64,000 bases of DNA, from NCBI RefSeq assembly GCF_014203355.1, contig NZ_JACHIR010000001.1, positions 2,420,038-2,484,037 of the forward strand, in the 5' to 3' direction. The notes below the pieces were generated by a model. That model was not told the DNA's origin and did no database searches. It was given only the letters and a program-made list of their open reading frames with translations. Shown piece after piece: positions 1 to 64,000 of the stretch (positions are counted from its first letter, which is position 1; each line of letters starts with the position of its first letter). A program made the translations under genes and the position numbers. Source of the DNA: Kutzneria kofuensis. GTDB taxonomy: Bacteria; Actinomycetota; Actinomycetes; Mycobacteriales; Pseudonocardiaceae.

Positions 1-187
1 TGGCCGCCTCGGCGTCGGTGACGTCCAGGGCGAAGGGGGCCACCTTGTCGCCGTACTCGCCGACCAGGTCGTCCAGCTGCTCGGGCTTGCGCGCGGTCGC
101 CACCACGTTGTCGCCCGCGGCCAGCGCCGCCTCCGCCAGCTGCCGGCCGAGGCCGCGGGAGCTGCCGGTGATGAGCCAAGTCCTCAT
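1..187 (-). CDS. Short-chain dehydrogenase/reductase, N-terminal part (runs off the left edge)
   Basis: The minus-strand frame opens with ATG at 187 and stays open to base 1, giving 62 residues of a protein truncated only by the window edge. It begins MRTWLITGSSRGLG, the Rossmann nucleotide-binding start (TGxxxGxG) of classical SDR oxidoreductases. It continues with a helix ending in an NAD(P)-specificity region (VVATARKPEQL) and a conserved ALDVTD segment after strand beta-4. These enzymes use NAD(P)H to oxidise or reduce alcohols and carbonyls. The substrate cannot be told because the catalytic YxxxK lies outside the window. It diverges from a TetR regulator over a shared region with inverted repeats and is therefore its probable target. 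Confidence 0.85.
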   Translation of the reverse strand, partial: MRTWLITGSSRGLGRQLAEAALAAGDNVVATARKPEQLDDLVGEYGDKVAPFALDVTDAEAA

Positions 188-205
188 CGTCGTACCCTTC
201 TCTAT

Positions 206-274
206 AACTAACTGGATGGTTACTTCAACCATGACATCACCACAGCTATTCCATGTCAACTATCTGGTTAGTTG
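206..274. promoter_or_regulatory. Two operator-like inverted sites between the SDR and TetR genes
   Basis: The left site contains AACTAACTGGAT (206-217). The right site contains its inverted near-copy ATCTGGTTAGTT (262-273), matching at 10 of 12 positions. The right site is itself a palindrome, CAACTA-N6-TAGTTG (257-274). They lie in the 100-bp divergent spacer and are AT-richer than the surroundings, as expected for operators of the adjacent TetR protein. The assignment is inference. Confidence 0.5.
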
Positions 275-287
275 CTACGCTCACACC

Positions 288-836
288 ATGGCCAGGGACG
301 CGCACGCCACGAGACAGCGGCTGCTGGAGGCGGCGACCGCCGAGTTCGCCGAGCACGGCATCGCCGGCGCCCGGGTGGACCGGGTCGCCGCCGCCGCGGG
401 CTGCAACAAGGCGCTGATCTACTCGTACTTCGGGAACAAGGACCAGCTGTTCGAGGCGGTGTTCGCACGGAACATCGCCGAGTTCTACGAGCTGGTGCCG
501 TTCGACGCCACCGACCTGCCCGGCTATGCCGGGCGGCTGTTCGACCACTACGAGGCGCATCCCGTGACGCTGCGGCTGTCCACCTGGTACCGGCTGGAGC
601 GCGCCGAGGGGGCCATGCCCGCCGTGTCGGCGGTCAACGACGTGCGGCTGGAACGTCTTCGTCAGGCCCAGGCCGACGGTGTGGTGTCGACCCACTTCGA
701 TCCCGTGCAGCTCTTGGTGTTGTTGCAGGCCGTGCCCGCCGCGTGGGCGACGACGAACCCGGAGCTGGCCGGCGCCTCCACCCGCGAGTTCCGCCGCCGG
801 ACCGTCGTCGAGGCCATCGAGAAGTTGTTGGCATAG
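288..836 (+). CDS. TetR/AcrR family transcriptional regulator
   Basis: This is a 182-residue protein, a usual TetR length. The N-terminal domain has the TetR helix-turn-helix: a helix (RQRLLEAATAEFAEHG), then VDRVAAAAGCNKALIYSYFGNKDQL with the characteristic YxYFxxKxxL end of the recognition helix near residue 50. The C-terminal ligand domain is helical and not diagnostic. The start at 288 (MARDAH) is chosen because the family motif begins about ten residues later; an upstream in-frame extension runs through the promoter and is not credible. The protein probably represses the divergent SDR gene and itself through the paired sites in the spacer. The inducer is unknown. Confidence 0.9.
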   Translation: MARDAHATRQRLLEAATAEFAEHGIAGARVDRVAAAAGCNKALIYSYFGNKDQLFEAVFARNIAEFYELVPFDATDLPGYAGRLFDHYEAHPVTLRLSTWYRLERAEGAMPAVSAVNDVRLERLRQAQADGVVSTHFDPVQLLVLLQAVPAAWATTNPELAGASTREFRRRTVVEAIEKLLA

Positions 837-840
837 AAAG

Positions 841-880
841 GGATCGGCCCCCACCCGCCGTCCCGGGTGGGGGCCGATCC
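841..880. terminator. Strong hairpin after the TetR gene
   Basis: Perfect 16-bp arms (841-856 and 865-880) enclose an 8-nt loop, starting 5 nt after the TetR stop codon. There is no U tract, which is common for actinobacterial terminators. It ends transcription from the left. Confidence 0.75.
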
Positions 881-965
881 GGTCCCGTCGCCGCCGCGTC
901 TTTGCTGCCACGCAAACCTTCATGACGCGTGGTGCCGGCGACGGAAGTCCTTTCGTTGTGCTTGC

Positions 966-1001
966 GGGGCCGGCTCGCCCTGGTACGAACGAGCCGGCCC
1001 C
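966..1001. terminator. Hairpin at the end of the MFS gene
   Basis: Perfect 12-bp arms, GGGGCCGGCTCG (966-977) and its complement (990-1001), have a 12-nt loop. The hairpin lies 13 nt beyond the stop of the minus-strand MFS gene, so the two convergent genes each have their own hairpin. Confidence 0.7.
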
Positions 1002-1013
1002 TTCTCGCCGCTG

Positions 1014-2606
1014 TCAGGCGACGGCGCCTTCGAGAACCTTGGTCTCTTCCGTCTTGTTGTTGTCCTTGGGGGTGGGCGGGGTCGGCTTGATCCGCCGCAG
1101 CAACGCGATCGTGAACACCGCCGCGCCCACCGCCACGACCCCACCGGCGATCGCCGAGTAGTGCAGCGAGCTGGTGAACGCCTCACGGGCCACCGCCAGC
1201 AGCGAGTCGGCCTGGGCCCGCGGCAGGCCATGAGCGACCGTCGAGGCGGTGGCCAGGGTCTGCCGGGAGGCCTGCACGGCGGCGGCCGGCACGTCGTGCG
1301 GGGTGTGGGCGTCGAAGGTCACGGCATACACCGCCGCCCCGATCGAGCCCAGGATCGCGATCCCCAACGCCCCGCCCAACTCCTGACCGGTCTCCAGCAA
1401 CGCCGAGGCGGCGCCGGCCCGCTCGGCCGGCGCGGCCGCCACGACCAGGTCGGTGATGCAGGTCAGCACGATCGCGATGCCCAGGCCGATCCCGATCGCC
1501 CCGCCCATCACCGTGACCATGCTGCGGGCCACCTCCAACTGCGTCATCACCACGAAACCCACGGCGGCGACGAGGAAGCCGGCGGCGATGATGTAGGCCG
1601 GGCGGACGGTGCGGGCGATGATCGTCACGAACGGCACCACCAGGGTCACCACCACCGGGGAGGCCATCGTCCACAGCGCGGCCTCCAGCGTGCTCATCCG
1701 CAGCACTTCCATCAGGTACTGGGTGGTGAACACGCCGAACCCGATCAGGCAGAACGAGCAGGCGACGGACACGGTCATGGAGGCGCCGAAGTCGCGGTTG
1801 CGGAACAGTTGCGGGTCGATCATCGGGTGCGACAGGGTCTTCTGGCGGCGGACGAAGACGTAGCCCAGGGCCAGGCCGGCCGCCAGCGCCGCCGCGGGCA
1901 GGGCGGAGAACCCGTTGACCGCGGTTTCCTTCAGGCCCCAGATGATCGCCAGCACCCCGGCCAGTGACAGCAGGCCGGAGGCGAGGTCGAAGCGGCCGGC
2001 TTGGCCGCGGGGCAGGCGGTACTCGGGCACGAGGGCGGGGACCAGGATCAGCAGCAGGACCATGACGGGGGCGTTGATCAGGAAGACCGAGCCCCAGGGG
2101 AAGAACTGCAGCAGCACCCCGGACACGATCGGGCCCAGGGCGGCGCCGACGGACAGGCCGGTGGACCACACGGCGATGGCGGAGCGGCGCTGCTTGTCGT
2201 CGTGGAACATGCTGCGCACCAGGGCCAGGGTGGAGGGCATCAGGGTGGCGCCGCCGATGCCCTGGATGGCGCGGGCGGTGATCAGGGTGGTGGGGTCGGT
2301 GGCGAAGGCGGCGGCGACCGAGGCCAGGCCGAACACGGTGGAGCCGATCAGCAGCAGGGTGCGGCGGCCGATGCGGTCGCCGATGTTGCCCATGGTGATC
2401 AGCAGGCCGGCCAGGACGAAGCCGTACATGTCGATGATCCACAGCTGTTCGGTGCCGGAGGGGGCCAGGGCGGCGGAGATGGCGGGGATGGCGAAGTACA
2501 GGACGGTCATGTCCATGGAGACCAGCAGCAGTGGCAGGACGAGGACGGCCAGGCCGGTCCATTCGCGTCGGCCGGCGAGGCGGGGTGGTTGCGTGGCGTG
2601 TGTCAT
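1014..2606 (-). CDS. MFS drug efflux transporter, DHA2 (14-TM, EmrB/QacA-like)
   Basis: This 530-residue integral membrane protein has about 14 hydrophobic segments, the size and topology of proton-driven DHA2 pumps. The loop between TM2 and TM3 carries MFS motif A (GNIGDRIGRR), and the first helix has the DHA2-type LLLVSMDMTVLYFAIP. A segment GIGGATLMPSTLALVRSMF fits motif C/antiporter regions. The start at 2606 (MTHATQ) is chosen because the longer reading frame runs upstream through palindromic intergenic repeats. A 10-bp-arm inverted repeat lies just upstream of the start, suggesting repression by a TetR- or MarR-type protein not encoded next to it. The substrate is probably a hydrophobic drug or dye and is not predictable here. 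Confidence 0.9.
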   Translation of the reverse strand: MTHATQPPRLAGRREWTGLAVLVLPLLLVSMDMTVLYFAIPAISAALAPSGTEQLWIIDMYGFVLAGLLITMGNIGDRIGRRTLLLIGSTVFGLASVAAAFATDPTTLITARAIQGIGGATLMPSTLALVRSMFHDDKQRRSAIAVWSTGLSVGAALGPIVSGVLLQFFPWGSVFLINAPVMVLLLILVPALVPEYRLPRGQAGRFDLASGLLSLAGVLAIIWGLKETAVNGFSALPAAALAAGLALGYVFVRRQKTLSHPMIDPQLFRNRDFGASMTVSVACSFCLIGFGVFTTQYLMEVLRMSTLEAALWTMASPVVVTLVVPFVTIIARTVRPAYIIAAGFLVAAVGFVVMTQLEVARSMVTVMGGAIGIGLGIAIVLTCITDLVVAAAPAERAGAASALLETGQELGGALGIAILGSIGAAVYAVTFDAHTPHDVPAAAVQASRQTLATASTVAHGLPRAQADSLLAVAREAFTSSLHYSAIAGGVVAVGAAVFTIALLRRIKPTPPTPKDNNKTEETKVLEGAVA

Positions 2607-2616
2607 GCCCCGAACC

Positions 2617-2653
2617 ATACACGCGTCCCACACGCTTGTATAGAACGTACGTT
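2617..2653. promoter_or_regulatory. Operator-like palindromes upstream of the MFS pump
   Basis: ATACACGCGT (2617-2626) and ACGCTTGTAT (2632-2641) form an inverted repeat matching at 9 of 10 positions around a 5-nt centre. Three bases on is the perfect palindrome AACGTACGTT (2644-2653). They sit 11-47 bp upstream of the start codon, where a repressor would block the pump promoter. Confidence 0.45.
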
Positions 2654-2713
2654 TAAGACACTCGATGGCTAGGGAAACCCCCAGCCGTCGCTCGCCAACC
2701 CCAGCCCCGGTGC

Positions 2714-2760
2714 ACGTGAGTGGCATACGTGGCTTCCGCGGCCACACAAGCCACTCACGT
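2714..2760. repeat. 47-nt palindromic repeat, copy 1
   Basis: Arms ACGTGAGTGGC and GCCACTCACGT (11 bp, perfect) enclose a 25-nt middle that contains a weaker nested hairpin (GTGGC/GGCCAC). It is one of four copies of identical total length in this window. Three are in tandem in the gene-free 419-bp stretch 2607-3025, which otherwise holds only the MFS promoter region. Confidence 0.8.
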
Positions 2761-2775
2761 ACGGGCGGCCACGGC

Positions 2776-2822
2776 ACGTGAGTGGCTTATATGGCTCCTG
2801 CGGCCACACAAGCCACTCACGT
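2776..2822. repeat. 47-nt palindromic repeat, copy 2
   Basis: The 11-bp arms are identical to copy 1 and again 47 nt overall. The right half of the middle (CGGCCACACAA) is also identical to copy 1, so the two copies are closely related. It starts 62 nt after copy 1 starts. Confidence 0.8.
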
Positions 2823-2849
2823 AGGCCCGCACCCGGGGCCGGCCACGGC

Positions 2850-2896
2850 ACGTGAGTGGCTCAGGTGGCCGCCGAGGCCAAGTGAGCCACTCAGGT
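2850..2896. repeat. 47-nt palindromic repeat, copy 3
   Basis: The left arm ACGTGAGTGGC is intact. The right arm GCCACTCAGGT has one C-to-G change. The length is again 47 nt, and the middle has diverged from copies 1 and 2. It lies 130 nt past the stop of the minus-strand hydrolase gene. Confidence 0.75.
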
Positions 2897-3025
2897 GAGA
2901 AAAACCGGGGGGACGATGTGCCGAGGCTGCGGCGGGGATGGGGCCGTTGCGACTTCGTCGGCGAGAGCGATCTCGTGGCGGGCGGCCGGGGCTGAGTACG
3001 CCGGCGGGTCAGACTCGGGTGCGGG

Positions 3026-3889
3026 TCATCGGGTCGCGGCCAGGATGTGTTCGCCCATGGCCCGAACGGCGTCACGGGCCTCGGGCAGCCAAGAAGTGAA
3101 GTAGTGCCACACATGCGGAGCGTCCTGGACGACGATCAACCGTGCGCCGGCCCTGGCGGCCAGGGCGACGGCGTCGTCGTGAAGGATCTCCTCGGTGCCG
3201 ACCTGCACGAGCAGCGGCGGCAGGCCGGTGAGGTCGCCGTAGATCGGCGACGCGTACGGGTGCAGCGGGCTGGCCTTCCCCGCCAGATACTCGGTGGCGG
3301 CCGCGAGCAGACCGGCCCGGGAGAGCATCGGGTCCCGGGATGCCCTGGTAGCCATGGATTCCCCGGTGCACTCCAGGTCCACCCACGGCGAGTTGACAGC
3401 AGCGGCAGCCGGCAGCGGGAGACCCTCGTCCCGAAGACGTAGCAGCAACGCCACGGCCAGCCCACCGCCGGCGGACTCGCCGGCGATGGCGATTCGGTTG
3501 GCGGCAAAGCGATCCAGCAACGAGACGTACGCGTCACGGGCGAAGTCGACGGCCGCCGGGAACGGGTGCTCCGGCGCCAGCGGGTAATCAGCGAACGCGA
3601 CCTCCGCCCGAGCGGCGCTCGCCACCCCGGCCATGAGCGCCCGATGAGTGCCCGGCGAGCCGAGCCGGTAGGCGCCGCCATGGAGGTACAGCACGACCCG
3701 GTCCGGCTCGGACTCGGGCGTCCGCACCCACACGCCGAACTCCCACGGCTCCACAACGGTTTCCGCCGGCACGGGGAACTGCCCGGCCCACTCCACGTAC
3801 GCCTGCCGCTGCGCCTCCACCGTGCCCACCGACCGGGCATCCACCAGCTCGCGCAGCGTCGCGTGCGCCCGCTCCATCTCCGGGGTCAT
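3026..3889 (-). CDS. Alpha/beta hydrolase (HSL/esterase-lipase family)
   Basis: This is a 287-residue cytoplasmic alpha/beta hydrolase of the hormone-sensitive-lipase type. It has the HGGAYRLGS oxyanion motif in the first third, the nucleophile elbow GESAGGG (GxSxG) near the middle, a conserved DPMLS region, and a C-terminal DAPHVWHYF carrying the catalytic His. Such enzymes hydrolyse short-chain esters. The start at 3889 (MTPEMERAH) follows a good ribosome site (GGAAGGAG, 8 nt upstream); the longer frame would run through a palindromic repeat. The gene lies between two sets of 47-nt repeats and is probably transcribed alone. The natural substrate is unknown. Confidence 0.9.
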   Translation of the reverse strand: MTPEMERAHATLRELVDARSVGTVEAQRQAYVEWAGQFPVPAETVVEPWEFGVWVRTPESEPDRVVLYLHGGAYRLGSPGTHRALMAGVASAARAEVAFADYPLAPEHPFPAAVDFARDAYVSLLDRFAANRIAIAGESAGGGLAVALLLRLRDEGLPLPAAAAVNSPWVDLECTGESMATRASRDPMLSRAGLLAAATEYLAGKASPLHPYASPIYGDLTGLPPLLVQVGTEEILHDDAVALAARAGARLIVVQDAPHVWHYFTSWLPEARDAVRAMGEHILAATR

Positions 3890-3931
3890 GCCAGCAGCTC
3901 CTTCCGTGAGCTCCGATCGCCGCCCCGACGC

Positions 3932-3978
3932 ACGTGAGTGGCTCATGTGCCCCCTGGCGGCAAGTCAGCCACTCACGT
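3932..3978. repeat. 47-nt palindromic repeat, copy 4
   Basis: Perfect 11-bp arms ACGTGAGTGGC/GCCACTCACGT and a total of 47 nt match copies 1 and 2, but the middle is unrelated in sequence. It lies 33 nt after the stop of the minus-strand CGNR gene and 43 nt before the hydrolase start. Confidence 0.8.
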
Positions 3979-4011
3979 ACGTCAGCGGCCGATCGGGTCG
4001 CCGGGGGCGGA

Positions 4012-4569
4012 TCAGGTCGCGGGCGCTAGATTTCCGCGCTGGCGGGCGCGATAAGTGGCGCCTTTCACCTTGTTTCCGCACGTGGTCATCGAGCACCATT
4101 CCCGCCGGAAACCGCGGGAGCGGTCGATGAAGACCTGGTTGCACTCCGGCCGCTGACACTCCTTGAGCAGGTGCGCGTCGGGCCCGCCGAGCAGGTCGAC
4201 GGCGGCCCGCGCGACGGTGGCAAGCGCTTGCGCGGGCGTGGCCTCGACGTGTCGGCCGGCCGGCGTGAGCTGTGGGGCCGCGGGCGCGGACCGCGCGAAC
4301 TCGTTGACCAGTGACACGTCCGCGGCACGCTGCTCCTCCCCGAACAACCGGGCCGCTACCAGGGCATATATCGCCTCCCGGAGCGCGACGGCGTCGACCA
4401 GGTCGGCGGGTGCGCTGCGTGGACCGGCGTCGATGAGCTTCGACTCACGAAACCAGGCGTCAAGGGACGCGGGCCCGTCGAGCATCTCCAGCGGGTCGTC
4501 GTTGCGGCGGCCGCGCAGGGTGCCGACGAAGTCGAGCGCCGGGTGGTCGCACGGGAAGCGGTGAACCAT
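4012..4569 (-). CDS. CGNR zinc-finger protein (ABATE domain), putative stress regulator
   Basis: This 185-residue protein has the N-terminal ABATE domain (start FPCDHPALDFVGTLRGR) and a C-terminal CGNR zinc finger. The finger cysteines are visible as CQRPEC...WCSMTTCGN, followed by the basic tail KVKGATYRARQR. CGNR proteins are thought to be stress-responsive DNA-binding regulators. The start at 4569 (MVHRFP) sits where homologues usually begin. The gene diverges from the DinB-like gene at 4687 with 117 bp between them, so it may regulate that operon and itself. Confidence 0.88.
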   Translation of the reverse strand: MVHRFPCDHPALDFVGTLRGRRNDDPLEMLDGPASLDAWFRESKLIDAGPRSAPADLVDAVALREAIYALVAARLFGEEQRAADVSLVNEFARSAPAAPQLTPAGRHVEATPAQALATVARAAVDLLGGPDAHLLKECQRPECNQVFIDRSRGFRREWCSMTTCGNKVKGATYRARQRGNLAPAT

Positions 4570-4686
4570 GCGCACCAGTTTGACAGGTGCGCAGACGCCA
4601 TGCAATGCTGCACACCGTTCTAACCGGTGCGCGATTGCAGGCCGTAAATTACGCACCGCTCCGACAGGTGCCGACTGGAGACGCCA

Positions 4687-5097
4687 GTGATCACGCGAGA
4701 GCAGTACCTCGACTTCTTCACCAACGCGCTCAACGGGATGGCCGACATCGTCGCCGAGCTGGGCGACGACCTGGCCAACCGGCGTATGCCGCTGCCCGGC
4801 GCGAACACGCCGTACGCGGTGCTCAACCACAGCCTCGGCGCCATCGGCTACTGGGTCGGCGAGGTCGTCTCCGGCCGCCCCGCGCACCGGGACCGCGATG
4901 CCGAGTTCACCGCGTCCGGGCCGGTCGCGCCGCTGCTCGACCGGGTCCGTGACACCGTCGGCCAGCTGGCCAAGGACGTCGCCGCCGCGCGGGAGGACAC
5001 CGACACCGCCGGCGCGCTGCTGCACGTCTACACCGACGTCGTCCAGCACCACGGCCAGCTGCAGATCATGCGCGACGCCCTCGTCGCCACGGCCTGA
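4687..5097 (+). CDS. DinB-like / DUF664-type small four-helix protein
   Basis: This is a 136-residue helical protein starting with GTG (MITREQYLDFF). Its pattern is an N-terminal helix with L-ALNGM, then NHSLGAIGYWVGEVV, then a late LLHVYTDVVQHHGQLQIMRD. This resembles the DinB/YfiT metal-binding fold used by thiol-dependent S-transferases, with the histidines of NHS and QHHGQ as likely metal ligands. The reaction cannot be assigned. The stop is 2 nt before the GlxA-type regulator, so the two genes form one transcript, together with the 55-aa ORF that follows. Confidence 0.75.
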   Translation: MITREQYLDFFTNALNGMADIVAELGDDLANRRMPLPGANTPYAVLNHSLGAIGYWVGEVVSGRPAHRDRDAEFTASGPVAPLLDRVRDTVGQLAKDVAAAREDTDTAGALLHVYTDVVQHHGQLQIMRDALVATA

Positions 5098-5099
5098 CC

Positions 5100-6101
5100 A
5101 TGCACCCCGTCAAGTCCCCGCCGCTGTCCCGTGGCCGCGACCGCCACGTGATCGCCGTGCCGGTGCTGCCCGATTCGGTGGCGTTGGAGGTGACCGTGGT
5201 GCAGCAGGTGTTCGGGCGCCGCCCGTTCCCCGGCGCCGGCGACCTGACCGGCCGCTACCAGATCGTGCTGTGCGGGGAGCGCCGCCGGCAGCCGCTGCCC
5301 GGCGGCGTCGACCTGGGCGACTTGGCCCCGTTGGAGACCCTGTTGACCGCCGACACCGTGCTGGTTCCCGGCGTGGAGAACCCGTTCGCGCCGCGCAGCC
5401 GCACGTTGCTGGCCACGCTGCGGGCGGCCTTCCACCGCGGGGCGCGGATGGTCGGGCTGTGCGGCGGCACCTTCCTGCTCGGTCGCGCCGGCGTGCTCGA
5501 CGGCCGGCGCGCCACCACGCACTGGCTGTACTCGGCGGCGTTCCGCGAGGCGTTCCCGCTGACCCGGCTGGAGATCGACCGGGTTTTCGTCGACGACGGC
5601 TCGGTGCACACCTGCGGCGGCGCACTGTCCACTGCGGACATCGCGCTGCACCTGCTGTCGCTGGACATCGGCGACGCCTACGCCGACGCCATCGGCCGGC
5701 TGTTGGTCGTCGCCCCCCACCGTTCCGGCGAGCAGCTGGCCCGCGACCCGCACGGCCAGTTCATGACGGACTTTCTCAGCTGGCTTCGGGAACACGTGCA
5801 CGAGCCGCTCACGTTGACCCGGTTGGCGGGGCAGGCGCACGTGAGCGAGCGGAGCCTGGTGCGGAAGTTCCGGCAGGCCACCGGGACCAGCATCTTCGAG
5901 TGGATCGGCCAGGAACGGGTCGAGCGGGCCAAGTCCCTGCTCGAGACCACCGACCACCTGGTCGCCGACATCGCGGCGATGGCCGGCTTCGGCTCGGCCG
6001 AGTCGCTGCGCCGCAACTTCGTCAAACACGTCGGCATCTCGGCCCGCAGCTACCGGGCCAAGTTCCGGCCGACCCGGAAGTCCGGAGGTAGTCATGGCTG
6101 A
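5100..6101 (+). CDS. GlxA-family regulator: DJ-1/PfpI domain fused to AraC-type HTH
   Basis: This is a 333-residue two-domain regulator. Residues about 15-200 are a DJ-1/PfpI (class I amidotransferase-like) domain, with the nucleophile-elbow sequence GLCGGTFLLGRAG. Residues about 230-330 are the AraC DNA-binding domain, with two HTH units (LTRLAGQAHVSERSLVRKF and VADIAAMAGFGSAESLRRNF). Members are usually activators of catabolic or stress genes. The ATG at 5100 is 2 nt from the upstream stop, giving tight coupling. The 3' end overlaps the next small ORF by 8 nt. The effector is unknown. Confidence 0.9.
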   Translation: MHPVKSPPLSRGRDRHVIAVPVLPDSVALEVTVVQQVFGRRPFPGAGDLTGRYQIVLCGERRRQPLPGGVDLGDLAPLETLLTADTVLVPGVENPFAPRSRTLLATLRAAFHRGARMVGLCGGTFLLGRAGVLDGRRATTHWLYSAAFREAFPLTRLEIDRVFVDDGSVHTCGGALSTADIALHLLSLDIGDAYADAIGRLLVVAPHRSGEQLARDPHGQFMTDFLSWLREHVHEPLTLTRLAGQAHVSERSLVRKFRQATGTSIFEWIGQERVERAKSLLETTDHLVADIAAMAGFGSAESLRRNFVKHVGISARSYRAKFRPTRKSGGSHG

Positions 6102-6261
6102 GCTCACCGACACCGAAGCCGCCGCCGTCCGCCGCGAGCGCTTCGGCGCCCTGCCCGCCCGCGTGCCCGCCGACCACACCGTCGAAACGGTGCCGCCCGA
6201 GCGCTTCGAGTTCACCGGCGTCGACCCCGACACCGAGTGGATGATCCGCTACAGCGCCTGA
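6094..6261 (+). CDS. Small acidic protein (55 aa), unknown function
   Basis: The ORF starts with ATG at 6094, inside the last codons of the GlxA-type gene. It is preceded by a good ribosome site (GGAGGT 4 nt upstream), which supports real translation. The product begins MAELTDTEAAAVRRERFG and ends TEWMIRYSA. It is acidic, lacks cysteines and has no membrane segment. I do not recognise a family. Its overlap with the regulator suggests a product dosed together with it, perhaps a small partner of the DinB-like protein. Confidence 0.65.
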   Translation: MAELTDTEAAAVRRERFGALPARVPADHTVETVPPERFEFTGVDPDTEWMIRYSA

Positions 6262-6328
6262 GCGGCTGTCACACTCTCGTTACAAGCCTAGGTCAGAGCC
6301 ACGACACCGGCCCCGCACGATTGTCCGT

Positions 6329-6853
6329 ATGACCCGAACGATCCTGCTCGAACTGGCGACCAAGGCGCTGGCCCGGGTGTTCCTGCCGGTGGCGAAGGTC
6401 CGGTATCGCCGCGACGCGCGGCACCACGCGGCGCAGTGGGCGCTGCGGCTGAGGTTCCCGCGTGAGTCGCTGGCGGGCCTGCACCCGGCTACGAAGGCGG
6501 CCTTCGAGGCGGCCAGGGCGGAAGCGTTCTGGCGGGACGGGCAGCTGATCGGGCTGACCTCGGGCCACCGGGACGCGGCGGAGCAGTACCGCCTGTACAA
6601 GGAGGCGGTGCGGAGCGCGGGGTCGCACCAGGAGGCCCGCAAGTGGGTGCTGCCGCCGCACGAGTCGAGCCACGTTCAGGGGACGGCGCTGGACGTCCGG
6701 CCCTGTGAGGGCGCGGCTTGGCTGGAGCGGAACGGGGACCGGTACCACCTGTACCGCCGCTACGACAACGAGCCCTGGCACTTCGAGCTGTGCGCCGCCC
6801 GGCCGGCCCGCCAGCCGCATCCTGGCGCGGCGCCGTTGCGCCGTTCGTGCTAA
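6329..6853 (+). CDS. D-alanyl-D-alanine carboxypeptidase, VanY type (peptidase M15B)
   Basis: This is a 174-residue M15 metallopeptidase that removes the terminal D-Ala from peptidoglycan stem peptides. The zinc site is complete: His115 and Asp122 in SSHVQGTALDV, and Glu148 and His151 in EPWHFEL. The core also has the substrate-loop TSGHRD. No signal peptide or membrane anchor is evident at the N terminus, which is odd for an enzyme whose substrate is outside the membrane; either the start lies elsewhere or export is non-classical. It is followed 29 nt later by a response regulator and histidine kinase, an arrangement reminiscent of VanY next to VanRS. A link to cell-wall stress is inference. 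Confidence 0.82.
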   Translation: MTRTILLELATKALARVFLPVAKVRYRRDARHHAAQWALRLRFPRESLAGLHPATKAAFEAARAEAFWRDGQLIGLTSGHRDAAEQYRLYKEAVRSAGSHQEARKWVLPPHESSHVQGTALDVRPCEGAAWLERNGDRYHLYRRYDNEPWHFELCAARPARQPHPGAAPLRRSC

Positions 6854-6882
6854 CCACTGTGTATCCGACCGAGGGAGGCACG

Positions 6883-7569
6883 GTGGCCCAGCTGTTGCTC
6901 GTCGAGGACGACGCCGTGCTGGCGGAGGCCCTGGCCCGGGCGCTGACGGCGCTGGGCCACGAGGTGAACGTCGCCCCGAGCGGCGAACTGGCGTTGGAGC
7001 AGCTGTTCGACCGGCGCACGCCGACGGATCTGGTGCTGCTGGACGTGATGCTGCCGGGCATCGACGGTTTCGAGGTGTGCCGCAAGATCCGCGCCAAGTC
7101 GACGGTTCCGGTCGTCCTGCTGACGGCCCGCGGCGACCCGGTGGACATGGTGGTCGGTCTGGAGGGCGGCGCGGACGACTACGTGGTGAAGCCGGCGGAA
7201 CCGAGGGTGCTCGACGCCCGCGTGAAGACCATTCTGCGCCGCACGTCCTCCAGCCCGGCACAGCCTACGGTGCAGACGTTCGGCGACCTCTCCATCGACA
7301 GCGAGGCCATGATCGTCAAGAGGAACGGCGAGGAGTTGCACCTCACCTCCACGGAGATGCGGCTGCTGCTGGAGTTCGCCGACCACCCGGGCCAGGTGCT
7401 GTCCCGCCAGACGCTGCTCAAGCGGGTCTGGGACTACGGCTTCGCCGGCGACTCCCGGCTGGTCGACGCGGCCGTGGCCCGGCTGCGCGCGAAGATCGAG
7501 CCGGACCCGGGCAACCCGACGCTGCTGCGCACCGCGAGGGGGCTCGGCTACCGCCTGGTCAAGCCGTGA
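6883..7569 (+). CDS. OmpR-family response regulator
   Basis: This is a 228-residue regulator. The receiver domain (residues about 1-115) has the acidic pocket (VEDD), the phosphoacceptor Asp54 in LLDVMLPG, the LLTA switch threonine, and lysine in YVVKP. The C-terminal winged helix has the typical LTSTEMRLLLEFADHPGQVLSR and RLRAKIEPDPGNPTLLRTARGLGYRL. GTG at 6883 is chosen because GAGGGAGG lies just upstream and the receiver domain begins immediately. Its stop overlaps the kinase start by 3 nt, so the pair is translationally coupled. Targets probably include the VanY-type gene ahead of it. Confidence 0.93.
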   Translation: MAQLLLVEDDAVLAEALARALTALGHEVNVAPSGELALEQLFDRRTPTDLVLLDVMLPGIDGFEVCRKIRAKSTVPVVLLTARGDPVDMVVGLEGGADDYVVKPAEPRVLDARVKTILRRTSSSPAQPTVQTFGDLSIDSEAMIVKRNGEELHLTSTEMRLLLEFADHPGQVLSRQTLLKRVWDYGFAGDSRLVDAAVARLRAKIEPDPGNPTLLRTARGLGYRLVKP

Positions 7570-9005
7570 GGCGCTGGCATCCCGGCCTGCGCACGAGCAT
7601 CGTGCTCACGGTCATCGCGATCACCGTCGCCGCCACCGGCACGATGGCGTACCTGTCGTACCAGTTGCAGCAGCACGAGATCCGGGACCGATTCCGCCAG
7701 GCCGCGCTGGCCGATTTCCAGTCGGACCAGCAGCAGATCCACCAGTGGCTGGTGTACGCCAAGGCCCCGGCCGGCTCCAAAGTGGACGGTGCCGCCGACT
7801 ATCTCAACGGCCGGCTCGCGCTGGACTGGTCCATCGTGAACCTCAATCCCGCCACCGGCCCGCAGTCGCAGCTGACGGGTTCCGGCTACACCGCGGTCGC
7901 CGGAATTCCCGCGGTGCTCCCCCAGGACCAGGTCGAGAAGGCGCTCGACCAGCTCGAACCCGTCGACTTCGAGTACAACGTCCAGGGCAGCCTGCAACTG
8001 GTGTTCGTCGGCCAGACGGAGCCGAACATGCTGCTGGTCGAGTACTACAGCACCAGGATCACCGACGCCGAGCTGAGCAAGGTGCGGCTGCAGCTCAGCG
8101 CCGCCGCCGTATTGGTCATCCTGGTCGGCAGCGGGCTCGGCGTCCTGGCCGCGCGCCGCATCCAGCGCCGGGTCAGGGTCGCCGCCGGCGCCGCCCGCCA
8201 GCTCGGCTCGGGCGACCTGGAGACGCGGCTGCCGGTGCAGGGGCAGGACGAGTTCGCCGACCTCGCCGGCTCGTTCAACTCGATGGCGCAGCGGCTCGGC
8301 GAGTCCATCGACGAGCTGCGCCGCAAGGACGAGCAGCAACGCCGGTTCGTCGCCGACGTCGCCCACGACCTGCGGACCCCGATGGCGGTGCTGATCGCCG
8401 CCAGCGACGGCCTCGACGGCCCGGACCGGGACCGCTCGGCCGAGCTGATCGGCGCCCAGACGCGCCGGCTGAGCGCGCTCGTCGAGGACCTGCTGGAGAT
8501 GTCCCGGTTCGACGCCGGCGCCGCCGAGTTCCGGCCGGAACACGTTGACCTGCAAGAGCTCTGCGTGGACGTGGTGGAGATGGTGGCCGCCGACATCTCG
8601 GTCACCCTGCACGGCAACGGCATCGTGGTCGGCGACCCGCGCCGCCTGCACACCATCGTCCGCAACCTGGTCAGCAACGCCCTGCACCACGGCGCGCCGC
8701 CGGTGACGATCACCATCGACGGCACCGCCGACTTCGAGGTCCGGGTGGCCGTCCGGGATCACGGCCCGGGGCTGCCGCCGGAGCTGGCGCCAGTGGTGTT
8801 CGACCGGTTCGTCCGGGGCGACCGCTCCCGCCGCAGCGAGGGCAGCGGCCTGGGCCTGGCCATCGCGTACGAGAACGCGGTGCTGCACGGCGGCCGGATC
8901 GACGTCGCCAGCCCCGGCGGCGCGGAGTTCACCCTTGTGGTGCCCCGAATTCCAGGCGGTGGTCCGCGACCCAGCGACGGAAGTCCCGAGCCGGCGCACC
9001 CGTGA
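7566..9005 (+). CDS. Membrane sensor histidine kinase (HAMP-HisKA-HATPase)
   Basis: This 479-residue kinase has TM1 near residues 10-32, an extracytoplasmic sensor of about 145 residues, and TM2 around 178-198. A HAMP linker (ARRIQRRVRVAAGAARQL...) follows, then the H-box FVADVAHDLRTP with His267, an N-box (LVSNALHHG) and G-boxes (DHGPGLPP, GSGLGLAIAYENAVLHGG). The sensor domain has no cysteines or recognised fold. The start GTG overlaps the regulator stop. The last 77 nt overlap the convergent NmrA gene, so the Pro-rich C terminus (PGGGPRPSDGSPEPAHP) is encoded antisense to that protein's end. The signal is unknown; the VanY neighbour suggests an envelope cue. Confidence 0.92.
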   Translation: MRRWHPGLRTSIVLTVIAITVAATGTMAYLSYQLQQHEIRDRFRQAALADFQSDQQQIHQWLVYAKAPAGSKVDGAADYLNGRLALDWSIVNLNPATGPQSQLTGSGYTAVAGIPAVLPQDQVEKALDQLEPVDFEYNVQGSLQLVFVGQTEPNMLLVEYYSTRITDAELSKVRLQLSAAAVLVILVGSGLGVLAARRIQRRVRVAAGAARQLGSGDLETRLPVQGQDEFADLAGSFNSMAQRLGESIDELRRKDEQQRRFVADVAHDLRTPMAVLIAASDGLDGPDRDRSAELIGAQTRRLSALVEDLLEMSRFDAGAAEFRPEHVDLQELCVDVVEMVAADISVTLHGNGIVVGDPRRLHTIVRNLVSNALHHGAPPVTITIDGTADFEVRVAVRDHGPGLPPELAPVVFDRFVRGDRSRRSEGSGLGLAIAYENAVLHGGRIDVASPGGAEFTLVVPRIPGGGPRPSDGSPEPAHP

Positions 9006-9750
9006 CGGCCTCCACGGTGTCGGTGACGAGCGACGGCCGGCCGACGCAGTGGAGGTCGGTGTCCAGCAACGTCTCCATCACGTCGGCCGGAATGAACGCC
9101 GGCCGGGTTTCCAACGCCCGTTCCCGGCTGATCTCGACGACGGAGATCGGCCGACCCAGCGCCGAAGCCAAGATGGCCACCTGCTGCCGGTAGCTCAGCG
9201 ACTCCGGCCCCGTCAGCGTCAGCGCCTCGCCGAGGTGGCTGCCGGACTCCAGCACGGCCTGGGCGACCGCGGCGATGTCGTCCTCGTGGATCGGCGAGTA
9301 TTCGGCATCCGGATAGGCGGACTCCACAGTGGACGCTGTTCGGATGGATTCGACCCACCGCAACGTGTTCGTGGCGAACGCGCCGGGCCGCAGCACGGTG
9401 ACGGGCAGCCCGGACTCCAGCAGCGCGTCCTCCACGGCCTTGTGCCGCGCCGCGATCGAGTTGGTGGCGGGATCCAGTTCCCCGACCGACAACGACGACA
9501 CCTGCACGACGTGCCGAACGCCTTGGGCCGCCTTGAGAAACGCGTCGATGCCGGTGGGCTGTGTGTACAGCAGGACCCGGTCGACGCCGTCGAGAGCCTC
9601 CTCCAGGCCCTCCCCGGTCCGAAGATCAACCCGCACCTCCCCCGGCTCCGGACGGCTACTGGCCACCCTAACCGGGGTTCCGGCGCTGGTCAGGCGGGTG
9701 ATGAGGCTACGCGCGATGCGGCCGCGCGCCCCCGTGACGAGGACGGTCAT
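8929..9750 (-). CDS. NmrA-like NAD(P)-binding oxidoreductase
   Basis: This 273-residue atypical SDR begins MTVLVTGARGRIARSLI, with the Rossmann GxxGxxG at the N terminus. It has the short NmrA/YtfG-like body: ALDGVDRVLLYTQP, VRHVVQVSSLSV, VTVLRPGAFATNTLRW and YSPIHEDDIAAVA. Such proteins sense NADPH or reduce quinones. The gene diverges from a MarR regulator over a 73-bp spacer containing a perfect 20-bp palindrome, so it is very probably repressed by that MarR protein. Its 3' end overlaps the kinase gene by 77 nt on the opposite strand. Confidence 0.88.
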   Translation of the reverse strand: MTVLVTGARGRIARSLITRLTSAGTPVRVASSRPEPGEVRVDLRTGEGLEEALDGVDRVLLYTQPTGIDAFLKAAQGVRHVVQVSSLSVGELDPATNSIAARHKAVEDALLESGLPVTVLRPGAFATNTLRWVESIRTASTVESAYPDAEYSPIHEDDIAAVAQAVLESGSHLGEALTLTGPESLSYRQQVAILASALGRPISVVEISRERALETRPAFIPADVMETLLDTDLHCVGRPSLVTDTVEAVTGAPARDFRRWVADHRLEFGAPQG

Positions 9751-9787
9751 GGCGATGCTCCCCCTACGATGAGCCGTCGAGACGCAT

Positions 9788-9807
9788 TAGCTTTGCATGC
9801 AAAGCTA
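9788..9807. promoter_or_regulatory. Perfect 20-bp palindromic operator for the MarR regulator
   Basis: TAGCTTTGCATGCAAAGCTA is a perfect 20-bp palindrome in the divergent spacer, 16 bp before the MarR start and 37 bp before the NmrA start. Its position and AT-rich arms fit a MarR dimer site controlling both genes. Confidence 0.75.
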
Positions 9808-9823
9808 GTTTGGAGTCAAAGGT

Positions 9824-10270
9824 ATGTCAACGGTGGACGACAGCGTGCGCGAGCTGCTGCTGCTCATGCCGCGGTTGGTCGGCCGGGCCAAGAGGCTGCC
9901 CGTCCCCGCCGAGCTGCGTGGGTTCTCGCTGGCGCCGCGGCACATCGCGCTGATGGCCTACCTGCTGTGCGACGGCCCGCTCACGGTCAACGAGCTGGCC
10001 GGCCGGCTGGAGATCGCGCCCACCACCGCCAGCCTGATGGTCGGCGACCTGAGCCGACAGGGCGTCCTCGAGCGCGCCGAGGACCCGGCCGACCGCCGCC
10101 GCACCATCGTCACCATCGCCGAGAATCACCGGCCGGCCATCGAGGCCTGGTTGGCGGGCAGCGCGAACGCGTGGCGAAAGGCGCTCGCGCCGCTCACGTC
10201 CGAGCAGCGGGAACTGTTCATCGGCACGCTGCGCGCCTACGAGCAGGCGGTCGCCGAGCAGGCCCCTTGA
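9824..10270 (+). CDS. MarR family transcriptional regulator
   Basis: This 148-residue winged-helix protein of the MarR type has the HTH segment LTVNELAGRLEIAPTTASLMVGDLSRQGVLER and the wing DPADRRRTIVTI carrying the conserved DxRR. It is flanked by dimerisation helices at both ends. It probably represses itself and the divergent NmrA-type oxidoreductase through the 20-bp palindrome at 9788-9807. MarR proteins of this arrangement often respond to phenolic or oxidising compounds, but the ligand cannot be read from the sequence. Confidence 0.92.
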   Translation: MSTVDDSVRELLLLMPRLVGRAKRLPVPAELRGFSLAPRHIALMAYLLCDGPLTVNELAGRLEIAPTTASLMVGDLSRQGVLERAEDPADRRRTIVTIAENHRPAIEAWLAGSANAWRKALAPLTSEQRELFIGTLRAYEQAVAEQAP

Positions 10271-10420
10271 CCTGCGGTTTCACCCACCCGAAAACGACTC
10301 GGAAAAGCCTTGCGGAATTCGTGATTCACATACGTGGAGCTACCCGATCCGCCCATTGCCGCCGCGTCAAAGCCGCCTCGATACTGCGAGAACCCCGCCC
10401 TGCGTTTCGGAGGTTCTCCC

Positions 10421-11881
10421 GTGTTCCGGACAAGACTGCTGGCGCCGCTGGCGTCGGTCGGCATAGTGACCGGGCTGCTCGTCGTGGCCCATCCCGCCGA
10501 CGCGACGGCGCCGCTGGCCACCGCTGCACTGCTCACCGCGCAGTTCAGCCAGACAAGCACGTGGAACAACGGCTACAACGGCAGCTACACCGTCGCCAAC
10601 GGCGGCACAGCCCCCAGTAGCACCTGGGTCGTCGAGTTCGACCTGCCCAGCGGCACCACGGTGACGAAGGCGTGGAACGCCACGCTCACCCACACCGGCC
10701 AGCACTACAAGCTGGCCAACGTCGGCTACAACGGCGTGGTCGAACCCGGCGCCAGCACGAGCTTCGGCTTCGGCGTCAGCGGCCTGGCCACCCCGACCGG
10801 CTGCCTGATCAACGGCGCCGGCTGCGCTGGCGGCCCGACCACCACCACAACCACGACGACGACCACGACAACGACCACCACCACGACGACCACCCCGCCG
10901 CCGAGCGGCCCGACCGTGAACGTCGCAACCGCCGCGGAGCTGATCGCCGCGCTGGGCAGCGCCGAGCCCGGCCAGGTGATCAAGCTGGCGGCCGGGACCT
11001 ACCACGGTTCCTTTGTCACGCAACGGGCCGGCACCGCCGCCGAGCCCATCACCCTGACCGGCCCGGCCGACGCCGTGCTGATCAACGACGGCCCCGCCGG
11101 CGACCCGCCGGACTGCGCCGCGCCGACCGCCGGCTACGACTCGGGCTACGGCCTGTGGCTGTTCAACGCCCCGTACTGGAATCTGAGCGGCTTCACCGTC
11201 ACCGACTCCAAGAAGGGCATCGTCGCCGACAACTCGCCGCACACCGTCATCGACGGTGTGACGGTGAGGCGGATCGACGAGGAGGGCATCCACTTCCGGC
11301 GCTCCTCCGCGGACTCCGTGGTGCGCAACTCCACCGTGACGGACACCGGACTGGTCCAGCCGGGCTACGGCGAGGGTGTCTACATCGGATCGGCGGTCTC
11401 GAACTGGCACTGCTACGGCAACACCGACGGCGTCGACCGCGGCGACCGGGTGCAGGTGCTCGGCAACCATCTGGGTCCGAACGTCGCCGCCGAGCTCATC
11501 GACGTCAAGGAAGGCACCACGGGCGGCGTGATCAGTGGCAACACCTTCGACGGCCGCGGCATCACCGGCGAGAACTCGGCCGATTCCTGGGTGGACGTGA
11601 AGGGCTCCGGATACACCATCGACGGCAACCACGGCACGTTCACCAGCCCTGGCGCCTTCGCCGACGGCTACCAGACGCACAACGTGAGCACCACGCCGTC
11701 GGTGGAGAGCGGCTGCGGAAACGTGTGGCGGAACAACGTTTCCGATCTGGGCGGCGTGGGGCAGTACGCCATCGACGTGACATCGGTGTCGAAGTGCGCG
11801 GGCGCCCCGAACGTCGTCTACGCCTCGAACACCACGACCAATGCCGTGAAGGGCCTCACCAACATCACGGTGACGCCCTAA
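10421..11881 (+). CDS. Secreted CBM2 - Thr linker - right-handed beta-helix protein (putative pectate lyase-like)
   Basis: This is a 486-residue exported protein. A Sec signal peptide (FRTRLLAPLASVGIVTGLLVV...ADA) is followed by a carbohydrate-binding module of family 2 (WNNGYNGSYTVANGG, TWVVEFDLPSG, aromatic residues on the flat face). Then come a linker of about 22 threonines, PPPSGP, and a beta-helix domain of about 310 residues (VATAAELIAALGSAEPGQVIKLAAGTY, GFTVTDSKKGIVADNSPHTVIDGVTV). The latter resembles pectate lyase/DUF1565-type folds that act on or bind plant polysaccharides. GTG at 10421 is chosen because of GGAGG 7 nt upstream and the signal peptide position. The catalytic residues are uncertain, so lyase activity is inferred. 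Its stop overlaps the convergent MFS gene by 4 nt. Confidence 0.8.
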   Translation: MFRTRLLAPLASVGIVTGLLVVAHPADATAPLATAALLTAQFSQTSTWNNGYNGSYTVANGGTAPSSTWVVEFDLPSGTTVTKAWNATLTHTGQHYKLANVGYNGVVEPGASTSFGFGVSGLATPTGCLINGAGCAGGPTTTTTTTTTTTTTTTTTTTPPPSGPTVNVATAAELIAALGSAEPGQVIKLAAGTYHGSFVTQRAGTAAEPITLTGPADAVLINDGPAGDPPDCAAPTAGYDSGYGLWLFNAPYWNLSGFTVTDSKKGIVADNSPHTVIDGVTVRRIDEEGIHFRRSSADSVVRNSTVTDTGLVQPGYGEGVYIGSAVSNWHCYGNTDGVDRGDRVQVLGNHLGPNVAAELIDVKEGTTGGVISGNTFDGRGITGENSADSWVDVKGSGYTIDGNHGTFTSPGAFADGYQTHNVSTTPSVESGCGNVWRNNVSDLGGVGQYAIDVTSVSKCAGAPNVVYASNTTTNAVKGLTNITVTP

Positions 11882-13314
11882 TCGCCCGCGGCCGGCCGAA
11901 CCGCCGCCCGGCCGGCCCCCGCCCGCCGCCGCAGTTCGTACACGGCGATGACTATTGCCACGAGCATGAATCCGATGGCGCACCACAACGTCATGGACAC
12001 CGCGGCCGGAAAGCCCGCGCCGGTGGCCGAGTAGAAGACGGTCGCCAGCACCGCGGTGCCGATCGCGGTGCCGATCCGCTGACCGGTCTGCAACGCGCCG
12101 CCGGCCACCCCGGCGATGCGGTTCGGCACGCATTCCAGCGTCAACGTCGTGTTGGGCGAGATGACGGCGCCGCCACCGATTCCGGCCACCAGCAATGGCA
12201 GCGCGATCGCGCCGCCAATCATGTCTTGCGGCGCCAGTAGCACGACCACCGCGACCGCCGCCAGTCCAATCGTGATGAGACCCAGTCCGGCCACGGTCAC
12301 CTTGCGACCCAGCCGGGAAACCAGCCGGCCGGCGACCGCCGCCATGATCGAGGAACCGAGCGCGAACGGCGTGACGGTGAGTCCGGACTGCAACGGCGTG
12401 TAGTGCAAACCCTTCTGCAGGAACAGCGACATCACCAGGAAAATGCCGGCGAACCCGCAGAAGTACACCGATCCCAGCAGCAAACCCGACGAGTAGCCGG
12501 AAACCTCGGTGAACAGCCGCAGGTCGAGCAGCGGCTTCCCGCCGCGCGCGGCCACCCGCCGCTCCCAACGCACGAACAGCACGGCGAAAACGGGCGTGAG
12601 CGCCGCCAATAGCCACAACCAGCCGGCGCCGCCGCTCTCGGTCTCCACGATCGGCAGCAACACGTCGAGCACGGTGACACCGAGCAGGAACGCTCCGACG
12701 TGGTCGATCTCGTCACGCAATGCGGGGCGGCCGCGATCGGCGCGCGGCAGCCAGCGCAGGGCCAACACGAACGCGAGCACGCCCACGGGCACGTTGACGT
12801 AGAACACCCAGCGCCAGCCCTGTTCGTCGCCGAACGCGGCCAGGATCAGGCCGCCGAGCACCGGTCCGGTGGCCGTGGAAATGCCGATCGTCGCGCCGAG
12901 CAGGCCGAACGCCTTGCCGCGTTCGGCGCCGCGGAACAGATCCTGGATCAGGCCCGAGTTCTGCGGCGTGAGCAGACCGGCGGCCAGTCCCTGCAGCAGT
13001 CGGGCGCCGATCAGGAACACCTCGTTCGGCGCCGCCCCGGCCAGCGCGCTGGTCAGCACAAATGCGGTCAAAGAGACGAGGAACATCACCCGTCGGCCGA
13101 GCACGTCACCCAACCGGCCGCCCGCCACCAGCGACAGGCCGAACGTGAGCGCATATCCGGACACGATCCACTGGACGGATCCCGCCGAGGCGTGCAGACC
13201 GTTCTGCACGGACGGCAGCGCCACGTTCACGATGCTCACGTCGAGCAGGCTCATGAAGCCGGCGGCGAGGCTGACCGCCAGCGCTTTCCACCGGTGGGGA
13301 TCGGGTTGACTCAC
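11878..13314 (-). CDS. MFS drug efflux transporter (DHA2-like)
   Basis: This 478-residue multi-pass protein has about 14 hydrophobic segments. The first helix contains LLDVSIVNVALPSVQ, the classic DHA2 TM1 signature. Motif A follows TM2 (GGRLGDVLGRR), and TM5 carries the antiporter-type GISTATGPVLGGLI. The family exports antibiotics and other hydrophobic compounds using the proton gradient. The GTG start at 13314 (MSQPDPHRW) is chosen because it precedes the usual short cytoplasmic tail; an upstream extension is basic and implausible. A perfect 7-bp-arm inverted repeat lies about 105 bp upstream. No dedicated regulator is adjacent. Confidence 0.88.
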   Translation of the reverse strand: MSQPDPHRWKALAVSLAAGFMSLLDVSIVNVALPSVQNGLHASAGSVQWIVSGYALTFGLSLVAGGRLGDVLGRRVMFLVSLTAFVLTSALAGAAPNEVFLIGARLLQGLAAGLLTPQNSGLIQDLFRGAERGKAFGLLGATIGISTATGPVLGGLILAAFGDEQGWRWVFYVNVPVGVLAFVLALRWLPRADRGRPALRDEIDHVGAFLLGVTVLDVLLPIVETESGGAGWLWLLAALTPVFAVLFVRWERRVAARGGKPLLDLRLFTEVSGYSSGLLLGSVYFCGFAGIFLVMSLFLQKGLHYTPLQSGLTVTPFALGSSIMAAVAGRLVSRLGRKVTVAGLGLITIGLAAVAVVVLLAPQDMIGGAIALPLLVAGIGGGAVISPNTTLTLECVPNRIAGVAGGALQTGQRIGTAIGTAVLATVFYSATGAGFPAAVSMTLWCAIGFMLVAIVIAVYELRRRAGAGRAAVRPAAGD

Positions 13315-13670
13315 CCCTCCATCCTGCGCCCGGCAAGGCGGTCGCGCGCAGCGGGCGAGCAATCCGCGACAGTGGGTGAATCCGGACCTAACGCCACCTG
13401 ATCCGGTGAAGAATCGGTGACGACAACTGTCGTCGCTGGTCTGTTCGGCGTACTACGGTCCATCACTGGCGGACCGACCTCTTGGCAACTCCTGCCCGAT
13501 CGGCCGGTCGGGCGTGACCCACCCCACCCGGTTAGCCGGTCAATTTGGTTTCGAGTCGGTGAGTCATTTTGTGCGGAGTATCGACTAGACTGGCCGCAGT
13601 CGCGTCGACGGGGCACGCCTCTTTGACAGCGAGTATTACGCCACGTTCCGACCCAGACGGAGAAACGTCC
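13315..13670. other. Gene-free divergent region between MFS pump and lsr2
   Basis: These 356 bp hold the promoters of both neighbours. I see one clear inverted repeat (13419-13434). The part nearest lsr2 (about 13540-13600) is AT-richer, with a TAGACT hexamer that could serve as a -10 box. I found no small ORF with a convincing ribosome site. Confidence 0.5.
13419..13434. promoter_or_regulatory. Inverted repeat GACGACA-AC-TGTCGTC
   Basis: Perfect 7-bp arms flank a 2-nt centre in the divergent MFS/lsr2 spacer. It is more likely an operator of the MFS gene (105 bp upstream of its start) than of lsr2. No cognate regulator is encoded next to it. Confidence 0.4.
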
Positions 13671-14012
13671 ATGGCACAGAAGACCATCGTCCAGCTGATC
13701 GACGACCTCGATGGCGGTGAGGCCAACGAGAGCGTGTCCTTCGGTCTCGACGGTGTCGAGTACACCATCGACCTGTCCGAGGACAACGCGAAGAAGCTCC
13801 GCGAAGGCCTGTCGGCGTTCGTCGAGAAGGCGCAGCGTGTCGGTGGCCGCAAGCAGCGGGGTGGCGCCACCACCGCGGTGAAGGCCGGCGGCGACCGCGC
13901 GCAGAACCAGGCGATTCGCGAGTGGGCCCGCAGCCAGGGGGAGAAGATCTCCGACCGCGGCCGCATCCCGGCCGAGCTGGTGGCCAAGTTCCAGGCCGCT
14001 CACGGCAGCTGA
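13671..14012 (+). CDS. lsr2: Lsr2 nucleoid-associated xenogeneic silencer
   Basis: This is a 113-residue Lsr2 protein, the actinobacterial functional analogue of H-NS. The N-terminal oligomerisation domain (MAQKTIVQLIDDLDGGEA, VEYTIDLSEDNAKKLREGL) is followed by a flexible basic linker (GGRKQRGG). The C-terminal DNA-binding domain has IREWARSQGEKISDRGRIPAELVAKFQAAH, where RGR is the AT-hook-like minor-groove contact. It bridges and silences AT-rich or foreign DNA. Actinomycetes of this group often carry paralogues, so this need not be the only copy. A strong hairpin follows directly after the stop. Confidence 0.97.
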   Translation: MAQKTIVQLIDDLDGGEANESVSFGLDGVEYTIDLSEDNAKKLREGLSAFVEKAQRVGGRKQRGGATTAVKAGGDRAQNQAIREWARSQGEKISDRGRIPAELVAKFQAAHGS

Positions 14013-14030
14013 CGAAGTAGGTAAGGCCTT

Positions 14031-14061
14031 CGATGGCGCCCGCCGAAAGCGGGCGCCATCG
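14031..14061. terminator. Hairpin terminator of lsr2
   Basis: Perfect 13-bp arms (14031-14043 and 14049-14061) enclose the loop CGAAA, 18 nt after the lsr2 stop. This is a very stable intrinsic-type hairpin without a U tract. Confidence 0.85.
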
Positions 14062-14269
14062 GCATGTTCGCGATCGAAGGACCTCGGCTTTTCAATTGGT
14101 CTTTCGGCAGCGCAGGACGGTGCCGCCGGAGTTGATCACGTCACGCGTCGCCGGCTCCTTCGGTGCGGGGTGCGAAGGTGTGGGGTACGAAGAGGTGGAG
14201 CCGATCACCCGACCGACTCACCGGCCGGCGCGATGTGACGCGCCCCACACCTATGCGGAGGAGTGCGGA

Positions 14270-16006
14270 ATGGCGCAGACCGTCGCCGACCAGCTCATCG
14301 AGGTGCTCCGGCAGGCCGGCGTACGCCGGGTGTACGGCCTGGTGGGTGACAGCCTGAACCCGATCGCCGACGCGATCCGCCGCACGCCGGACGTCGAATG
14401 GGTGCACGTCCACAACGAGGAAGCGGCGGCGCTGGCCGCAGCGGCGGATGCGCAGCTCACCGGGCGGCTCGCGGTGTGCGCCGGCAGCTGCGGACCCGGC
14501 AACACGCACCTGGTCCAGGGCCTGTACGACGCGCACCGCAGCGGCGCCCCGGTGCTGGCGATCGCGTCCCACATCCCGTCCACGCAGATCGGCACCAACT
14601 ACTTCCAGGAGACGCACCCGCAGCACCTGTTCCTGGAGTGCAGCGACTACTGCGAGCTGGTGTCCCGGCCCGAGCAGATGCCCCGGATGCAGCGGATCGC
14701 CATGCAGACGGCGCTGGCCAAGCAGGGCGTCGCGGTGCTGGTGCTCCCCGGCGACCTGACCGCGGAGCCGGCCGCGCATCCCACCGGCGCCAGCCATCTC
14801 GTCGAGACGCGGGCGGTCGCCGTGCCGGCCGAGGACGCGGTCCACCAGCTGGCCGCCAAGATCAACCAGGCGCGGACGGTGAGCCTGTTCGTCGGGGCCG
14901 GCGTCCGCGACGCCCGCGCCGAGGTGCTGGAGCTCGCCGCCAAGGTGCATTCGCCGATCGGCCACTCGCTCGGCGGCAAGGAGTGGATCCAGTACGACAA
15001 CCCGTACGACGTGGGCATGAGCGGGCTGCTCGGCTACGGCGCCTGCTACGAGGCGACGCACGAGGCCGACCTGCTGATCCTGCTCGGCACCGACTTCCCG
15101 TACGACACGTTCCTGCCGCAGGCGCACACCGTGCAGGTCGACCACGACGCCGCCCGGCTCGGCCGGCGGACCCGGCTGGACCTGGGCGTCGAGGGCGACG
15201 TCGGGGCGACGCTGCGGGCCGTGCTGCCGCTGGTGCGGCAGAAGACCGACCGCTCGTTCCTGGACCGGATGTTGCGCAAGCACGCCGACGCCCTGGAGAA
15301 GGTTGTCGCCGCGTACACGGCGAGGGTCGAGAAGATGCGGCCGGTGCATCCCGAGTACGTGGCGGCGGTGCTGGACGAGCTGGTCGCCGACGACGCCGTG
15401 ATCACCGTGGACACCGGCATGTGCAACGTGTGGGCGGCGCGGTACCTCACGCCCAACGGCCGGCGGCGGATCATCGGCTCGTTCCGGCACGGCACCATGG
15501 CCAACGCCCTGCCGCACGCCATTGGCGCCGCGCACGCGCAGCCGGGGCGGCAGGTGGTGTCGATGTCCGGCGACGGCGGGCTGACGATGCTGCTCGGCGA
15601 GCTGCGCACGGTCAAGGAACGCGACGTGCCGGTGAAGATCATCGCCTTCAACAACGGGTCGCTGGGCATGATCCGGCTGGAGATGATGGTCGCCGGCTAT
15701 CCGTCGTTCGAGACCGACCACGGCGTCGCCGACCTGGCCGGCATCGCCCGGGCCTGCGGCGTTCCGGCCGAGGTGGTGGAGGATCCGGCCGATCTCCGCG
15801 GCACCCTGGAGACGGCGCTGGCCGCTCGGGGCCCGTTCCTGGTCGACGTCCGCACGGATCCCAACGCGCTGTCCATCCCGCCGCACATCACCGCCGCGCA
15901 GGTGCGGGGCTTCGCGCTGGCGGCGACACGGACCGTGCTGGACGGCGGCGTCGGCAAGATGATCGAGCTGGCCCGAAGCAACCTGCGCTCGATCCCGCGG
16001 CCCTAG
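14270..16006 (+). CDS. poxB: Pyruvate oxidase / pyruvate dehydrogenase (quinone), PoxB-like ThDP enzyme
   Basis: This 578-residue ThDP-dependent enzyme matches the length of PoxB. The N-terminal PYR domain has GLVGDSLNPIADAIRR and HVHNEEAAALAAAADA with the cofactor-activating Glu. AGSCGPGNTHLVQGLYDAHRS is a PoxB hallmark. A central FAD/TH3 domain follows, then the PP domain with the ThDP motif GDGGLTMLLGEL...NNGSLGMI. PoxB converts pyruvate to acetate and CO2, passing electrons to the quinone pool at the membrane. ATG at 14270 follows GGAGGAG and starts the PYR domain. An acetolactate-synthase-like role is the alternative, but the motifs favour PoxB. Confidence 0.88.
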   Translation: MAQTVADQLIEVLRQAGVRRVYGLVGDSLNPIADAIRRTPDVEWVHVHNEEAAALAAAADAQLTGRLAVCAGSCGPGNTHLVQGLYDAHRSGAPVLAIASHIPSTQIGTNYFQETHPQHLFLECSDYCELVSRPEQMPRMQRIAMQTALAKQGVAVLVLPGDLTAEPAAHPTGASHLVETRAVAVPAEDAVHQLAAKINQARTVSLFVGAGVRDARAEVLELAAKVHSPIGHSLGGKEWIQYDNPYDVGMSGLLGYGACYEATHEADLLILLGTDFPYDTFLPQAHTVQVDHDAARLGRRTRLDLGVEGDVGATLRAVLPLVRQKTDRSFLDRMLRKHADALEKVVAAYTARVEKMRPVHPEYVAAVLDELVADDAVITVDTGMCNVWAARYLTPNGRRRIIGSFRHGTMANALPHAIGAAHAQPGRQVVSMSGDGGLTMLLGELRTVKERDVPVKIIAFNNGSLGMIRLEMMVAGYPSFETDHGVADLAGIARACGVPAEVVEDPADLRGTLETALAARGPFLVDVRTDPNALSIPPHITAAQVRGFALAATRTVLDGGVGKMIELARSNLRSIPRP

Positions 16007-16023
16007 CCCGCGAAGCAAGGGGG

Positions 16024-16058
16024 CCGGACCCGCCGCTCCCCTCGACCAGCGGGTCCGG
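16024..16058. terminator. Hairpin after poxB
   Basis: Perfect 10-bp arms CCGGACCCGC/GCGGGTCCGG have a 15-nt loop, 17 nt past the poxB stop. Confidence 0.7.
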
Positions 16059-16180
16059 AGACCCCGAATTCCCCGATACGTCAACTATGCGGAGCGAAAG
16101 GTCACGGTGAACAGGGGTTGGCCGTTGCCAACCCAGGAAACACCCCGGTCTCCGCCCGAAAGGGCTCGCATAATCGGGCC

Positions 16181-17155
16181 GTGCTGATCGTGGTGGACAC
16201 GGATCCCGGCGTCGACGACGCGTTCGCGCTCGTGGGCCTGCTGGCCAGGGCCCGCCGCGGCGACTGCCGGGTGGCGGCGATCGGCACCGTGCACGGCAAC
16301 CTACCGCCGGAGCCGGGTGCGGACAACGCCCTTCGCATCACCGCGCTGCTCGGCATGGACGTCCCGGTGGCGGTCGGCGAGGCGAAGCCGCTGGTCGGGC
16401 CGGAGATGCAGTCGGGCCAGATCGTGCACGGCGAGGACGGCCTCGGCGGCAACGCCGGGCCGCCGCCCACCGCCCGCCCGACCGGGGAGTCCGCCGCCGA
16501 CCAGCTGGTCAGGCTGTCCCGACAACACCCCGGCGAGATCACCGTCCTGGCGCTGGGCCCGCTGACCAACGTCGCCAAGGCCCTGGAGATCGAGCCGGAG
16601 CTGCCGACCCTCGTCAAGGACGTGGTCTGGATGGGCGGCGTGTTCGCCCTCCCGGGCACGGTCGGCGTCGCCCAGGAGCCCAACGCCTGGCACGACCCCG
16701 AGGCGGCCGAGCAGGTCATGGCCGCCGGCTTCACGCTCACCGTCGTGCCGATCGACGCGGTGGTGGAGGCGTGGGCGGACGAGACCTGGGTCACCGAACT
16801 GGCGCGGATCGACAACCCGGTGGCCGAGGCGCTGACGGCCTGGCACAAGCAGTACCTCGACTTCTACTCGGGCACGCTGGCCGTGGAGTACGGCGGGCCG
16901 GGCATGCTGCTGTACGACCCGGTGGCGGCGGCGATCGCCCTGAACCCCGCCCTGGCCGAGTTCGAGCGGCACGAAGTGGTCGTGGAGCTGCACGGCCACC
17001 TGCGCGGGGCCACGCTGGTGGACCGCCGGGCGGTCCCGCTGCCGGGCACCGAGCTGCCCAGGCGTCGTCCGGTGACCGTCGCTGTGGCCGCCGACACAGC
17101 ACGGGTGTTGGCCGAGTTGCTGGCAGACATCGCCGAGCTGGGGCGGTATGTGTAA
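16181..17155 (+). CDS. Nucleoside hydrolase (inosine/uridine-preferring family)
   Basis: This is a 324-residue member of the nucleoside N-ribohydrolase family, which cleaves nucleosides to base and ribose. The diagnostic calcium-binding start VDTDPGVDDAFAL is at residues about 4-16. Also present are VHGNLPPEPGADNALRI, LALGPLTNVAKAL, WMGGVFALPGT and EPNAWHDPEAA with further metal and ribose contacts. GTG at 16181 is chosen because it lies three residues before the DTDPG motif, as in homologues; a TTG at 16118 would add 21 residues. The 25-bp gap to the NB-ARC regulator suggests joint transcription. Released bases could be relevant to the NCS1 permease farther downstream on the other strand. 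Confidence 0.88.
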   Translation: MLIVVDTDPGVDDAFALVGLLARARRGDCRVAAIGTVHGNLPPEPGADNALRITALLGMDVPVAVGEAKPLVGPEMQSGQIVHGEDGLGGNAGPPPTARPTGESAADQLVRLSRQHPGEITVLALGPLTNVAKALEIEPELPTLVKDVVWMGGVFALPGTVGVAQEPNAWHDPEAAEQVMAAGFTLTVVPIDAVVEAWADETWVTELARIDNPVAEALTAWHKQYLDFYSGTLAVEYGGPGMLLYDPVAAAIALNPALAEFERHEVVVELHGHLRGATLVDRRAVPLPGTELPRRRPVTVAVAADTARVLAELLADIAELGRYV

Positions 17156-17179
17156 TACCCTCGGTTCCGGGGGTAGGGC

Positions 17180-19426
17180 ATGTCTGAGAGCTTCGGTCGG
17201 CACGTGCGGGCGCTGCGCACCCGACACGCGCTGTCGCTGCGCGGCCTGGCCGACCTCGCCGGCATCACCCCCGGCTACCTGAGCAAGATCGAGAACGGCC
17301 GGCTGCCCTCGGTGGACATGGCCCGCGCCCTGGACGTCGCGCTCGGCGCGAACGGCTCGCTGCTCGCGGTGCTGACCGTGGACCAGCTCCCCCGCCCGGC
17401 CCAGCTGCCGCTGGCGATGAGCGGCTTCGTCGGCCGGGAGGCCGAGATCCGCGACCTGACCGCCGCTCTGGAGCGCCCGGCCGACAGCCGGGTGCCGCTG
17501 ATCATCGCGGTGGACGGCCCGCCGGGCGCCGGCAAGACCACCCTGGCGCTGCATTTCGCGCACAAGGCCATCCCCCGCTTCCCGGACGGCCAGCTGTACG
17601 CCGACCTGCGCGGGCACAGCCCGCACGACCGGCCGGCGCTGCCCGAGGAGGTGCTGGCCGACCTGCTGCGCTCGCTCGGCGTGCCGGCCGCCGGCACCGC
17701 GGACGTGGAGCACCTGGCGGCGCTGTACCGGTCCGCGCTGGCCGAGCGGCGGATGCTGATCGTGCTGGACAACGCGGCCGACTTCGCCCAGATCGAGCCG
17801 CTTCTGCCGGGGACGGCCCGGTGCGCGGTGATCATCACCAGCCGGGAGCGGCTGTCCGGGCTGACGCTGCGGGCCAGCCCGCACCGGCTCACGCTGGGCC
17901 CGATGTCCGAGGACGAGTCGCTGGCGCTGCTGACGACCGTGCTCGGCAAGGAACGCGCGGACCGCGAGCCGGCGGCCCTGGCCTCGCTGGCCAACCGCTG
18001 CGGACGCCTGCCGCTGGCGCTGCGGGTGGCGGCGGAACGAGCCGTCACGACGCCGGACTACGACCTGCGCGATCTGGTCACCGAGCTGGATTCCGAACGG
18101 TTGGACGTGCTCGGTGTGGAGGACGCGGACGTCCGCACCGTCTTCTCCTGGTCGCTGCGGCGCCTCGACCCCGACGCCGCCCGGCTGTTCCCGCTGCTCG
18201 GCCTGTACCCCGGCCCGCAGATCAGCGGTCGGGCCGCCGCCGCGTTCGCCGGCATGCCGCACACCTTCGCCCGCCGCGCCACGGCCCGCCTCACCCACGC
18301 CCACCTGCTGCGGGCCGTCGGCCGCGACCGGTACACGTTCCACGACCTGATCCGCGACTACGCCGCCGAGCTGGCCGACCGGGAGGTCACCGACACCTCG
18401 GCGGCGGTGCACCGGCTGGTCAGCTGGTACCTGCACTCGGCCACGGCGGCCTGCCACGTGCTGGCGCCGTTCCGGTTCGACCCGATGGCCAAGGACGACC
18501 TCCCGCGCGGCGTGCACCCGCTGGGCTGGACCTCGGACGACCCCGGCGCGCTGGACGCCCTGCGCTGGTGCGACGCCGAGCTGGCCAACTTCGTGCCGAT
18601 CATCCAACTCGCCATGGAGCACGGCCACCACAAGCTGGCCTGGCAACTGCCGGTCACGCTGTGGACGTACTGGCTGCAGCGCCGGCCGTGGACGGTGTGG
18701 ATCCGCAGCCACGAGCTGGCCCGGCAGGCCGCCCGCACGCTCGGGGACCGGGCCGCCGAGGGCTGGGTGGTGACCAACATGGCCGAGGGCTATCGGCGGA
18801 TGGGCGAGCTGGAGCAGGCCAGCCGGCTCTACGCGGAGGCCCGCGACCTGCGCGCCGAGGTCGGCGACCGCTACGGCCTGGCCTGGGCGCTGGCGGGCTC
18901 GGCGTTCCTCGCCGCCGATCTCCGTGACGACGGGAAGGCGCAGGACTTCGCCGACCGGGCGACGCAGATCTTCGTGCAGTACAAGGACGTCCAGGGTCAG
19001 GCGCTGTGCCTGATGACCCGGGGCGACGTGCTGCGGCTGCGCGGCGACCTCGACGGCGGCCTCGCCCTGTGCGCGCTGGCGCTGGGCATGATGTCGGACA
19101 TCGCCTCGCTGGAGGGGCAGGTGCACGTGCTGCGCAAGATGGTGGAAATCCACCTGGCGCGCAACGACTTCCCGCCCGCGCTGGCGCTGCTGGACGACAC
19201 CGTGGTGACGAGCCGGGAGCTGCGGGACCGCTGGGCGCAGGCGGAGGCGTTGACCCGGCGCGGTGATGTGCTGACCGAGCTGGGCCGTCGCGACGAGGCC
19301 CGCGCCTCCTGGCAGCAGGCCCTCACGCTCTACGACGAGCTCGACGACGCCACCGGCAGCCGGTCGGTCAGGGAGCTGCTGGCAGGTGCGCTTCCCGCCA
19401 CCGCAGCACGTCCCGGCAGCACGTGA
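17180..19426 (+). CDS. HTH (XRE) - NB-ARC - TPR STAND-type regulator
   Basis: This is a 748-residue multidomain regulator. Residues 1-60 are an XRE helix-turn-helix (LRGLADLAGITPGYLSKIENGRLPSVDMARAL). A STAND NTPase follows, with the P-loop VDGPPGAGKTTLALHFA near residue 113, Walker B LIVLDNAADF, sensor ITSRERL and the GLPL-like GRLPLALRVAAE. The C-terminal part is a winged helix plus several TPR-like helical repeats (EGWVVTNMAEGYRRMGELEQASRLYAEARDL and following). It is an actinobacterial architecture usually linked to secondary metabolism or development. The ATG at 17180 starts at the HTH. It overlaps the convergent downstream gene by 59 nt. Confidence 0.9.
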   Translation: MSESFGRHVRALRTRHALSLRGLADLAGITPGYLSKIENGRLPSVDMARALDVALGANGSLLAVLTVDQLPRPAQLPLAMSGFVGREAEIRDLTAALERPADSRVPLIIAVDGPPGAGKTTLALHFAHKAIPRFPDGQLYADLRGHSPHDRPALPEEVLADLLRSLGVPAAGTADVEHLAALYRSALAERRMLIVLDNAADFAQIEPLLPGTARCAVIITSRERLSGLTLRASPHRLTLGPMSEDESLALLTTVLGKERADREPAALASLANRCGRLPLALRVAAERAVTTPDYDLRDLVTELDSERLDVLGVEDADVRTVFSWSLRRLDPDAARLFPLLGLYPGPQISGRAAAAFAGMPHTFARRATARLTHAHLLRAVGRDRYTFHDLIRDYAAELADREVTDTSAAVHRLVSWYLHSATAACHVLAPFRFDPMAKDDLPRGVHPLGWTSDDPGALDALRWCDAELANFVPIIQLAMEHGHHKLAWQLPVTLWTYWLQRRPWTVWIRSHELARQAARTLGDRAAEGWVVTNMAEGYRRMGELEQASRLYAEARDLRAEVGDRYGLAWALAGSAFLAADLRDDGKAQDFADRATQIFVQYKDVQGQALCLMTRGDVLRLRGDLDGGLALCALALGMMSDIASLEGQVHVLRKMVEIHLARNDFPPALALLDDTVVTSRELRDRWAQAEALTRRGDVLTELGRRDEARASWQQALTLYDELDDATGSRSVRELLAGALPATAARPGST

Positions 19427-20267
19427 TCAGCCTGTCCCGCAACGGTTTCGAACGTTCCGCGAACTCCGCCTGCAGCCGTGCGTACTCGGCGCGACCGGCC
19501 GGCGACTCGATCCGCACCGGCTCGTAGCCCAGCGCCGACAGGTCGTACGGGCTGGCCTTCATGTCCAGCTCACGGATTTCCGACGCCAGCTGGAAGCAGT
19601 CCGCCACCAGCTCCGACGGCACGTACGGCTCCAGCTTGTAGGCCGCCTTGTACAGGTCCATGTTGCCGTGCAGGCAACCCGGCTGCTCCAGCTCGACCTG
19701 CGACTCCCGGGTCGGCTGCAGCGTGTTGCGCGGCCGGGCCGGCGGGGTGAAGAACCGGAACGCGTCGAAGTGTCCACAACGGACCTGCGACGACTCGACC
19801 AGTTCATCGGTTCCGTTGTGCCCCAACCGGAGCGGCCAGCCGAAGTGCCGGACCTGCTCGGGTGTCTGCCGGTACACCATGGCCCACTCGTGCAGCCCGA
19901 AGCAGTTCAGCCGCGGCGGCCGGGACACCGTCGCGGTCAGCAGCGCCAGGTAGAACTCCGCGGTGCGCACACGAGGTTCGGTGCAGGCGGCCGGATCCAG
20001 CGTCACACCCTCGTCCGTACGGTGATAACCGCGGTAGTCGAGGAACTCCGAGGCATCCCCGGCCAGCACGACGCCGAGACCGGGGTGCCAGCGCTCCAGC
20101 CGCCCCGGCCGATGCGAGTAGTACGTGAACAGGAAGTCGTGCACCGGGTGCTTTTCCTTGGCCAGGGACCGTTCCCGGTGCGGCTGCGTCCAGCGGCGGA
20201 CCCGGTCGACGTGCGCGCGCTGCCGGGCCCGCCACTCGGGTTCGGTCAGCACCGTCGTCGCGTCCAT
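19368..20267 (-). CDS. Actinobacterial protein commonly annotated 3-methyladenine DNA glycosylase
   Basis: This 299-residue protein begins with the family's typical LTEPEWRARQRAHVDRVRRW and continues KHPVHDFLFTYYSHRPGRLERWHPG. It has many conserved aromatic and His/Cys residues (NCFGLHEWAMVYR, CLHGNMDLYKAAYKL). I recognise it as the soluble actinobacterial family that databases label 3-methyladenine DNA glycosylase. I see no HhH-GPD or AAG/MPG motif, so the repair function is only database custom. Its 3' end overlaps the NB-ARC gene by 59 nt on the opposite strand. It lies 20 nt downstream of nothing co-directional, so it has its own promoter or depends on the NCS1 gene's region. Confidence 0.65.
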   Translation of the reverse strand: MDATTVLTEPEWRARQRAHVDRVRRWTQPHRERSLAKEKHPVHDFLFTYYSHRPGRLERWHPGLGVVLAGDASEFLDYRGYHRTDEGVTLDPAACTEPRVRTAEFYLALLTATVSRPPRLNCFGLHEWAMVYRQTPEQVRHFGWPLRLGHNGTDELVESSQVRCGHFDAFRFFTPPARPRNTLQPTRESQVELEQPGCLHGNMDLYKAAYKLEPYVPSELVADCFQLASEIRELDMKASPYDLSALGYEPVRIESPAGRAEYARLQAEFAERSKPLRDRLITCCRDVLRWREAHLPAAP

Positions 20268-20287
20268 CCGACAACGGTAACCGCTCG

Positions 20288-21742
20288 TCAGCCAGCGACC
20301 GCCTGCGGTGTCGACTCCTTTGGGGCAGCGGTCCGGGTGCGCAGTGTGAGCACGGCATACAGCACGCCGGAGAGCAGGAAGCCGAGCACGATGCCCAGGT
20401 TGGTCATGGCCAGCGGGCTGTTGGCGATGCCGGACGGCATCAGGAACGCGGTGATCACGGCCAGATGCGGGTCAGCCGAGGTGACCAGGCCGAGGCCGAC
20501 CACGGTGCCGACGACCATCGACCCGATGCCGGCCCAGTTGAACCGCCCGTAGCGGCCGTTGACGTCGTCCAGGGCCGCGGTGTCGTAGCCGTCGCGGCGG
20601 TGCATCAGCAGGTCGACCAGGAACACCGCCGCCCACGCCGACGCGGCGACGCCCGTGATCAGCAGGAACGCGGTGAACACGCTGGCGAAGGTGGGCGCGA
20701 TGAACACCATGTAGACGCCCCCGATGATCATCAGCACCCCGTCGATGCCGGCGGTCACCGGCCGCGGCAGCCGCACCCCGATGGCCTGCAGCACGAGGCC
20801 GGAGGAGTAGAGGTCGACCGCGCCGGCGGCGGTGACGCTGATGATCACACTGATCAGGTACGGCACCAGGAACCAGGTCGGGGCCTGCGCGGCGAGCGCG
20901 CCGATCGGGTCCTTGGCCACCGCTCCGGCCAGCACCGGGTCGCTCGTCGACAGCAGCACGCCGACCAACACCAACAGGCCCTGGGTGACGCCGCCGCCGG
21001 CCGCCGTCCAGCCGAGGATGGCGCGCGAAGGCGTGCTTCGTGGCAGATAGCGCGAGTAATCCGCCCCTGCCGCCAGCCAGCCCAGTCCGGTACCGGCCAT
21101 CACCAGCACGATGCCGCCCAGGAAGATCACGCCGGAGCCGGTCCTGGCGCCGGACAGGTCGAAGTGCAGGCGGGGCAGCACCACGATCAGATAGACGACG
21201 GTGACGAGAGCGGTGATCAGCGTCAGCCACCGCTGAACTCGCTGGATCACGTGATAGCCGTAGACGCCGAGCACGATCGTGCCCAGGGCGATGACCGCGA
21301 ACGCCAACGCCACCATCGCCGTTCCGCCCAGGCCGGGTGACAGTCGTTCGAGCACGGTCCGGGTCGCCAACGCGCCGAGCGCGACGCTCACGGTCTCCCA
21401 GCCGACGACGGTGAACCAGGTGATCAGGGTCGGCAGCCGGCTGCCCAGCACGCCGAACGACGCCCGGCTCAGCATCATCGCCGGCGCACCACCGCGCGTC
21501 CCGGCGATCGCGACCGCGCCGACCAGCGGATACGACAGGGCGATGCCGATGACCACGGCGAGCATCGCCTGCCACCAGTTCAGCCCGACCGCCACCACGA
21601 ACAGGCCGTAGCCGACGGGCAACATGCTCAGGTTGGCCGCCGACCACACCCAGAACTGGCGGCTCGGCGTGCCGTAGCGCTCCTCGTCCGGCACGTGCTC
21701 GATGCCCCGCTGCTCCACAGCGGTCCGGTCGACCGTCACCAT
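20288..21742 (-). CDS. NCS1 family nucleobase permease (cytosine/purine/allantoin type)
   Basis: This 484-residue protein has about 12 TM segments. The N-terminal cytoplasmic tail (GIEHVPDEERYGTPSRQFWVWSAANLSMLPV) is the typical NCS1 entry, where homologues carry a W-x-N motif in TM1. Further NCS1 features are the TM2-3 region GGAPAMMLSRASFGVLGSRLP and the TM6 region AGTGLGWLAAGADYSRYLP. It imports cytosine, purines, allantoin or thiamine-like compounds with cations. ATG at 21742 follows GGAG 8 nt upstream. Its physiological link to the nucleoside hydrolase 3 kb away is an inference from substrate class. Confidence 0.88.
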   Translation of the reverse strand: MVTVDRTAVEQRGIEHVPDEERYGTPSRQFWVWSAANLSMLPVGYGLFVVAVGLNWWQAMLAVVIGIALSYPLVGAVAIAGTRGGAPAMMLSRASFGVLGSRLPTLITWFTVVGWETVSVALGALATRTVLERLSPGLGGTAMVALAFAVIALGTIVLGVYGYHVIQRVQRWLTLITALVTVVYLIVVLPRLHFDLSGARTGSGVIFLGGIVLVMAGTGLGWLAAGADYSRYLPRSTPSRAILGWTAAGGGVTQGLLVLVGVLLSTSDPVLAGAVAKDPIGALAAQAPTWFLVPYLISVIISVTAAGAVDLYSSGLVLQAIGVRLPRPVTAGIDGVLMIIGGVYMVFIAPTFASVFTAFLLITGVAASAWAAVFLVDLLMHRRDGYDTAALDDVNGRYGRFNWAGIGSMVVGTVVGLGLVTSADPHLAVITAFLMPSGIANSPLAMTNLGIVLGFLLSGVLYAVLTLRTRTAAPKESTPQAVAG

Positions 21743-21794
21743 CCGTGTCACTCCGTTCACTCGCCCGGCATCACCGTAGCGGGGGACGGAACGC

Positions 21795-22952
21795 TCAGAC
21801 CACGGTCTCCGCCCACTCGATGTGGTGTGCGTACAACCAGGCCCGCGACTGCTGCCGGTCGTTGAGCTGCTCCGACAGCACCTCGTCGCCGCTGTCCTGG
21901 GTCGCGCCGTCATTGGCGCTGGTCGCCACCAGCCGTTCGACCCGCTCCCGGCGGATCCGCACGTACGCCTCGAACGCGGCGTCGCGAGGCAGGTCGCGCA
22001 GGCACTTCCCGAGCACGACGGCGTCCTCCAGCGCCATCGACGCGCCCTGGCCGGCGGCCGGGGACGCGGCGTGCGCGGCGTCGCCGACGAGCACCATCGC
22101 GCCGCGAAACCAGTGCGGCGTGGACGGCACGTCGTAGGCGTTGCCGCCGATGATCTCGCCCCAGGTGGCCTCGATGATCCGCCGCGACGGCGTGGCGTCG
22201 GCGATGAAGTACTCGGCCGCCCGCCGCCGCCAGCCGTCGACCGTCAGGCCGGCGACGCGGTCCCGGGTCAGCTCCGGGCCGGGCAGCCGGGCGAACCAGA
22301 ACGTCTCGCCGTGCGGCGACGTGGTGTAGCCGAAGAACGCCCGCTTGCCCTGGATCATCCGGTACGCGTCGGTGGACAGCGGCAGCGTCGGGTCGTCGGT
22401 GTAGCCGTACAGGATGTTCAGCCCGGTGTAGCGGGGTTCCGGCGCGGCCGGGTCGATCAGCGAGCGGACCCGGGAGTGGATGCCGTCCGCGCCGACCAGC
22501 ACGTCGCCGACCTCGGAGGTGCCGTCCTCGAACACGGCCCGGATCCGGTCGCCCTCGGACACGGCGTCGACGAGCCGCTTGCCGTTGCTGACCGGAATTC
22601 CCCGCCCGCGTGCCTCTTCGGTCAGTGCGCGGTAGAGGGCGGAGCGGCGCATGGTGCGCGGGTCGTGGCGGGTCTCGAGCTGGCCGGCGATGTGCTGCCG
22701 ACCCAGCACCTGGCCCGTTCCGTTGAGGAACTCCACTGTGGTGGCCGGGAAGGAGATGGCCTCGACCACCTCGGCGGCGTCCACCGCGGCCAGGGCGTCC
22801 ATGCCGTTGTTCATGATCGTCAGGAACGCGCCGACGTCGTCGCCGCCGACCGGATAGGCCTCGTACACCGCGGCCTCGATGCCGGCCTTGTGCAACGCCA
22901 GCGCCGTCGCCGGTCCGGCGACACCGCCCCCGATGATCAGCGCCCTGGTCAT
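21795..22952 (-). CDS. FAD-dependent monooxygenase (PHBH-like group A)
   Basis: This 385-residue flavoprotein monooxygenase carries all three class A fingerprints: the dinucleotide motif IIGGGVAGPATALALHKAG at the N terminus, the central DG motif VLVGADGIHSRVR, and the GD motif LVGDAAHAASPAAGQGASMALEDA. These enzymes hydroxylate aromatic or polycyclic compounds using NAD(P)H and O2. There is no aromatic-catabolic cluster next to it. The ORF could start further upstream, but ATG at 22952 is directly before the Rossmann motif. It diverges from the sugar ABC operon over 101 bp. The substrate is unknown. Confidence 0.9.
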   Translation of the reverse strand: MTRALIIGGGVAGPATALALHKAGIEAAVYEAYPVGGDDVGAFLTIMNNGMDALAAVDAAEVVEAISFPATTVEFLNGTGQVLGRQHIAGQLETRHDPRTMRRSALYRALTEEARGRGIPVSNGKRLVDAVSEGDRIRAVFEDGTSEVGDVLVGADGIHSRVRSLIDPAAPEPRYTGLNILYGYTDDPTLPLSTDAYRMIQGKRAFFGYTTSPHGETFWFARLPGPELTRDRVAGLTVDGWRRRAAEYFIADATPSRRIIEATWGEIIGGNAYDVPSTPHWFRGAMVLVGDAAHAASPAAGQGASMALEDAVVLGKCLRDLPRDAAFEAYVRIRRERVERLVATSANDGATQDSGDEVLSEQLNDRQQSRAWLYAHHIEWAETVV

Positions 22953-22973
22953 GATCCGTGAGCGTAGCGGCAC

Positions 22974-23017
22974 CGTTCGTGCTGGTCCGAACGCCAAAAC
23001 TATGATTGTGTGAACAA
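22974..23017. promoter_or_regulatory. Operator-like repeats upstream of the sugar uptake operon
   Basis: CGTTCG (22974-22979) and CGAACG (22988-22993) form an inverted repeat. TTGT-GTGA-ACAA (23006-23017) is a second small palindrome, 36 bp before the binding-protein start. One of these could be a LacI-type site for the operon. No LacI gene is in the window. Confidence 0.3.
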
Positions 23018-23053
23018 ACTCACCGCCGCCGCGTGATGGAAAGGGGGCTCCGA

Positions 23054-24394
23054 GTGACCATCGGTCGCCGTCGCCTGCTGGGACTCGGACTCGGCGCGCT
23101 GGGCGCCGCCGCGCTGGCGGGATGCGCGCCACCGGGCGCGAACCCGGTGAACTCGGAGCCGGTGATTCCGGCCGCCGCGCCCGGGGAGAAGATCACGCTG
23201 ACCTACTGGGCGTGGCTGAAGGACCTGCAGAAGGTCTGCGACATCTGGAACGCCAAGAACCCGAACGTGCAGGTCCAGGCGGTGTTCAGCCTGGGCGGCA
23301 ACAGTGGCGGCTACCAGAAGATGTATTCCGCGCTGGCCGCGGGCGGCGGTCCCGACCTTGCCCAGGTCGAGCTGCGCAGCGTGCCGGAGTTCATGCTCGT
23401 CGGCGGCCTGGTCGACCTGTCCCGCTACGGCGCCAAGCAGTACGCGTCGCGCTACGACGAGGCGGCGTGGGGCCAGGTGAGCTTCAACGGCGGCGTGTAC
23501 GCGATCCCGCAGGACACCGGCCCGATGGGCTGGTACTACCAGCCGGCGGTGCTGGACAAGGTCGGCGGGCAGCCACCGGCCACTTGGGACGAATGGGCGC
23601 GGCTGGCCGAGGAGCTGCACAAGGCGGATCCCACCGTGTACCTGGAATCCTTCTCCGTGGCCGACGCGTCGCCGTTCATCTCGTACGCGGCGCAGGCCGG
23701 CGCGAAGTGGTTCACGCCCACCGAGGACGGCTGGGTCGTCAACCTCACCGACGAGGCGTCACTGATGGTGGCCCGGTTCTTCGACAAGGCCGTGGACAAC
23801 AAGTGGGTGCAGACGGCCTACGACGCCTACAGTCCAGGGTGGACCGCCGCCGCCGGCAACGGCCAGATCGCCGCCCTGACCGGAGCGTCCTGGGGCGACG
23901 CGCTCGTGGAGACGATCGGCACCGGCTCGGGCAAGTGGAAGGTCGCCCCGATGCCCAGGTGGTCGGGCGGCTTCGGGTCCACCGCGCTGGGCGGGTCGAG
24001 CTCCGCGGTCCTGGCCAACAGCAAGCATCCCAAGGAGGCACTGGACTTCGCCGTGTGGATGACCACCAGCCGGGAGGGCATCGACGCGATGATCAAGTAC
24101 TGCGGCATCGGCTGGTCGCCGGCCCGCGACTACATCGGCGCGCAGCGGCAGCAGCCCAGCGAGTTCTTCAGCCACCAGAACTACAACACCGACGTCTTCC
24201 TGCCGGCGTCCAAGCAGCAGCCGACCGACTGGCACTGGTGGCCGATCACGCAGCGCACGATCTACGCGCTGTCGGACAACTTCCGGCGCAAGCTCACCGC
24301 CGGTCAGTCCTTCGTGGACAGTCTGCGGATCACCCAGCAGACCACTGTGGACACCATGCGGCAGATCGGGCTCACCGTGCGGGAGGCGAAGTGA
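23054..24394 (+). CDS. Sugar ABC transporter substrate-binding lipoprotein
   Basis: This is a 446-residue family 1 extracellular binding protein. Its N terminus is a lipoprotein signal with twin arginines nearby (IGRRRLLGLGLGALGAAALAGC), and the lipobox cysteine is about residue 21. The mature part has the fold start KITLTYWAWLKDLQKVCDIWNAKNPNVQV and conserved PDLAQVELRSVPEF and YAIPQDTGPMGWYY segments. GTG at 23054 is chosen because AAGGGGG lies 8 nt upstream; an ATG at 23036 is possible. It captures an oligosaccharide outside the cell for the two permeases that follow. The adjacent GH2 enzyme suggests a beta-galactoside or related glycan. Confidence 0.9.
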   Translation: MTIGRRRLLGLGLGALGAAALAGCAPPGANPVNSEPVIPAAAPGEKITLTYWAWLKDLQKVCDIWNAKNPNVQVQAVFSLGGNSGGYQKMYSALAAGGGPDLAQVELRSVPEFMLVGGLVDLSRYGAKQYASRYDEAAWGQVSFNGGVYAIPQDTGPMGWYYQPAVLDKVGGQPPATWDEWARLAEELHKADPTVYLESFSVADASPFISYAAQAGAKWFTPTEDGWVVNLTDEASLMVARFFDKAVDNKWVQTAYDAYSPGWTAAAGNGQIAALTGASWGDALVETIGTGSGKWKVAPMPRWSGGFGSTALGGSSSAVLANSKHPKEALDFAVWMTTSREGIDAMIKYCGIGWSPARDYIGAQRQQPSEFFSHQNYNTDVFLPASKQQPTDWHWWPITQRTIYALSDNFRRKLTAGQSFVDSLRITQQTTVDTMRQIGLTVREAK

Positions 24395-25362
24395 CCACCG
24401 AACCGACGGCCGTCGCACCGGCCCCGCAAGCCCAGCAGCCCCAGGCGCAAGCCGCCGCCCCGGCCCGGACCCGCCGCGTGGGCAAGGTCCGTGGCGCGCC
24501 GTGGATCCTGCTGGCCCCGTTCCTGGCGCTGTTCGTGCTCACCGTGCTCGGCCCGGTGATCCTGGCCGTGGTGCAGAGCTTCACCAAGATCAACCGTGCC
24601 GGCCTGTTCGGCGAGCAGGGCGTGTCCGGCGGTTTCGCCGGCCTCGCCAACTACGCGCAGGCCCTGGGGGACAGCAACTTCCTCGGCGCCATCGGCCGGG
24701 TGCTGCTGTTCGGCATCGTGCAGGTGCCGGTGATGACGGTGTTCGCCACCGTGCTGGCGCTGCTGCTGGAGTCGGCCTCGGCGCGCTGGCCGGCGTTCTT
24801 CCGCGCCGCGTACTTCCTGCCGTACGGCATTCCCGGCGTGATCGCCACCATCCTGTGGTCGTTCCTGTACGTGCCCGGCCTGAGCCCGATCGTCGACGTG
24901 GGCAAGCTGGTCGGGCTGGACATCGACTTCCTCGGCCCGAACACGGTGCTGTGGTCGATCGCCAACATCGTCACCTGGACCTACACCGGCTACAACATGC
25001 TGATCATGATCGCCCAGCTGAAGTCGATCCCGTCCGAGATCTACGAGGCGGCCCGGGTGGACGGCGCGTCGCCGCTGCGCATCGCCGCCGCCATCCAGCT
25101 GCCGCTGATCCGGCCGGCGCTGATCCTGAGCATCGTGTTCAGCATCATCGGCACCCTGCAGCTGTTCGCCGAGCCGCTGGTGCTGCGCACGGTCTCGCCG
25201 GCCATCGTCACCGAGTACACGCCGAACCTCAGCGCGTACACCAATGCCTTCGCCTACAACGACTACGGCATCGCGTCGGCGGAGGCCGTGATCATCGCGG
25301 TGGCCGCCTTCGTGCTGTCGTTCGGCTTTCTCGCCTGGACCAACCGGAGGGGGCGGTCATGA
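24391..25362 (+). CDS. Sugar ABC transporter permease 1 (MalF-like)
   Basis: This 323-residue inner membrane permease has six TM segments after a Pro/Gln-rich cytoplasmic tail. The cytoplasmic coupling helix carries the EAA motif (YEAARVDGASPLRIAAAIQLPLIRPAL), which docks to the ATPase. GTG at 24391 overlaps the stop of the binding-protein gene by 4 nt. No ATPase gene is present in this operon. In actinomycetes a shared MsiK-type ATPase energises such transporters, which is the likely solution here. Confidence 0.92.
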   Translation: MTTEPTAVAPAPQAQQPQAQAAAPARTRRVGKVRGAPWILLAPFLALFVLTVLGPVILAVVQSFTKINRAGLFGEQGVSGGFAGLANYAQALGDSNFLGAIGRVLLFGIVQVPVMTVFATVLALLLESASARWPAFFRAAYFLPYGIPGVIATILWSFLYVPGLSPIVDVGKLVGLDIDFLGPNTVLWSIANIVTWTYTGYNMLIMIAQLKSIPSEIYEAARVDGASPLRIAAAIQLPLIRPALILSIVFSIIGTLQLFAEPLVLRTVSPAIVTEYTPNLSAYTNAFAYNDYGIASAEAVIIAVAAFVLSFGFLAWTNRRGRS

Positions 25363-26207
25363 CCACCAGGAACACCGGCTGGGCCATCGCGGTCACCGGC
25401 CTGCTGACCGTCGTCGCGCTCTACTTCCTGGTGCCCGTCTACTGGGTCGTCGTCGCCGCGACGAAGTCCTCCGGGGACCTGTTCACCACGCCCGGCTTCT
25501 GGTTCGGGCACACCGTGGAGCTGTGGAACAACGTGGTGCAGGTGTTCACCGCGTCCGACCACATCTACCTGCGCTGGCTGCTGAACAGCGTGATCTACGC
25601 GGGCGGCGGCGCGCTGGTCGCCACCTATCTGGCCGCCGCCGGCGGCTACGCCCTGGCCAAGTACGAGTTCCGCGGCCGCAACCTGGTGTTCGGCACCGTG
25701 CTCGGCGGCGTGCTGGTGCCCAGCACGGCGACCGCGCTGCCGCTGTTCCTGCTGTTCAGCAAGCTCGGGCTGACCAACACGTACTGGGGCGTGCTGCTGC
25801 CGGCGATGGTGTCGCCGTTCGGCCTGTACCTGTGCCGGATCTACGCCGCCGCGACCGTCGACGACTCGGTGCTGGAGTCGGGCCGGCTGGACGGCGCCGG
25901 CGAGCTGCGCATCTTCCACTCGCTGGTGCTGCGCAGCATGGCGCCCGCCCTGGTCACCGTGTTCCTGTTCCAGCTGGTGGGCATCTGGAACAACTTCCTG
26001 CTGCCGCTGATCATGCTGGCCGACGACAAGCTGTACCCGATCACGCTGGGGCTCAACGCCTGGCGCAGCCAGGTCGACCGGTCGCCCGAGTTCTACCCGC
26101 TGACCATCGGCGGCCTGCTGGTGTCGGTGATCCCGCTCGGCATCGCCATGGTCGTCCTGCAGCGGTACTGGCGCGGCGGCCTCACCGATGGTTCGGTGAA
26201 GGGTTAA
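25359..26207 (+). CDS. Sugar ABC transporter permease 2 (MalG-like)
   Basis: This 282-residue permease has six TM segments. The EAA-type coupling loop reads SVLESGRLDGAGELRIFHSLVLRSMAPAL. The first helix (VVALYFLVPVYWVVVAATK) is typical for MalG-type partners. ATG at 25359 overlaps the preceding stop by 4 nt, and the stop is 3 nt before the GH2 gene, so four genes are translated in sequence. It forms the heterodimeric channel with the preceding permease. Confidence 0.92.
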   Translation: MTTRNTGWAIAVTGLLTVVALYFLVPVYWVVVAATKSSGDLFTTPGFWFGHTVELWNNVVQVFTASDHIYLRWLLNSVIYAGGGALVATYLAAAGGYALAKYEFRGRNLVFGTVLGGVLVPSTATALPLFLLFSKLGLTNTYWGVLLPAMVSPFGLYLCRIYAAATVDDSVLESGRLDGAGELRIFHSLVLRSMAPALVTVFLFQLVGIWNNFLLPLIMLADDKLYPITLGLNAWRSQVDRSPEFYPLTIGGLLVSVIPLGIAMVVLQRYWRGGLTDGSVKG

Positions 26208-29018
<2,811 letters not shown>

Positions 29019-29024
29019 CGTTCG

Positions 29025-29067
29025 GAAAGGACCATTCCACACGTTCAACGTCAGGAATGGTCCTTTC
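29025..29067. repeat. 43-nt palindromic element, copy A (after the GH2 gene)
   Basis: Arms of 21 bp (two mismatches) surround a single central C. The central nine bases are CGTTCAACG. The element starts 6 nt after the GH2 stop codon and probably terminates that operon. Two further elements of the same length and core occur at 34997 and 48552. Confidence 0.8.
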
Positions 29068-29081
29068 ATGGCGGTCCGGGT

Positions 29082-29126
29082 GGAACGGGCCGTTCCTCGA
29101 TCCCGAGTCGAGGAACGGCCCGTTCC
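29082..29126. terminator. Hairpin terminator of the minus-strand ThiF/YcaO-like gene
   Basis: Perfect 19-bp arms (29082-29100 and 29108-29126) with a 7-nt loop lie directly after the minus-strand stop at 29128. The two convergent genes thus have separate terminators. Confidence 0.8.
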
Positions 29127-29127
29127 G

Positions 29128-30495
29128 TCAGGGCAACAGCACGATCTGCGTCACGAACGGAAGCAGTCGGGCCGCCGCCGGGTCCGCGTCCAGCGGCACC
29201 GCGACCGGAGTGCACCCGGTCTCCGCCGCCAGCATCTTCGCCAGCGCGTCCACATCGGACGGTGTCGTCTCGTCGGCCCAGCGCCGCACCGGCGCCATCG
29301 GATCCCGGCGCCGCTCGCAGTGCGCCTGGAGCCCCGCCGCGACGGCGTCGTTCCAGCACAGGCCGGCCGCGGCGCCCACCTCCGCGTGCGGCCCCTGCTG
29401 GTCCAGCCACACCCGTCGACGGCCGCCCGTGATCAGGTCCGTGCCCCACGTCCAGCCGCGTCCCGCCGCCAGCGCGCCGTAGCTTGCCATCGCCGCAAGC
29501 ACGGCACGCACCTTCGCGGTCTGCGGGTCGCTCGCCCAGCCCACGACCCGGTGGGCCGGCCACCTCCGCCGTGGATCCGCGACCGTTGCCCAGCTGACGA
29601 CGCCGGCCTGCTCGACGGCGGAGAGCAGGCCGACGTACGGGTCCACGAACGCCGGCAACCGGTCCAGCAGCGCCGCCGGCCCCACCGGCTCGGCCGACGG
29701 CGCCTCCGCCACCGGCCCGCCCCACTGGTAGCGGTGCTCGGTGATCTCCAGCGAGTCGAGGTCCAGCCTCAGCAGCGTCGGCTTCGCGGCTTGAGAAGCG
29801 CCGGTGAGGTAACGGAAGGCGGTCAACGCCACCTGCGTCCCGATCAGCGCCGCCGTGACCCCGCCCAGCGCCGCCCCCGACGCGGCACTGGCCGGCGGAG
29901 CCGCCGACGGATCGGTCTCGGCGACCGGCACTTCGGGCTCGTTCCCGGCCATCCCGGCGGCGAGCGCCACGCCCGGCACGCGCTTCGGCAACCGGCCGGC
30001 GGTCGGCGCCACCGGCTTCTCCTCCGGAACCAGCCGGCGCCAGGCCGCCTCGACGGACCGGCCGCCCGCCGTGTGCACCGGCGTCATCCAGGCATCCCGC
30101 CCCCGCACGAACACCTGGGTCAACGACACGTTCTCCGCCCGGCAGCGCCGACACATGTCAATCAACTCGCCGATATCGGACGATACGTGCACGACCAGAT
30201 CGGTCTCGGCGAGATGCGCGCCGATTCGGTCGACGGAATCGGTCAAGACGTGTTGGAATTCGTCGCGCAATGCGTATTCGGGCACGGTGTCGGTGAACAC
30301 GCGGGTGCGCCGCCAGCCGGAGCCGACGCCGGCCCGCAGCACGGCGCCGAGCACCGGCCCGTCGCCGACAACGGCGACCCGCGCCTGACGCAGCCGGTAG
30401 AACCCCTGCTCAGCGGGGGCAATCTCGATCTCGGAGCGGTATTCGACGGCCTCGGCGGCGGTGAGGCCGGTGATGGTCCCGGTGCACTGGCTCAC
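29128..30495 (-). CDS. Orphan protein with ThiF-like and YcaO-like halves (TOMM maturation-like)
   Basis: This is a 455-residue protein. The N-terminal half resembles the ThiF/E1-like domain of bacteriocin cyclodehydratases: RLRQARVAVVGDGPVLGAVLRAG near residue 35, VHVSSDIGELIDMCRRC, VFVRGRDAWMTPVH, then AALIGTQVALTAFRYLTG. A Pro/Ala-rich insert separates it from a C-terminal half resembling the start of a YcaO domain: AFVDPYVGLLSAVEQAG, SDPQTAKVRAVLAAMASYGAL, WNDAVAAGLQAHCER. The YcaO part stops early, before the ATP-binding end of full-length enzymes. The zinc cysteines of ThiF proteins are not evident. Heterocycle formation in a peptide is therefore only a possibility; a substrate-presenting or degenerate role is as likely. 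The GTG start is followed by no partner gene on its strand. Confidence 0.6.
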   Translation of the reverse strand: MSQCTGTITGLTAAEAVEYRSEIEIAPAEQGFYRLRQARVAVVGDGPVLGAVLRAGVGSGWRRTRVFTDTVPEYALRDEFQHVLTDSVDRIGAHLAETDLVVHVSSDIGELIDMCRRCRAENVSLTQVFVRGRDAWMTPVHTAGGRSVEAAWRRLVPEEKPVAPTAGRLPKRVPGVALAAGMAGNEPEVPVAETDPSAAPPASAASGAALGGVTAALIGTQVALTAFRYLTGASQAAKPTLLRLDLDSLEITEHRYQWGGPVAEAPSAEPVGPAALLDRLPAFVDPYVGLLSAVEQAGVVSWATVADPRRRWPAHRVVGWASDPQTAKVRAVLAAMASYGALAAGRGWTWGTDLITGGRRRVWLDQQGPHAEVGAAAGLCWNDAVAAGLQAHCERRRDPMAPVRRWADETTPSDVDALAKMLAAETGCTPVAVPLDADPAAARLLPFVTQIVLLP

Positions 30496-30559
30496 GACGG
30501 CTCACCGCGCCGCGCCGCGGCCGACACGCCGCACCAGGGATGAATGGAAGGTAAACACC

Positions 30560-30673
30560 GTGCGGTTCGCACCCTTTTGCGGTCGCCGGCCCGAATTGAC
30601 GGCAGCGGCCATCGCTACACCCGACATGAAATGCCTCGATTCGACGTGGTTTCCCCCCGAACGCAGACTGTAG
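30560..30673 (+). CDS. Candidate small peptide ORF (37 aa), divergent from the ThiF/YcaO-like gene
   Basis: GTG at 30560 is preceded by GGAAGG 8 nt upstream, an excellent ribosome site, and opens 37 codons. The peptide starts MRFAPFCGRRPEL and ends CLDSTWFPPERRL, with two Cys, several Thr/Ser and a Trp-Phe-Pro-Pro segment. Third-position GC (about two thirds) is lower than in neighbouring genes, so normal coding bias is absent, as is common for peptide precursors or for non-coding DNA. Its divergent position 64 bp from the maturation-like gene makes a substrate peptide conceivable. This is speculative. Confidence 0.3.
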   Translation: MRFAPFCGRRPELTAAAIATPDMKCLDSTWFPPERRL

Positions 30674-30753
30674 GCATTTCATTCCGGCGATGATCGCGCC
30701 GCCGTCCGGTCGTCCGTCGAAGGTGACACGAACTCACGGTTTCGTGGCGGGGA

Positions 30754-31020
30754 TCACAGGCCGTCGACCAGTGCGCGCACCTCAGGATCGCGCACCTCGA
30801 ACACGTCCAGCACGCCGATGCGAACCAGTGCGGGCTTCAGCTCCCGCAGCTGCCGCACGATCGTCTCCCACCGAGGGTCGCTCGGTTCCACCTCGGCCAG
30901 CGCGCGCACGTTGCCGATGAACGCGGCGACCGACCCCTTGCGCACGTACTCGCCGCCGAATTCGGTGCCCTCCGCGCCGTCGGGCAGCACATCCTCCGGC
31001 TTCACAACGTTGCCTGCCAT
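30754..31020 (-). CDS. Small protein (88 aa) of unknown function
   Basis: ATG at 31020 follows GAGGAGGAAG, a strong ribosome site, supporting a real gene. The product begins MAGNVVKPEDVLPDGAEG and contains EYVRKGSVAAFIGNVRALAE and RQLRELKPALVRIGVLDVFEV. It is soluble, acidic-to-neutral, with helical character and no cysteine. I do not recognise the family. It lies on the same strand as the ThiF/YcaO-like gene, 258 bp upstream of it. Its own upstream region holds several palindromes shared with the divergent DUF4436 gene. Confidence 0.7.
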   Translation of the reverse strand: MAGNVVKPEDVLPDGAEGTEFGGEYVRKGSVAAFIGNVRALAEVEPSDPRWETIVRQLRELKPALVRIGVLDVFEVRDPEVRALVDGL

Positions 31021-31041
31021 GACTTCCTCCTCGAACCGACT

Positions 31042-31096
31042 TGCGTGCTTCCTGCACGCATCAGCAACGGTAGCCACCATACGTGCAGTTTGCACG
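31042..31096. promoter_or_regulatory. Two CGTGC-N5-GCACG palindromes
   Basis: CGTGC-TTCCT-GCACG (31044-31058, extended to TGCGTGC/GCACGCA) and CGTGC-AGTTT-GCACG (31082-31096) share the same half-sites and spacing, 38 bp apart. They lie between the 88-aa gene and the DUF4436 gene. Two equal copies suggest a dimeric regulator binding both. Confidence 0.5.
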
Positions 31097-31123
31097 CTTT
31101 TCTCGGGTGAGCCATGTCACGTA

Positions 31124-31138
31124 TCTGGACCGTCCAGA
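31124..31138. promoter_or_regulatory. Palindrome TCTGGAC-C-GTCCAGA
   Basis: Perfect 7-bp arms around one base resemble TetR-family operators. It is 149 bp upstream of the DUF4436 start. A candidate -35 box TTGACT (31179) and a further small inverted repeat GGACA-N4-TGTCC (31189-31202) follow it. Confidence 0.45.
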
Positions 31139-31286
31139 AGGGACGGGCAAAGCGAATTGCCCGCGAATTCAAGCCTCCTTGACTTTCCGGACACGCCTGT
31201 CCACGATCCACACCGAATTCGCCGCGCTCCCCGGATATTTCGGTCAGCTCTCGCGGTGGCGCGCGGTCTCACAACGGAAGGTGGAC

Positions 31287-32162
31287 ATGAGCGAGGAATC
31301 GGCGGCCAAGCCGCGTCGGCGTTGGCTGTGGGTGGTGGCGCCGGCGGCGATCGCGATCATCGTCACGGCGGCCAGCCTGAGCGTCTACCTCACGGAACGC
31401 GCGCAGAGCCAGTCCCAGGAGACGCTCGGCGACGCGAGCCGCAACGACCGCGTGGACGTGCTGTTCTACGTGCAGAAACTGGACCCGGTCACGCAGACCC
31501 TGACCGCCCAGGTGTCGGTGGATCCCAAGGGCCGCTTCGCCGACGCGGACGGCTTCCCGGCCAAGGACATCGTCCTGCACCAGGACGCGGTCAAGGGCGA
31601 CACGCTGACGTTCAAGGCCGGCAAGAACCCGACGATCAACGACGTGCAGGTGCTGCTGTCCGACGGCATCATCACCGACTACCCGTTCGACAGCTACGGC
31701 GTCGACTTCGCCTTCTACGCCGAGTCCGCGGGCGAAACCGCGCCGCTCGCGGTCACCTTCGCCAGCGGCGACACCTTCTTCGCGATCCACCCGCGCGACA
31801 CGAAGACCGACGACGGCGTGCTGACCTTCTCGGCGGACACCAGCCGAACCGTCGGAATGTTCGCGTTCGCCCTGTTCATCATGCTGTTCATGTGGTGCCT
31901 GAGCATCGCCGCGGTGATCGCCGCGACCTTCGCCATCGCCGGCCGGCACGGCCTGCTGTGGCCGTCCATGAGCTTCATGGGCGCGTTGCTGTTCGCCCTG
32001 GTGCCGCTGCGCAACGCGGTGCCCGGCTCGCCGCCGATCGGCTCGGTCGTCGACTTCGCCGCGTTCTTCATCGCCGAGGGGCTGATCTCGCTGTCGCTGA
32101 TCTGCACGGTGGTCGTCGGCTACCGGGTGGAACTGCGCAAGAAGGCGGAAGCGGCCGCCTAG
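31287..32162 (+). CDS. DUF4436 membrane protein
   Basis: This 291-residue protein has one N-terminal TM helix (residues about 13-35), an extracytoplasmic beta-rich domain of about 150 residues (VLFYVQKLDPVTQTLTAQVSVDP, SYGVDFAFYAESAGETAPLAVTF), and three C-terminal TM helices. These features match DUF4436, an actinobacterial family of unknown function. ATG at 31287 has GGAAGG 6 nt upstream; the frame extends further but without signals. Its stop overlaps the convergent FadD gene by 4 nt. The upstream region carries several operator-like palindromes, so expression is probably regulated. Confidence 0.82.
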   Translation: MSEESAAKPRRRWLWVVAPAAIAIIVTAASLSVYLTERAQSQSQETLGDASRNDRVDVLFYVQKLDPVTQTLTAQVSVDPKGRFADADGFPAKDIVLHQDAVKGDTLTFKAGKNPTINDVQVLLSDGIITDYPFDSYGVDFAFYAESAGETAPLAVTFASGDTFFAIHPRDTKTDDGVLTFSADTSRTVGMFAFALFIMLFMWCLSIAAVIAATFAIAGRHGLLWPSMSFMGALLFALVPLRNAVPGSPPIGSVVDFAAFFIAEGLISLSLICTVVVGYRVELRKKAEAAA

Positions 32163-33976
32163 ACGCGGATCCGCCCGGCGGCGACCTCGTCCGGGTACCC
32201 GTCGTAGGCCGGCACGTAGCCGGTCTCGCGGTCCGCGAGCACGTGCACGGGGCCGCCGCCGGTGTAGCCCTCCTCGCGCAGCGCGACCTTGCGGCTCTTG
32301 AACGTGGACGTCTGCTCGACCTCGTCGATCACCCTGAGGAACAGGGGAATCGCGTAGCCGGGCAGGCGATCCGCGAGGTGCCGGGCCAGGCCCCGCCCGT
32401 CGAGTTCGGCGCCGTCGGTGAGCTTGACCGCCGCCATGCCGGCGCGGCCGTCGGCCCCGGGCACCTCGACGCCGTACACCACGGCCTGCTCGATCGCCGG
32501 CCACTCGTCCAGCGCCGCCTCCACCTCGGTGGTGGCCACGTTCTCGCCCTTCCACCGGAACGTGTCGCCGAGCCGGTCCACGAAGGCCACGTGGTTCCAG
32601 CCCTGGTCGCGAACCAGGTCGCCGGTGTTGAACCAGCAGTCGCCGCGGCGGAAACCGTTGCGCACCAACTTCTTCTCGGTCGCCTCGGCGTCGGTGTAGC
32701 CGTCGAACGGGGCGCGGTCGGTGACCTTGGTGATCAGCAGGCCGACCTGGCCGGCGCCGACCCGGCGCAGCCGGCCGTCGGCGTCCCGGGCCGGCTGGCC
32801 GGTGTCGGCGTCGAAGGCGACGACCGCGAACGGCAGCGGGCACATGCCGGCGGTGCGTTCGAGGTTGAAGGCGTTGATGAAGGCCAGGTTGCACTCGCTG
32901 GCGCCGTAGAACTCCGCGACCCGGCCGATGCCGAAGCGCCGGGTGAACTCGTCCCAGATCTCCGGCCGCAGCCCGTTGCCGACCACGACCCGCACGCGGT
33001 GCGTGCGCTCGCCTGCCCGCACCGGCTGGTTGAGCAGGTACCGGCAGAGCTCGCCGATGTAGCAGAACGCGGTGGCGCGGGTGCGCTCGATGTCGTCCCA
33101 GAACCTCGACGCGGAGAAGTTCCGCCCCAGCGCCAAAGTCGCGCCGGCGCCGAGCACCGACGACAGCGACACCGTCAGCGCGTTGTTGTGGTACAGGGGA
33201 AGGCAGCAGTACAGCGTGTCGCCCGAGGTCAGCCGTACGCCGAGGTGACCGAGGCCGGTCATCGCCTTGAGCCACCGGAAATGGCTCATCGAGCTGGCCT
33301 TGGGCAGCCCGGTGGTGCCGGAGGTGAAGACGTAGAACGCCTTGTCCCGGGCGTGGATCAGCGTGGTCTGCACGGGGTCGTGGTCGTCGGCGCTGATCGC
33401 CGCCTCGTCCATGTCCGGGTAGCCGTGCATCGCGTCGTCGCCGTCGGGCAGGCAGAGCACCGTGCCACGGATCTCCTTGGCCGGCAGGGATTCCAGCGCC
33501 TCGCGGCATTCGCTGCCGACGATCAGCACCGTGCTGTCGAGCAGTTTTTGGCTGTGGTTCAGCACTTCGCCGCGCTGGTGGTGGTTGAGCATGCCGGCGG
33601 TGGCGCCGAGCTTGGCCACCGCGAGCACGGCGAGCAGCGTCTCCGGCCGGTTCCCCGCCAGGATGCCGACCGTGCTGCCGGGGCGCACGCCGTGGCTGTT
33701 CAGCACGGCGGCGTACCGGTTCACCCAGAGATTGGCCTGCCCGTAGGACAACTCGGTGTCCTCGAAGCGCAGGAACGGCCGCTCCGGGTGGCGGTGCGCG
33801 GCACGCTGGAACACGTGGCCGACCGAGTCGCGGCTGGTCGGGCCGATGGTGGCCAGCCCGATCGCGCCGTGCAGCAGGCTGGGCACGTCCAGCGCCATGC
33901 CGGGCAGCGCCCGTATCACGTCGGCCAGGCCGATCCGGTGCGCCGCCGACTGCTCTGTCGCGTTCATCAAGGCCAT
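32159..33976 (-). CDS. Long-chain fatty-acid-CoA ligase (FadD6-like)
   Basis: This is a 605-residue acyl-activating enzyme of the ANL superfamily. Motif A3 is YVFTSGTTGLPKASSMSH in the middle third. Also present are FYGASECN, the GDCWFNTGDLVRDQGW segment with the conserved Asp, DRLGDTFRWKGENVAT, and the C-terminal lysine region STFKSRKVALREEGY. The DTFRWKGENV and RNGFRRGDCWF signatures match the FadD6/FATP very-long-chain branch. It makes acyl-CoA from fatty acids and may also aid their uptake. It lies immediately downstream of the mce operon end on the same strand. A perfect palindromic operator abuts its start, so it is separately regulated and probably leaderless. Confidence 0.9.
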   Translation of the reverse strand: MALMNATEQSAAHRIGLADVIRALPGMALDVPSLLHGAIGLATIGPTSRDSVGHVFQRAAHRHPERPFLRFEDTELSYGQANLWVNRYAAVLNSHGVRPGSTVGILAGNRPETLLAVLAVAKLGATAGMLNHHQRGEVLNHSQKLLDSTVLIVGSECREALESLPAKEIRGTVLCLPDGDDAMHGYPDMDEAAISADDHDPVQTTLIHARDKAFYVFTSGTTGLPKASSMSHFRWLKAMTGLGHLGVRLTSGDTLYCCLPLYHNNALTVSLSSVLGAGATLALGRNFSASRFWDDIERTRATAFCYIGELCRYLLNQPVRAGERTHRVRVVVGNGLRPEIWDEFTRRFGIGRVAEFYGASECNLAFINAFNLERTAGMCPLPFAVVAFDADTGQPARDADGRLRRVGAGQVGLLITKVTDRAPFDGYTDAEATEKKLVRNGFRRGDCWFNTGDLVRDQGWNHVAFVDRLGDTFRWKGENVATTEVEAALDEWPAIEQAVVYGVEVPGADGRAGMAAVKLTDGAELDGRGLARHLADRLPGYAIPLFLRVIDEVEQTSTFKSRKVALREEGYTGGGPVHVLADRETGYVPAYDGYPDEVAAGRIRV

Positions 33977-33978
33977 GC

Positions 33979-33994
33979 TACCGACCGGTCGGTA
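33979..33994. promoter_or_regulatory. Perfect palindrome TACCGACCGGTCGGTA at the fadD start
   Basis: This 16-bp perfect palindrome is of the type bound by TetR-family lipid regulators. It ends 2 bp upstream of the ATG at 33976, where it would cover the transcription start or -10 region of a leaderless message. The cognate repressor is not in this window. Confidence 0.7.
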
Positions 33995-34010
33995 TCCGGA
34001 CAACGGTCCG

Positions 34011-34499
34011 CTACCGCGTGCGCAGGTCGGTGATCACCCAGTTGTCGCCCTGGCGCTGGGCCGTCACGGTGAGTTCGGCGGCGGCCAGGCTGCTCTGGTT
34101 GTTGTCGCCACGGGTCGCCGACTGGTCGAGGAACACCAGCAGCTGCGCGTGATCACCCTGCAGCATCGTCACGCCGCTGTACACGACCTTGGTGGTGAGC
34201 ATCAGCTTCTGCGCCGGCGCCTGCTGCTTGACCTGCGCGAACAGATCGTCGTACTGGCTTTCGGCGTTGCCCTTGAGGGTCTGCTTCGCGGCCTGCTCGG
34301 TCGCCGCCGTGTTGTCGTACCGATAGGAGAACACCTTGCCCAGCGCGGCATTCACGTCGCCGAGAACCTTGCTGGTGGCCGCCGGGTCGACCAGCGCCTG
34401 GTTGGCCGTGGCCGGGTCGTCCCAGAGGCTCGTCGCCTCGATGCGGAACCAGATTCCCAGCGACACCAAGGCGATCGTCGCCGCGACGAGCCACTTCAC
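34011..34499 (-). CDS. Mce-associated membrane protein (distal)
   Basis: This is a 162-residue protein with a single N-terminal TM helix (VKWLVAATIALVSLGIWF) and an extracytoplasmic SnoaL/NTF2-like domain (ALGKVFSYRYDNTAATEQAAKQTLKGNAESQYDDLF, LMLTTKVVYSGVTML, NWVITDLRT). This is the usual make-up of Mce-associated (Mas) proteins, which stabilise Mce complexes. GTG at 34499 overlaps the stop of the preceding gene by 4 nt. It is the last gene of the mce operon. Confidence 0.85.
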   Translation of the reverse strand: MKWLVAATIALVSLGIWFRIEATSLWDDPATANQALVDPAATSKVLGDVNAALGKVFSYRYDNTAATEQAAKQTLKGNAESQYDDLFAQVKQQAPAQKLMLTTKVVYSGVTMLQGDHAQLLVFLDQSATRGDNNQSSLAAAELTVTAQRQGDNWVITDLRTR

Positions 34500-34975
34500 G
34501 ACTGCACCTGCACGGGTGCGAGGGCGCTGACCTGCCAGCCGTTGGCGGTGCGGGTGAGGTCGGCCTGGAACCGGGTGCGTTTGGTGGTCTGCTGGCCGCC
34601 TTCCGGCGTGACGTCGAGCTGCACGGCGGCGATCAGCTTGGCGGTGCCGGCACGTTGGTCGAGCGCCGTCACGGCCGTGTCCATTACCTGTGCAGTGGTG
34701 ACGGTTTTGGCCTGTTCCAACTGTTTCCGGCTGTCCGCTCCGGTTTGCGCCAGTTGGTCGTGCAGCGTGCCGGTGGAGACGGCCAGCCAGGACCTGAGGC
34801 CGTCGTCGATCTTGCGGTAGTCCAGGGTGTTCAGCGTGGCGATGTCGTGCCGCGCGGCCTGCGTGACGGCCTGTCGGTCGAGCGCGAACAGCCTGGCGTC
34901 GTCGTGTGCGGCGCTCCACCACGACCACCCGCCCCACGCGGCGAACACCGCCGCCAGGATCACCACGATCTTCAT
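34496..34975 (-). CDS. Mce-associated membrane protein (proximal)
   Basis: This 159-residue protein has an N-terminal TM helix (MKIVVILAAVFAAWGGWSWW) followed by an NTF2-like extracytoplasmic domain: RHDIATLNTLDYRKIDDGLRSWLAVSTG, then AAVQLDVTPEGGQQTTKRTRFQADLTRTANGWQVSAL. It pairs with the next, coupled gene as a Mas duo. ATG at 34975 follows GGGAG. The 69-bp spacer to mceF contains the 43-nt palindrome, so its expression may be lower than that of the Mce genes. Confidence 0.85.
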   Translation of the reverse strand: MKIVVILAAVFAAWGGWSWWSAAHDDARLFALDRQAVTQAARHDIATLNTLDYRKIDDGLRSWLAVSTGTLHDQLAQTGADSRKQLEQAKTVTTAQVMDTAVTALDQRAGTAKLIAAVQLDVTPEGGQQTTKRTRFQADLTRTANGWQVSALAPVQVQS

Positions 34976-34996
34976 GTCGGCTCCCTGTTCTGTTCG

Positions 34997-35039
34997 GAAG
35001 GGGGCATTCCTGGCGTTGAACGCCAGGAATGCCCCCTTC
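34997..35039. repeat. 43-nt palindromic element, copy B (within the mce operon)
   Basis: Perfect 21-bp arms around one central base start 5 nt after the mceF stop codon. On the mce coding strand the core reads CGTTCAACG, the same as in copies A and C. A hairpin this strong should attenuate transcription into the two Mce-associated genes. Confidence 0.85.
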
Positions 35040-35044
35040 ACAAC

Positions 35045-36136
35045 TCACCCGTTCGGGGCGTTCTGGGCGCCGCGGACACCCGTGCCGGATGCCGCCGGCA
35101 GGGTGCAGCGGGCCTGCGTGTTCAGCGGTCTGCCCGGCTGGTTGTCGAGCCCGCTTCGACGGCTGGTGCCGTCGTAGCCGGCGGTGCAGCCGAGGGGGTC
35201 GAAGAACGTCAGCGACAGCCCGAAGTCGGCTGTGCCGTTGGTGACTGTGCTGGCCCCGGCGGCGATCGCCTGCGGCGCCGCGATCAGCAGCTCCTGGATG
35301 GCGTCGTGGCGGCCGAGGGCCACGGTCGCGGTGGTCAGGAGGTTGGCGATCAACACGCCCAGGCTCGGATCCGTGTCCCTGATCAGCTGGCTGACCTGCA
35401 CGGACAGCTGTGGCACGGTGCCGATCAGGCTGCGCAGGTCCGCGTCGGAACTCCGCAGCTGGTCGGCGATGAGCTTGGCGTTGGCGCCGAACTGGGTGAG
35501 CGCGGCGGCCTCGTCGTTCTGAGTGTGGAGCACGGTCGTGGAGTCGGTGACGAGTTGCGTCAGCTGCGGCATGTGCTGCGTGGTCGCGCCGACGAAGGAA
35601 TGCGTGCTGTCCAACAGGGCTTGCAGATCCGTGGTCGTGCCGCGGGTGGCCGTGTCCAGTTCGTCGACGAGAGTGCGCAGGGAATCATCCGGCACGCTCC
35701 GGACCAGGCTGTCGATGTTCGTCAGCAGGGTCTGCACCGGCAGCGGCACCTTGGTGGCCGATTGCGGGATGACCGAGCCCTGCCGCAGCGTCGGGCCGTC
35801 GGGCCTTCTCGGCTTGAGGTCGACGTACTGCTCCCCCACCGCCGACCGGTTCTTGACGACGGTGTCGACGTCCTGCGGGATGTCGTACTGGATCAGGTCC
35901 AGCTCGACGTCGACGCCGTCGTCGGTGAGGGTTATCGGCCCGACCCGGCCGATCGGCACGCCACGGTAGGTCACTTCGGCGTTGGTGAAGATGCCGCCGG
36001 CGTCGGCGAGTTTCATCGTGACCTGGTAGCCGCCGGTGCCGAACAGGCCGACGTAGCGGGCCGCGACGAAGGCGACGGCGGTCAGGCCGACCAGCAGGAA
36101 CGCGGCGACCTTGAGGCGGACTCCGGCCGTCAGCAT
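35045..36136 (-). CDS. mceF: Mce family protein, MceF position
   Basis: This is a 363-residue MlaD/MCE-domain protein. One N-terminal TM helix (VAAFLLVGLTAVAFVAARYV) precedes the MCE domain (YQVTMKLADAGGIFTNAEVTYRGVPIGRVGPI). A long coiled, helical region follows (residues about 110-270, with DSLVRSVPDDSLRTLVDEL and VTDSTTVLHTQNDE). A soluble Cys-containing tail ends the protein. In actinobacteria six such subunits form the tunnel that carries lipids across the envelope. The start overlaps the mceE stop. No proline-rich extension is present. Confidence 0.92.
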   Translation of the reverse strand: MLTAGVRLKVAAFLLVGLTAVAFVAARYVGLFGTGGYQVTMKLADAGGIFTNAEVTYRGVPIGRVGPITLTDDGVDVELDLIQYDIPQDVDTVVKNRSAVGEQYVDLKPRRPDGPTLRQGSVIPQSATKVPLPVQTLLTNIDSLVRSVPDDSLRTLVDELDTATRGTTTDLQALLDSTHSFVGATTQHMPQLTQLVTDSTTVLHTQNDEAAALTQFGANAKLIADQLRSSDADLRSLIGTVPQLSVQVSQLIRDTDPSLGVLIANLLTTATVALGRHDAIQELLIAAPQAIAAGASTVTNGTADFGLSLTFFDPLGCTAGYDGTSRRSGLDNQPGRPLNTQARCTLPAASGTGVRGAQNAPNG

Positions 36137-37062
36137 CAGTGGTCCTTCAGGTAGACGTTGAGGTAGTCGCCCTTGACGTCGTCGAGCACGGCGTCGGTGA
36201 ACGGGAACGTCATCAGGACCTGCAGCGCCTTCGGCAGGTTCTGGCCGGCGGCGGCGAGTTGCCGGAGCGTGGGTTGCAGTGCCTTCAGGTCGGCGACGAG
36301 GTCGTCCCGGCTTCGGTTGACGGTGTCGGTGGCCGTCGCCGCGAGGTGGTCGAGAGCGTCGACCATCCTGGTCAGGTTGTCCTTTTGTTGTGCCAGGACG
36401 GAGATGCCCGGTGTGAGGTCGTCGATGGCGCCGGTGATCTGGGTCTTGCGGTCGTCGAGAGTCTTGGCCAGCCTGGCCATTCCGTCGAGTGCCTTGGTGA
36501 TGTCGTCCTTGTGGCGGTCAAGGTTGTTCACCAGGTTGTCTATTTTGGACAGAAGGTCGCGGACGTTGCTCTCGTTGCCGTTGAGGGCCTGGTTCACCTG
36601 CTGTGTGATCGTCTGGAGCTGGGCCACACCGCCGCCGTTCAGCACCATCGACAGCGCACCCAGCACCTCTTCCACCTGCGGGTTCCTGTTCGTGCGGGCG
36701 AGCGGGATGGTCGCCCCGTCGGCCAGCGGCGTTGTCGTGGCAGTGGCCGGGGCCGCCAGCTCCACGAACTTCTCGCCGAGCAGGCTGGACTGCCGGAGGT
36801 AGGCGTGGGCATCGGCCGGCAGGTGGACGTCACCGTTCACGGTCATCGTCACCAGCGCACTCCAGCCGTCCGGCGCCAGCCGCACCGTGTCCACCCGGCC
36901 GACCGGCACGTCGTCGACCTTGACGGCCGCCTGCGGCACCAGGTCCAGAACGTCGCCGAACTGTGCGGTGACCCGGTACGGGCGGCTGCCGACATCCGCT
37001 CCGCCCGGCAGTGCGCACGCCGTTGCCAGCAACACCGTTGCCAACAGCAGGTATCTACGCAT
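36136..37062 (-). CDS. mceE: Mce family lipoprotein, MceE position (LprK type)
   Basis: This 308-residue protein starts MRRYLLLATVLLATAC, a signal peptide with a lipobox at Cys16. It is the lipoprotein subunit expected at the E position. The MCE domain follows (YRVTAQFGDVLDLVPQAAVKVDDVPVGRVDTV), then a helical stalk with many Asn/Asp heptads (SKIDNLVNNLDRHKDDITKALDGMARLAKTLDDRKTQI). Start and stop overlap the flanking mce genes by 1 nt each (TGATG), giving strict coupling. This subunit anchors the tunnel to the membrane through its lipid. Confidence 0.93.
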   Translation of the reverse strand: MRRYLLLATVLLATACALPGGADVGSRPYRVTAQFGDVLDLVPQAAVKVDDVPVGRVDTVRLAPDGWSALVTMTVNGDVHLPADAHAYLRQSSLLGEKFVELAAPATATTTPLADGATIPLARTNRNPQVEEVLGALSMVLNGGGVAQLQTITQQVNQALNGNESNVRDLLSKIDNLVNNLDRHKDDITKALDGMARLAKTLDDRKTQITGAIDDLTPGISVLAQQKDNLTRMVDALDHLAATATDTVNRSRDDLVADLKALQPTLRQLAAAGQNLPKALQVLMTFPFTDAVLDDVKGDYLNVYLKDH

Positions 37063-38033
37063 CAGCCCACCGCCGGCAACGGGAGAACCGGTTGCTCGCC
37101 GGGTGCGAACTCCCGGATGTTCGCCCTCCCGCTGAGCGTCTTCGTCCCCGGGTCGTAGGCGTTGAGGACATTGCCCAACGCCAGCGGCGCGACCTTGAGC
37201 GCCTCGTCCAGCGACGCCCGCTCCCTCACCAGCACCTGACTCAGCTGCGCCAGCTTGTCCACATTGGACGCTATCCGGCTTCGGTTGTCCTGGATGAACT
37301 GCTTCACGTCGGCCAACGCACCGGCCAGCTGGCTCAGCGCCGCACCGAGATCGTCCCGATCCCCCGCGAGGAAGGCCGACACCTGTCCCAGCCGATCCGT
37401 CACGTCCCGGACCTGGTCGTCGCTGGTCGCGATCGTGGCGGTGAACTTCTGCAGGCTGTCGACGGTGCCCGTGAAGTCGTCCTTCGCACCGGACAGCGTG
37501 CCGGCGGCCGCGCCGAGCCGCTCGATCGTCTCGTTGAGCTTCGCCCCGTTGCCGTCGAGCACCTCGGCACCGGTCCTGACCAGGTCGGACAGCGCCCCGT
37601 CGGCGTTCGCGCCGTTCGGTCCGAGCGCGGTCGCCAGCTCGTTCAGGCTGCCGTACAGCTGGTCCAGCTCCACCGGCGTCGCCGTGCTGTTCTCGCTGAT
37701 CGTCGAGTCCTGGGGCAGTTCCGGGCCGGTCGTGTAGGCCGGCGCGAGCTGCACGAACCGGTCGGAGACCAGGCTCGGCGCCATGATGACCGCCTTGACG
37801 CCACGCGGGATCCGCACCTCCGGCTCGACCGTGAGCCTGACCCGGACCTGCGTGCCCGCCGGCCGCACCTCGTCGACCGTGCCGACGCGGACGCCCAGCA
37901 CCCGCACGTCCGAGCCGGCATAGACGCCGACCGCCTCCGTGAAGTAGGCCGTGAGGTGCAGCGGCAACGTGACGTGCAGCGGGCCGAACACCGTGCTGGC
38001 CACGACCAGGAGCATGCTCATCAGCTGGTTCAT
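37062..38033 (-). CDS. mceD: Mce family protein, MceD position
   Basis: This is a 323-residue protein: an N-terminal TM helix (MSMLLVVASTVFGPL), an MCE domain (LTAYFTEAVGVYAGSDVRVLGVRVGTVDEV), and a long helical stalk with repeated LGAAAGTLSGAKDDF/LGQVSAFLAGDRDDLGAALSQLAGAL patterns. The start ATG overlaps the mceC stop (TGATG). It is one of the six tunnel subunits. No unusual features. Confidence 0.92.
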   Translation of the reverse strand: MNQLMSMLLVVASTVFGPLHVTLPLHLTAYFTEAVGVYAGSDVRVLGVRVGTVDEVRPAGTQVRVRLTVEPEVRIPRGVKAVIMAPSLVSDRFVQLAPAYTTGPELPQDSTISENSTATPVELDQLYGSLNELATALGPNGANADGALSDLVRTGAEVLDGNGAKLNETIERLGAAAGTLSGAKDDFTGTVDSLQKFTATIATSDDQVRDVTDRLGQVSAFLAGDRDDLGAALSQLAGALADVKQFIQDNRSRIASNVDKLAQLSQVLVRERASLDEALKVAPLALGNVLNAYDPGTKTLSGRANIREFAPGEQPVLPLPAVG

Positions 38034-39019
38034 CAGTTGCCCTTCGAGCCCGGCGGCACGCAGTCGCGGTTCGGCGTCGCCGGCACCAGGCCGCACAGGT
38101 AGGTGTCGATCCACCGGCCGTTGCCCAGCGCGTTGTCCAGCAGGCGGTAGTAGGGGCCGATCAGCGCCAACCCCTTGTCGAGGTTCTCCTGGTTGCGGTG
38201 CAGGACCGCCGTCACCTGGTCCAGCCGCGTGAGCGTCGGACCGAGCTGGGTGTTGTTGTCCGCCACCAGGCCCTTCAGCTGCTCGGCCAGCGCCGTGCTT
38301 CCCTTGAGCAGAGCCGAGATCGCCTGCCGTCGCTGCTGCACCTCCCGCAGCAGCGCCGCCCCGTCCCCGATCAGCCGCCGGAACTGCTCGTCCCGGTCCG
38401 CCAGCGTCCGCCCGACCTTCGCGGTGCCCGCCAACAACTTCCGCAGCTCGTCGTCCCTCGACGAGATCGTCTTCGCCAGACCGGACAGCCCGTCCACCGT
38501 GGCCCTGATCTCCTGCGGCGCGTTCCGGAACGCATCCGACAACACCTGGAAGCTCTGTGCCAGCTGCCCGGTGTCGATCCGGGTGACGGTGCCCGCCAGA
38601 TCGTCGAACGCCGCCACCACGTCATACGGCGCCGCCGTCCGCTGCCTGGGTATCGGCTGCCCCGGATCCTGCGCCCCGCTCCCCTTCGGCTCCAGCTCCA
38701 GGTACTTCTGCCCCAGCAACGTCTTGATCTCGATCGACACCGTGGTCCCGTCCCCGATCCAGGCGCCCCGCACCCGGAAGCCCACCCGGACCTGGTCCCC
38801 CGCCAGCGTCACCGCCGTCACCTCCCCCACCTTCACGCCCGCCACCGCCACCTCGTCGGACGGCTTCAGCCCCGCCGCCTCCGTGAAGTAGGCGGAGTAA
38901 CCGGTGGTGCCGAACGGCAACTCGTCGGCAACGAACACCGCAGCGGTGACCAACGCCGTGACGGTCACTCCCACCACCGCGACGACGAGCGGATTCCGCT
39001 CAAGGAAGCTCCGTTTCAC
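38033..39019 (-). CDS. mceC: Mce family protein, MceC position
   Basis: This is a 328-residue tunnel subunit. The TM helix is LVVAVVGVTVTALVTAAVF, and the MCE domain is TGYSAYFTEAAGLKPSDEVAVAGVKVGEVTAV. The stalk is helical, and the C-terminal YLCGLVPATPNRDCVPPGSKGN carries two cysteines that may form a disulfide. GTG at 39019 is chosen for its GGGAGG ribosome site and 4-nt overlap with mceB. Confidence 0.92.
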   Translation of the reverse strand: MKRSFLERNPLVVAVVGVTVTALVTAAVFVADELPFGTTGYSAYFTEAAGLKPSDEVAVAGVKVGEVTAVTLAGDQVRVGFRVRGAWIGDGTTVSIEIKTLLGQKYLELEPKGSGAQDPGQPIPRQRTAAPYDVVAAFDDLAGTVTRIDTGQLAQSFQVLSDAFRNAPQEIRATVDGLSGLAKTISSRDDELRKLLAGTAKVGRTLADRDEQFRRLIGDGAALLREVQQRRQAISALLKGSTALAEQLKGLVADNNTQLGPTLTRLDQVTAVLHRNQENLDKGLALIGPYYRLLDNALGNGRWIDTYLCGLVPATPNRDCVPPGSKGN

Positions 39020-40023
39020 TTGCACCTCCCTGCCGTCACGGGGATTCCCGGTGTCGCTCCGCCGGGTGGCGCGGGGGCGTCCGTAGTGGCCGAGCACAGG
39101 TAGAAGTTCAGCCACGAGCCGTAGGAGGCGGTGCGGCCGATCGCGTCGAGCTTCGCGGGCAGGTTCGTGAGGAACTGGTCGACCAGACCCTCGTCGGCGG
39201 CGAGATTGCCGGCGACTCCGCCGAGTTGCGCGATGTCGTCCTTGAGGGGCTGCCGGCCCTGCTGAAGCAGAGTGGTGGTGGCGTCGGCGAGGCCGGACAA
39301 CCCGCTGATGGCGTCGCCGATCGAACCGCGGTCGGCGGCCAGGCCGCTGACCAGCTGCTGGGTCGTGAATACGAGGGTCGACAGCTGGTCGTCGTGGGCA
39401 TTGACCTGCGTCAGCACGGCATTCAGGTGGGACACGACCTCGCCGATCACCTGGTCACGTTGCGCCAGCGTGGAAGTCAGGGACGCCGTGTGGGCGAGCA
39501 GGTCATCGACGGTGCCGCCCTCGCCCTGCAGCACCTGCACGATCTCACCGGCCATCTGGTTGACGTCGCCGGGCGACAGCGCTCGCAGCAACGGCTTGAA
39601 TCCGTTGAGCAACGCCGTCAGGTTCAGCGCGGGGGACGTCCGGGCGAGCGGGATCTGACCGCCGGGTGGCAGCACCTGGTTGGGGTCGCCGGCCCCCTCG
39701 CCGAGCGCGATGTACCGCTGCCCGACGAGGTTTCGGTACTTGATCGCCGCCGTCACCGACGCCGGCAGCGGATGGTCCCGCTGCACCGAGAACTCCACCT
39801 CGGCGACCCGCTGGTCGGCTATGGAGATCCGCTCGACCTGCCCGACCGTCACGCCGGCGATGCGCACGTCGTCGCCGACCGAAAGCGAGACGGCATTGCT
39901 GAACCGAGCGGTGTAGTCGACGGTGTCCCCGTTCCCGGGATTGGCGATCGCCAGCGCCAACGCCGTGGTCGCCAGACCGGTGACCAGGACGAACACGAGC
40001 CCCTTGATCAGCACCGCCCTCAT
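39016..40023 (-). CDS. mceB: Mce family protein, MceB position
   Basis: This is a 335-residue tunnel subunit with an N-terminal TM helix (LVFVLVTGLATTALALAIA), the MCE domain (VDYTARFSNAVSLSVGDDVRIAGVTVGQVERI), a stalk, and a C-terminal WLNFYLCSATTDAP...AGRCK with a Cys pair similar to that of MceC. Of two possible starts, ATG at 40023 is preferred over GTG at 40032 because GGGGTGG lies 6 nt upstream. It is separated from mceA by 61 nt, the widest gap among the mce subunit genes. Confidence 0.92.
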   Translation of the reverse strand: MRAVLIKGLVFVLVTGLATTALALAIANPGNGDTVDYTARFSNAVSLSVGDDVRIAGVTVGQVERISIADQRVAEVEFSVQRDHPLPASVTAAIKYRNLVGQRYIALGEGAGDPNQVLPPGGQIPLARTSPALNLTALLNGFKPLLRALSPGDVNQMAGEIVQVLQGEGGTVDDLLAHTASLTSTLAQRDQVIGEVVSHLNAVLTQVNAHDDQLSTLVFTTQQLVSGLAADRGSIGDAISGLSGLADATTTLLQQGRQPLKDDIAQLGGVAGNLAADEGLVDQFLTNLPAKLDAIGRTASYGSWLNFYLCSATTDAPAPPGGATPGIPVTAGRCK

Positions 40024-40084
40024 CCCGGCCACCCCCGCGAGTCACGCTCTCCGGCACACCGAATGTAGAGTTCCGGCAGACCGA

Positions 40085-41230
40085 TCACCCGACCGTCACC
40101 TCCGCGCCCCGGTAGAGCGGTCCGATCAGCACGCTGCCCCAGCTCGGCACGTCCTTGCCGAGCAGAGCGCCGATGAAGGTGTTCTCCTGCACGGAATTCG
40201 GCGCGGCGGTCACCGGGTAGCAGGACGGACCGCCCTTGCCGTCGTAGACGGGGGTGTCCCGGCCTGGCACGTACTTACCCCTCGGTGGCTGGACATGGAG
40301 CGTCACGTGCATGCCGGGCTCGTTGGTTCCCTTGCCCAGCACCTTGTCCATCTCCGGCTCGAACGCCGTCAGCGCGCGCAGCATGCACGGGTACTCGGGT
40401 GAGTACTTGGCCAGCAGGGTCAACGTCGGCACGCTGGCCTGGGACAGCCGGATGATGGTGTTCCCGTTGCGTTGCAGGAACGTGCCGAGGTCCTGCGCGC
40501 CGGTGGTGAGGTTCTGGAACAGGCTGGCCAGGTTCGCCCGCTGCTCGGCGATGGTGCGGCTGGTGGTGGTGAGATCCGACAGGGCCTGCACGACGTCCGG
40601 CGCGATCCGGCTGTAGTTGTCGGTCACCTGGGCCAGTTCCCGCATGCCGGCGGTGAACTCGTCCAGATGGGGCGTGAACTCGTCGACATCACTGTCGAGC
40701 CAGGCCAGGGTCTGGCCGAGCGCCGCGCCGCGCCCGGCCAGCGCCCCCGCCAGGGTGCTGAGGATCGACGCCAGCTTCTGCGGCTGCACCGCCTGCAGCA
40801 TCGGCATCAGGTCGCCGACCACCTGCTCCACCTCGACCGCCGTCGCCGAACGGTCCTGGCTGATCACATCGCCGCCGGCCAGGCGATCAGCCGCCTTGTG
40901 TCGCGGAGGAACGAGGTCGACGTAGCGTTCGCCGAACAGCGTCTTCGGCAGCAGGCGAGCGGAGACGTTCCGCGGAACCTGCCCGATCAGGTCCGGCCGC
41001 ATCGCGAGGTCGACCTCCGCGCCGGAACCGTTGGTGCGGACGTCCCGAACCTCGCCCACGACCACGCCCCGGAGCTTCACCTCCGCGTCCAGGCGCAGCT
41101 GGTTGCCGACGTGATCGGTCCGCAGCGTCACCATCGCTACCGAGGTGAAGTCCTTGCGGTACAAGGCAACCGTCAACGCTACGATCAGCGCCATGATCGT
41201 CAGGTAGACCGCGCCGAACAGCCTCTTCAT
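40085..41230 (-). CDS. mceA: Mce family protein, MceA position
   Basis: This is a 381-residue subunit with a TM helix (MKRLFGAVYLTIMALIVALTVALY), the MCE domain (RLDAEVKLRGVVVGEVRDV) and the Mce/CUP1-type region typical of the A position (SVPTLTLLAKYSPEYPCMLRAL, LHVQPPRGKYVPGRD). It ends in an extracellular segment with a Cys pair. The start overlaps the yrbEB stop by 4 nt, so the permease and tunnel are translated together. Confidence 0.93.
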   Translation of the reverse strand: MKRLFGAVYLTIMALIVALTVALYRKDFTSVAMVTLRTDHVGNQLRLDAEVKLRGVVVGEVRDVRTNGSGAEVDLAMRPDLIGQVPRNVSARLLPKTLFGERYVDLVPPRHKAADRLAGGDVISQDRSATAVEVEQVVGDLMPMLQAVQPQKLASILSTLAGALAGRGAALGQTLAWLDSDVDEFTPHLDEFTAGMRELAQVTDNYSRIAPDVVQALSDLTTTSRTIAEQRANLASLFQNLTTGAQDLGTFLQRNGNTIIRLSQASVPTLTLLAKYSPEYPCMLRALTAFEPEMDKVLGKGTNEPGMHVTLHVQPPRGKYVPGRDTPVYDGKGGPSCYPVTAAPNSVQENTFIGALLGKDVPSWGSVLIGPLYRGAEVTVG

Positions 41231-42012
41231 CCCGCCACCTTCACGGTCGTCGTGGCGCCCCAGATGGCCAGGCTGAGGAAGAAGTCCAGCATGCTGACCG
41301 CGACGATGGTGGTGCGCACGGCCCGCCCCACCGCGATGCCGACGCCCGCGGGGCCGCCCGTCGCGCGGTAGCCGAAGTAGCAGTGCACCAGCATCACGAC
41401 GACGCTGAACACCAGGACCTTGCCGAACGAGTACAGGACATCGTCGGGCGGTAGGAACAAGCCGAAGTAGTGGTCGTACGTTCCGGCCGACTGGCCGTAG
41501 AACACCACGGTGATCTCCCGTGAGGCCAGGTACGAACACAGCAACCCGATGGCGTACAACGGAACCACAGCCACGAAGCCCGCGACCACCCTGGTGCTCA
41601 CCAGGTACGGCAGGCTACGCACGGCGATCACCTCCAGCGCGTCGACCTCCTCGGCGATCCGCATCGCCCCCAGCTGGGCCGTGAACCCGGAGCCGACCGT
41701 CGCCGACAGGGCCAGACCCGCCACCAGCGGCGCGATCTCGCGCGTGTTGAAGTAGGCGGACATGAATCCCGAGAACGCCGCCACGCCGATCTGGTTCAGC
41801 GCCGAATACCCTTGCAGGCCAACGACAACACCGGTGAAAACGGTCATGCCGACCATCACGCCGACGGTGCCGCCGATCACCGCCAGCGCGCCGGAGCCGA
41901 AGCCGACCTCGGCCAGCAGGCGGACGACCTCCTTGAAGTAGCGCCGGACCGCGAACGGGATCGCCGCCACCGCGCGGAGGAAGAACAACAGCTGGTCGCC
42001 GAGCGCCTCCAT
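41227..42012 (-). CDS. yrbEB: Mce ABC permease YrbEB (MlaE family)
   Basis: This 261-residue MlaE-family permease has about five TM segments (GALAVIGGTVGVMVGMTVFTG, YLVSTRVVAGFVAVVPLYAIGLLC, VLVFSVVVMLVHCYFGY). The MlaE coupling region reads AMRIAEEVDALEVIAVRSLPYLV, with the glutamates that contact the ATPase. ATG at 42012 overlaps the yrbEA stop (TGATG). Together with YrbEA it forms the membrane gate of the Mce lipid importer. Confidence 0.94.
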   Translation of the reverse strand: MEALGDQLLFFLRAVAAIPFAVRRYFKEVVRLLAEVGFGSGALAVIGGTVGVMVGMTVFTGVVVGLQGYSALNQIGVAAFSGFMSAYFNTREIAPLVAGLALSATVGSGFTAQLGAMRIAEEVDALEVIAVRSLPYLVSTRVVAGFVAVVPLYAIGLLCSYLASREITVVFYGQSAGTYDHYFGLFLPPDDVLYSFGKVLVFSVVVMLVHCYFGYRATGGPAGVGIAVGRAVRTTIVAVSMLDFFLSLAIWGATTTVKVAG

Positions 42013-42761
42013 CACATTCCCTTCGCCGGCACGATCCGCAGGTACACCGCCGTGATCACGGCGTTCACCAGGAACAGCAGCAGGAACGTGATCACCACCG
42101 ACTGGTTCACCGAGTCGCCAACGCCCTTCGGGCCGCCCCTGGGATGCAGTCCACGGTAGGACGCCACCACCCCCGCCAGGAAACCGAAGAACGTCGCCTT
42201 CAGCTCGCTCACCCACAGGTCCGGCAGCTGGGCCAGCGCCGCGAAGCTCGCCACGTACGCCCCCGGCGTGCCGCCCTGCATCACCACGTTGAAGAAGTAG
42301 CCGCCCGCGACGCCCACCACGCTCACCATGCCGTTCAGCAGCACCGCCACCGAGGTCGCCGCCAGCACCCTCGGCACCACCAGGCGGTGCACCGGCGAGA
42401 CCCCCAGCACCTCCATCGCGTCGATCTCCTCCCGGATCGTCCGCGATCCCAGGTCCGCGCAGATCGCCGACCCACCCGCGCCCGCGATGATCAGCGTCGT
42501 GACGATCGGGCTCGCCTGCTGGATGACCGCCAGCACGCTCGCCGCCCCGTCGAACGACTCCGCGCCGATCTGCGCGGTCAGCGACCCCAGCTCCAGCCCG
42601 ATCACCGCCCCGAACGGGATCGACACCAGCATCGACGGCAGGATCGACACGCTCGCCACGAACCAGAACTGCTCGACCAGCTCGCGGTACTGGAACGGCC
42701 GCCGCAGCAACTGCCGCAGGACCTCAAGCCCCAGCGCGAACATCTGCCCCACGGCGGTCAT
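42012..42761 (-). CDS. yrbEA: Mce ABC permease YrbEA (MlaE family)
   Basis: This 249-residue MlaE-family permease has the segment REIDAMEVLGVSPVHRLVVPRVLA-like coupling loop (here TIREEIDAMEVLGVSPVHRL) and five or six hydrophobic helices. ATG at 42761 is chosen because GGAG lies 7 nt upstream; an ATG at 42815 would add 18 charged residues without a ribosome site. It pairs with YrbEB. The 76-bp gap from the ATPase gene is small enough for one transcript. Confidence 0.93.
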   Translation of the reverse strand: MTAVGQMFALGLEVLRQLLRRPFQYRELVEQFWFVASVSILPSMLVSIPFGAVIGLELGSLTAQIGAESFDGAASVLAVIQQASPIVTTLIIAGAGGSAICADLGSRTIREEIDAMEVLGVSPVHRLVVPRVLAATSVAVLLNGMVSVVGVAGGYFFNVVMQGGTPGAYVASFAALAQLPDLWVSELKATFFGFLAGVVASYRGLHPRGGPKGVGDSVNQSVVITFLLLFLVNAVITAVYLRIVPAKGM

Positions 42762-42837
42762 CTCGACGCTCCGCCCGACGCCGGACCATCCGCCACGCGG
42801 AGGGCGCTCCTGCATTGGCGCTTCGAACCGACCGCGG

Positions 42838-43809
42838 TCACCGACTCGCCCCAGGCCGAGCGCAGTCCAAGGTCGCCGCCACATTCCTTCGCGTCGCCGC
42901 GGGCAATGTCGGAAGCATCAGTCGCACCCGCTCCTGCCGTCGGCGGATCGCCCGACGCACCGGCAGTCCCGGGCTGGGCGTCAGCTGCGGAACGAGTTCG
43001 GGCAGGGGCCGCGGCCAGGCGCCTTCGGCTGCGGCCACAACCGCGTCCTTCTCCTCGCTCATGCCGATCGGGCCGTGGCGGTGGCCGCCGAGGAACTGGG
43101 CGACGACGGGTTCCTCACTGGTCAACAGGATCTCGCGGGGCCCGAAGCCGACCAGTCGCCGGCGGTAGAGCATGCCGAGGTTGTCGGGCACGGTCCGGGC
43201 CACGCTGATGTTGTGCGTGACGATGAGGATGGTGGCGTCGATCTGGGCGTTGAGGTCCACGAGCAGCTGACTGAGGTAGGCGGTGCGGACCGGGTCGAGC
43301 CCGGAGTCGGGTTCGTCGCACAGGATGATCTCCGGGTCGAGCACGAGGGCGCGGGCCAGGCCGGCGCGTTTGCGCATGCCGCCGGAGATCTCGGCCGGCA
43401 GCTTGTGTCCGGCGCCGGCCAGGCCGACGAGCTCCATCTTGTCGGCGACGACGCGGCGGATCTCGGCCTCGGTCTTGCGGGTGTGCTCCCGCAGCGGGAA
43501 CGCGACGTTGTCGTACACAGTCATCGAGCCGAACAGCGCGCCGTCCTGGAACAGCACGCCGAACAGCTTGCGCAGCTCGTAGCGCTCGGCTTCGGTGCAG
43601 CGGCACACGTCGACGCCGTCGACCATGATCCGGCCGTGCTCCGGTCGCAGCAGGCCGACGAGACACTTGAGGAACACGGACTTCCCGGTGCCGGACGGTC
43701 CAAGCAGGACACTGAGTTCGCCGGCCGGCAGCGTCAGCGACACGTCCTGCCAGATGTTCTGCCGGCCGAAGGACTTCGCCAGGCCATGCACGTCGATCTG
43801 CACGCCCAT
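42838..43809 (-). CDS. Mce ABC transporter ATPase (MceG/Mkl-like)
   Basis: This 323-residue ATPase has Walker A LLGPSGTGKSVFLK near residue 37, a Q-loop (VLFQDGALFGSMTVYDNVAFPL), the signature ISGGMRKRAGLARAL, Walker B EIILCDEPDSGLDPV and the switch His (IVTHNISVA). The last 80 residues form the C-terminal extension that distinguishes MceG-type ATPases. It is encoded inside the mce operon, as in Streptomyces, not elsewhere as in mycobacteria. Its ATG overlaps the stop of the upstream secreted protein (TGATG). Confidence 0.94.
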   Translation of the reverse strand: MGVQIDVHGLAKSFGRQNIWQDVSLTLPAGELSVLLGPSGTGKSVFLKCLVGLLRPEHGRIMVDGVDVCRCTEAERYELRKLFGVLFQDGALFGSMTVYDNVAFPLREHTRKTEAEIRRVVADKMELVGLAGAGHKLPAEISGGMRKRAGLARALVLDPEIILCDEPDSGLDPVRTAYLSQLLVDLNAQIDATILIVTHNISVARTVPDNLGMLYRRRLVGFGPREILLTSEEPVVAQFLGGHRHGPIGMSEEKDAVVAAAEGAWPRPLPELVPQLTPSPGLPVRRAIRRRQERVRLMLPTLPAATRRNVAATLDCARPGASR

Positions 43810-44477
43810 CAGTGCTCCTCGCAGGTCGCGGTGCCGCCGCACAGGAAGGTCAGCACCGTGCGCAACGTGTTGCCGGGGCCCGAGACGAGGCCGGTGAACA
43901 GCGGATCGAGGTTCTCGGTGACGCCGCAGTGGTGAAACGGCGGGATGGTGAACGTGCCGGAGATCGTGCCGGTGGACAGCGGGCTCACGAACGGGCCGCT
44001 CTGCACGATCGCCACCTCGTCGGTGCGACAGCTCGGGCCCACGTTCAACGGCACGCCGTGCACCTTCGCGTTGGTCAAGGCGAACGCCAGGCGTGTGGTC
44101 GCGGTCAGGGTTCCGTTCTGCAGCACGGACTGCACCGGGGCGGTCGAGGCCACGGTGATCGTCGCCGTGGCCGGCATGAAGCCGAAGGTGACGAAGTAGC
44201 TGTCCGCCGGCGGCAACGCCAGCGCGCCCGTGATCTCCACTCGCAGCGGATTGCTGCCCGGCACGATCACGAACTGCCCGTCCAGCCGTCCCGGGCCGAC
44301 CACCAGGTCGGAGCCCAGCCTGGCGACCCGGGTGGTCGTGTCCACGCGGTAGTGCACCGGCGTCGGCGGATTGTCGTCGGCCGGCGCGGGCACCGGGTTC
44401 GGCACCGCGTTCGCCGAGGTGCCCACGCCGATCGCGCAGCCGATCAGGACGACGAGTGCCCACCACCGCTTGGCCAT
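43809..44477 (-). CDS. Secreted beta-rich protein heading the mce operon (DUF6801-like C-terminal module)
   Basis: This 222-residue protein has a signal peptide (MAKRWWALVVLIGCAIGVGTSANA) and a mature beta-rich domain. Its C-terminal half aligns by eye with the last 110 residues of the protein at 47301-48539: FGFMPATATITV versus FGFLPVTTKLAF; NGTLTATTRLAF versus NGALDATSKLTV; CGVTENLDPLFTGLVSGPGNTL versus CGPFTPFISALATGPGNTI. The paired cysteines are conserved. The DUF6801 name is my recollection of this family. Its stop overlaps the ATPase start (TGATG), so it is coupled to the Mce importer and could be an extracellular lipid-binding or cell-wall partner. That role is inference. Confidence 0.75.
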   Translation of the reverse strand: MAKRWWALVVLIGCAIGVGTSANAVPNPVPAPADDNPPTPVHYRVDTTTRVARLGSDLVVGPGRLDGQFVIVPGSNPLRVEITGALALPPADSYFVTFGFMPATATITVASTAPVQSVLQNGTLTATTRLAFALTNAKVHGVPLNVGPSCRTDEVAIVQSGPFVSPLSTGTISGTFTIPPFHHCGVTENLDPLFTGLVSGPGNTLRTVLTFLCGGTATCEEH

Positions 44478-44621
44478 GAATTCCCCATCGACGAGAATTG
44501 CCTGGCGCCGGACGTTACTCACGGGTACCCACTGCGGCAAGGAAATCCCGACTGGGCACCGGAAGTTGTCAAGGCCGCACAAGTTCCACGACGTGGCAAT
44601 TGCGCTCGACCGACAAAGCCG

Positions 44622-45101
44622 TCAGCAGCCCTCGGCCTTGTCGAACGCCCGATCGAGGTCGGAGTTCTGGCGAAGGGTGGCCTTCGGGTCGCCGGCGTCG
44701 GCCAGGCCGCCCATGCCGGCGTTCACGTCGGCGACGGCCTGCTGCAGGGCGGCATCGTCGCCGGGTGGGACCTCAGCGAGGCGAGAGCCGGCCTGGTGCA
44801 AGGACTTCTGGGCGGCGTCGATGGTGCCGAGCGCCTTGTCGACGGCCGGCTGGCCGTCGGGGACCGGTGGCGGGCCGGCGGCGCGGATGGCGGTGGCTTC
44901 CCTGGTGAGGGCGGCGGAGAGGGTGTCGAGGAACGCTCGGAGGTCGGGAGCGGTTTGCCGGGGCGCCAGGGTGATCTGCGGAGTGGCACCGCAAACCTTT
45001 GCGGCCCAGGCGATCGCGGGGGCGTCGGGGTCGGGGGCCGGAGGTGGCGCGGCGCAGGCGGCGATCAGCAGCAGGCTCAGCAGCGGAGCGAGGCGAATCA
45101 T
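44622..45101 (-). CDS. Small lipoprotein of unknown function
   Basis: This 159-residue protein has a clear lipoprotein signal (MIRLAPLLSLLLIAACAAPPP), with the lipobox cysteine at residue 16. The mature part is helical and contains four further Ala-rich helices (RAFLDTLSAALTREATAIRAAG, AVDKALGTIDAAQKSLHQAG) and two cysteines (KVCGAT and the C-terminal EGC) that could pair. I do not recognise a family. It lies 144 bp upstream of the mce operon on the same strand and may be part of the same envelope function. Confidence 0.75.
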   Translation of the reverse strand: MIRLAPLLSLLLIAACAAPPPAPDPDAPAIAWAAKVCGATPQITLAPRQTAPDLRAFLDTLSAALTREATAIRAAGPPPVPDGQPAVDKALGTIDAAQKSLHQAGSRLAEVPPGDDAALQQAVADVNAGMGGLADAGDPKATLRQNSDLDRAFDKAEGC

Positions 45102-45185
45102 GCGGGCAGGGTCGACCCGCTGCGCGACACCCGACAAGGCACTCCACAGAAGTTGTCATCCGCGCACAGTCGGCGGACGGGAAAC

Positions 45186-46328
45186 CTAGCCGATCGACGT
45201 GAGAACGCCGTTGCGGGAGCCGACGATCAGGGCTCCGTCGGTGGACAAGGCCGGATAGGAGTCGACGGGCCCGCCGACGTTCACGTCGAACAGCACACCG
45301 CCGTCCGGGGCCAGGCCGTAGACATCTCCGGCCTGATTGGCGTAGTAGAGCCGATAGTTCCGGTCGAGGACGGTGGAGCTCCAGATCTCCTGGCCGTTCA
45401 CCCGGTACGACTTGACGACGCTGCCGGTCCGAACGTCGAAGGCGGTGACGGTGCCGCCGTGGTCACCGACGTAGGCCAGGCCGCTGGCGGTGACGGACGG
45501 GGACGAGTAGGTGATGTACCGGGGAGCGGTCCAGGCCTGGGAGCCGTCGGGATGGTAAGCCCACTCGTGGGAACCGTTGGTGCCCAGCAGGACCGTGCCG
45601 TCGGGCGCCAGGCCGGCGGAGACCTCGGTGATGTCGTCGTGCGGATCGCGCTGCCACACCACCGCGCCGCCGGCGTCGACGGCGGTGACGCCGGCGTCCG
45701 CGGTCGTGTAGATCCGAGCACCGTCGGTGACGACGGAACCGTATGACACCCGGCCGACGGAGACGGTCCACAGCAGACTCCGGGTGCCGGCGTCGACGGC
45801 GCTGACGTGTCCGGCGAGGTCGCCGACGTAGATCCGCCGGCCGTCGACGGAGGTCGGCGAGGTCGGCGTTCCGGGCAGCGCGACCGACCACAGCAACGTC
45901 CCGGACGGGGACAACACCAACAGCCTCGGCCCCGGGACCGGCCACACGATGTCGCCATCGGGCAGGATCAGCGGTGATACCGAGAGGTCGCCACCGCCGG
46001 TGTACTGAGAGTCGTACGTCCAGCGATCCTGGCCCGACACGGGGTCGATGGCGTGCAGGACACCGGCGGTGGACGAGGCGTAGATCGTGCCGTCGGACCC
46101 GATCACCGGGCCCGGGGTCACGGCGCCCTCCAGATTCCGCTGCCACCTGACGGTGCCCTTGACCGGGCCGTCCGATGTGGACGATCCGCTGTGTCGGGCG
46201 TCGTGCAGCGCGGCCGGCCATGGTGCCCAGGTGGCGGCGCCGGGCGACTGCGCCGGCAGGGCGGTCGCCATCGGTGCGGCACACCCGCCGACGAGCAGCA
46301 AGGCCATGGCCAGCAGCGACTTCCGCAC
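45186..46328 (-). CDS. PQQ-binding-like beta-propeller lipoprotein
   Basis: This is a 380-residue lipoprotein: signal SLLAMALLLVGGCAAP with the lipobox cysteine near residue 15. About seven repeated blades follow, of the type GTIYASSTAGVLHAIDPVSGQDRWTY, RRIYVGDLAGHVSAVDAGTRSLLWTV and ARIYTTADAGVTAVDAGGAVVWQRD. This is the PQQ/BamB-like eight-blade family, in which the tryptophan-docking motifs close each blade. Such propellers act as scaffolds outside the membrane; no PQQ ligands are obvious. GTG at 46328 is chosen at the signal peptide. A longer frame upstream is not convincing. Confidence 0.85.
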   Translation of the reverse strand: MRKSLLAMALLLVGGCAAPMATALPAQSPGAATWAPWPAALHDARHSGSSTSDGPVKGTVRWQRNLEGAVTPGPVIGSDGTIYASSTAGVLHAIDPVSGQDRWTYDSQYTGGGDLSVSPLILPDGDIVWPVPGPRLLVLSPSGTLLWSVALPGTPTSPTSVDGRRIYVGDLAGHVSAVDAGTRSLLWTVSVGRVSYGSVVTDGARIYTTADAGVTAVDAGGAVVWQRDPHDDITEVSAGLAPDGTVLLGTNGSHEWAYHPDGSQAWTAPRYITYSSPSVTASGLAYVGDHGGTVTAFDVRTGSVVKSYRVNGQEIWSSTVLDRNYRLYYANQAGDVYGLAPDGGVLFDVNVGGPVDSYPALSTDGALIVGSRNGVLTSIG

Positions 46329-46378
46329 GAATCCACCGTAGCCGCGAACGGACCCGGTGACCCTTACGGAAGTCTGAA

Positions 46379-47125
46379 CTACGAGAAGTGGGTCTGGGGG
46401 CGCTCCAGTTCGATGCCGTCGAGGAAGATGTCGACCTTCTCGTTGTAGAACGCGACGAGGCCGGCGATGGGGAGGAGCTGACGGGTCGGGAAGTCGTAGC
46501 ACCAGGCCAGGTCGGGGTGCACGGTGTCGCCGGAACGGACCGACCAGTAACCGGTGGTCCGGCCCTTGTACGGGCAGGCGGTCTCCGTCGACGACGGCAC
46601 GAGGTGCGAGAAGTCGACCTCGGTGCGGTTGAGGTAGTAGCGGGTCGGGAGGCCGGTCTCGAACACGAGGACCGGCGACGACGACTCGGCCAGCACTCGA
46701 CCGCCCAGCTCGACGCGGACGGTCCGGGTCGAGCGGACCGCGTCCACCCGCGTGTACGGGTTGCGCGGGTGGACGAAGATCTCCTCGTCCTCCTCGAACC
46801 AGGAATCCAAGGCGTCCCAGTCGAACTTGACCAGGCCGTCCTCGAAAACCCGGACGGTGCCGGGTTTGCTGACCTCGCCCACGCGCAGGCCATGGCGGCG
46901 GGCGGTGCCGTGGCGGAGGTGCTGCACATGGTCCTCGTCGACCAGCACGTCGGGATCGACGTCGGCGACGGGGATGTAGTACTGCGGATAGAACGGCCAT
47001 TCCCAGACGTAGCGGGCGTTTGTGGTGTCGAAGACCGTCCGGCCGCCCAGTTGGGCCCGCACGCGCCGCGGCGCCGGCTCGCTGTGGCCGGCCGGCACGG
47101 GCGCCGAGGGGTAGTCGCGCGTCAC
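46379..47125 (-). CDS. Tandem DUF427 protein
   Basis: This is a 248-residue cytosolic protein made of two DUF427 units. The second shows the classic sequence RVELGGRVLAESSSPVLVFETGLPTRYYLNRTEVD, TACPYKGRTTGYWSV and IAGLVAFYNEKVDIFLDG. The first unit (RAQLGGRTVFDTTNARYVWEWPFYPQYYIP) is more divergent. The family is widespread in actinobacteria and of unknown function. The GTG start at 47125 lies 175 bp from the divergent secreted-protein gene. Confidence 0.9.
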   Translation of the reverse strand: MTRDYPSAPVPAGHSEPAPRRVRAQLGGRTVFDTTNARYVWEWPFYPQYYIPVADVDPDVLVDEDHVQHLRHGTARRHGLRVGEVSKPGTVRVFEDGLVKFDWDALDSWFEEDEEIFVHPRNPYTRVDAVRSTRTVRVELGGRVLAESSSPVLVFETGLPTRYYLNRTEVDFSHLVPSSTETACPYKGRTTGYWSVRSGDTVHPDLAWCYDFPTRQLLPIAGLVAFYNEKVDIFLDGIELERPQTHFS

Positions 47126-47300
47126 CCCGCCGAGCCTAGGTTCTTGTCACGATGTGAGCAATTCCCGGCGAGGCGAATATGTCAGCGAACCGCAACTTTC
47201 ACCCGTCTTCTTGCCCGCCGGGAAGGCCCTCATTAGCTTCGGGTCACACGCCGGTAAACGCGGTGAATCCTCGCGGCTGACACACGAAAGAAGGACGGCT

Positions 47301-48539
47301 GTGAATCATCGAACATTAGGGGTGGCCACGGCGGCCGCGCTCGTGCTGACGGGTCTGGCCGTCGGCGCGGGCGTGTCGGCGGCCGCATCCACCCCGGTGG
47401 ACAAGACGCTGACGTTCACCTGCCCCTTCCCGCTGATCGGCAACCAGACGCTCGCGGTCCGGATCCGGGCGACGATGTCCACTCCGGACACTGTCGGCGG
47501 CGACCTCGTGACGACCGATTTCTCGGCCACCGCAACGGTTCCGCCCACCGCCACGCAGGGGTTGGCGCTGGTCGGGGCCAAGACGATCGAGGGCACCGCG
47601 CAGGCCGGCGTGACGCTGAACGAGGCCGGCACCCCGTTGGACATCACGATTCCGGGCCTGGTCATCCCGTCCACGCCGGTGCCGGACTCGGGCGCGTTCG
47701 ACACGGTGGCGTCCGGCCCGGTGCCGACGGCGACGATCACCAAGGCCGGCACCACAACCGTGACGGTCGGCGGCTTCTCCACGACGCTGACGCCGAAGAA
47801 GGCCGACGGCTCGCCGACCGGCCTCGGCACGTTCACCTCCGACTGCACGCTCAACCCCGGCCAGGACGCGCAGCTGATCAGCTTCCAGGTGCATGACGGC
47901 CCACCGCCCACGACCACGACAACTCCGCCCCCGACGACCACCACGACGACAACTCCCCCGCCGACCACGACGACAACCACGACGACAACCACCAAGCCGC
48001 CGACCACCACGACGACGGCCCCGGGCGGCATCACCTACAGCTACGCGATCAAGGGCAGCTCGGAGATCGAGCGCCTGCACGCCACCGTGCCGATCCGCGG
48101 CGGCATCACCGCGAACCTGGACCTGGGCACCGGCAGGTACAAGGCCGACCTCGCCCTGAACCCGACCAGCGCCCGGTTCAGCATCTTCGGCTTCCTGCCG
48201 GTCACCACCAAGCTCGCCTTCCGGCCCGAGGGCCAGACCACCGGCGCCGTCACCAACGGGGCCCTCGACGCCACCTCCAAGCTGACCGTCAAGATGCCGC
48301 AGATCAGCGTCTTCGGCCTGCCCATCAGCCGGTCCGCGGCCTGCGGCACGAGCCGGCCGTCCGTGGTGAAGATGACCTCCGGCCCCGGCTTCGACGTGCT
48401 CAAGGGCGGCACCCTGTCCGGCGGCTACGCCCTCGCCCCGCTGACCGGCTGCGGCCCGTTCACCCCCTTCATCAGCGCCCTGGCCACCGGCCCCGGCAAC
48501 ACGATCGACCTCACCCTGTCGGCCAGGCCCGACCACTGA
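47301..48539 (+). CDS. Secreted two-domain protein: DUF6801-like N domain, Thr/Pro linker, C-terminal module
   Basis: This is a 412-residue exported protein. Signal peptide: NHRTLGVATAAALVLTGLAVGAGVSAAA. Domain 1 (about residues 35-195) begins TLTFTCPFPLIGNQTLAVRI, which I recognise as the actinobacterial DUF6801 type. A Thr/Pro linker (about 45 residues, ACC/ACG-rich codons) leads to domain 2 (about 290-410), homologous to the protein that heads the mce operon. GTG at 47301 follows AAGGA. It diverges from the DUF427 gene. Its surface location and shared module suggest a cell-envelope role. The 43-nt palindrome follows 12 nt after its stop. Confidence 0.8.
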   Translation: MNHRTLGVATAAALVLTGLAVGAGVSAAASTPVDKTLTFTCPFPLIGNQTLAVRIRATMSTPDTVGGDLVTTDFSATATVPPTATQGLALVGAKTIEGTAQAGVTLNEAGTPLDITIPGLVIPSTPVPDSGAFDTVASGPVPTATITKAGTTTVTVGGFSTTLTPKKADGSPTGLGTFTSDCTLNPGQDAQLISFQVHDGPPPTTTTTPPPTTTTTTTPPPTTTTTTTTTTKPPTTTTTAPGGITYSYAIKGSSEIERLHATVPIRGGITANLDLGTGRYKADLALNPTSARFSIFGFLPVTTKLAFRPEGQTTGAVTNGALDATSKLTVKMPQISVFGLPISRSAACGTSRPSVVKMTSGPGFDVLKGGTLSGGYALAPLTGCGPFTPFISALATGPGNTIDLTLSARPDH

Positions 48540-48551
48540 TCCCGATGCTGG

Positions 48552-48594
48552 GAATGCTCCTTTCCTCACGTTCAACGTCAGGAAAGGAGCATTC
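48552..48594. repeat. 43-nt palindromic element, copy C
   Basis: Arms of 21 bp (one mismatch) around a central C; the core CGTTCAACG reads in the direction of the upstream gene. It starts 12 nt after the stop of the secreted two-domain protein and ends 16 nt before the stop of the convergent GH5 gene, so it may serve both genes. Confidence 0.85.
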
Positions 48595-48610
48595 ACGGCA
48601 TCGGTGGTGG

Positions 48611-50344
48611 TCAGCCGCCCAGGAGGCTCTGCAGGTGTGCCCGGTACCCGGCGCCGAAAGCCGTCGGTGTGCCGTCGTAGTCCGCGATGAGCACGTTGCC
48701 CTGGGCACAGCCCCACGCGTTCCACGTCCACGGCAGATAGCCGATGTGTTGGGAGTCGAGCCAGGTCATCAGCGGCGTGATGTACGTGTCGGAGCACTCG
48801 TTCTCGCCGATCTCACCGGCGATGAGCGGAACCGAGGCGGCGACCGGCGCGATCTGGCTCGTCCAGCAGGCCGCGGTGGAGCAGGCGTTGAAGTTGTAGG
48901 AGTGCCAGGAGGCGACCAGGTTGTTGTCCGGGTCGACGGGTTTGTGGCTCAACCACTGGGTCATGTCGTTCGACCAGGTCAGTCCGCCCAGCATGAGCAC
49001 GTTGTCGGCGCCGGTCGAGCGGACGGCGTCGACCAGGGTCTGCATCCCGGCGACCGGGTAGGACAGTCCTTGCGTGCAGGCCGAGCCACCGTCCCGCCAG
49101 CACTGCCAGCCCTGGGACGCGTTGCCGGCGGCGATGTCCGGGTACGGCTCGTTGAACAGATCGAAGATCACTGCGTCGTTGCCCTTGAAGGCGCCGGCCA
49201 CGCTGGTCCAGAACGGCACGGCCTGCGCGGTGTCGGGCATCGGCTTCTGGCAGGTGGCTTGTGCGGAGGCGCACGCGGACGCGGTGCCGTTGTAGGCCCC
49301 GTCGGTCCAGTGCAGGTCCAGAATGGCCACGATTCCGTTGTTGTTGAGCAGGTTCACGTAGGACCTGACCGCCGCCTGGTACGCGGCGCCGGCCGAGGAC
49401 GCGGGAACGTAGGATTCGCCGTTCCAGCACGCCTCGTTCAGCGGAACGCGGACCGCGTTGATGCCCCATTCCTTCATCGCGGTGACGGACGGCTGGTCCA
49501 CGGGGCCGTTCCAGATCCCGGTGTTCTGCACGCACGCGAACTCGCCGCCGGACCGGTTCGTCCCGCGCAGCACGACCGGATGCCCGCCGGTGTCCAGGAG
49601 TTGGTTCCCGGAGACGCGCAGTCGTGGCGCCGTGGACGTGGTGGGCACAACGTTGATCAGGATCGGCGGGGAGGTCGCGGTGGCGCCGGCGCTGTCCACG
49701 GCCTGTGCGGTCAGCCGGTAGTAGCCGGCCGGCACGTTCGCCCACGTGGCCGTGTACGGCGCGGCGGTCGAGGTGCCGATCAGCACCGGTGTCCTCGATG
49801 TGCCCGGAACGATCGAGGTGGCGAAGAACTGCACCTTGGTGATCGCCGCGTTGGGCTCGCTGGCGGTCGCCGCGACGGCCACAGCGGCTCCGGGAAGGTA
49901 GTTCTGGTTGGCCGCGGGACTGGTCAGCGCGACGAACGGCTGCTGGGCGGCGCCGTTGCAAGCCAAGCCGTTCACCGTGAAGTAGGTGGGAACCCCGTTC
50001 GTGGCGCCGACGGTCGCGACGAATCCGACGGTGGCACTCGCACCCGTGGCCAGCGAGCCGTTGTAGTTCTGGTTGGCCACCTGCACGACCCGACCGTTCT
50101 GGGAGAACGTTCCGCCCCAGCCGTTGGTGATCTGCTGGTTGTCGGGGAAGGCGAACGCGAGCGTCCAACTCGAGATCGCCGGACCGTTGTTGGTGATCGT
50201 GATGCCGGCCTGGAAACCTCCGGCCCAGCTGTTGCCGACGCTGTAGGCGACGGCGCAGGTCGAGGTGGCCGCGTCGGCGACCGGCACCCCCAGGCTCGCG
50301 ACGACAGCAAGGAACACGATTATGAGGCGTGACAAGGCTTTCAC
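48611..50344 (-). CDS. Secreted cellulase: CBM2 - Ig-like - GH5
   Basis: This is a 577-residue exported enzyme. A signal peptide (LSRLIIVFLAVVASLGVPVADA) leads to an N-terminal CBM2 (CAVAYSVGNSWAGGFQAGITITNNG, W-G-G-T-F). A short Ig/Big-3-like module follows (VALTSPAANQNYLPGAAVAV, VQFFATS), then a GH5 catalytic domain. The acid/base is Glu399 (LFNEPYPD) and the nucleophile Glu511 (AGEIGENEC); HWTDGAYNG and WHSYNFN are further conserved cleft segments. It cuts beta-1,4-glucan chains outside the cell. GTG at 50344 has GGAGG 7 nt upstream. The divergent GH43 gene is its probable companion in plant-wall degradation. Confidence 0.9.
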   Translation of the reverse strand: MKALSRLIIVFLAVVASLGVPVADAATSTCAVAYSVGNSWAGGFQAGITITNNGPAISSWTLAFAFPDNQQITNGWGGTFSQNGRVVQVANQNYNGSLATGASATVGFVATVGATNGVPTYFTVNGLACNGAAQQPFVALTSPAANQNYLPGAAVAVAATASEPNAAITKVQFFATSIVPGTSRTPVLIGTSTAAPYTATWANVPAGYYRLTAQAVDSAGATATSPPILINVVPTTSTAPRLRVSGNQLLDTGGHPVVLRGTNRSGGEFACVQNTGIWNGPVDQPSVTAMKEWGINAVRVPLNEACWNGESYVPASSAGAAYQAAVRSYVNLLNNNGIVAILDLHWTDGAYNGTASACASAQATCQKPMPDTAQAVPFWTSVAGAFKGNDAVIFDLFNEPYPDIAAGNASQGWQCWRDGGSACTQGLSYPVAGMQTLVDAVRSTGADNVLMLGGLTWSNDMTQWLSHKPVDPDNNLVASWHSYNFNACSTAACWTSQIAPVAASVPLIAGEIGENECSDTYITPLMTWLDSQHIGYLPWTWNAWGCAQGNVLIADYDGTPTAFGAGYRAHLQSLLGG

Positions 50345-50483
50345 AGGTGATCCTCCCCCGGTCCGCTGGACCTGGGGAACCGTAGGGACGGCGGATCCGC
50401 GCGGCAACCGGCGCGGGTCGGCGATGGTGCTGGTCGCCCGGCTTCGCGCTGGCAGCAAGCACGGGGAAGTTGGCTCCACGGCG

Positions 50484-50494
50484 TGAAAGTTTCA
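50484..50494. promoter_or_regulatory. Palindrome TGAAA-G-TTTCA between the GH5 and GH43 genes
   Basis: A perfect 5-bp-arm palindrome with a central base resembles GAAA-n-TTTC operators of LacI-type regulators of xylan and cellulose genes in Streptomyces. It lies about mid-way between the divergent GH5 and GH43 starts. The remaining 295-bp spacer shows no other clear signal. Confidence 0.35.
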
Positions 50495-50639
50495 GCTGCG
50501 GACGTCGCGTTCCGACACTCCGCGCCCACTGCGAGCGGCAAGCCGTTGACTGGACCGGACACCGAACCGCAGCCTTACCGGGAAAGAGGTTTTCGCCAAC
50601 CCCGTGATTCCCCGCGCATCAGCACAAGGGAGTGGGACA

Positions 50640-51620
50640 GTGCCGTCCATAGCTCGCATCCGAAAGACCGGTCTCGTGCTGGCTACTGCCATGGCAGCAC
50701 TTCTCGTCAGTCCCGGAGTCGCACCCGCCTATCCCAACCCGGGAACCGTCAGCGGCGCGACGTGGGTGCACGACCCGGCGATGATCCGGATCTCCGGTGG
50801 CGACTACGCCGTCTTCTCCACCGGCGCCGGGCTGCCGATGACCACGTCGACGGACCGCAAGACGTACTCCGCCGCGGGCGCGGCACTGCCGAACGGCGTG
50901 TCGTGGGCCTCCCGCTACACCGGGGGCAGCGCGACCGCGTTGTGGGCGCCGGACATCTCCTACCACAACGGCAAGTACCTGTTGTACTTCGCCGCGTCCA
51001 GCTTCGGCTCGAACACCTCCGCGATCGGCCTGGCCACCAGCACGTCCGGCCGGCCGGGCACGTTCGTCGACCAGGGCACGGTGTACACGTCGAGCAGCGG
51101 CAGCGACTACAACGCCATCGACCCCAGCCTGACCGTGGACGCCGCCGGCAAGTGGTGGCTGGTGTTCGGCTCGTGGTGGAGCGGGATCAAGATGATCCAG
51201 ATCGATCCGAGCACCGGCAAGCAGTTGTCCTCGAACACCACCCGGTACAGCCTCGCCGGCGCGTCCGGTGGGATCGAGGGGGCGACCATCTTCCACCACG
51301 GTGACTACTACTACCTGTTCACCTCGCGTGGTTTGTGCTGCAAGGGCGTGAACAGCACCTACTGGATCGCGGCCGGCCGTTCGAGCAGCATCACCGGGCC
51401 GTACCGCGACCAGGCCGGCACCGCCTTGACCAACGGCGGCGGCACGAAGATCCTTGCCACGCATGGCAACTTCGTCGGACCGGGCGGTGAGAGCGTCTAC
51501 TCGGACACCGACCACGACCTGCTCGTCTACCACTACTACGACGCGACGGCCAACGGCGCGGCCAAGCTCGGCATCAACTATCTGAACTTCAGCTCCGACG
51601 GCTGGCCGTACGTCTCCTGA
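50640..51620 (+). CDS. Secreted GH43 arabinan endo-1,5-alpha-L-arabinosidase
   Basis: This 326-residue protein has a signal peptide (RIRKTGLVLATAMAALLVSPGVAPA). The five-bladed GH43 fold begins YPNPGTVSGATWVHDPAMIR with the catalytic base Asp. The second acid appears as the conserved Asp in NAIDPSLTVDAAGKWWLVFGSW, and the general acid Glu in GGIEGATIFHHGDYYYLF. GNFVGPGGESVYSD is typical for endo-arabinanases. It degrades arabinan side chains of pectin. GTG at 50640 follows AAGGGAG. The start region is shared with the GH5 gene. Confidence 0.9.
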   Translation: MPSIARIRKTGLVLATAMAALLVSPGVAPAYPNPGTVSGATWVHDPAMIRISGGDYAVFSTGAGLPMTTSTDRKTYSAAGAALPNGVSWASRYTGGSATALWAPDISYHNGKYLLYFAASSFGSNTSAIGLATSTSGRPGTFVDQGTVYTSSSGSDYNAIDPSLTVDAAGKWWLVFGSWWSGIKMIQIDPSTGKQLSSNTTRYSLAGASGGIEGATIFHHGDYYYLFTSRGLCCKGVNSTYWIAAGRSSSITGPYRDQAGTALTNGGGTKILATHGNFVGPGGESVYSDTDHDLLVYHYYDATANGAAKLGINYLNFSSDGWPYVS

Positions 51621-51640
51621 TCACCGAATACCTGTCCCGA

Positions 51641-51661
51641 CTTTGTCATCACCTGACAAAG
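51641..51661. promoter_or_regulatory. Inverted repeat CTTTGTCA-N5-TGACAAAG
   Basis: Perfect 8-bp arms lie 20 nt after the GH43 stop and 135 bp before the PucR start. It may be either a weak terminator of the arabinanase gene or an operator for the PucR gene. AT-rich arms in this GC-rich genome favour protein binding. Confidence 0.35.
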
Positions 51662-51795
51662 GACACCGCGGAAACTATCCGGAATGCGACAAGAACGGGC
51701 CGGCACTGCTCCCATCCGGTACACAGGCTCATCGGCTTCGACACGGAACAGTATCGTCGAATTGGCAGAAATCCCTGTCCACGACGAGGTGGCGA

Positions 51796-52929
51796 GCGAT
51801 GACGGCTGTCCGCACCGACGCGAGCCAGCTGTGGGCCCGCCTGCCCAGCCACCTCGGCGCCCGCTTCCGCCCGTACGCCGGGAGGCTGGCGCGCGAGGTG
51901 GTCCGCGAGATCCAGCGCTCGGTCCCCGCCTATGCCCGCCCGCTGCGCGGCAAGTTCGGCCAGGTCCTCGTCGGCGGCGTGGAGCGGGCGATCGTGCACT
52001 GCTTCGAAAGCGTCGGCAATCCCCAGGTCTCGACGGCCGAGTGGACGGCGTGGTTCCGCTACGTCGGCCGGGTGGAGTTCACCGAGGGCCGCACCACCGA
52101 GTCGATGCAGACGGCGGTCCGGGTCGGCGCCCGCGTCGCCTGGCGCAACCTGTCCGCGGCCGGGCGCGAACTCGGCATCCCGCCCGATGTCCTGCTCCTC
52201 ACCGCGGAAGCGATCTTCGCGTACGTGGACGAGCTGTGCCGGGTCGCGGTCGAGGGCTACGCGGAGGCGCAGCGCCAGGCCACGGCGGGCGATGAGCGCC
52301 AACGGGCGCAGCTGCTGCGACTGATCCTCGCGGACCCGCCGACGCCTACGGAATCGATTGAGGCGCAAGCGATCGCCGCCAACTGGCCGTTGCCGGGCCA
52401 AGCCGCGGTGATAGCCCTCGCCAACGACACAGTCATCCGGTCGGACCCGGACTACCTCACCGACGGCGGCTGCGTCCTCACCGCCCACCCCGAGCGAGCG
52501 ATAAAGCGCCTGTCCAGACCGATGGCCGTCGGCCCGACCGTCCCGCTCGCCCAGGCACGGCAATCGCTGGCGCTGGCGCGACGGGCCGTCGCCCTCTCGA
52601 AGCGCGGCGTCATCGACGGACCTGTCGTCCGGTGTGATGACCACCTGCTCACTCTGCTGCTGCACGCCGACGAGTTCCTGCTCGACGAGCTGAACCGCCG
52701 CAGCCTCGCCCCGTTCGCCGGCCTCACGCCCAAGCAGCGCGAGCGGCTGTCGGCGACACTGCTCGCCTGGCTGGACACGCGCGGTGGCGTCAACGAGATC
52801 GCCGCCCGCCTCGACGTGCACCCGCAGACGGTCCGCTACCGCATGCACCAGATCGACCAACTCGTCGGCGACCGCATCCACGACCCGGTCCGCCGGCTGG
52901 AACTGGAGATCGCACTCCGGCATGGTTAG
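51796..52929 (+). CDS. PucR-family (CdaR-like) transcriptional regulator
   Basis: This 377-residue regulator has a helical N-terminal sensor (RPYAGRLAREVVREIQRSVPAYARP) and a middle region with ADEFLLDELNRRSLAPFAGL. The C-terminal PucR HTH has SATLLAWLDTRGGVNEIAARLDVHPQTVRYRMHQIDQLVG followed by DPVRRLELEIALR. Such regulators control purine, amino-acid or aromatic catabolism. The neighbouring PaaI-type thioesterase, 8 nt downstream, is the likely co-transcribed partner. ATG at 51796 is chosen because the family N terminus starts there. Confidence 0.87.
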   Translation, partial: AMTAVRTDASQLWARLPSHLGARFRPYAGRLAREVVREIQRSVPAYARPLRGKFGQVLVGGVERAIVHCFESVGNPQVSTAEWTAWFRYVGRVEFTEGRTTESMQTAVRVGARVAWRNLSAAGRELGIPPDVLLLTAEAIFAYVDELCRVAVEGYAEAQRQATAGDERQRAQLLRLILADPPTPTESIEAQAIAANWPLPGQAAVIALANDTVIRSDPDYLTDGGCVLTAHPERAIKRLSRPMAVGPTVPLAQARQSLALARRAVALSKRGVIDGPVVRCDDHLLTLLLHADEFLLDELNRRSLAPFAGLTPKQRERLSATLLAWLDTRGGVNEIAARLDVHPQTVRYRMHQIDQLVGDRIHDPVRRLELEIALRHG

Positions 52930-52937
52930 CTCCACCC

Positions 52938-53303
52938 GTGTACGACCGCGACCACGCCAGCAAAGCGCTGGGCATCGTCATCCAGCAGGACGAGCCCGGC
53001 GCCGCCACCGCGACCATGACCGTCACCGAGCAGATGCTCAACGGCCACGGCATCGCCCACGGCGGTTACGTGTTCCTGCTCGCCGACACCGCGTTCGCCT
53101 ATGCGTGCAACAGCTACGGTCCGGTGACCGTCGCCCAGTCGGGTCAGGTGACCTTCCTGCGGCCGGCGGCGCTGGGCGACGAACTGGTCGCAAGGGCAAC
53201 GGAACGCGGTCGTTTCGGCCGCAACGGCATCTACGACGTGACGGTCACCCGGACGGATGGCGTGGTGATAGCGGAGTTCCGGGGCCAGAGCCGTCAGACC
53301 TGA
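52938..53303 (+). CDS. paaI: PaaI-like hydroxyphenylacetyl-CoA thioesterase (HotDog fold)
   Basis: This is a 121-residue HotDog thioesterase. NGHGIAHGGYVFLLADTAFAYACNSYG holds the catalytic Asp of the PaaI type (ADxAF), followed by SGQVTFLRPAALGDELVARA. PaaI clears dead-end hydroxyphenylacetyl-CoA esters in phenylacetate catabolism. No other paa genes are in the window, so the symbol rests on similarity only. The GTG start is 8 nt after the PucR stop. The last 10 nt overlap the convergent glycosyltransferase gene. Confidence 0.82.
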   Translation: MYDRDHASKALGIVIQQDEPGAATATMTVTEQMLNGHGIAHGGYVFLLADTAFAYACNSYGPVTVAQSGQVTFLRPAALGDELVARATERGRFGRNGIYDVTVTRTDGVVIAEFRGQSRQT

Positions 53304-54286
53304 GGAGCGACGGCTTCCGTCCAGCCGCGCAACGCCTTCTCCAGCGCCACGGCGGAGTCCGCGCTGTCCATCGACGCCGCGGTGCGGACGCCGCCGGCGA
53401 CCAGCCGCGTGCGCAGCTCGCGGTCCAGCATCAGCCGGACCAGCGACTCCGCCATCGCGTTCACGTCGCCGGGCTCGACCAGCAGGCCGTCCCGGTCGTG
53501 CTCGACGAAGTCGGCCAGCGCGCTGCCGCGGACGCCGACCACCGCCGAGCCGCACGCCATCGCCTGCGCAGCGCTGGTGGCGTTGCCCAGGTGGACGGCG
53601 TCGCGCTGGTAGACCTGGCGCACCAGCTCGTGGGTGGGCAGCGACCTCAGGTAGCGGATCCAACTGGGCAGTCGCTCCGGGCGGCGACCGGCGCCGAAGG
53701 CGGTGACCTCCATGGTGGGCAACAGGGCCCGGGTCCGTTCCAACGCCTCCAACGCGGTCGCCGCCCCGGCGTCCGGTCCGACCAGCACGCTCACCCGGTG
53801 CCCGCGCGGCAGCGCCGGATGTGGCGGCCGGAAGACCGCGAGGTTGAGCCCCTGGGACACGACTGTCACGGCGGAGCTGGGCACACCGAGTCCATTCAGG
53901 ACGCCGGCGAGGCGCTCCGACGTGGCGATCTTGGGCACGGCCAGTCGTAGTTCAGGGTCCGCCCCCCACTGCTCACGGGACTGAACCAGCTGCCCTGCCC
54001 GGCCGTGGCGGTCGGACAACGCGGGCAGCAGCTTCGACGTGCTGGCATCGGTCGCCAGCACGACATCCCCGTCCGGTACGACGTCCGGGGACAGCCGTGC
54101 GGTCGTCACGACCCGCACCGAGGACGGTCCGCGGCCCCTGCGCGACCAGCCGGGCACCCGCAGCCCGAGCCGCTCGCGCAGCCGGACCACGTTGATCTCG
54201 TGGCCACGGGCCGCCAACTCGTCGGCATATCCCTGGATCACCTGCGCACCGACAACCGGTGTCGGACACACGAAGGTGACGCGCAT
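53294..54286 (-). CDS. Glycosyltransferase family 4 (GT-B)
   Basis: This 330-residue protein begins MRVTFVCPTPVVGAQVIQGYADELAARGHEI, the N-terminal Rossmann domain of GT-B enzymes. The C-terminal domain has HLGNATSAAQAMACGSAVVGVRGSALADFVEHDRDGLLVEPGD, the donor-site loop and the E-x7-E-like pattern of GT4. ATG at 54286 has GGAG at good spacing. It diverges from the exopolysaccharide cluster and probably belongs to it functionally. Donor and acceptor cannot be named. Confidence 0.87.
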   Translation of the reverse strand: MRVTFVCPTPVVGAQVIQGYADELAARGHEINVVRLRERLGLRVPGWSRRGRGPSSVRVVTTARLSPDVVPDGDVVLATDASTSKLLPALSDRHGRAGQLVQSREQWGADPELRLAVPKIATSERLAGVLNGLGVPSSAVTVVSQGLNLAVFRPPHPALPRGHRVSVLVGPDAGAATALEALERTRALLPTMEVTAFGAGRRPERLPSWIRYLRSLPTHELVRQVYQRDAVHLGNATSAAQAMACGSAVVGVRGSALADFVEHDRDGLLVEPGDVNAMAESLVRLMLDRELRTRLVAGGVRTAASMDSADSAVALEKALRGWTEAVAPQV

Positions 54287-54701
54287 ACCGGCACTCCACT
54301 CCACTAGAGACGTCAGATGCCCCGCACATCGAGCCCGGGGCCCCGACGTTACGACCCCGTGGGGCCGCACCCGGTTCAACTGCGCCGCCCCCGCCCGGGT
54401 TATGCGGCCGTTCAGCCCAATCCGCCACCACACCGCCGGATCTGTTGTCACCACCGGTAATCGGCACGAGGGTCGCTACGGCAAACGCAGCAACGCCGCT
54501 GAGCCGAGCGGCGCAGCCCTTCCCTCGAGCAGGTGATCACCGGGGATTTGTTGCCAGCAAAGCGAAACAGCCGCTGTAACGAGGCAGGCGCGAAACCCGA
54601 GAAGGATCGTGGACGTCCACCTCGTTCTCTGACCCATCACAGTTGACGTAGCGCCCCGTGGCGCGAGGTAGTCGCAGTCGGTCCTGCACAAGGGAATGTG
54701 T
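54287..54701. other. Gene-free divergent region upstream of the exopolysaccharide operon
   Basis: These 415 bp separate the GT4 gene from the phosphoglycosyl transferase gene. I see a 12-bp palindrome (54609-54620) and a -35-like TTGACG (54643) near the right end. The left 300 bp show no ORF with a ribosome site and no recognisable riboswitch. Confidence 0.5.
54609..54671 (+). promoter_or_regulatory. Candidate promoter and operator of the exopolysaccharide operon
   Basis: The perfect palindrome GTGGACGTCCAC (54609-54620) lies just upstream of a -35-like TTGACG (54643-54648). The AGGTAG hexamer, 17 nt on (54666-54671), is a weak -10. The predicted start would be about 25 bp before the first ATG. 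Weakly supported. Confidence 0.3.
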
Positions 54702-56225
54702 ATGAGAGGGCAACCGAGGGGGACCCCCAGGATGGCACTGCTGCCACACGAGCACTCGCACATGCTGACCGTCACGTCCACCCGCTGGCACGGCCGGCAC
54801 CGGCATCACCGGTCGCCGCTGACCGTCTGGGAGAGCCGGTACCGCACCGCGGTGATCATGTCCGACGTGCTGGCCACCGCGATCGCCACCCTGCTCGCGA
54901 CCGTCCTGATCGGACGCGAGCTGCCGGACTACCTCGGCCAGCTGCCCCGGCTGGTCAGCGTCGCCGCGCTACTCATAGTGGTTGCCGCGCTGCCCGCGAA
55001 CCGCGCCTGGGACCCGAAGGTCCTGGGGCAGGGCGCCGAGGAGTTCCGAAGACTCGGCAAGGCGCTCATCGCCACCGCCGTGACACTGTCGGTGGCCGGG
55101 GTCGCCTTCGAGCTGACCCACCTGCGGCTGTGGGTGTTCTTCGTGGTTCCGGCGGTCGGGGCGGTGGCGTTCCCCGGCCGCTATCTGCTGCGCCGGCTGC
55201 TGCACAGCAGGCGGGGCAAGGGTGAGTGCCTGCTGCCGGTGATGGCGGCGGGCAGTGCGGAGTGGGCGGCGGACCTGATCGCCCGCACCCGCAAGGAGCC
55301 CCACAACGGCTGGCGCGTCGAGGCCGTGTGCACGCCGGACGGCTTCGGCCAGGACGGCACGCAGGAGGTCGCCGGCGTGCCGGTGGTCGGCGCGCTCGGG
55401 GATCTGACCGAACGGGCACAACCCGGCGGCTATCGGGTCGTCGCCGTCGCCGCGGATCCATATTGGACGCCGCGACAGCTGCAGCGGCTGGCGTGGGAGC
55501 TGGAGGACACCGAGTCCGAACTGGTCGTCGCGCCGGTGCTGATGGAGCTGGCCGGGCCGCGGCTGCACGTGTCCGGCGTGGTCGGCATGCCGCTGCTGCG
55601 GGTGCAGGCGCCGACGTTCGGCCGGGCCAAGCGAGTGATCAAGAACATCGTGGACCGGGTCGGCGCGCTGCTGCTGCTCACGCTGCTGGCGCCGGTGCTG
55701 CTGGCCATCGCGGTGATCGTCAAGACCGACGACGGCGGGCCGGTGCTGTTCCGGCAGAAGCGGGTCGGCCAGGGCGGCAAGCCGTTCACCATGTGGAAGT
55801 TCCGCACCATGGTGGTCAACGCCGACGCCCTGCTCGACGAGCTGCGCGCCAGCAACCAGGGCGCGGGGCCGCTGTTCAAGATGCGCCAGGACCCACGGGT
55901 GACCGGGCCGGGCCGGCTGCTGCGCCGGTACTCGCTGGACGAGCTGCCGCAGCTGGTCAACGTGCTGACCGGCGCGATGTCGCTGGTGGGGCCGCGGCCG
56001 CCGCTGCCGCACGAGGTCGAGCAGTACGGCGCCGACGCGGGCCGGCGGCTGCTGGTCAAGCCGGGGCTGACCGGGCTGTGGCAGATCAGCGGGCGCAGCG
56101 ACCTGCCGTGGGAGGAAGCGCTGCGGCTGGACCTGCGGTACGTGGAGGACTGGTCGCTGGCGCTGGACGCGATCATCCTGTGGAAGACCGTGCGGGCGGT
56201 CTTCAGCGGCCAGGGCGCGTACTGA
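54702..56225 (+). CDS. Polyprenyl-phosphate sugar phosphotransferase (exopolysaccharide initiating enzyme)
   Basis: This 507-residue membrane enzyme has about four N-terminal TM helices, a CoA-binding-like middle domain, a fifth hydrophobic helix and the C-terminal Bac_transf domain. That domain shows KRVIKNIVDRVGALLLLTLL, VLFRQKRVGQGGKPFTMWKFRTM, RYSLDELPQLVNVLTGAMSLVGPRPPLPHE and PGLTGLWQISGRSD. It transfers a sugar-phosphate to undecaprenyl phosphate to begin repeat-unit synthesis (WbaP/WcaJ type). ATG at 54702 is chosen because AGGGA lies 6 nt upstream; ATGs at 54696 and 54732 are alternatives. It opens the polysaccharide operon. Confidence 0.92.
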   Translation: MRGQPRGTPRMALLPHEHSHMLTVTSTRWHGRHRHHRSPLTVWESRYRTAVIMSDVLATAIATLLATVLIGRELPDYLGQLPRLVSVAALLIVVAALPANRAWDPKVLGQGAEEFRRLGKALIATAVTLSVAGVAFELTHLRLWVFFVVPAVGAVAFPGRYLLRRLLHSRRGKGECLLPVMAAGSAEWAADLIARTRKEPHNGWRVEAVCTPDGFGQDGTQEVAGVPVVGALGDLTERAQPGGYRVVAVAADPYWTPRQLQRLAWELEDTESELVVAPVLMELAGPRLHVSGVVGMPLLRVQAPTFGRAKRVIKNIVDRVGALLLLTLLAPVLLAIAVIVKTDDGGPVLFRQKRVGQGGKPFTMWKFRTMVVNADALLDELRASNQGAGPLFKMRQDPRVTGPGRLLRRYSLDELPQLVNVLTGAMSLVGPRPPLPHEVEQYGADAGRRLLVKPGLTGLWQISGRSDLPWEEALRLDLRYVEDWSLALDAIILWKTVRAVFSGQGAY

Positions 56226-56226
56226 G

Positions 56227-57141
56227 ATGCCCGGGAGCTGGCACGGCGTTCGGGCACTCGTGACCGGCGCGACCGGCTTCATCGGCGCGCACCTGGTGCG
56301 GCGGCTGACCGGGCTCGGCGCCGTCGTGCACGCGGTGAGCCGGCAGGTGCGGGACCACGTCGACGGCGGGGAGACCTGGCACGTCGCCGATCTCTGCGAT
56401 GCCGACCGGGTCGGCGCGGTGCTGCGCGCCGCGGAACCGGATGTGGTGTTCCACTTGGCCAGTGAGGTCACCGGCGCGCGGGAGGTCCGGCTGGTCCGGC
56501 CCACGCTGGAGAGCAATCTGGACAGCGCGGTCAACCTGCTGACCGCCGTCGCCGACGCGGCGCCGGCCGGCCGGCTGGTGCTGGCCGGCTCGGTGGAGGA
56601 GCCGCGTCCCGAGGACGGCGCGGCCGCGGCGTGTTCGCCGTACGCGGTGGCGAAGTGGGCGGTGTCGGGCTACGCGCGGATGTTCCACGAGCTGTGGGAC
56701 GTGCCGGTGACGACGCTGCGCATCAGCATGGTGTACGGGCCGGGGCAGCGGGATCTGCGCAAGCTGATCCCGTACGCCACAACGACATTGCTGCGCGGGG
56801 AGGTGCCGGAGCTGACCAGCGGCACCCGGTTGGTGGATTGGATCTACGTCGACGACGTGGTCGACGCGTTCCTGGCGGCGGCGAGCTCGGCGCGGGCGCC
56901 GGGCCAGGTGTTCGACATCGGCTCGGGCACCCAGCTGTCGATCAGGGACACCGTCGAACTGCTCGCCAAGATCATCGGCGCGCACCAGCAGCCGCGCTTC
57001 GGCGCGATCGCCGACCGGCCGCTGGACCGCGCGCAGGTGGCCGACATCGGGCCGGCGGGCGACCTTCTCGACTGGCGCCCCCGGGTGGGGCTCGAGACCG
57101 GACTGCGCCGAACAGCCGACTGGTATTCCGCCACCCTGTAA
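56227..57141 (+). CDS. NAD-dependent sugar epimerase/dehydratase
   Basis: This 304-residue extended SDR starts VRALVTGATGFIGAHLVRRL with the GxxGxxG motif near residue 14. It has VVFHLASEV, the catalytic SPYAVAKWAVSGYARMF (YxxxK), TTLRISMVYGPGQRD and VDWIYVDDVVDAFL. It would epimerise, dehydrate or reduce a nucleotide sugar for the polysaccharide. Start is 1 nt after the preceding stop, so it is coupled. Sugar specificity is unknown. Confidence 0.9.
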   Translation: MPGSWHGVRALVTGATGFIGAHLVRRLTGLGAVVHAVSRQVRDHVDGGETWHVADLCDADRVGAVLRAAEPDVVFHLASEVTGAREVRLVRPTLESNLDSAVNLLTAVADAAPAGRLVLAGSVEEPRPEDGAAAACSPYAVAKWAVSGYARMFHELWDVPVTTLRISMVYGPGQRDLRKLIPYATTTLLRGEVPELTSGTRLVDWIYVDDVVDAFLAAASSARAPGQVFDIGSGTQLSIRDTVELLAKIIGAHQQPRFGAIADRPLDRAQVADIGPAGDLLDWRPRVGLETGLRRTADWYSATL

Positions 57142-57207
57142 CGGATTCGGCCGGAACGTCCGATATCACGAGCGATCAGTCGGCGAGTCGTGGAGGTGGG
57201 GGCGGTC

Positions 57208-57876
57208 ATGTCCCAGTCGGTCGTCAACCTCACGGTGCACGGCATCGGACCGACGAGCAGGCCGCTGGAGCCGGACGAGGACAAGACCTGGGTCACCGTC
57301 GACCAGTTCGAACGGGTGCTGGACGCGGCGGTGGGCCGGCCGGACGTGCGGATCACCTTCGACGACGGCAACGCCTCCGACGTCGAGATCGCGTTGCCCC
57401 GGCTGGTGGAACGCGGCCTCAAGGCGGACTTCTTCGTGCTGGCCGGGCTGTTGGGCAAGCCCGGCCGGCTCGACCGGTCCGGCGTGCACGAGCTGATGCG
57501 GGCCGGCATGCGGATCGGCTCGCACGGTTGGGCCCACCGGGACTGGCGGCGGCTGACCGACGAGCAGGCGCGCGAGGAGATCGTGCACGCCGGCACGGTG
57601 CTGGCCGACCTGACCGGCAATCCGGTCACCGAGGTCGCCATCCCCTTCGGCTCCTACGACCGGCACGTGCTGCGCCGGCTGCGGCACGCCGGCGTGAAAC
57701 GGGTCTACACCAGCGATGGCGGCCGGGCGGCCGCCGGCTCCTGGCTGCAGGCCCGCAACAGCCTGCACCACGACATCGGCCCCGGCTGGGCCCACGAGGT
57801 GCTCACCGGGAAGCCGTCGCTGCCCTTGCGTGCCCGCCGGACGGCGGCCCGCGCGGTGAAGCGGTTGCGCGGCTGA
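57208..57876 (+). CDS. Polysaccharide deacetylase (NodB homology, CE4-like)
   Basis: This 222-residue protein carries the NodB metal site: the DD pair in RITFDDGNASD, and SHGWAHRDWRRL, the H-x3-H ligand pair. The AIPFGSYDRHVLRRLRHAG segment matches the CE4 motif with the conserved arginine-like contacts. No signal peptide is evident, so it may act on lipid-linked repeats inside the cell. Of two starts, ATG at 57208 is the natural one; GTG at 57190 would add six residues. Confidence 0.85.
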   Translation: MSQSVVNLTVHGIGPTSRPLEPDEDKTWVTVDQFERVLDAAVGRPDVRITFDDGNASDVEIALPRLVERGLKADFFVLAGLLGKPGRLDRSGVHELMRAGMRIGSHGWAHRDWRRLTDEQAREEIVHAGTVLADLTGNPVTEVAIPFGSYDRHVLRRLRHAGVKRVYTSDGGRAAAGSWLQARNSLHHDIGPGWAHEVLTGKPSLPLRARRTAARAVKRLRG

Positions 57877-57932
57877 CGTTGCCGCGCAACGCCTTCGGTA
57901 ACACGGGTTGAGCGGCGCACGATGACGTGCAC

Positions 57933-58847
57933 ATGAAGGCACGGACCGCGATCGTGGTCGTCACCTACAACAGCGCGCCCGTGCTGGGCGACTGCCTGCG
58001 CTCGCTGGCGCGCGGCGCCGAGGGCGTCGAGCTGACCGACGTCGTCGTCGTCGACAACGCGTCCCGCGACGGCACGCTGGAGCTGGCCGCGTCGTTCACC
58101 GATCTTCCGATGAGGACGGTCCAATTGGGCCGGAACGCCGGATATGCCGCCGGCATCAATGCCGGCGTCAACGAGCTGGACCTGGCCACGCTGGACTCCG
58201 TGCTGGTGATCAACCCGGACTGCCGGCTCTCCCCCGGTGGGCTGGCGCCGCTGCAGAAGGTACTCACAGTGCCTGGGCGCGGCATCGCGGTGCCGCGGTT
58301 GGTCAATCCGGATGGTTCGCTGCAGCCGTCGCTGCGTCGAACGCCCACTGTGCGTAGAGCGTTGGCGGAGGCCGTGATCGGCGGCACCCGCGCCGGACGC
58401 ATCGGCAAACTCGGTGAACTGGTCACGGATCCGCGCGAGTACGAACGGCCGGCCCCGGCGGCCTGGGCCACCGGGGCGGCGATGCTCATCTCCGTGAACG
58501 CCTTGCTGCAGACCGGCCCCTGGGACGAGTCGTTCCTCCTCTACAGCGAGGAGACCGAATTCGCGCTGCGCGCGGCCGACCGCGGCTGGTCGCTGTGGTA
58601 CGAGCCGAGCGCGGTGGTCGAGCACATCGGCGGCGAGGCCGACACCAATCCCATGCTTGCGGCCCTGTTGACGGTGAACCGCGTTCGACTGTTCCGCCGC
58701 CGCCGCGGCTTCGTGCCGGCGCTGGCGTACTACTTCGCTGTAGTACTGGGGGAATCGGCGCGGGCGCTCGCCGGCCGGCAGACCTCCCGCGCCTCGGTCG
58801 CCGCGTTGCTACGGCCGTCCCGCCGCATCCAGACCCTGGCCAGCTGA
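57933..58847 (+). CDS. Glycosyltransferase family 2 (rhamnosyltransferase-like)
   Basis: This 304-residue GT-A enzyme begins RTAIVVVTYNSAPVLGDCLRSL. It has VVVVDNASRDGTLELA with the nucleotide-binding Asp, GRNAGYAAGINAGV and INPDCRLSPGG carrying the DxD-equivalent. WATGAAMLISVNALLQTGPWDESFLLYSEETEFALRA follows. This pattern matches WbbL-like rhamnosyltransferases. ATG at 57933 is preferred; GTG at 57927 is possible. The stop overlaps the next start by 1 nt. Confidence 0.9.
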   Translation: MKARTAIVVVTYNSAPVLGDCLRSLARGAEGVELTDVVVVDNASRDGTLELAASFTDLPMRTVQLGRNAGYAAGINAGVNELDLATLDSVLVINPDCRLSPGGLAPLQKVLTVPGRGIAVPRLVNPDGSLQPSLRRTPTVRRALAEAVIGGTRAGRIGKLGELVTDPREYERPAPAAWATGAAMLISVNALLQTGPWDESFLLYSEETEFALRAADRGWSLWYEPSAVVEHIGGEADTNPMLAALLTVNRVRLFRRRRGFVPALAYYFAVVLGESARALAGRQTSRASVAALLRPSRRIQTLAS

Positions 58848-59896
58848 TGCGCTGGCTGGCGTTCGACGGGCTGGGGCAGCGCGAACTCGATGCCTGGCAC
58901 CGGTTGCGGACAAGCAACCCAGCGCTGGACAGTCCCTATTTCCACCCGGGTTTCGCCGCCGCCGTGCACGCGAGCGGCCGGGCTGTGCACGTTGCCGTGG
59001 ACGAGGACGACGCCGGTGAGATCCGTGCGTTGCTGCCCGGTCACCGTGAGGGATCGACACTGCGGCCGGTCGGGTGGCCCGGCGCCGACTTCCAGGGCCC
59101 GATCGTGCAACCCGGCGAGTCCTTCTCGCCGTTGGCATTGCTCTCCGCAGGCGTGCGGTCGTTCGAATTCGATCATCTGGTGGACGGTGTCGCGGCGTTC
59201 GAGCCGTGGATCCGGTCCCGGCGGGTGTCGCCGTACCTGGACGTGAGCGGCGGACTGGACGGCTACCTCGGCCGGGCCTCGAAGTCGGGGCGCGACAACA
59301 TCTCCCAGGCCCGACGGCGGACCGCGAAGGCGGAACGTGAGCTGGGGCCGGTGAAGTTCCAGATGGACGTCGTCGACGAGGAGCTGTTGCGCCAACTGGT
59401 CGAACTCAAACGCGACCAGTACCGGGCAACCGGTGCAAGGGACTTCTTCGCGGAGGCCGATCGGCTCAACCTCTTGCATCGCTTGCTGCGCACGCGCGGC
59501 CGCGACTTCGGCGGCATCATGTCCACACTGCACGCCGGCGAGAACTTGATCGCCGCTCACTTCGGCATCCGCGCGGATTCCGTGCTGCACTGGTGGTTTC
59601 CGGTGTACGCGCCCGAGCACTCGAAGCTCGCGCCGGGCTGGATGTTGCTCCGTGAACTGATCGTCGCGGCGCCCGCGCTGGGCATCGACCGGATCGACCT
59701 CGGCCGCGGCGACGACGAGTACAAGCGCCGCGCCAAGACCGGTGAATCCACGGTGTGTCAAGGAATCGTCACCCGTAGTTCCAGCCGGCTGGCCCTGCGC
59801 AAGCTGGGCGACACCGTGGTGGCGCGGGCCAAATCCTCCGCGCTGGCACCAGGTCTACGCCGAGTGGTTCGAGGGTTGCGGAACCTCAGGAGGTAA
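58847..59896 (+). CDS. FemAB/BcsL-like GNAT-fold protein (Acetyltransf_6)
   Basis: This 349-residue soluble protein is of the CelD/BcsL type. A first GNAT-like half (YFHPGFAAAVHASGRAVHVAVDEDD) precedes the family core VSPYLDVSGGLDGYLGRASKSGRDNISQARRRTAKAERELG. Then comes VELKRDQYRATGARDFFAEADRLNLLHRLL and the signature GENLIAAHFGIRADSVLHWWFPVYAPEHSKLAPGWMLL. DLGRGDDEYKRRAKT closes it. Members acylate polysaccharide or are needed for its assembly. TGATG overlap with the GT2 gene. Confidence 0.87.
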   Translation: MRWLAFDGLGQRELDAWHRLRTSNPALDSPYFHPGFAAAVHASGRAVHVAVDEDDAGEIRALLPGHREGSTLRPVGWPGADFQGPIVQPGESFSPLALLSAGVRSFEFDHLVDGVAAFEPWIRSRRVSPYLDVSGGLDGYLGRASKSGRDNISQARRRTAKAERELGPVKFQMDVVDEELLRQLVELKRDQYRATGARDFFAEADRLNLLHRLLRTRGRDFGGIMSTLHAGENLIAAHFGIRADSVLHWWFPVYAPEHSKLAPGWMLLRELIVAAPALGIDRIDLGRGDDEYKRRAKTGESTVCQGIVTRSSSRLALRKLGDTVVARAKSSALAPGLRRVVRGLRNLRR

Positions 59897-59960
59897 CGAG
59901 GTCGATGCCTCGCCCGATCAAAGGGCTGCGCGCACGTCGAGCGCGATGGAGGCATCGCAG

Positions 59961-61292
59961 ATGAAGATCAGCGTGTTCGGGCTCGGGTACGTGGGTTGCG
60001 TCTCGGCGGCATGTCTTGCCGCACAGGGGCACCGCGTGGTGGGCGTGGACGTGAACCGGGTCAAGGTGGACCTGATCGCCGCGGGCAAGGCCCCGGTGGT
60101 GGAGGAGCGCATCGGTGAGCTCACGGCGGAAGTCGTGGCCAGCGGGGCGTTGCGGGCCACCACGGACGTGGCCGAGGCGATCGCGGACAGCGACGTCTCC
60201 CTTGTCTGTGTGGGCACGCCCTCGGCGGCGAACGGCAGCCTGTCCACCACCTACCTGGAGCGGGTGTCGGAGGAGATCGGCGCGGCGCTGGCCGCGAAGA
60301 CCGGCCGGCACACCGTGGTGTTCCGCAGCACCATGCTGCCGGGCACCTGCCTGGACCTGTTGCTGCCCATCCTGGAGAAGTCCTCCGGGCTGACCGCGGG
60401 CGTGGACTTCGGCGTCGCGGTGAACCCCGAGTTCCTCCGCGAGGGCACCAGCGTCCGCGACTTCTTCGACCCGCCCAAGACGGTGATCGGCGAGTTCGAC
60501 GCCGCCAGCGGCGACGTGGTGGCCGCGCTGTACGAGGGCCTGCCCGGCGAGGTGTTCCGGGTGCCGGTGCCGGTGGCCGAGATGACCAAGTACGCGGACA
60601 ACGCCTTCCACGGCCTCAAGATCGCCTTCGCCAACGAGCTGGGCTCGGTGGCCCGGGCGCTGAACGTGGACTCGCACCGGGTGATGGACGTGTTCCTCGC
60701 CGACCGTAAGCTCAACGTCAGCCCCGCGTACCTGCGGCCCGGTTTCGCCTTCGGCGGCTCGTGCCTACCCAAGGACCTGCGCGGCCTGGTGTACGCCGCA
60801 CGCCGCGCCGACGTGTCGGTGCCGCTGCTGTCGCACGTGCTGCCGTCCAACGAGGAACACCTCAAGCGCGCCTTCGAGTTCATCGCCGCGACCGGGCGAA
60901 GACGAATCGGCCTGTTCGGCCTGTCGTTCAAGCCCGGCACCGACGACCTGCGCGAGAGCCCCCTGGTGGAGCTGGCCGAACGGCTCCTGGGCAAGGGTTA
61001 CGACCTGCGCATCTACGACGCGAACGTGACGCTGTCCCGGCTCATGGGGGCCAACCGCGAGTACATCGAGGGCCGGCTGCCGCACCTGGGCGAGCTGCTG
61101 TCCAACTCAGTCTCCGATGTCATGGCGCACGCCGAAGTCTGTGTCATCGGATGCCGGGACGACGCCGTCCTGGCCGCGCTCGACCCGAACGGGTTCAACG
61201 CCGCGGGCGAGCGCGTCATCATCGACCTCGTCCGCCTCCCCGACGCCGAGCTGCGCCGGGAACGACCTGGATACGTGGGCCTTGGCTGGTAA
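59961..61292 (+). CDS. GDP-mannose 6-dehydrogenase (AlgD-like)
   Basis: This is a 443-residue member of the UDP/GDP-sugar dehydrogenase family. It oxidises the sugar C6 alcohol to a carboxylate with two NAD+. The Rossmann start is FGLGYVGCVSAACLAAQGH. The catalytic Cys is 268 in FGGSCLPKDLR, the same number I recall for Pseudomonas AlgD. Also present are VNPEFLREGT and a C-terminal LSFKPGTDDLRESPLVELAE. The stretch DLRESPLVELAERLLGKGY closely resembles AlgD as I recall it, so GDP-mannose is the more likely substrate than UDP-glucose. ATG at 59961 has GGAGG 8 nt upstream. It supplies a uronic acid donor for the polymer. Confidence 0.88.
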   Translation: MKISVFGLGYVGCVSAACLAAQGHRVVGVDVNRVKVDLIAAGKAPVVEERIGELTAEVVASGALRATTDVAEAIADSDVSLVCVGTPSAANGSLSTTYLERVSEEIGAALAAKTGRHTVVFRSTMLPGTCLDLLLPILEKSSGLTAGVDFGVAVNPEFLREGTSVRDFFDPPKTVIGEFDAASGDVVAALYEGLPGEVFRVPVPVAEMTKYADNAFHGLKIAFANELGSVARALNVDSHRVMDVFLADRKLNVSPAYLRPGFAFGGSCLPKDLRGLVYAARRADVSVPLLSHVLPSNEEHLKRAFEFIAATGRRRIGLFGLSFKPGTDDLRESPLVELAERLLGKGYDLRIYDANVTLSRLMGANREYIEGRLPHLGELLSNSVSDVMAHAEVCVIGCRDDAVLAALDPNGFNAAGERVIIDLVRLPDAELRRERPGYVGLGW

Positions 61293-62460
61293 AGCACTCA
61301 TCCTGGTGGAGAACCTGTCCGTCCCGTTCGACCGGCGCGTGTGGCAGGAGAGCAAGGCGCTGCGCGACGCCGGCTGGGACGTGCACGTCATCTGTCCACA
61401 GGGGACGAAACAGGACCGGGAACCGTACGCCGAGATCGACGGGGTGAAGATCCACCGGTATCCGCTCAAGGCGGCGACCGGCGGCCCCAAGGGCTACCTG
61501 TTCGAGTACTCCGCCGCGGTGTGGCACACCTTCCGGCTGGCCCGCAGGATCGGGCCGGTGGACGTCGTGCACGCCTGCAACCCGCCGGACCTGCTGTTCC
61601 TGGTGACGCGCTGGCTCAAGCGCGGCGGCGCGAAGTTCGTCTTCGACCAGCACGACCTGGTGCCGGAGCTGTACCTGTCGCGGTTCAACCGCGGCGAGGA
61701 CTTCCTGTACCGGGCGGTGTGCCGGCTGGAGCGGTCCACGTACCGCACCGCGGACGTGGTGATCTCCACCAACGAGAGCTACCGGCAGGTCGCGCTCAAG
61801 CGCGGCGGCATGGACCCGGACAAGGTGTTCGTGGTCCGCAGCGCGCCGGCGGTGGAACGCTTCCACGAGGTGCCGCCGGAGGAGGAGCTGAAGCGGGGCA
61901 AGCCGCACCTGTTGTGCTACTTGGGTGTGATGGGCCCGCAGGACGGCGTCGACTATGCCTTACGGTCGCTGGCTCGGATCCGGGACGAACTCGGGCGCAC
62001 CGACTGGCACGCGGTGTTCGTGGGCGCCGGCGACACCTTCGACGAGATGGTCGCGCTGTCCCGCGAACTCGGACTGCAGGACTGCGTCGAGTTCACCGGC
62101 CGGGTCAGCGACGCCGACCTGCTGCGCTACCTGTCCAGCGCGGACGTGTGCCTCGCGCCGGACCCGCTCAACCCGCTCAACGACGTGTCCACCATGAACA
62201 AGATCATGGAGTACATGGCGATGGCCAAGCCGATCGTGTCCTTCGACCTGGTCGAGGCGCGGGTGTCGGCGGACGAGGCCGCGGTGTACGCCGCCGCCAA
62301 CGACGAGTCCGAGTTCGCCAAGCTCGTGGTCAAGCTGCTCGACGACCCGGCCGAGCGCAAGCGCATGGGCGAGCTGGGCCGGGCCCGCGTCGCCGGGCCG
62401 CTGTCCTGGGAGAACTCCCGCAAGGCACTGCTGGCCGCCTACGCCGCCGCGCTGGCATGA
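61282..62460 (+). CDS. Glycosyltransferase family 4
   Basis: This 392-residue GT-B enzyme begins with KALILVENLSVPFDRRVWQESKALRDAGWDVHVICP, a typical WbuB-like start. The N domain has VDVVHACNPPDLLFLVTRW and FDQHDLVPELYLSRF. The donor domain has LLCYLGVMGPQDGVDYAL, FVGAGDTFDEM, PDPLNPLNDVSTMNKIMEYMAMAKPIVSFDL, the EAR/E motif region. The start is TTG at 61282, 10 nt inside the dehydrogenase gene; no ATG or GTG fits better upstream of the conserved ALILVEN. It adds a sugar to the lipid-linked repeat. Confidence 0.88.
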   Translation: MAGKALILVENLSVPFDRRVWQESKALRDAGWDVHVICPQGTKQDREPYAEIDGVKIHRYPLKAATGGPKGYLFEYSAAVWHTFRLARRIGPVDVVHACNPPDLLFLVTRWLKRGGAKFVFDQHDLVPELYLSRFNRGEDFLYRAVCRLERSTYRTADVVISTNESYRQVALKRGGMDPDKVFVVRSAPAVERFHEVPPEEELKRGKPHLLCYLGVMGPQDGVDYALRSLARIRDELGRTDWHAVFVGAGDTFDEMVALSRELGLQDCVEFTGRVSDADLLRYLSSADVCLAPDPLNPLNDVSTMNKIMEYMAMAKPIVSFDLVEARVSADEAAVYAAANDESEFAKLVVKLLDDPAERKRMGELGRARVAGPLSWENSRKALLAAYAAALA

Positions 62461-63539
62461 CCCACCCCACGGCGGCCGGGACGCCCGTCAGGGCCCCGGC
62501 CGCCGCGCGAGTCCCCTCGCTGACCGGCCTGCGCTGGGTCGCCGCCTTCCTGGTGTTCGGCTTCCACGCGCAGGCCGAGCACGTCTTCGGTGACCCGACC
62601 GCGCAGGGCGTCGTTTTCGCCGTCTTCGGGCAGGGCGCGACCGGCGTCGACTTCTTCTTCGTCCTGTCCGGATTCGTGCTCACCTGGTCGGCGCGACCAG
62701 GCACCTCCGCCCGGCAGGTGTGGCGCCGGCGAGCCGCGAAGGTGATGCCCAACCACGTCGTCACCTGGCTGGTCGCACTGGCCGGAATGCTCTACGTCAG
62801 CCCGCGCGGCGTTTCCTTGGTGTCGTCGGTGGTCGGACTTTTCCTGCTCCAGTCGTGGGTTCCGGTGCAGAGCGTGTATTTCGCGGGGAACACGCCGTCG
62901 TGGTCGCTGTCCTGCGAGGCGGCGTTCTACTTCGCGTTTCCGCTGCTGCTGTTGTGGGTGAACCGCATTCGGGACCGGCAGCTGTGGCCGGTGGCGATCG
63001 CGCTGGTCGTCGTGGTGGTGCAGATACCGGCTCTGGTGTTGCCGGCGCCGACCGGGACGGCGTACTGGGTGACCTACATCTTCCCGCTGAGTCGCATGGT
63101 CGAGTTCGCGCTGGGCATGGTGCTGGCCCGGATCGTGCGCGCCGGCCGCTGGATCGGTGTCGGGCTGGCCCCGTCGATGGCGCTGTGCGTGCTCGCCTAT
63201 TGGCTTTCCGCGTACCTGCCCGGCATGTTCGGCGCCGTGGCGGCCACGGTGATCCCGATCTCGCTGCTGGTATGCTCCGCCGCGGTCGCCGACGTCAACG
63301 GCACGTGGTCGCCGTGGCGGCACCCGGTGTGCGTCCGACTCGGCGAGCTGAGCTTCGCGTTCTATCTGCTGCACCAGATTGTCCTCCGCTTCGCGGACAA
63401 GGCCTTTCACCTGTCCGCGTTGCCGACAGCCACCGCAGCGGGCTTGACTGTCGGGCTTCTGGTCGTCACCGTGGGGGCGGCCTGGCTGCTGTTCAACACG
63501 GTGGAACAACCCATGATGCGACTACTGCGGGGCCGATGA
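62457..63539 (+). CDS. Acyltransferase 3 (integral membrane O-acyltransferase)
   Basis: This 360-residue protein has about ten TM helices. The family start SLTGLRWVAAFLVFGFHAQAEHVF contains the R/H residues of AT3 enzymes, and GVDFFFVLSGFVLTWSA is the conserved second helix. WSLSCEAAFYFAFPLLLLW carries the conserved Glu. It probably O-acetylates the exopolysaccharide on the outer face. ATG at 62457 overlaps the preceding stop by 4 nt and the stop overlaps the next start by 1 nt. Confidence 0.9.
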   Translation: MTHPTAAGTPVRAPAAARVPSLTGLRWVAAFLVFGFHAQAEHVFGDPTAQGVVFAVFGQGATGVDFFFVLSGFVLTWSARPGTSARQVWRRRAAKVMPNHVVTWLVALAGMLYVSPRGVSLVSSVVGLFLLQSWVPVQSVYFAGNTPSWSLSCEAAFYFAFPLLLLWVNRIRDRQLWPVAIALVVVVVQIPALVLPAPTGTAYWVTYIFPLSRMVEFALGMVLARIVRAGRWIGVGLAPSMALCVLAYWLSAYLPGMFGAVAATVIPISLLVCSAAVADVNGTWSPWRHPVCVRLGELSFAFYLLHQIVLRFADKAFHLSALPTATAAGLTVGLLVVTVGAAWLLFNTVEQPMMRLLRGR

Positions 63540-64000
63540 TGACCAGCGTCGTCATCCCCGCCCACAACGAGGAGGCAGTGCTCGGGCGCTGCCTGAGCAC
63601 GCTGCTCGCCGACGCCGACGAGGACGAGTTCGACGTCGTCGTCGTGCCGAACGCGTGCACCGACAAGACCGCCGACGTGGCGCGGGAGTACGGCGTGCGG
63701 GTGGTGGAGACCCCGTACGGCGGCAAGGCGCATGCGCTGCGCCTCGGCGACGACGTGTGCCGCGACTTCCCGCGCGTGTACCTGGACGCCGACATCGAGC
63801 TGAGCACACGGTCCGTGCGCGAGCTGGTGGCCGCGCTGGAGCGCCCCGGGATACTGGCGTGCGCGCCGGTGCCGCGGTGGGATCTGTCCGGCTCCAGCTG
63901 GATCGCGCGGCGGGTGCACCGGGTACACGATCGGCTGATTGCGCCGAGCCGGGTGCTGGCCGGCGTCGGCGTCTACGTGCTGTCCAAGGCCGGCCACGCC
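63539..64000 (+). CDS. Glycosyltransferase family 2, N-terminal part (runs off the right edge)
   Basis: The frame is open from ATG at 63539 to the end of the window (154 residues). It starts MTSVVIPAHNEEAVLGRCLSTLL, the GT-A nucleotide-binding strand, and continues EFDVVVVPNACTDKTADVA, PYGGKAHALRLG and YLDADIELS with the metal-binding DxD. The C-terminal acceptor part is outside. TGATG coupling to the acyltransferase gene shows the operon continues to the right. Confidence 0.88.
   Translation, partial: MTSVVIPAHNEEAVLGRCLSTLLADADEDEFDVVVVPNACTDKTADVAREYGVRVVETPYGGKAHALRLGDDVCRDFPRVYLDADIELSTRSVRELVAALERPGILACAPVPRWDLSGSSWIARRVHRVHDRLIAPSRVLAGVGVYVLSKAGHA

Follow-up and report, generated by a model that had tools for sequence, protein, structure and literature searches.

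The window analysed here, a stretch of 64,000 nucleotides that corresponds to C1:2420038–2484037 of the 10.4-Mb Kutzneria genome (G000, the own genome below), carries a 455-aa gene at 29128–30495 on the minus strand. This gene raises the question of what a maturation protein of TOMM type does at a locus from which its pathway is missing. It starts with GTG, its frame is open over 455 codons, and the N-terminus MSQC is invariant in all five copies found in the genus. Directly 3' of the stop codon lies a hairpin with 19-bp arms (29082–29126), at which the transcript of the gene might possibly end. The window also holds three long hairpins that resemble each other in sequence (such as GAAAGGaCCATTCC ... 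GGAATGGtCCTTTC; 29025–29067, 34997–35039 and 48552–48594) and apparently represent one family of recurring intergenic elements, and a ACGTGAGTGGCTT-like repeat array of alternating orientation with several overlapping hairpins is seen at 2714–2893 and 3932–3978. The sequence-only reading had proposed a minimal or degenerate peptide-modification system for the locus, in which a ThiF-like half and an early-ending YcaO-like half would act on a small product encoded nearby.

Profile searches with the single 455-aa sequence gave 9.8 bits (E 0.2) for TIGR03693, below the NCBIfam cut-off of 561.9, and 12.1 bits (E 0.11) for ThiF PF00899. TIGR03882 had no match, and PF02624, the Pfam YcaO family, matched neither this protein nor three orthologues, in which a complete ATP-binding YcaO domain was not found. 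The TIGR03693 cut-off is non-discriminating here because seven longer actinobacterial F proteins themselves score just 80–128 bits. For profile–profile comparison we aligned the four intact Kutzneria orthologues (alignment A1; the broken G142 copy was left out) and five longer F proteins (A4; the G005 F gene, L029, split over two frames, was left out). In hhalign, A1 matched A4 with Prob 100 and E 2.1e-48, at 38% identity over 351 columns. At the level of sequence, this comparison shows that the 455-aa gene has its ancestry among the TOMM F (Ocin-ThiF) scaffold proteins; the ThiF-like first half proposed before is thus borne out by profile–profile comparison, whereas the single-sequence profiles were weak or silent. 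A structure model built from three sequences, with a mean pLDDT of 52 and a second half mostly under 50, was usable for parts of residues 30–155 and 210–250. In residues ~30–155 of this model, strands and helices alternate in what reads as a Rossmann-like arrangement, and Foldseek placed ThiF and MoeB as top matches with E about 1e-7, the model being confident in parts only. The heterocyclase 4v1v, which we take to be LynD, was matched with E 2e-6, but at an rmsd of 20.

The F proteins themselves have a composite architecture. Alignment A4 matched an alignment of four SagD-type YcaO proteins (A3) with Prob 97.8 and E 9.3e-13, and PF02624 scored above its cut-off in two of the five full-length F proteins, but not in the other three. 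Hence a full F protein consists of an RRE, a ThiF-like part and a degenerate YcaO-like half, of which the 455-aa protein inherits the last two in part. The structurally solved PbtF domain 8t19, presumably the RRE, aligns with A4 positions 11–90 (E 1.8e-22); A1 found no match to solved structures by sequence, and its comparison with A3 was not significant (Prob 1.2%). The 455-aa family aligns to A4 from position 100–122 to 525 and again from ~645 to 689. The N-terminal RRE, the leader-peptide binding feature by which F proteins are recognised, is absent, and F positions of about 525–647 (~120) are gone from inside the YcaO-like half. The second half of the protein thus corresponds to the YcaO-like half of the F proteins, as had been read, but rather than ending early it has suffered an internal loss and retains the C-terminal stretch TPVAVPLDADPAAARLLPF of the F proteins.

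In thiopeptide and heterocycloanthracin pathways, F proteins are known to carry the leader peptide. RRE-Finder describes RREs fused to TIGR03693 proteins in heterocycloanthracin and thiopeptide clusters (PMC7470986). Another study describes F-like proteins in which the RRE binds the leader and the other domain binds the enzymes; in TclI of the micrococcin pathway, the precursor is bound by the N-terminal RRE, and the C-terminal domain on its own copurifies both enzymes, one of them less strongly (PMC10634744). As of 2015, two F proteins only were counted outside heterocycloanthracin or thiopeptide clusters (PMC4603692). Our literature search on Ocin-ThiF, Kutzneria thiopeptides and orphan TOMM/RRE found neither an RRE-less orphan F protein nor the present locus in the text portions available. 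Having lost the part that grips the peptide as well as its partner genes, the 455-aa protein probably does a different job. Our prediction, to which we give an even chance, is that this scaffold survived its cluster as a pseudoenzyme and was exapted; azole synthesis by the protein alone is unlikely.

How far this RRE-less form extends is seen from its relatives. The 455-aa protein was matched in 10 of 150 genomes of the family. Four other genomes of the genus have orthologues in the same neighbourhood, beside the 88-aa gene, with identities of 78% in G057, 80% in G126 and 77% in G109; in G142 the frame is broken, leaving open frames of 313 and 253 aa that overlap, so that four of five genus copies are intact. 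The gene is missing from two of the seven genus genomes, namely G019, with a distant F protein match only, and G087, with no match. Remaining family matches sit in open frames of 567–802 aa. When ten matched proteins were scanned with profiles, five were F proteins (TIGR03693 79.9–127.7 bits) and four SagD-family YcaO proteins, three of which adjoin those F proteins and one of which lies in L029; no profile matched the last of the ten, the G057 orthologue. Across 298 genomes of the order, the A1 profile recovered the own gene and weak pieces in six others, one of them the L064 F protein, which was included in the tree.

In this tree of 41 rows, from which G142, G005 (L029) and F-profile matches such as L094, L121 and L122 were omitted, the four orphans group together with full support (100/100), and the stem leading to them is long, with 1.04 changes per site. 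Their clade is nested in a set of nine rows (100/100) with L027, L028, L030, L081 and L084. Kutzneria F proteins located beside SagD (L032, L070, L072, L073, L074 and L075) fall outside this set, and on the tree we rejected a recent duplication of the orphan from them. SagD directly follows the F genes in L028, L030/L139, L137 (place of L081) and L138 (place of L084). In L137, 1.7 kb behind the SagD of such an F and SagD pair, we noted a 59-aa peptide (14690–14869, plus strand) whose N-terminus resembles a leader and whose end contains Cys/Ser, likely a TOMM precursor of the subfamily ancestral to the orphan. F-profile matches of equal score and opposite orientation also lie near both ends of G022:C1 (20212–21087 and 11772497–11773372), as expected for terminal inverted repeats; the F profile matched in G083 and G029:C14 as well.

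Partner genes were sought both at the locus and in the rest of the genome. In the 64-kb window, neither a SagD-type YcaO nor a second F protein was found among frames of at least 60 aa at E 1e-5, so that no D-type cyclodehydratase was found adjoining the gene. In 7.7–10 kb around all five orphan loci, frames of at least 20 aa searched at E up to 0.5 yielded no separate RRE or SagD piece. The F profile matched solely the orphan itself there, on which we rejected a separately encoded nearby RRE, and the SagD profile matched the orphan itself (E 0.012–0.14) and a 29-aa frame in L024 (E 0.37) that we take as a chance match. F homology, the missing RRE and the missing partners together agree with the earlier view of an orphaned and degenerate maturation protein of TOMM type. 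Because RRE and neighbouring cyclodehydratase were both sought and not found, neither "TOMM system" nor "true F protein" is a suitable label for the gene. By its sequence it is a genuine and conserved peculiarity, a scaffold of TOMM type that lost substrate recognition and pathway neighbours.

An RRE-less scaffold could nevertheless serve peptide maturation in trans, by supporting or modulating a cyclodehydratase whose gene lies in another part of the genome. The own genome offers two candidates for this, a pair of SagD and full-length F at G000:C1 about 1.09 Mb and a stand-alone YcaO of about 400 aa at G000:C1:7367418–7368614 (L076, L153), which shares invariant Glu and Arg columns with SagD proteins. 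No E1 partner was noticed for the latter. The stand-alone YcaO occurs in five of seven genus genomes, including all four other orphan-bearing ones, and was not found in G019 and G087. Precedent might come from sulfomycin, where the E1/Ocin-ThiF-like SulC and SulE stand outside the RRE carriers listed in the available text (PMC10634744). However, 10 non-Kutzneria genomes among the 150 also encode the stand-alone YcaO, none with an RRE-less orthologue (G005 and G029 have an F protein of the usual type), and we thus rejected co-occurrence as specific evidence. Moreover, in G057 the orphan is intact and the search for a full-length F was negative, its two YcaO matches being a C–D fusion and one of the stand-alone type, whereas G019 has SagD and F without the orphan. 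In the tree, the orphan is also well apart from the F proteins that Kutzneria itself has. We consider maturation in trans unlikely, though not negligibly so.

At a similarly low level of probability, the gene might be a remnant in decay that no longer has a function. The loss of the RRE and of about 120 internal positions, the long stem and the broken copy in one of five genomes would all fit decay, and decay apparently can be seen at work in L027, a MAG contig on which an intact full-length F is followed by a mere 36-residue SagD match (E 3e-8, L027:3957–4286, minus strand). Also, dN of the 455-aa gene is 0.13–0.19 versus 0.04–0.12 for two flanking genes, hence the protein evolves faster than its neighbours. 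Against a remnant stand four frames that remained intact despite considerable synonymous divergence, with dN/dS of 0.20–0.34 in all six pairs of intact copies (Nei–Gojobori, pairwise), as well as the invariant MSQC start and the conserved C-terminus. For comparison, dN/dS was 0.17–0.29 in all nine pairs of the two flanking genes and 0.21–0.80 in the six pairs of the 88-aa gene, which has few sites. These ratios are to be read with dS uncertain under GC-rich codon usage; Nei–Gojobori was used, an alternative estimator giving no value in 9 of 21 comparisons (455-aa, 88-aa, beta-galactosidase and acyl-CoA ligase-like genes). G142 and the G109 beta-galactosidase were omitted, and the G126 88-aa row begins one codon late. 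For the four intact copies, the sequence comparison shows a conserved frame and purifying selection. The broken frame, the absence of the gene from two of seven genomes, the elevated dN and the low-confidence second half nevertheless count against exaptation.

Could the locus itself be a minimal TOMM system with a small product as substrate? Adjacency and the known chemistry of the family speak for this, and two candidates had been named. The first, a 37-aa ORF at 30560–30673 on the plus strand, has the coordinates, the upstream GGAAGG and the 64-bp gap to the 455-aa gene that had been described, and its start lies inside a longer frame of 70 codons (30461–30673). Its frame, however, contains stops in three of the four orthologous stretches (G057, G109 and G142), G126 having a 29-codon version, and the DNA alignment of these stretches shows single-base indels. 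It overlaps an inverted repeat with 11-bp arms and a 35-bp loop (30626–30636/30672–30682), located between the 455-aa and 88-aa genes, that is partly conserved as DNA in the orthologues. The ORF does not look like a real conserved gene, is judged spurious and is ruled out as precursor; the peptide part of the sequence-only reading, which had been made to depend on its conservation, is thereby refuted. The second candidate, the 88-aa gene (30754–31020, minus strand), encodes a protein without Cys and with 2 Ser and 2 Thr. A conserved precursor peptide with a Cys/Ser/Thr core is thus offered by neither, the first being broken and the second Cys-free, and the 88-aa gene is likewise ruled out as TOMM precursor, also because its relatives occur without an F-like neighbour. 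As, in addition, no RRE was found at the locus and no SagD-type YcaO in the window, the proposed peptide-modifying system is not supported, and a minimal TOMM system is very improbable. Least probable of all is an active E1-like enzyme that would adenylate or activate the 88-aa C-terminus, since, although Foldseek groups the first half with ThiF/MoeB/E1 folds and a small protein adjoins, the glycine-rich loop reads GDGPVLG where the E1-type motif is GxGGxG, and the 88-aa protein, whose relatives do without an F-like neighbour, has no GG end.

As a neighbour, the 88-aa gene fared better. Inspection of the homologous loci found it upstream of the 455-aa gene in all five Kutzneria loci that have the latter, so that the gene is confirmed as a conserved neighbour. 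Its nearest named family appears to be DUF7709 (PF24813), on matches below the cut-off: 18.6 bits (E 0.002) for the own product and E 6e-4 and 1.6e-5 for two relatives, the best at 25.3 bits, with a gathering cut-off of 33.3. A PF24813 search in 60 family genomes gave one weak match, which was not in the own genome, and a literature search on DUF7709 found no paper. The 88-aa model has a pLDDT of 72 and no PDB match with E under 2.

Among the 150 genomes, 10 matched the 88-aa protein, and the copies that we read outside Kutzneria were six in four genomes (G089, G022 twice, G060 twice, G050), with 32–49% identity; a G006 match inside a 438-aa frame (E 6.7e-4) was excluded from the resulting 11 copies. 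All six are accompanied by a divergent MarR-type gene, confirmed by Pfam MarR for three, and in none of their loci did the F profile match. No divergent MarR gene was found beside the five Kutzneria copies, where a palindrome pair remains; a MarR homologue with 56–60% identity is encoded elsewhere in four of the five genomes, the best of the own genome having 30%. The pair, of CGTGC-N5-GCACG type with 23 bp between, lies at 31044–31096 upstream of the 88-aa gene. In the form of YGTGY-N5-RCACR occurring twice, 15–30 bp apart, it precedes 11 of 11 copies of the family and, among the loci examined, was found nowhere else; it is operator-like in sequence and might be a putative operator. An exact form of the pattern, which misses the Kutzneria copies, occurred at 9 places in 3 of 10 genomes. 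Further pairs of this type were seen at G022:C1:2517472–2517524 and G060:C9:530947–531000, possible additional members of the same regulon.

Weighing these observations, we consider it most likely that the 455-aa protein works as a predicted protein-docking pseudoenzyme, with the 88-aa protein as a possible partner. An ancestral TOMM F protein with RRE, ThiF-like docking domain and degenerate YcaO-like half would have lost its cyclodehydratase, precursor and dehydrogenase and also, in an order that we can only infer, its RRE and part of the YcaO-like half. Within the genus, a single lineage would then have retained the docking half under purifying selection, on the downstream side of the small DUF7709-like gene, whose operator-type promoter is conserved. 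There the protein may bind a partner but no longer hand over a leader peptide; this partner is perhaps the 88-aa protein, and the two could form one regulon under a MarR-type repressor. As 258 bp, including a hairpin, separate the two genes, their co-transcription remains putative, and since the six relatives outside the genus have no F-like neighbour, any partnership of both proteins would be Kutzneria-specific. We may further speculate, with clearly less confidence than in exaptation as such, that the RRE-stripped scaffold was recruited as partner of a MarR-controlled DUF7709-like protein, forming a new two-protein unit of stress or signal response that no longer modifies peptides.

A selected RRE-less F copy outside a recognised cluster separates docking from substrate delivery and provides a natural experiment on the role of the ThiF/YcaO-like half by itself. 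For genome mining it is a warning that an F-like gene alone is not evidence for a peptide product. The palindrome pair, in turn, gives a testable handle on the 88-aa family of small proteins.

Among known systems, DUF7709 (PF24813) is matched weakly by the 88-aa product, below 33.3 bits. For the 455-aa protein, the TruD 4bs9 structure was weakly matched by the A4 profile (E 0.0046), and the domain order of the fused cyclodehydratases TruD and LynD, which is RRE, E1-like and YcaO in the available text, is that of the 455-aa ancestor (PMC10634744). In contrast to these enzymes, the 455-aa protein lacks the RRE and a complete YcaO domain. Likened by description, sulfomycin SulC and SulE have an Ocin-ThiF-like part apparently without RRE, as the 455-aa protein does, but they work within their cluster in SulBC, SulEFG and SulDEFG complexes with RRE-bearing subunits, as far as the available text describes them (PMC10634744). 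From the TOMM F proteins (TIGR03693; HcaF, PbtF, TclI) the 455-aa protein differs by the missing RRE, the internal deletion and a neighbourhood in which no cyclodehydratase or second F was found; HcaF and TclI are likened to it by description, and the sequence comparison was made with actinobacterial F proteins. Homology to the latter covers the ThiF-like domain and the first portion of the YcaO-like half and resumes in the C-terminal stretch.
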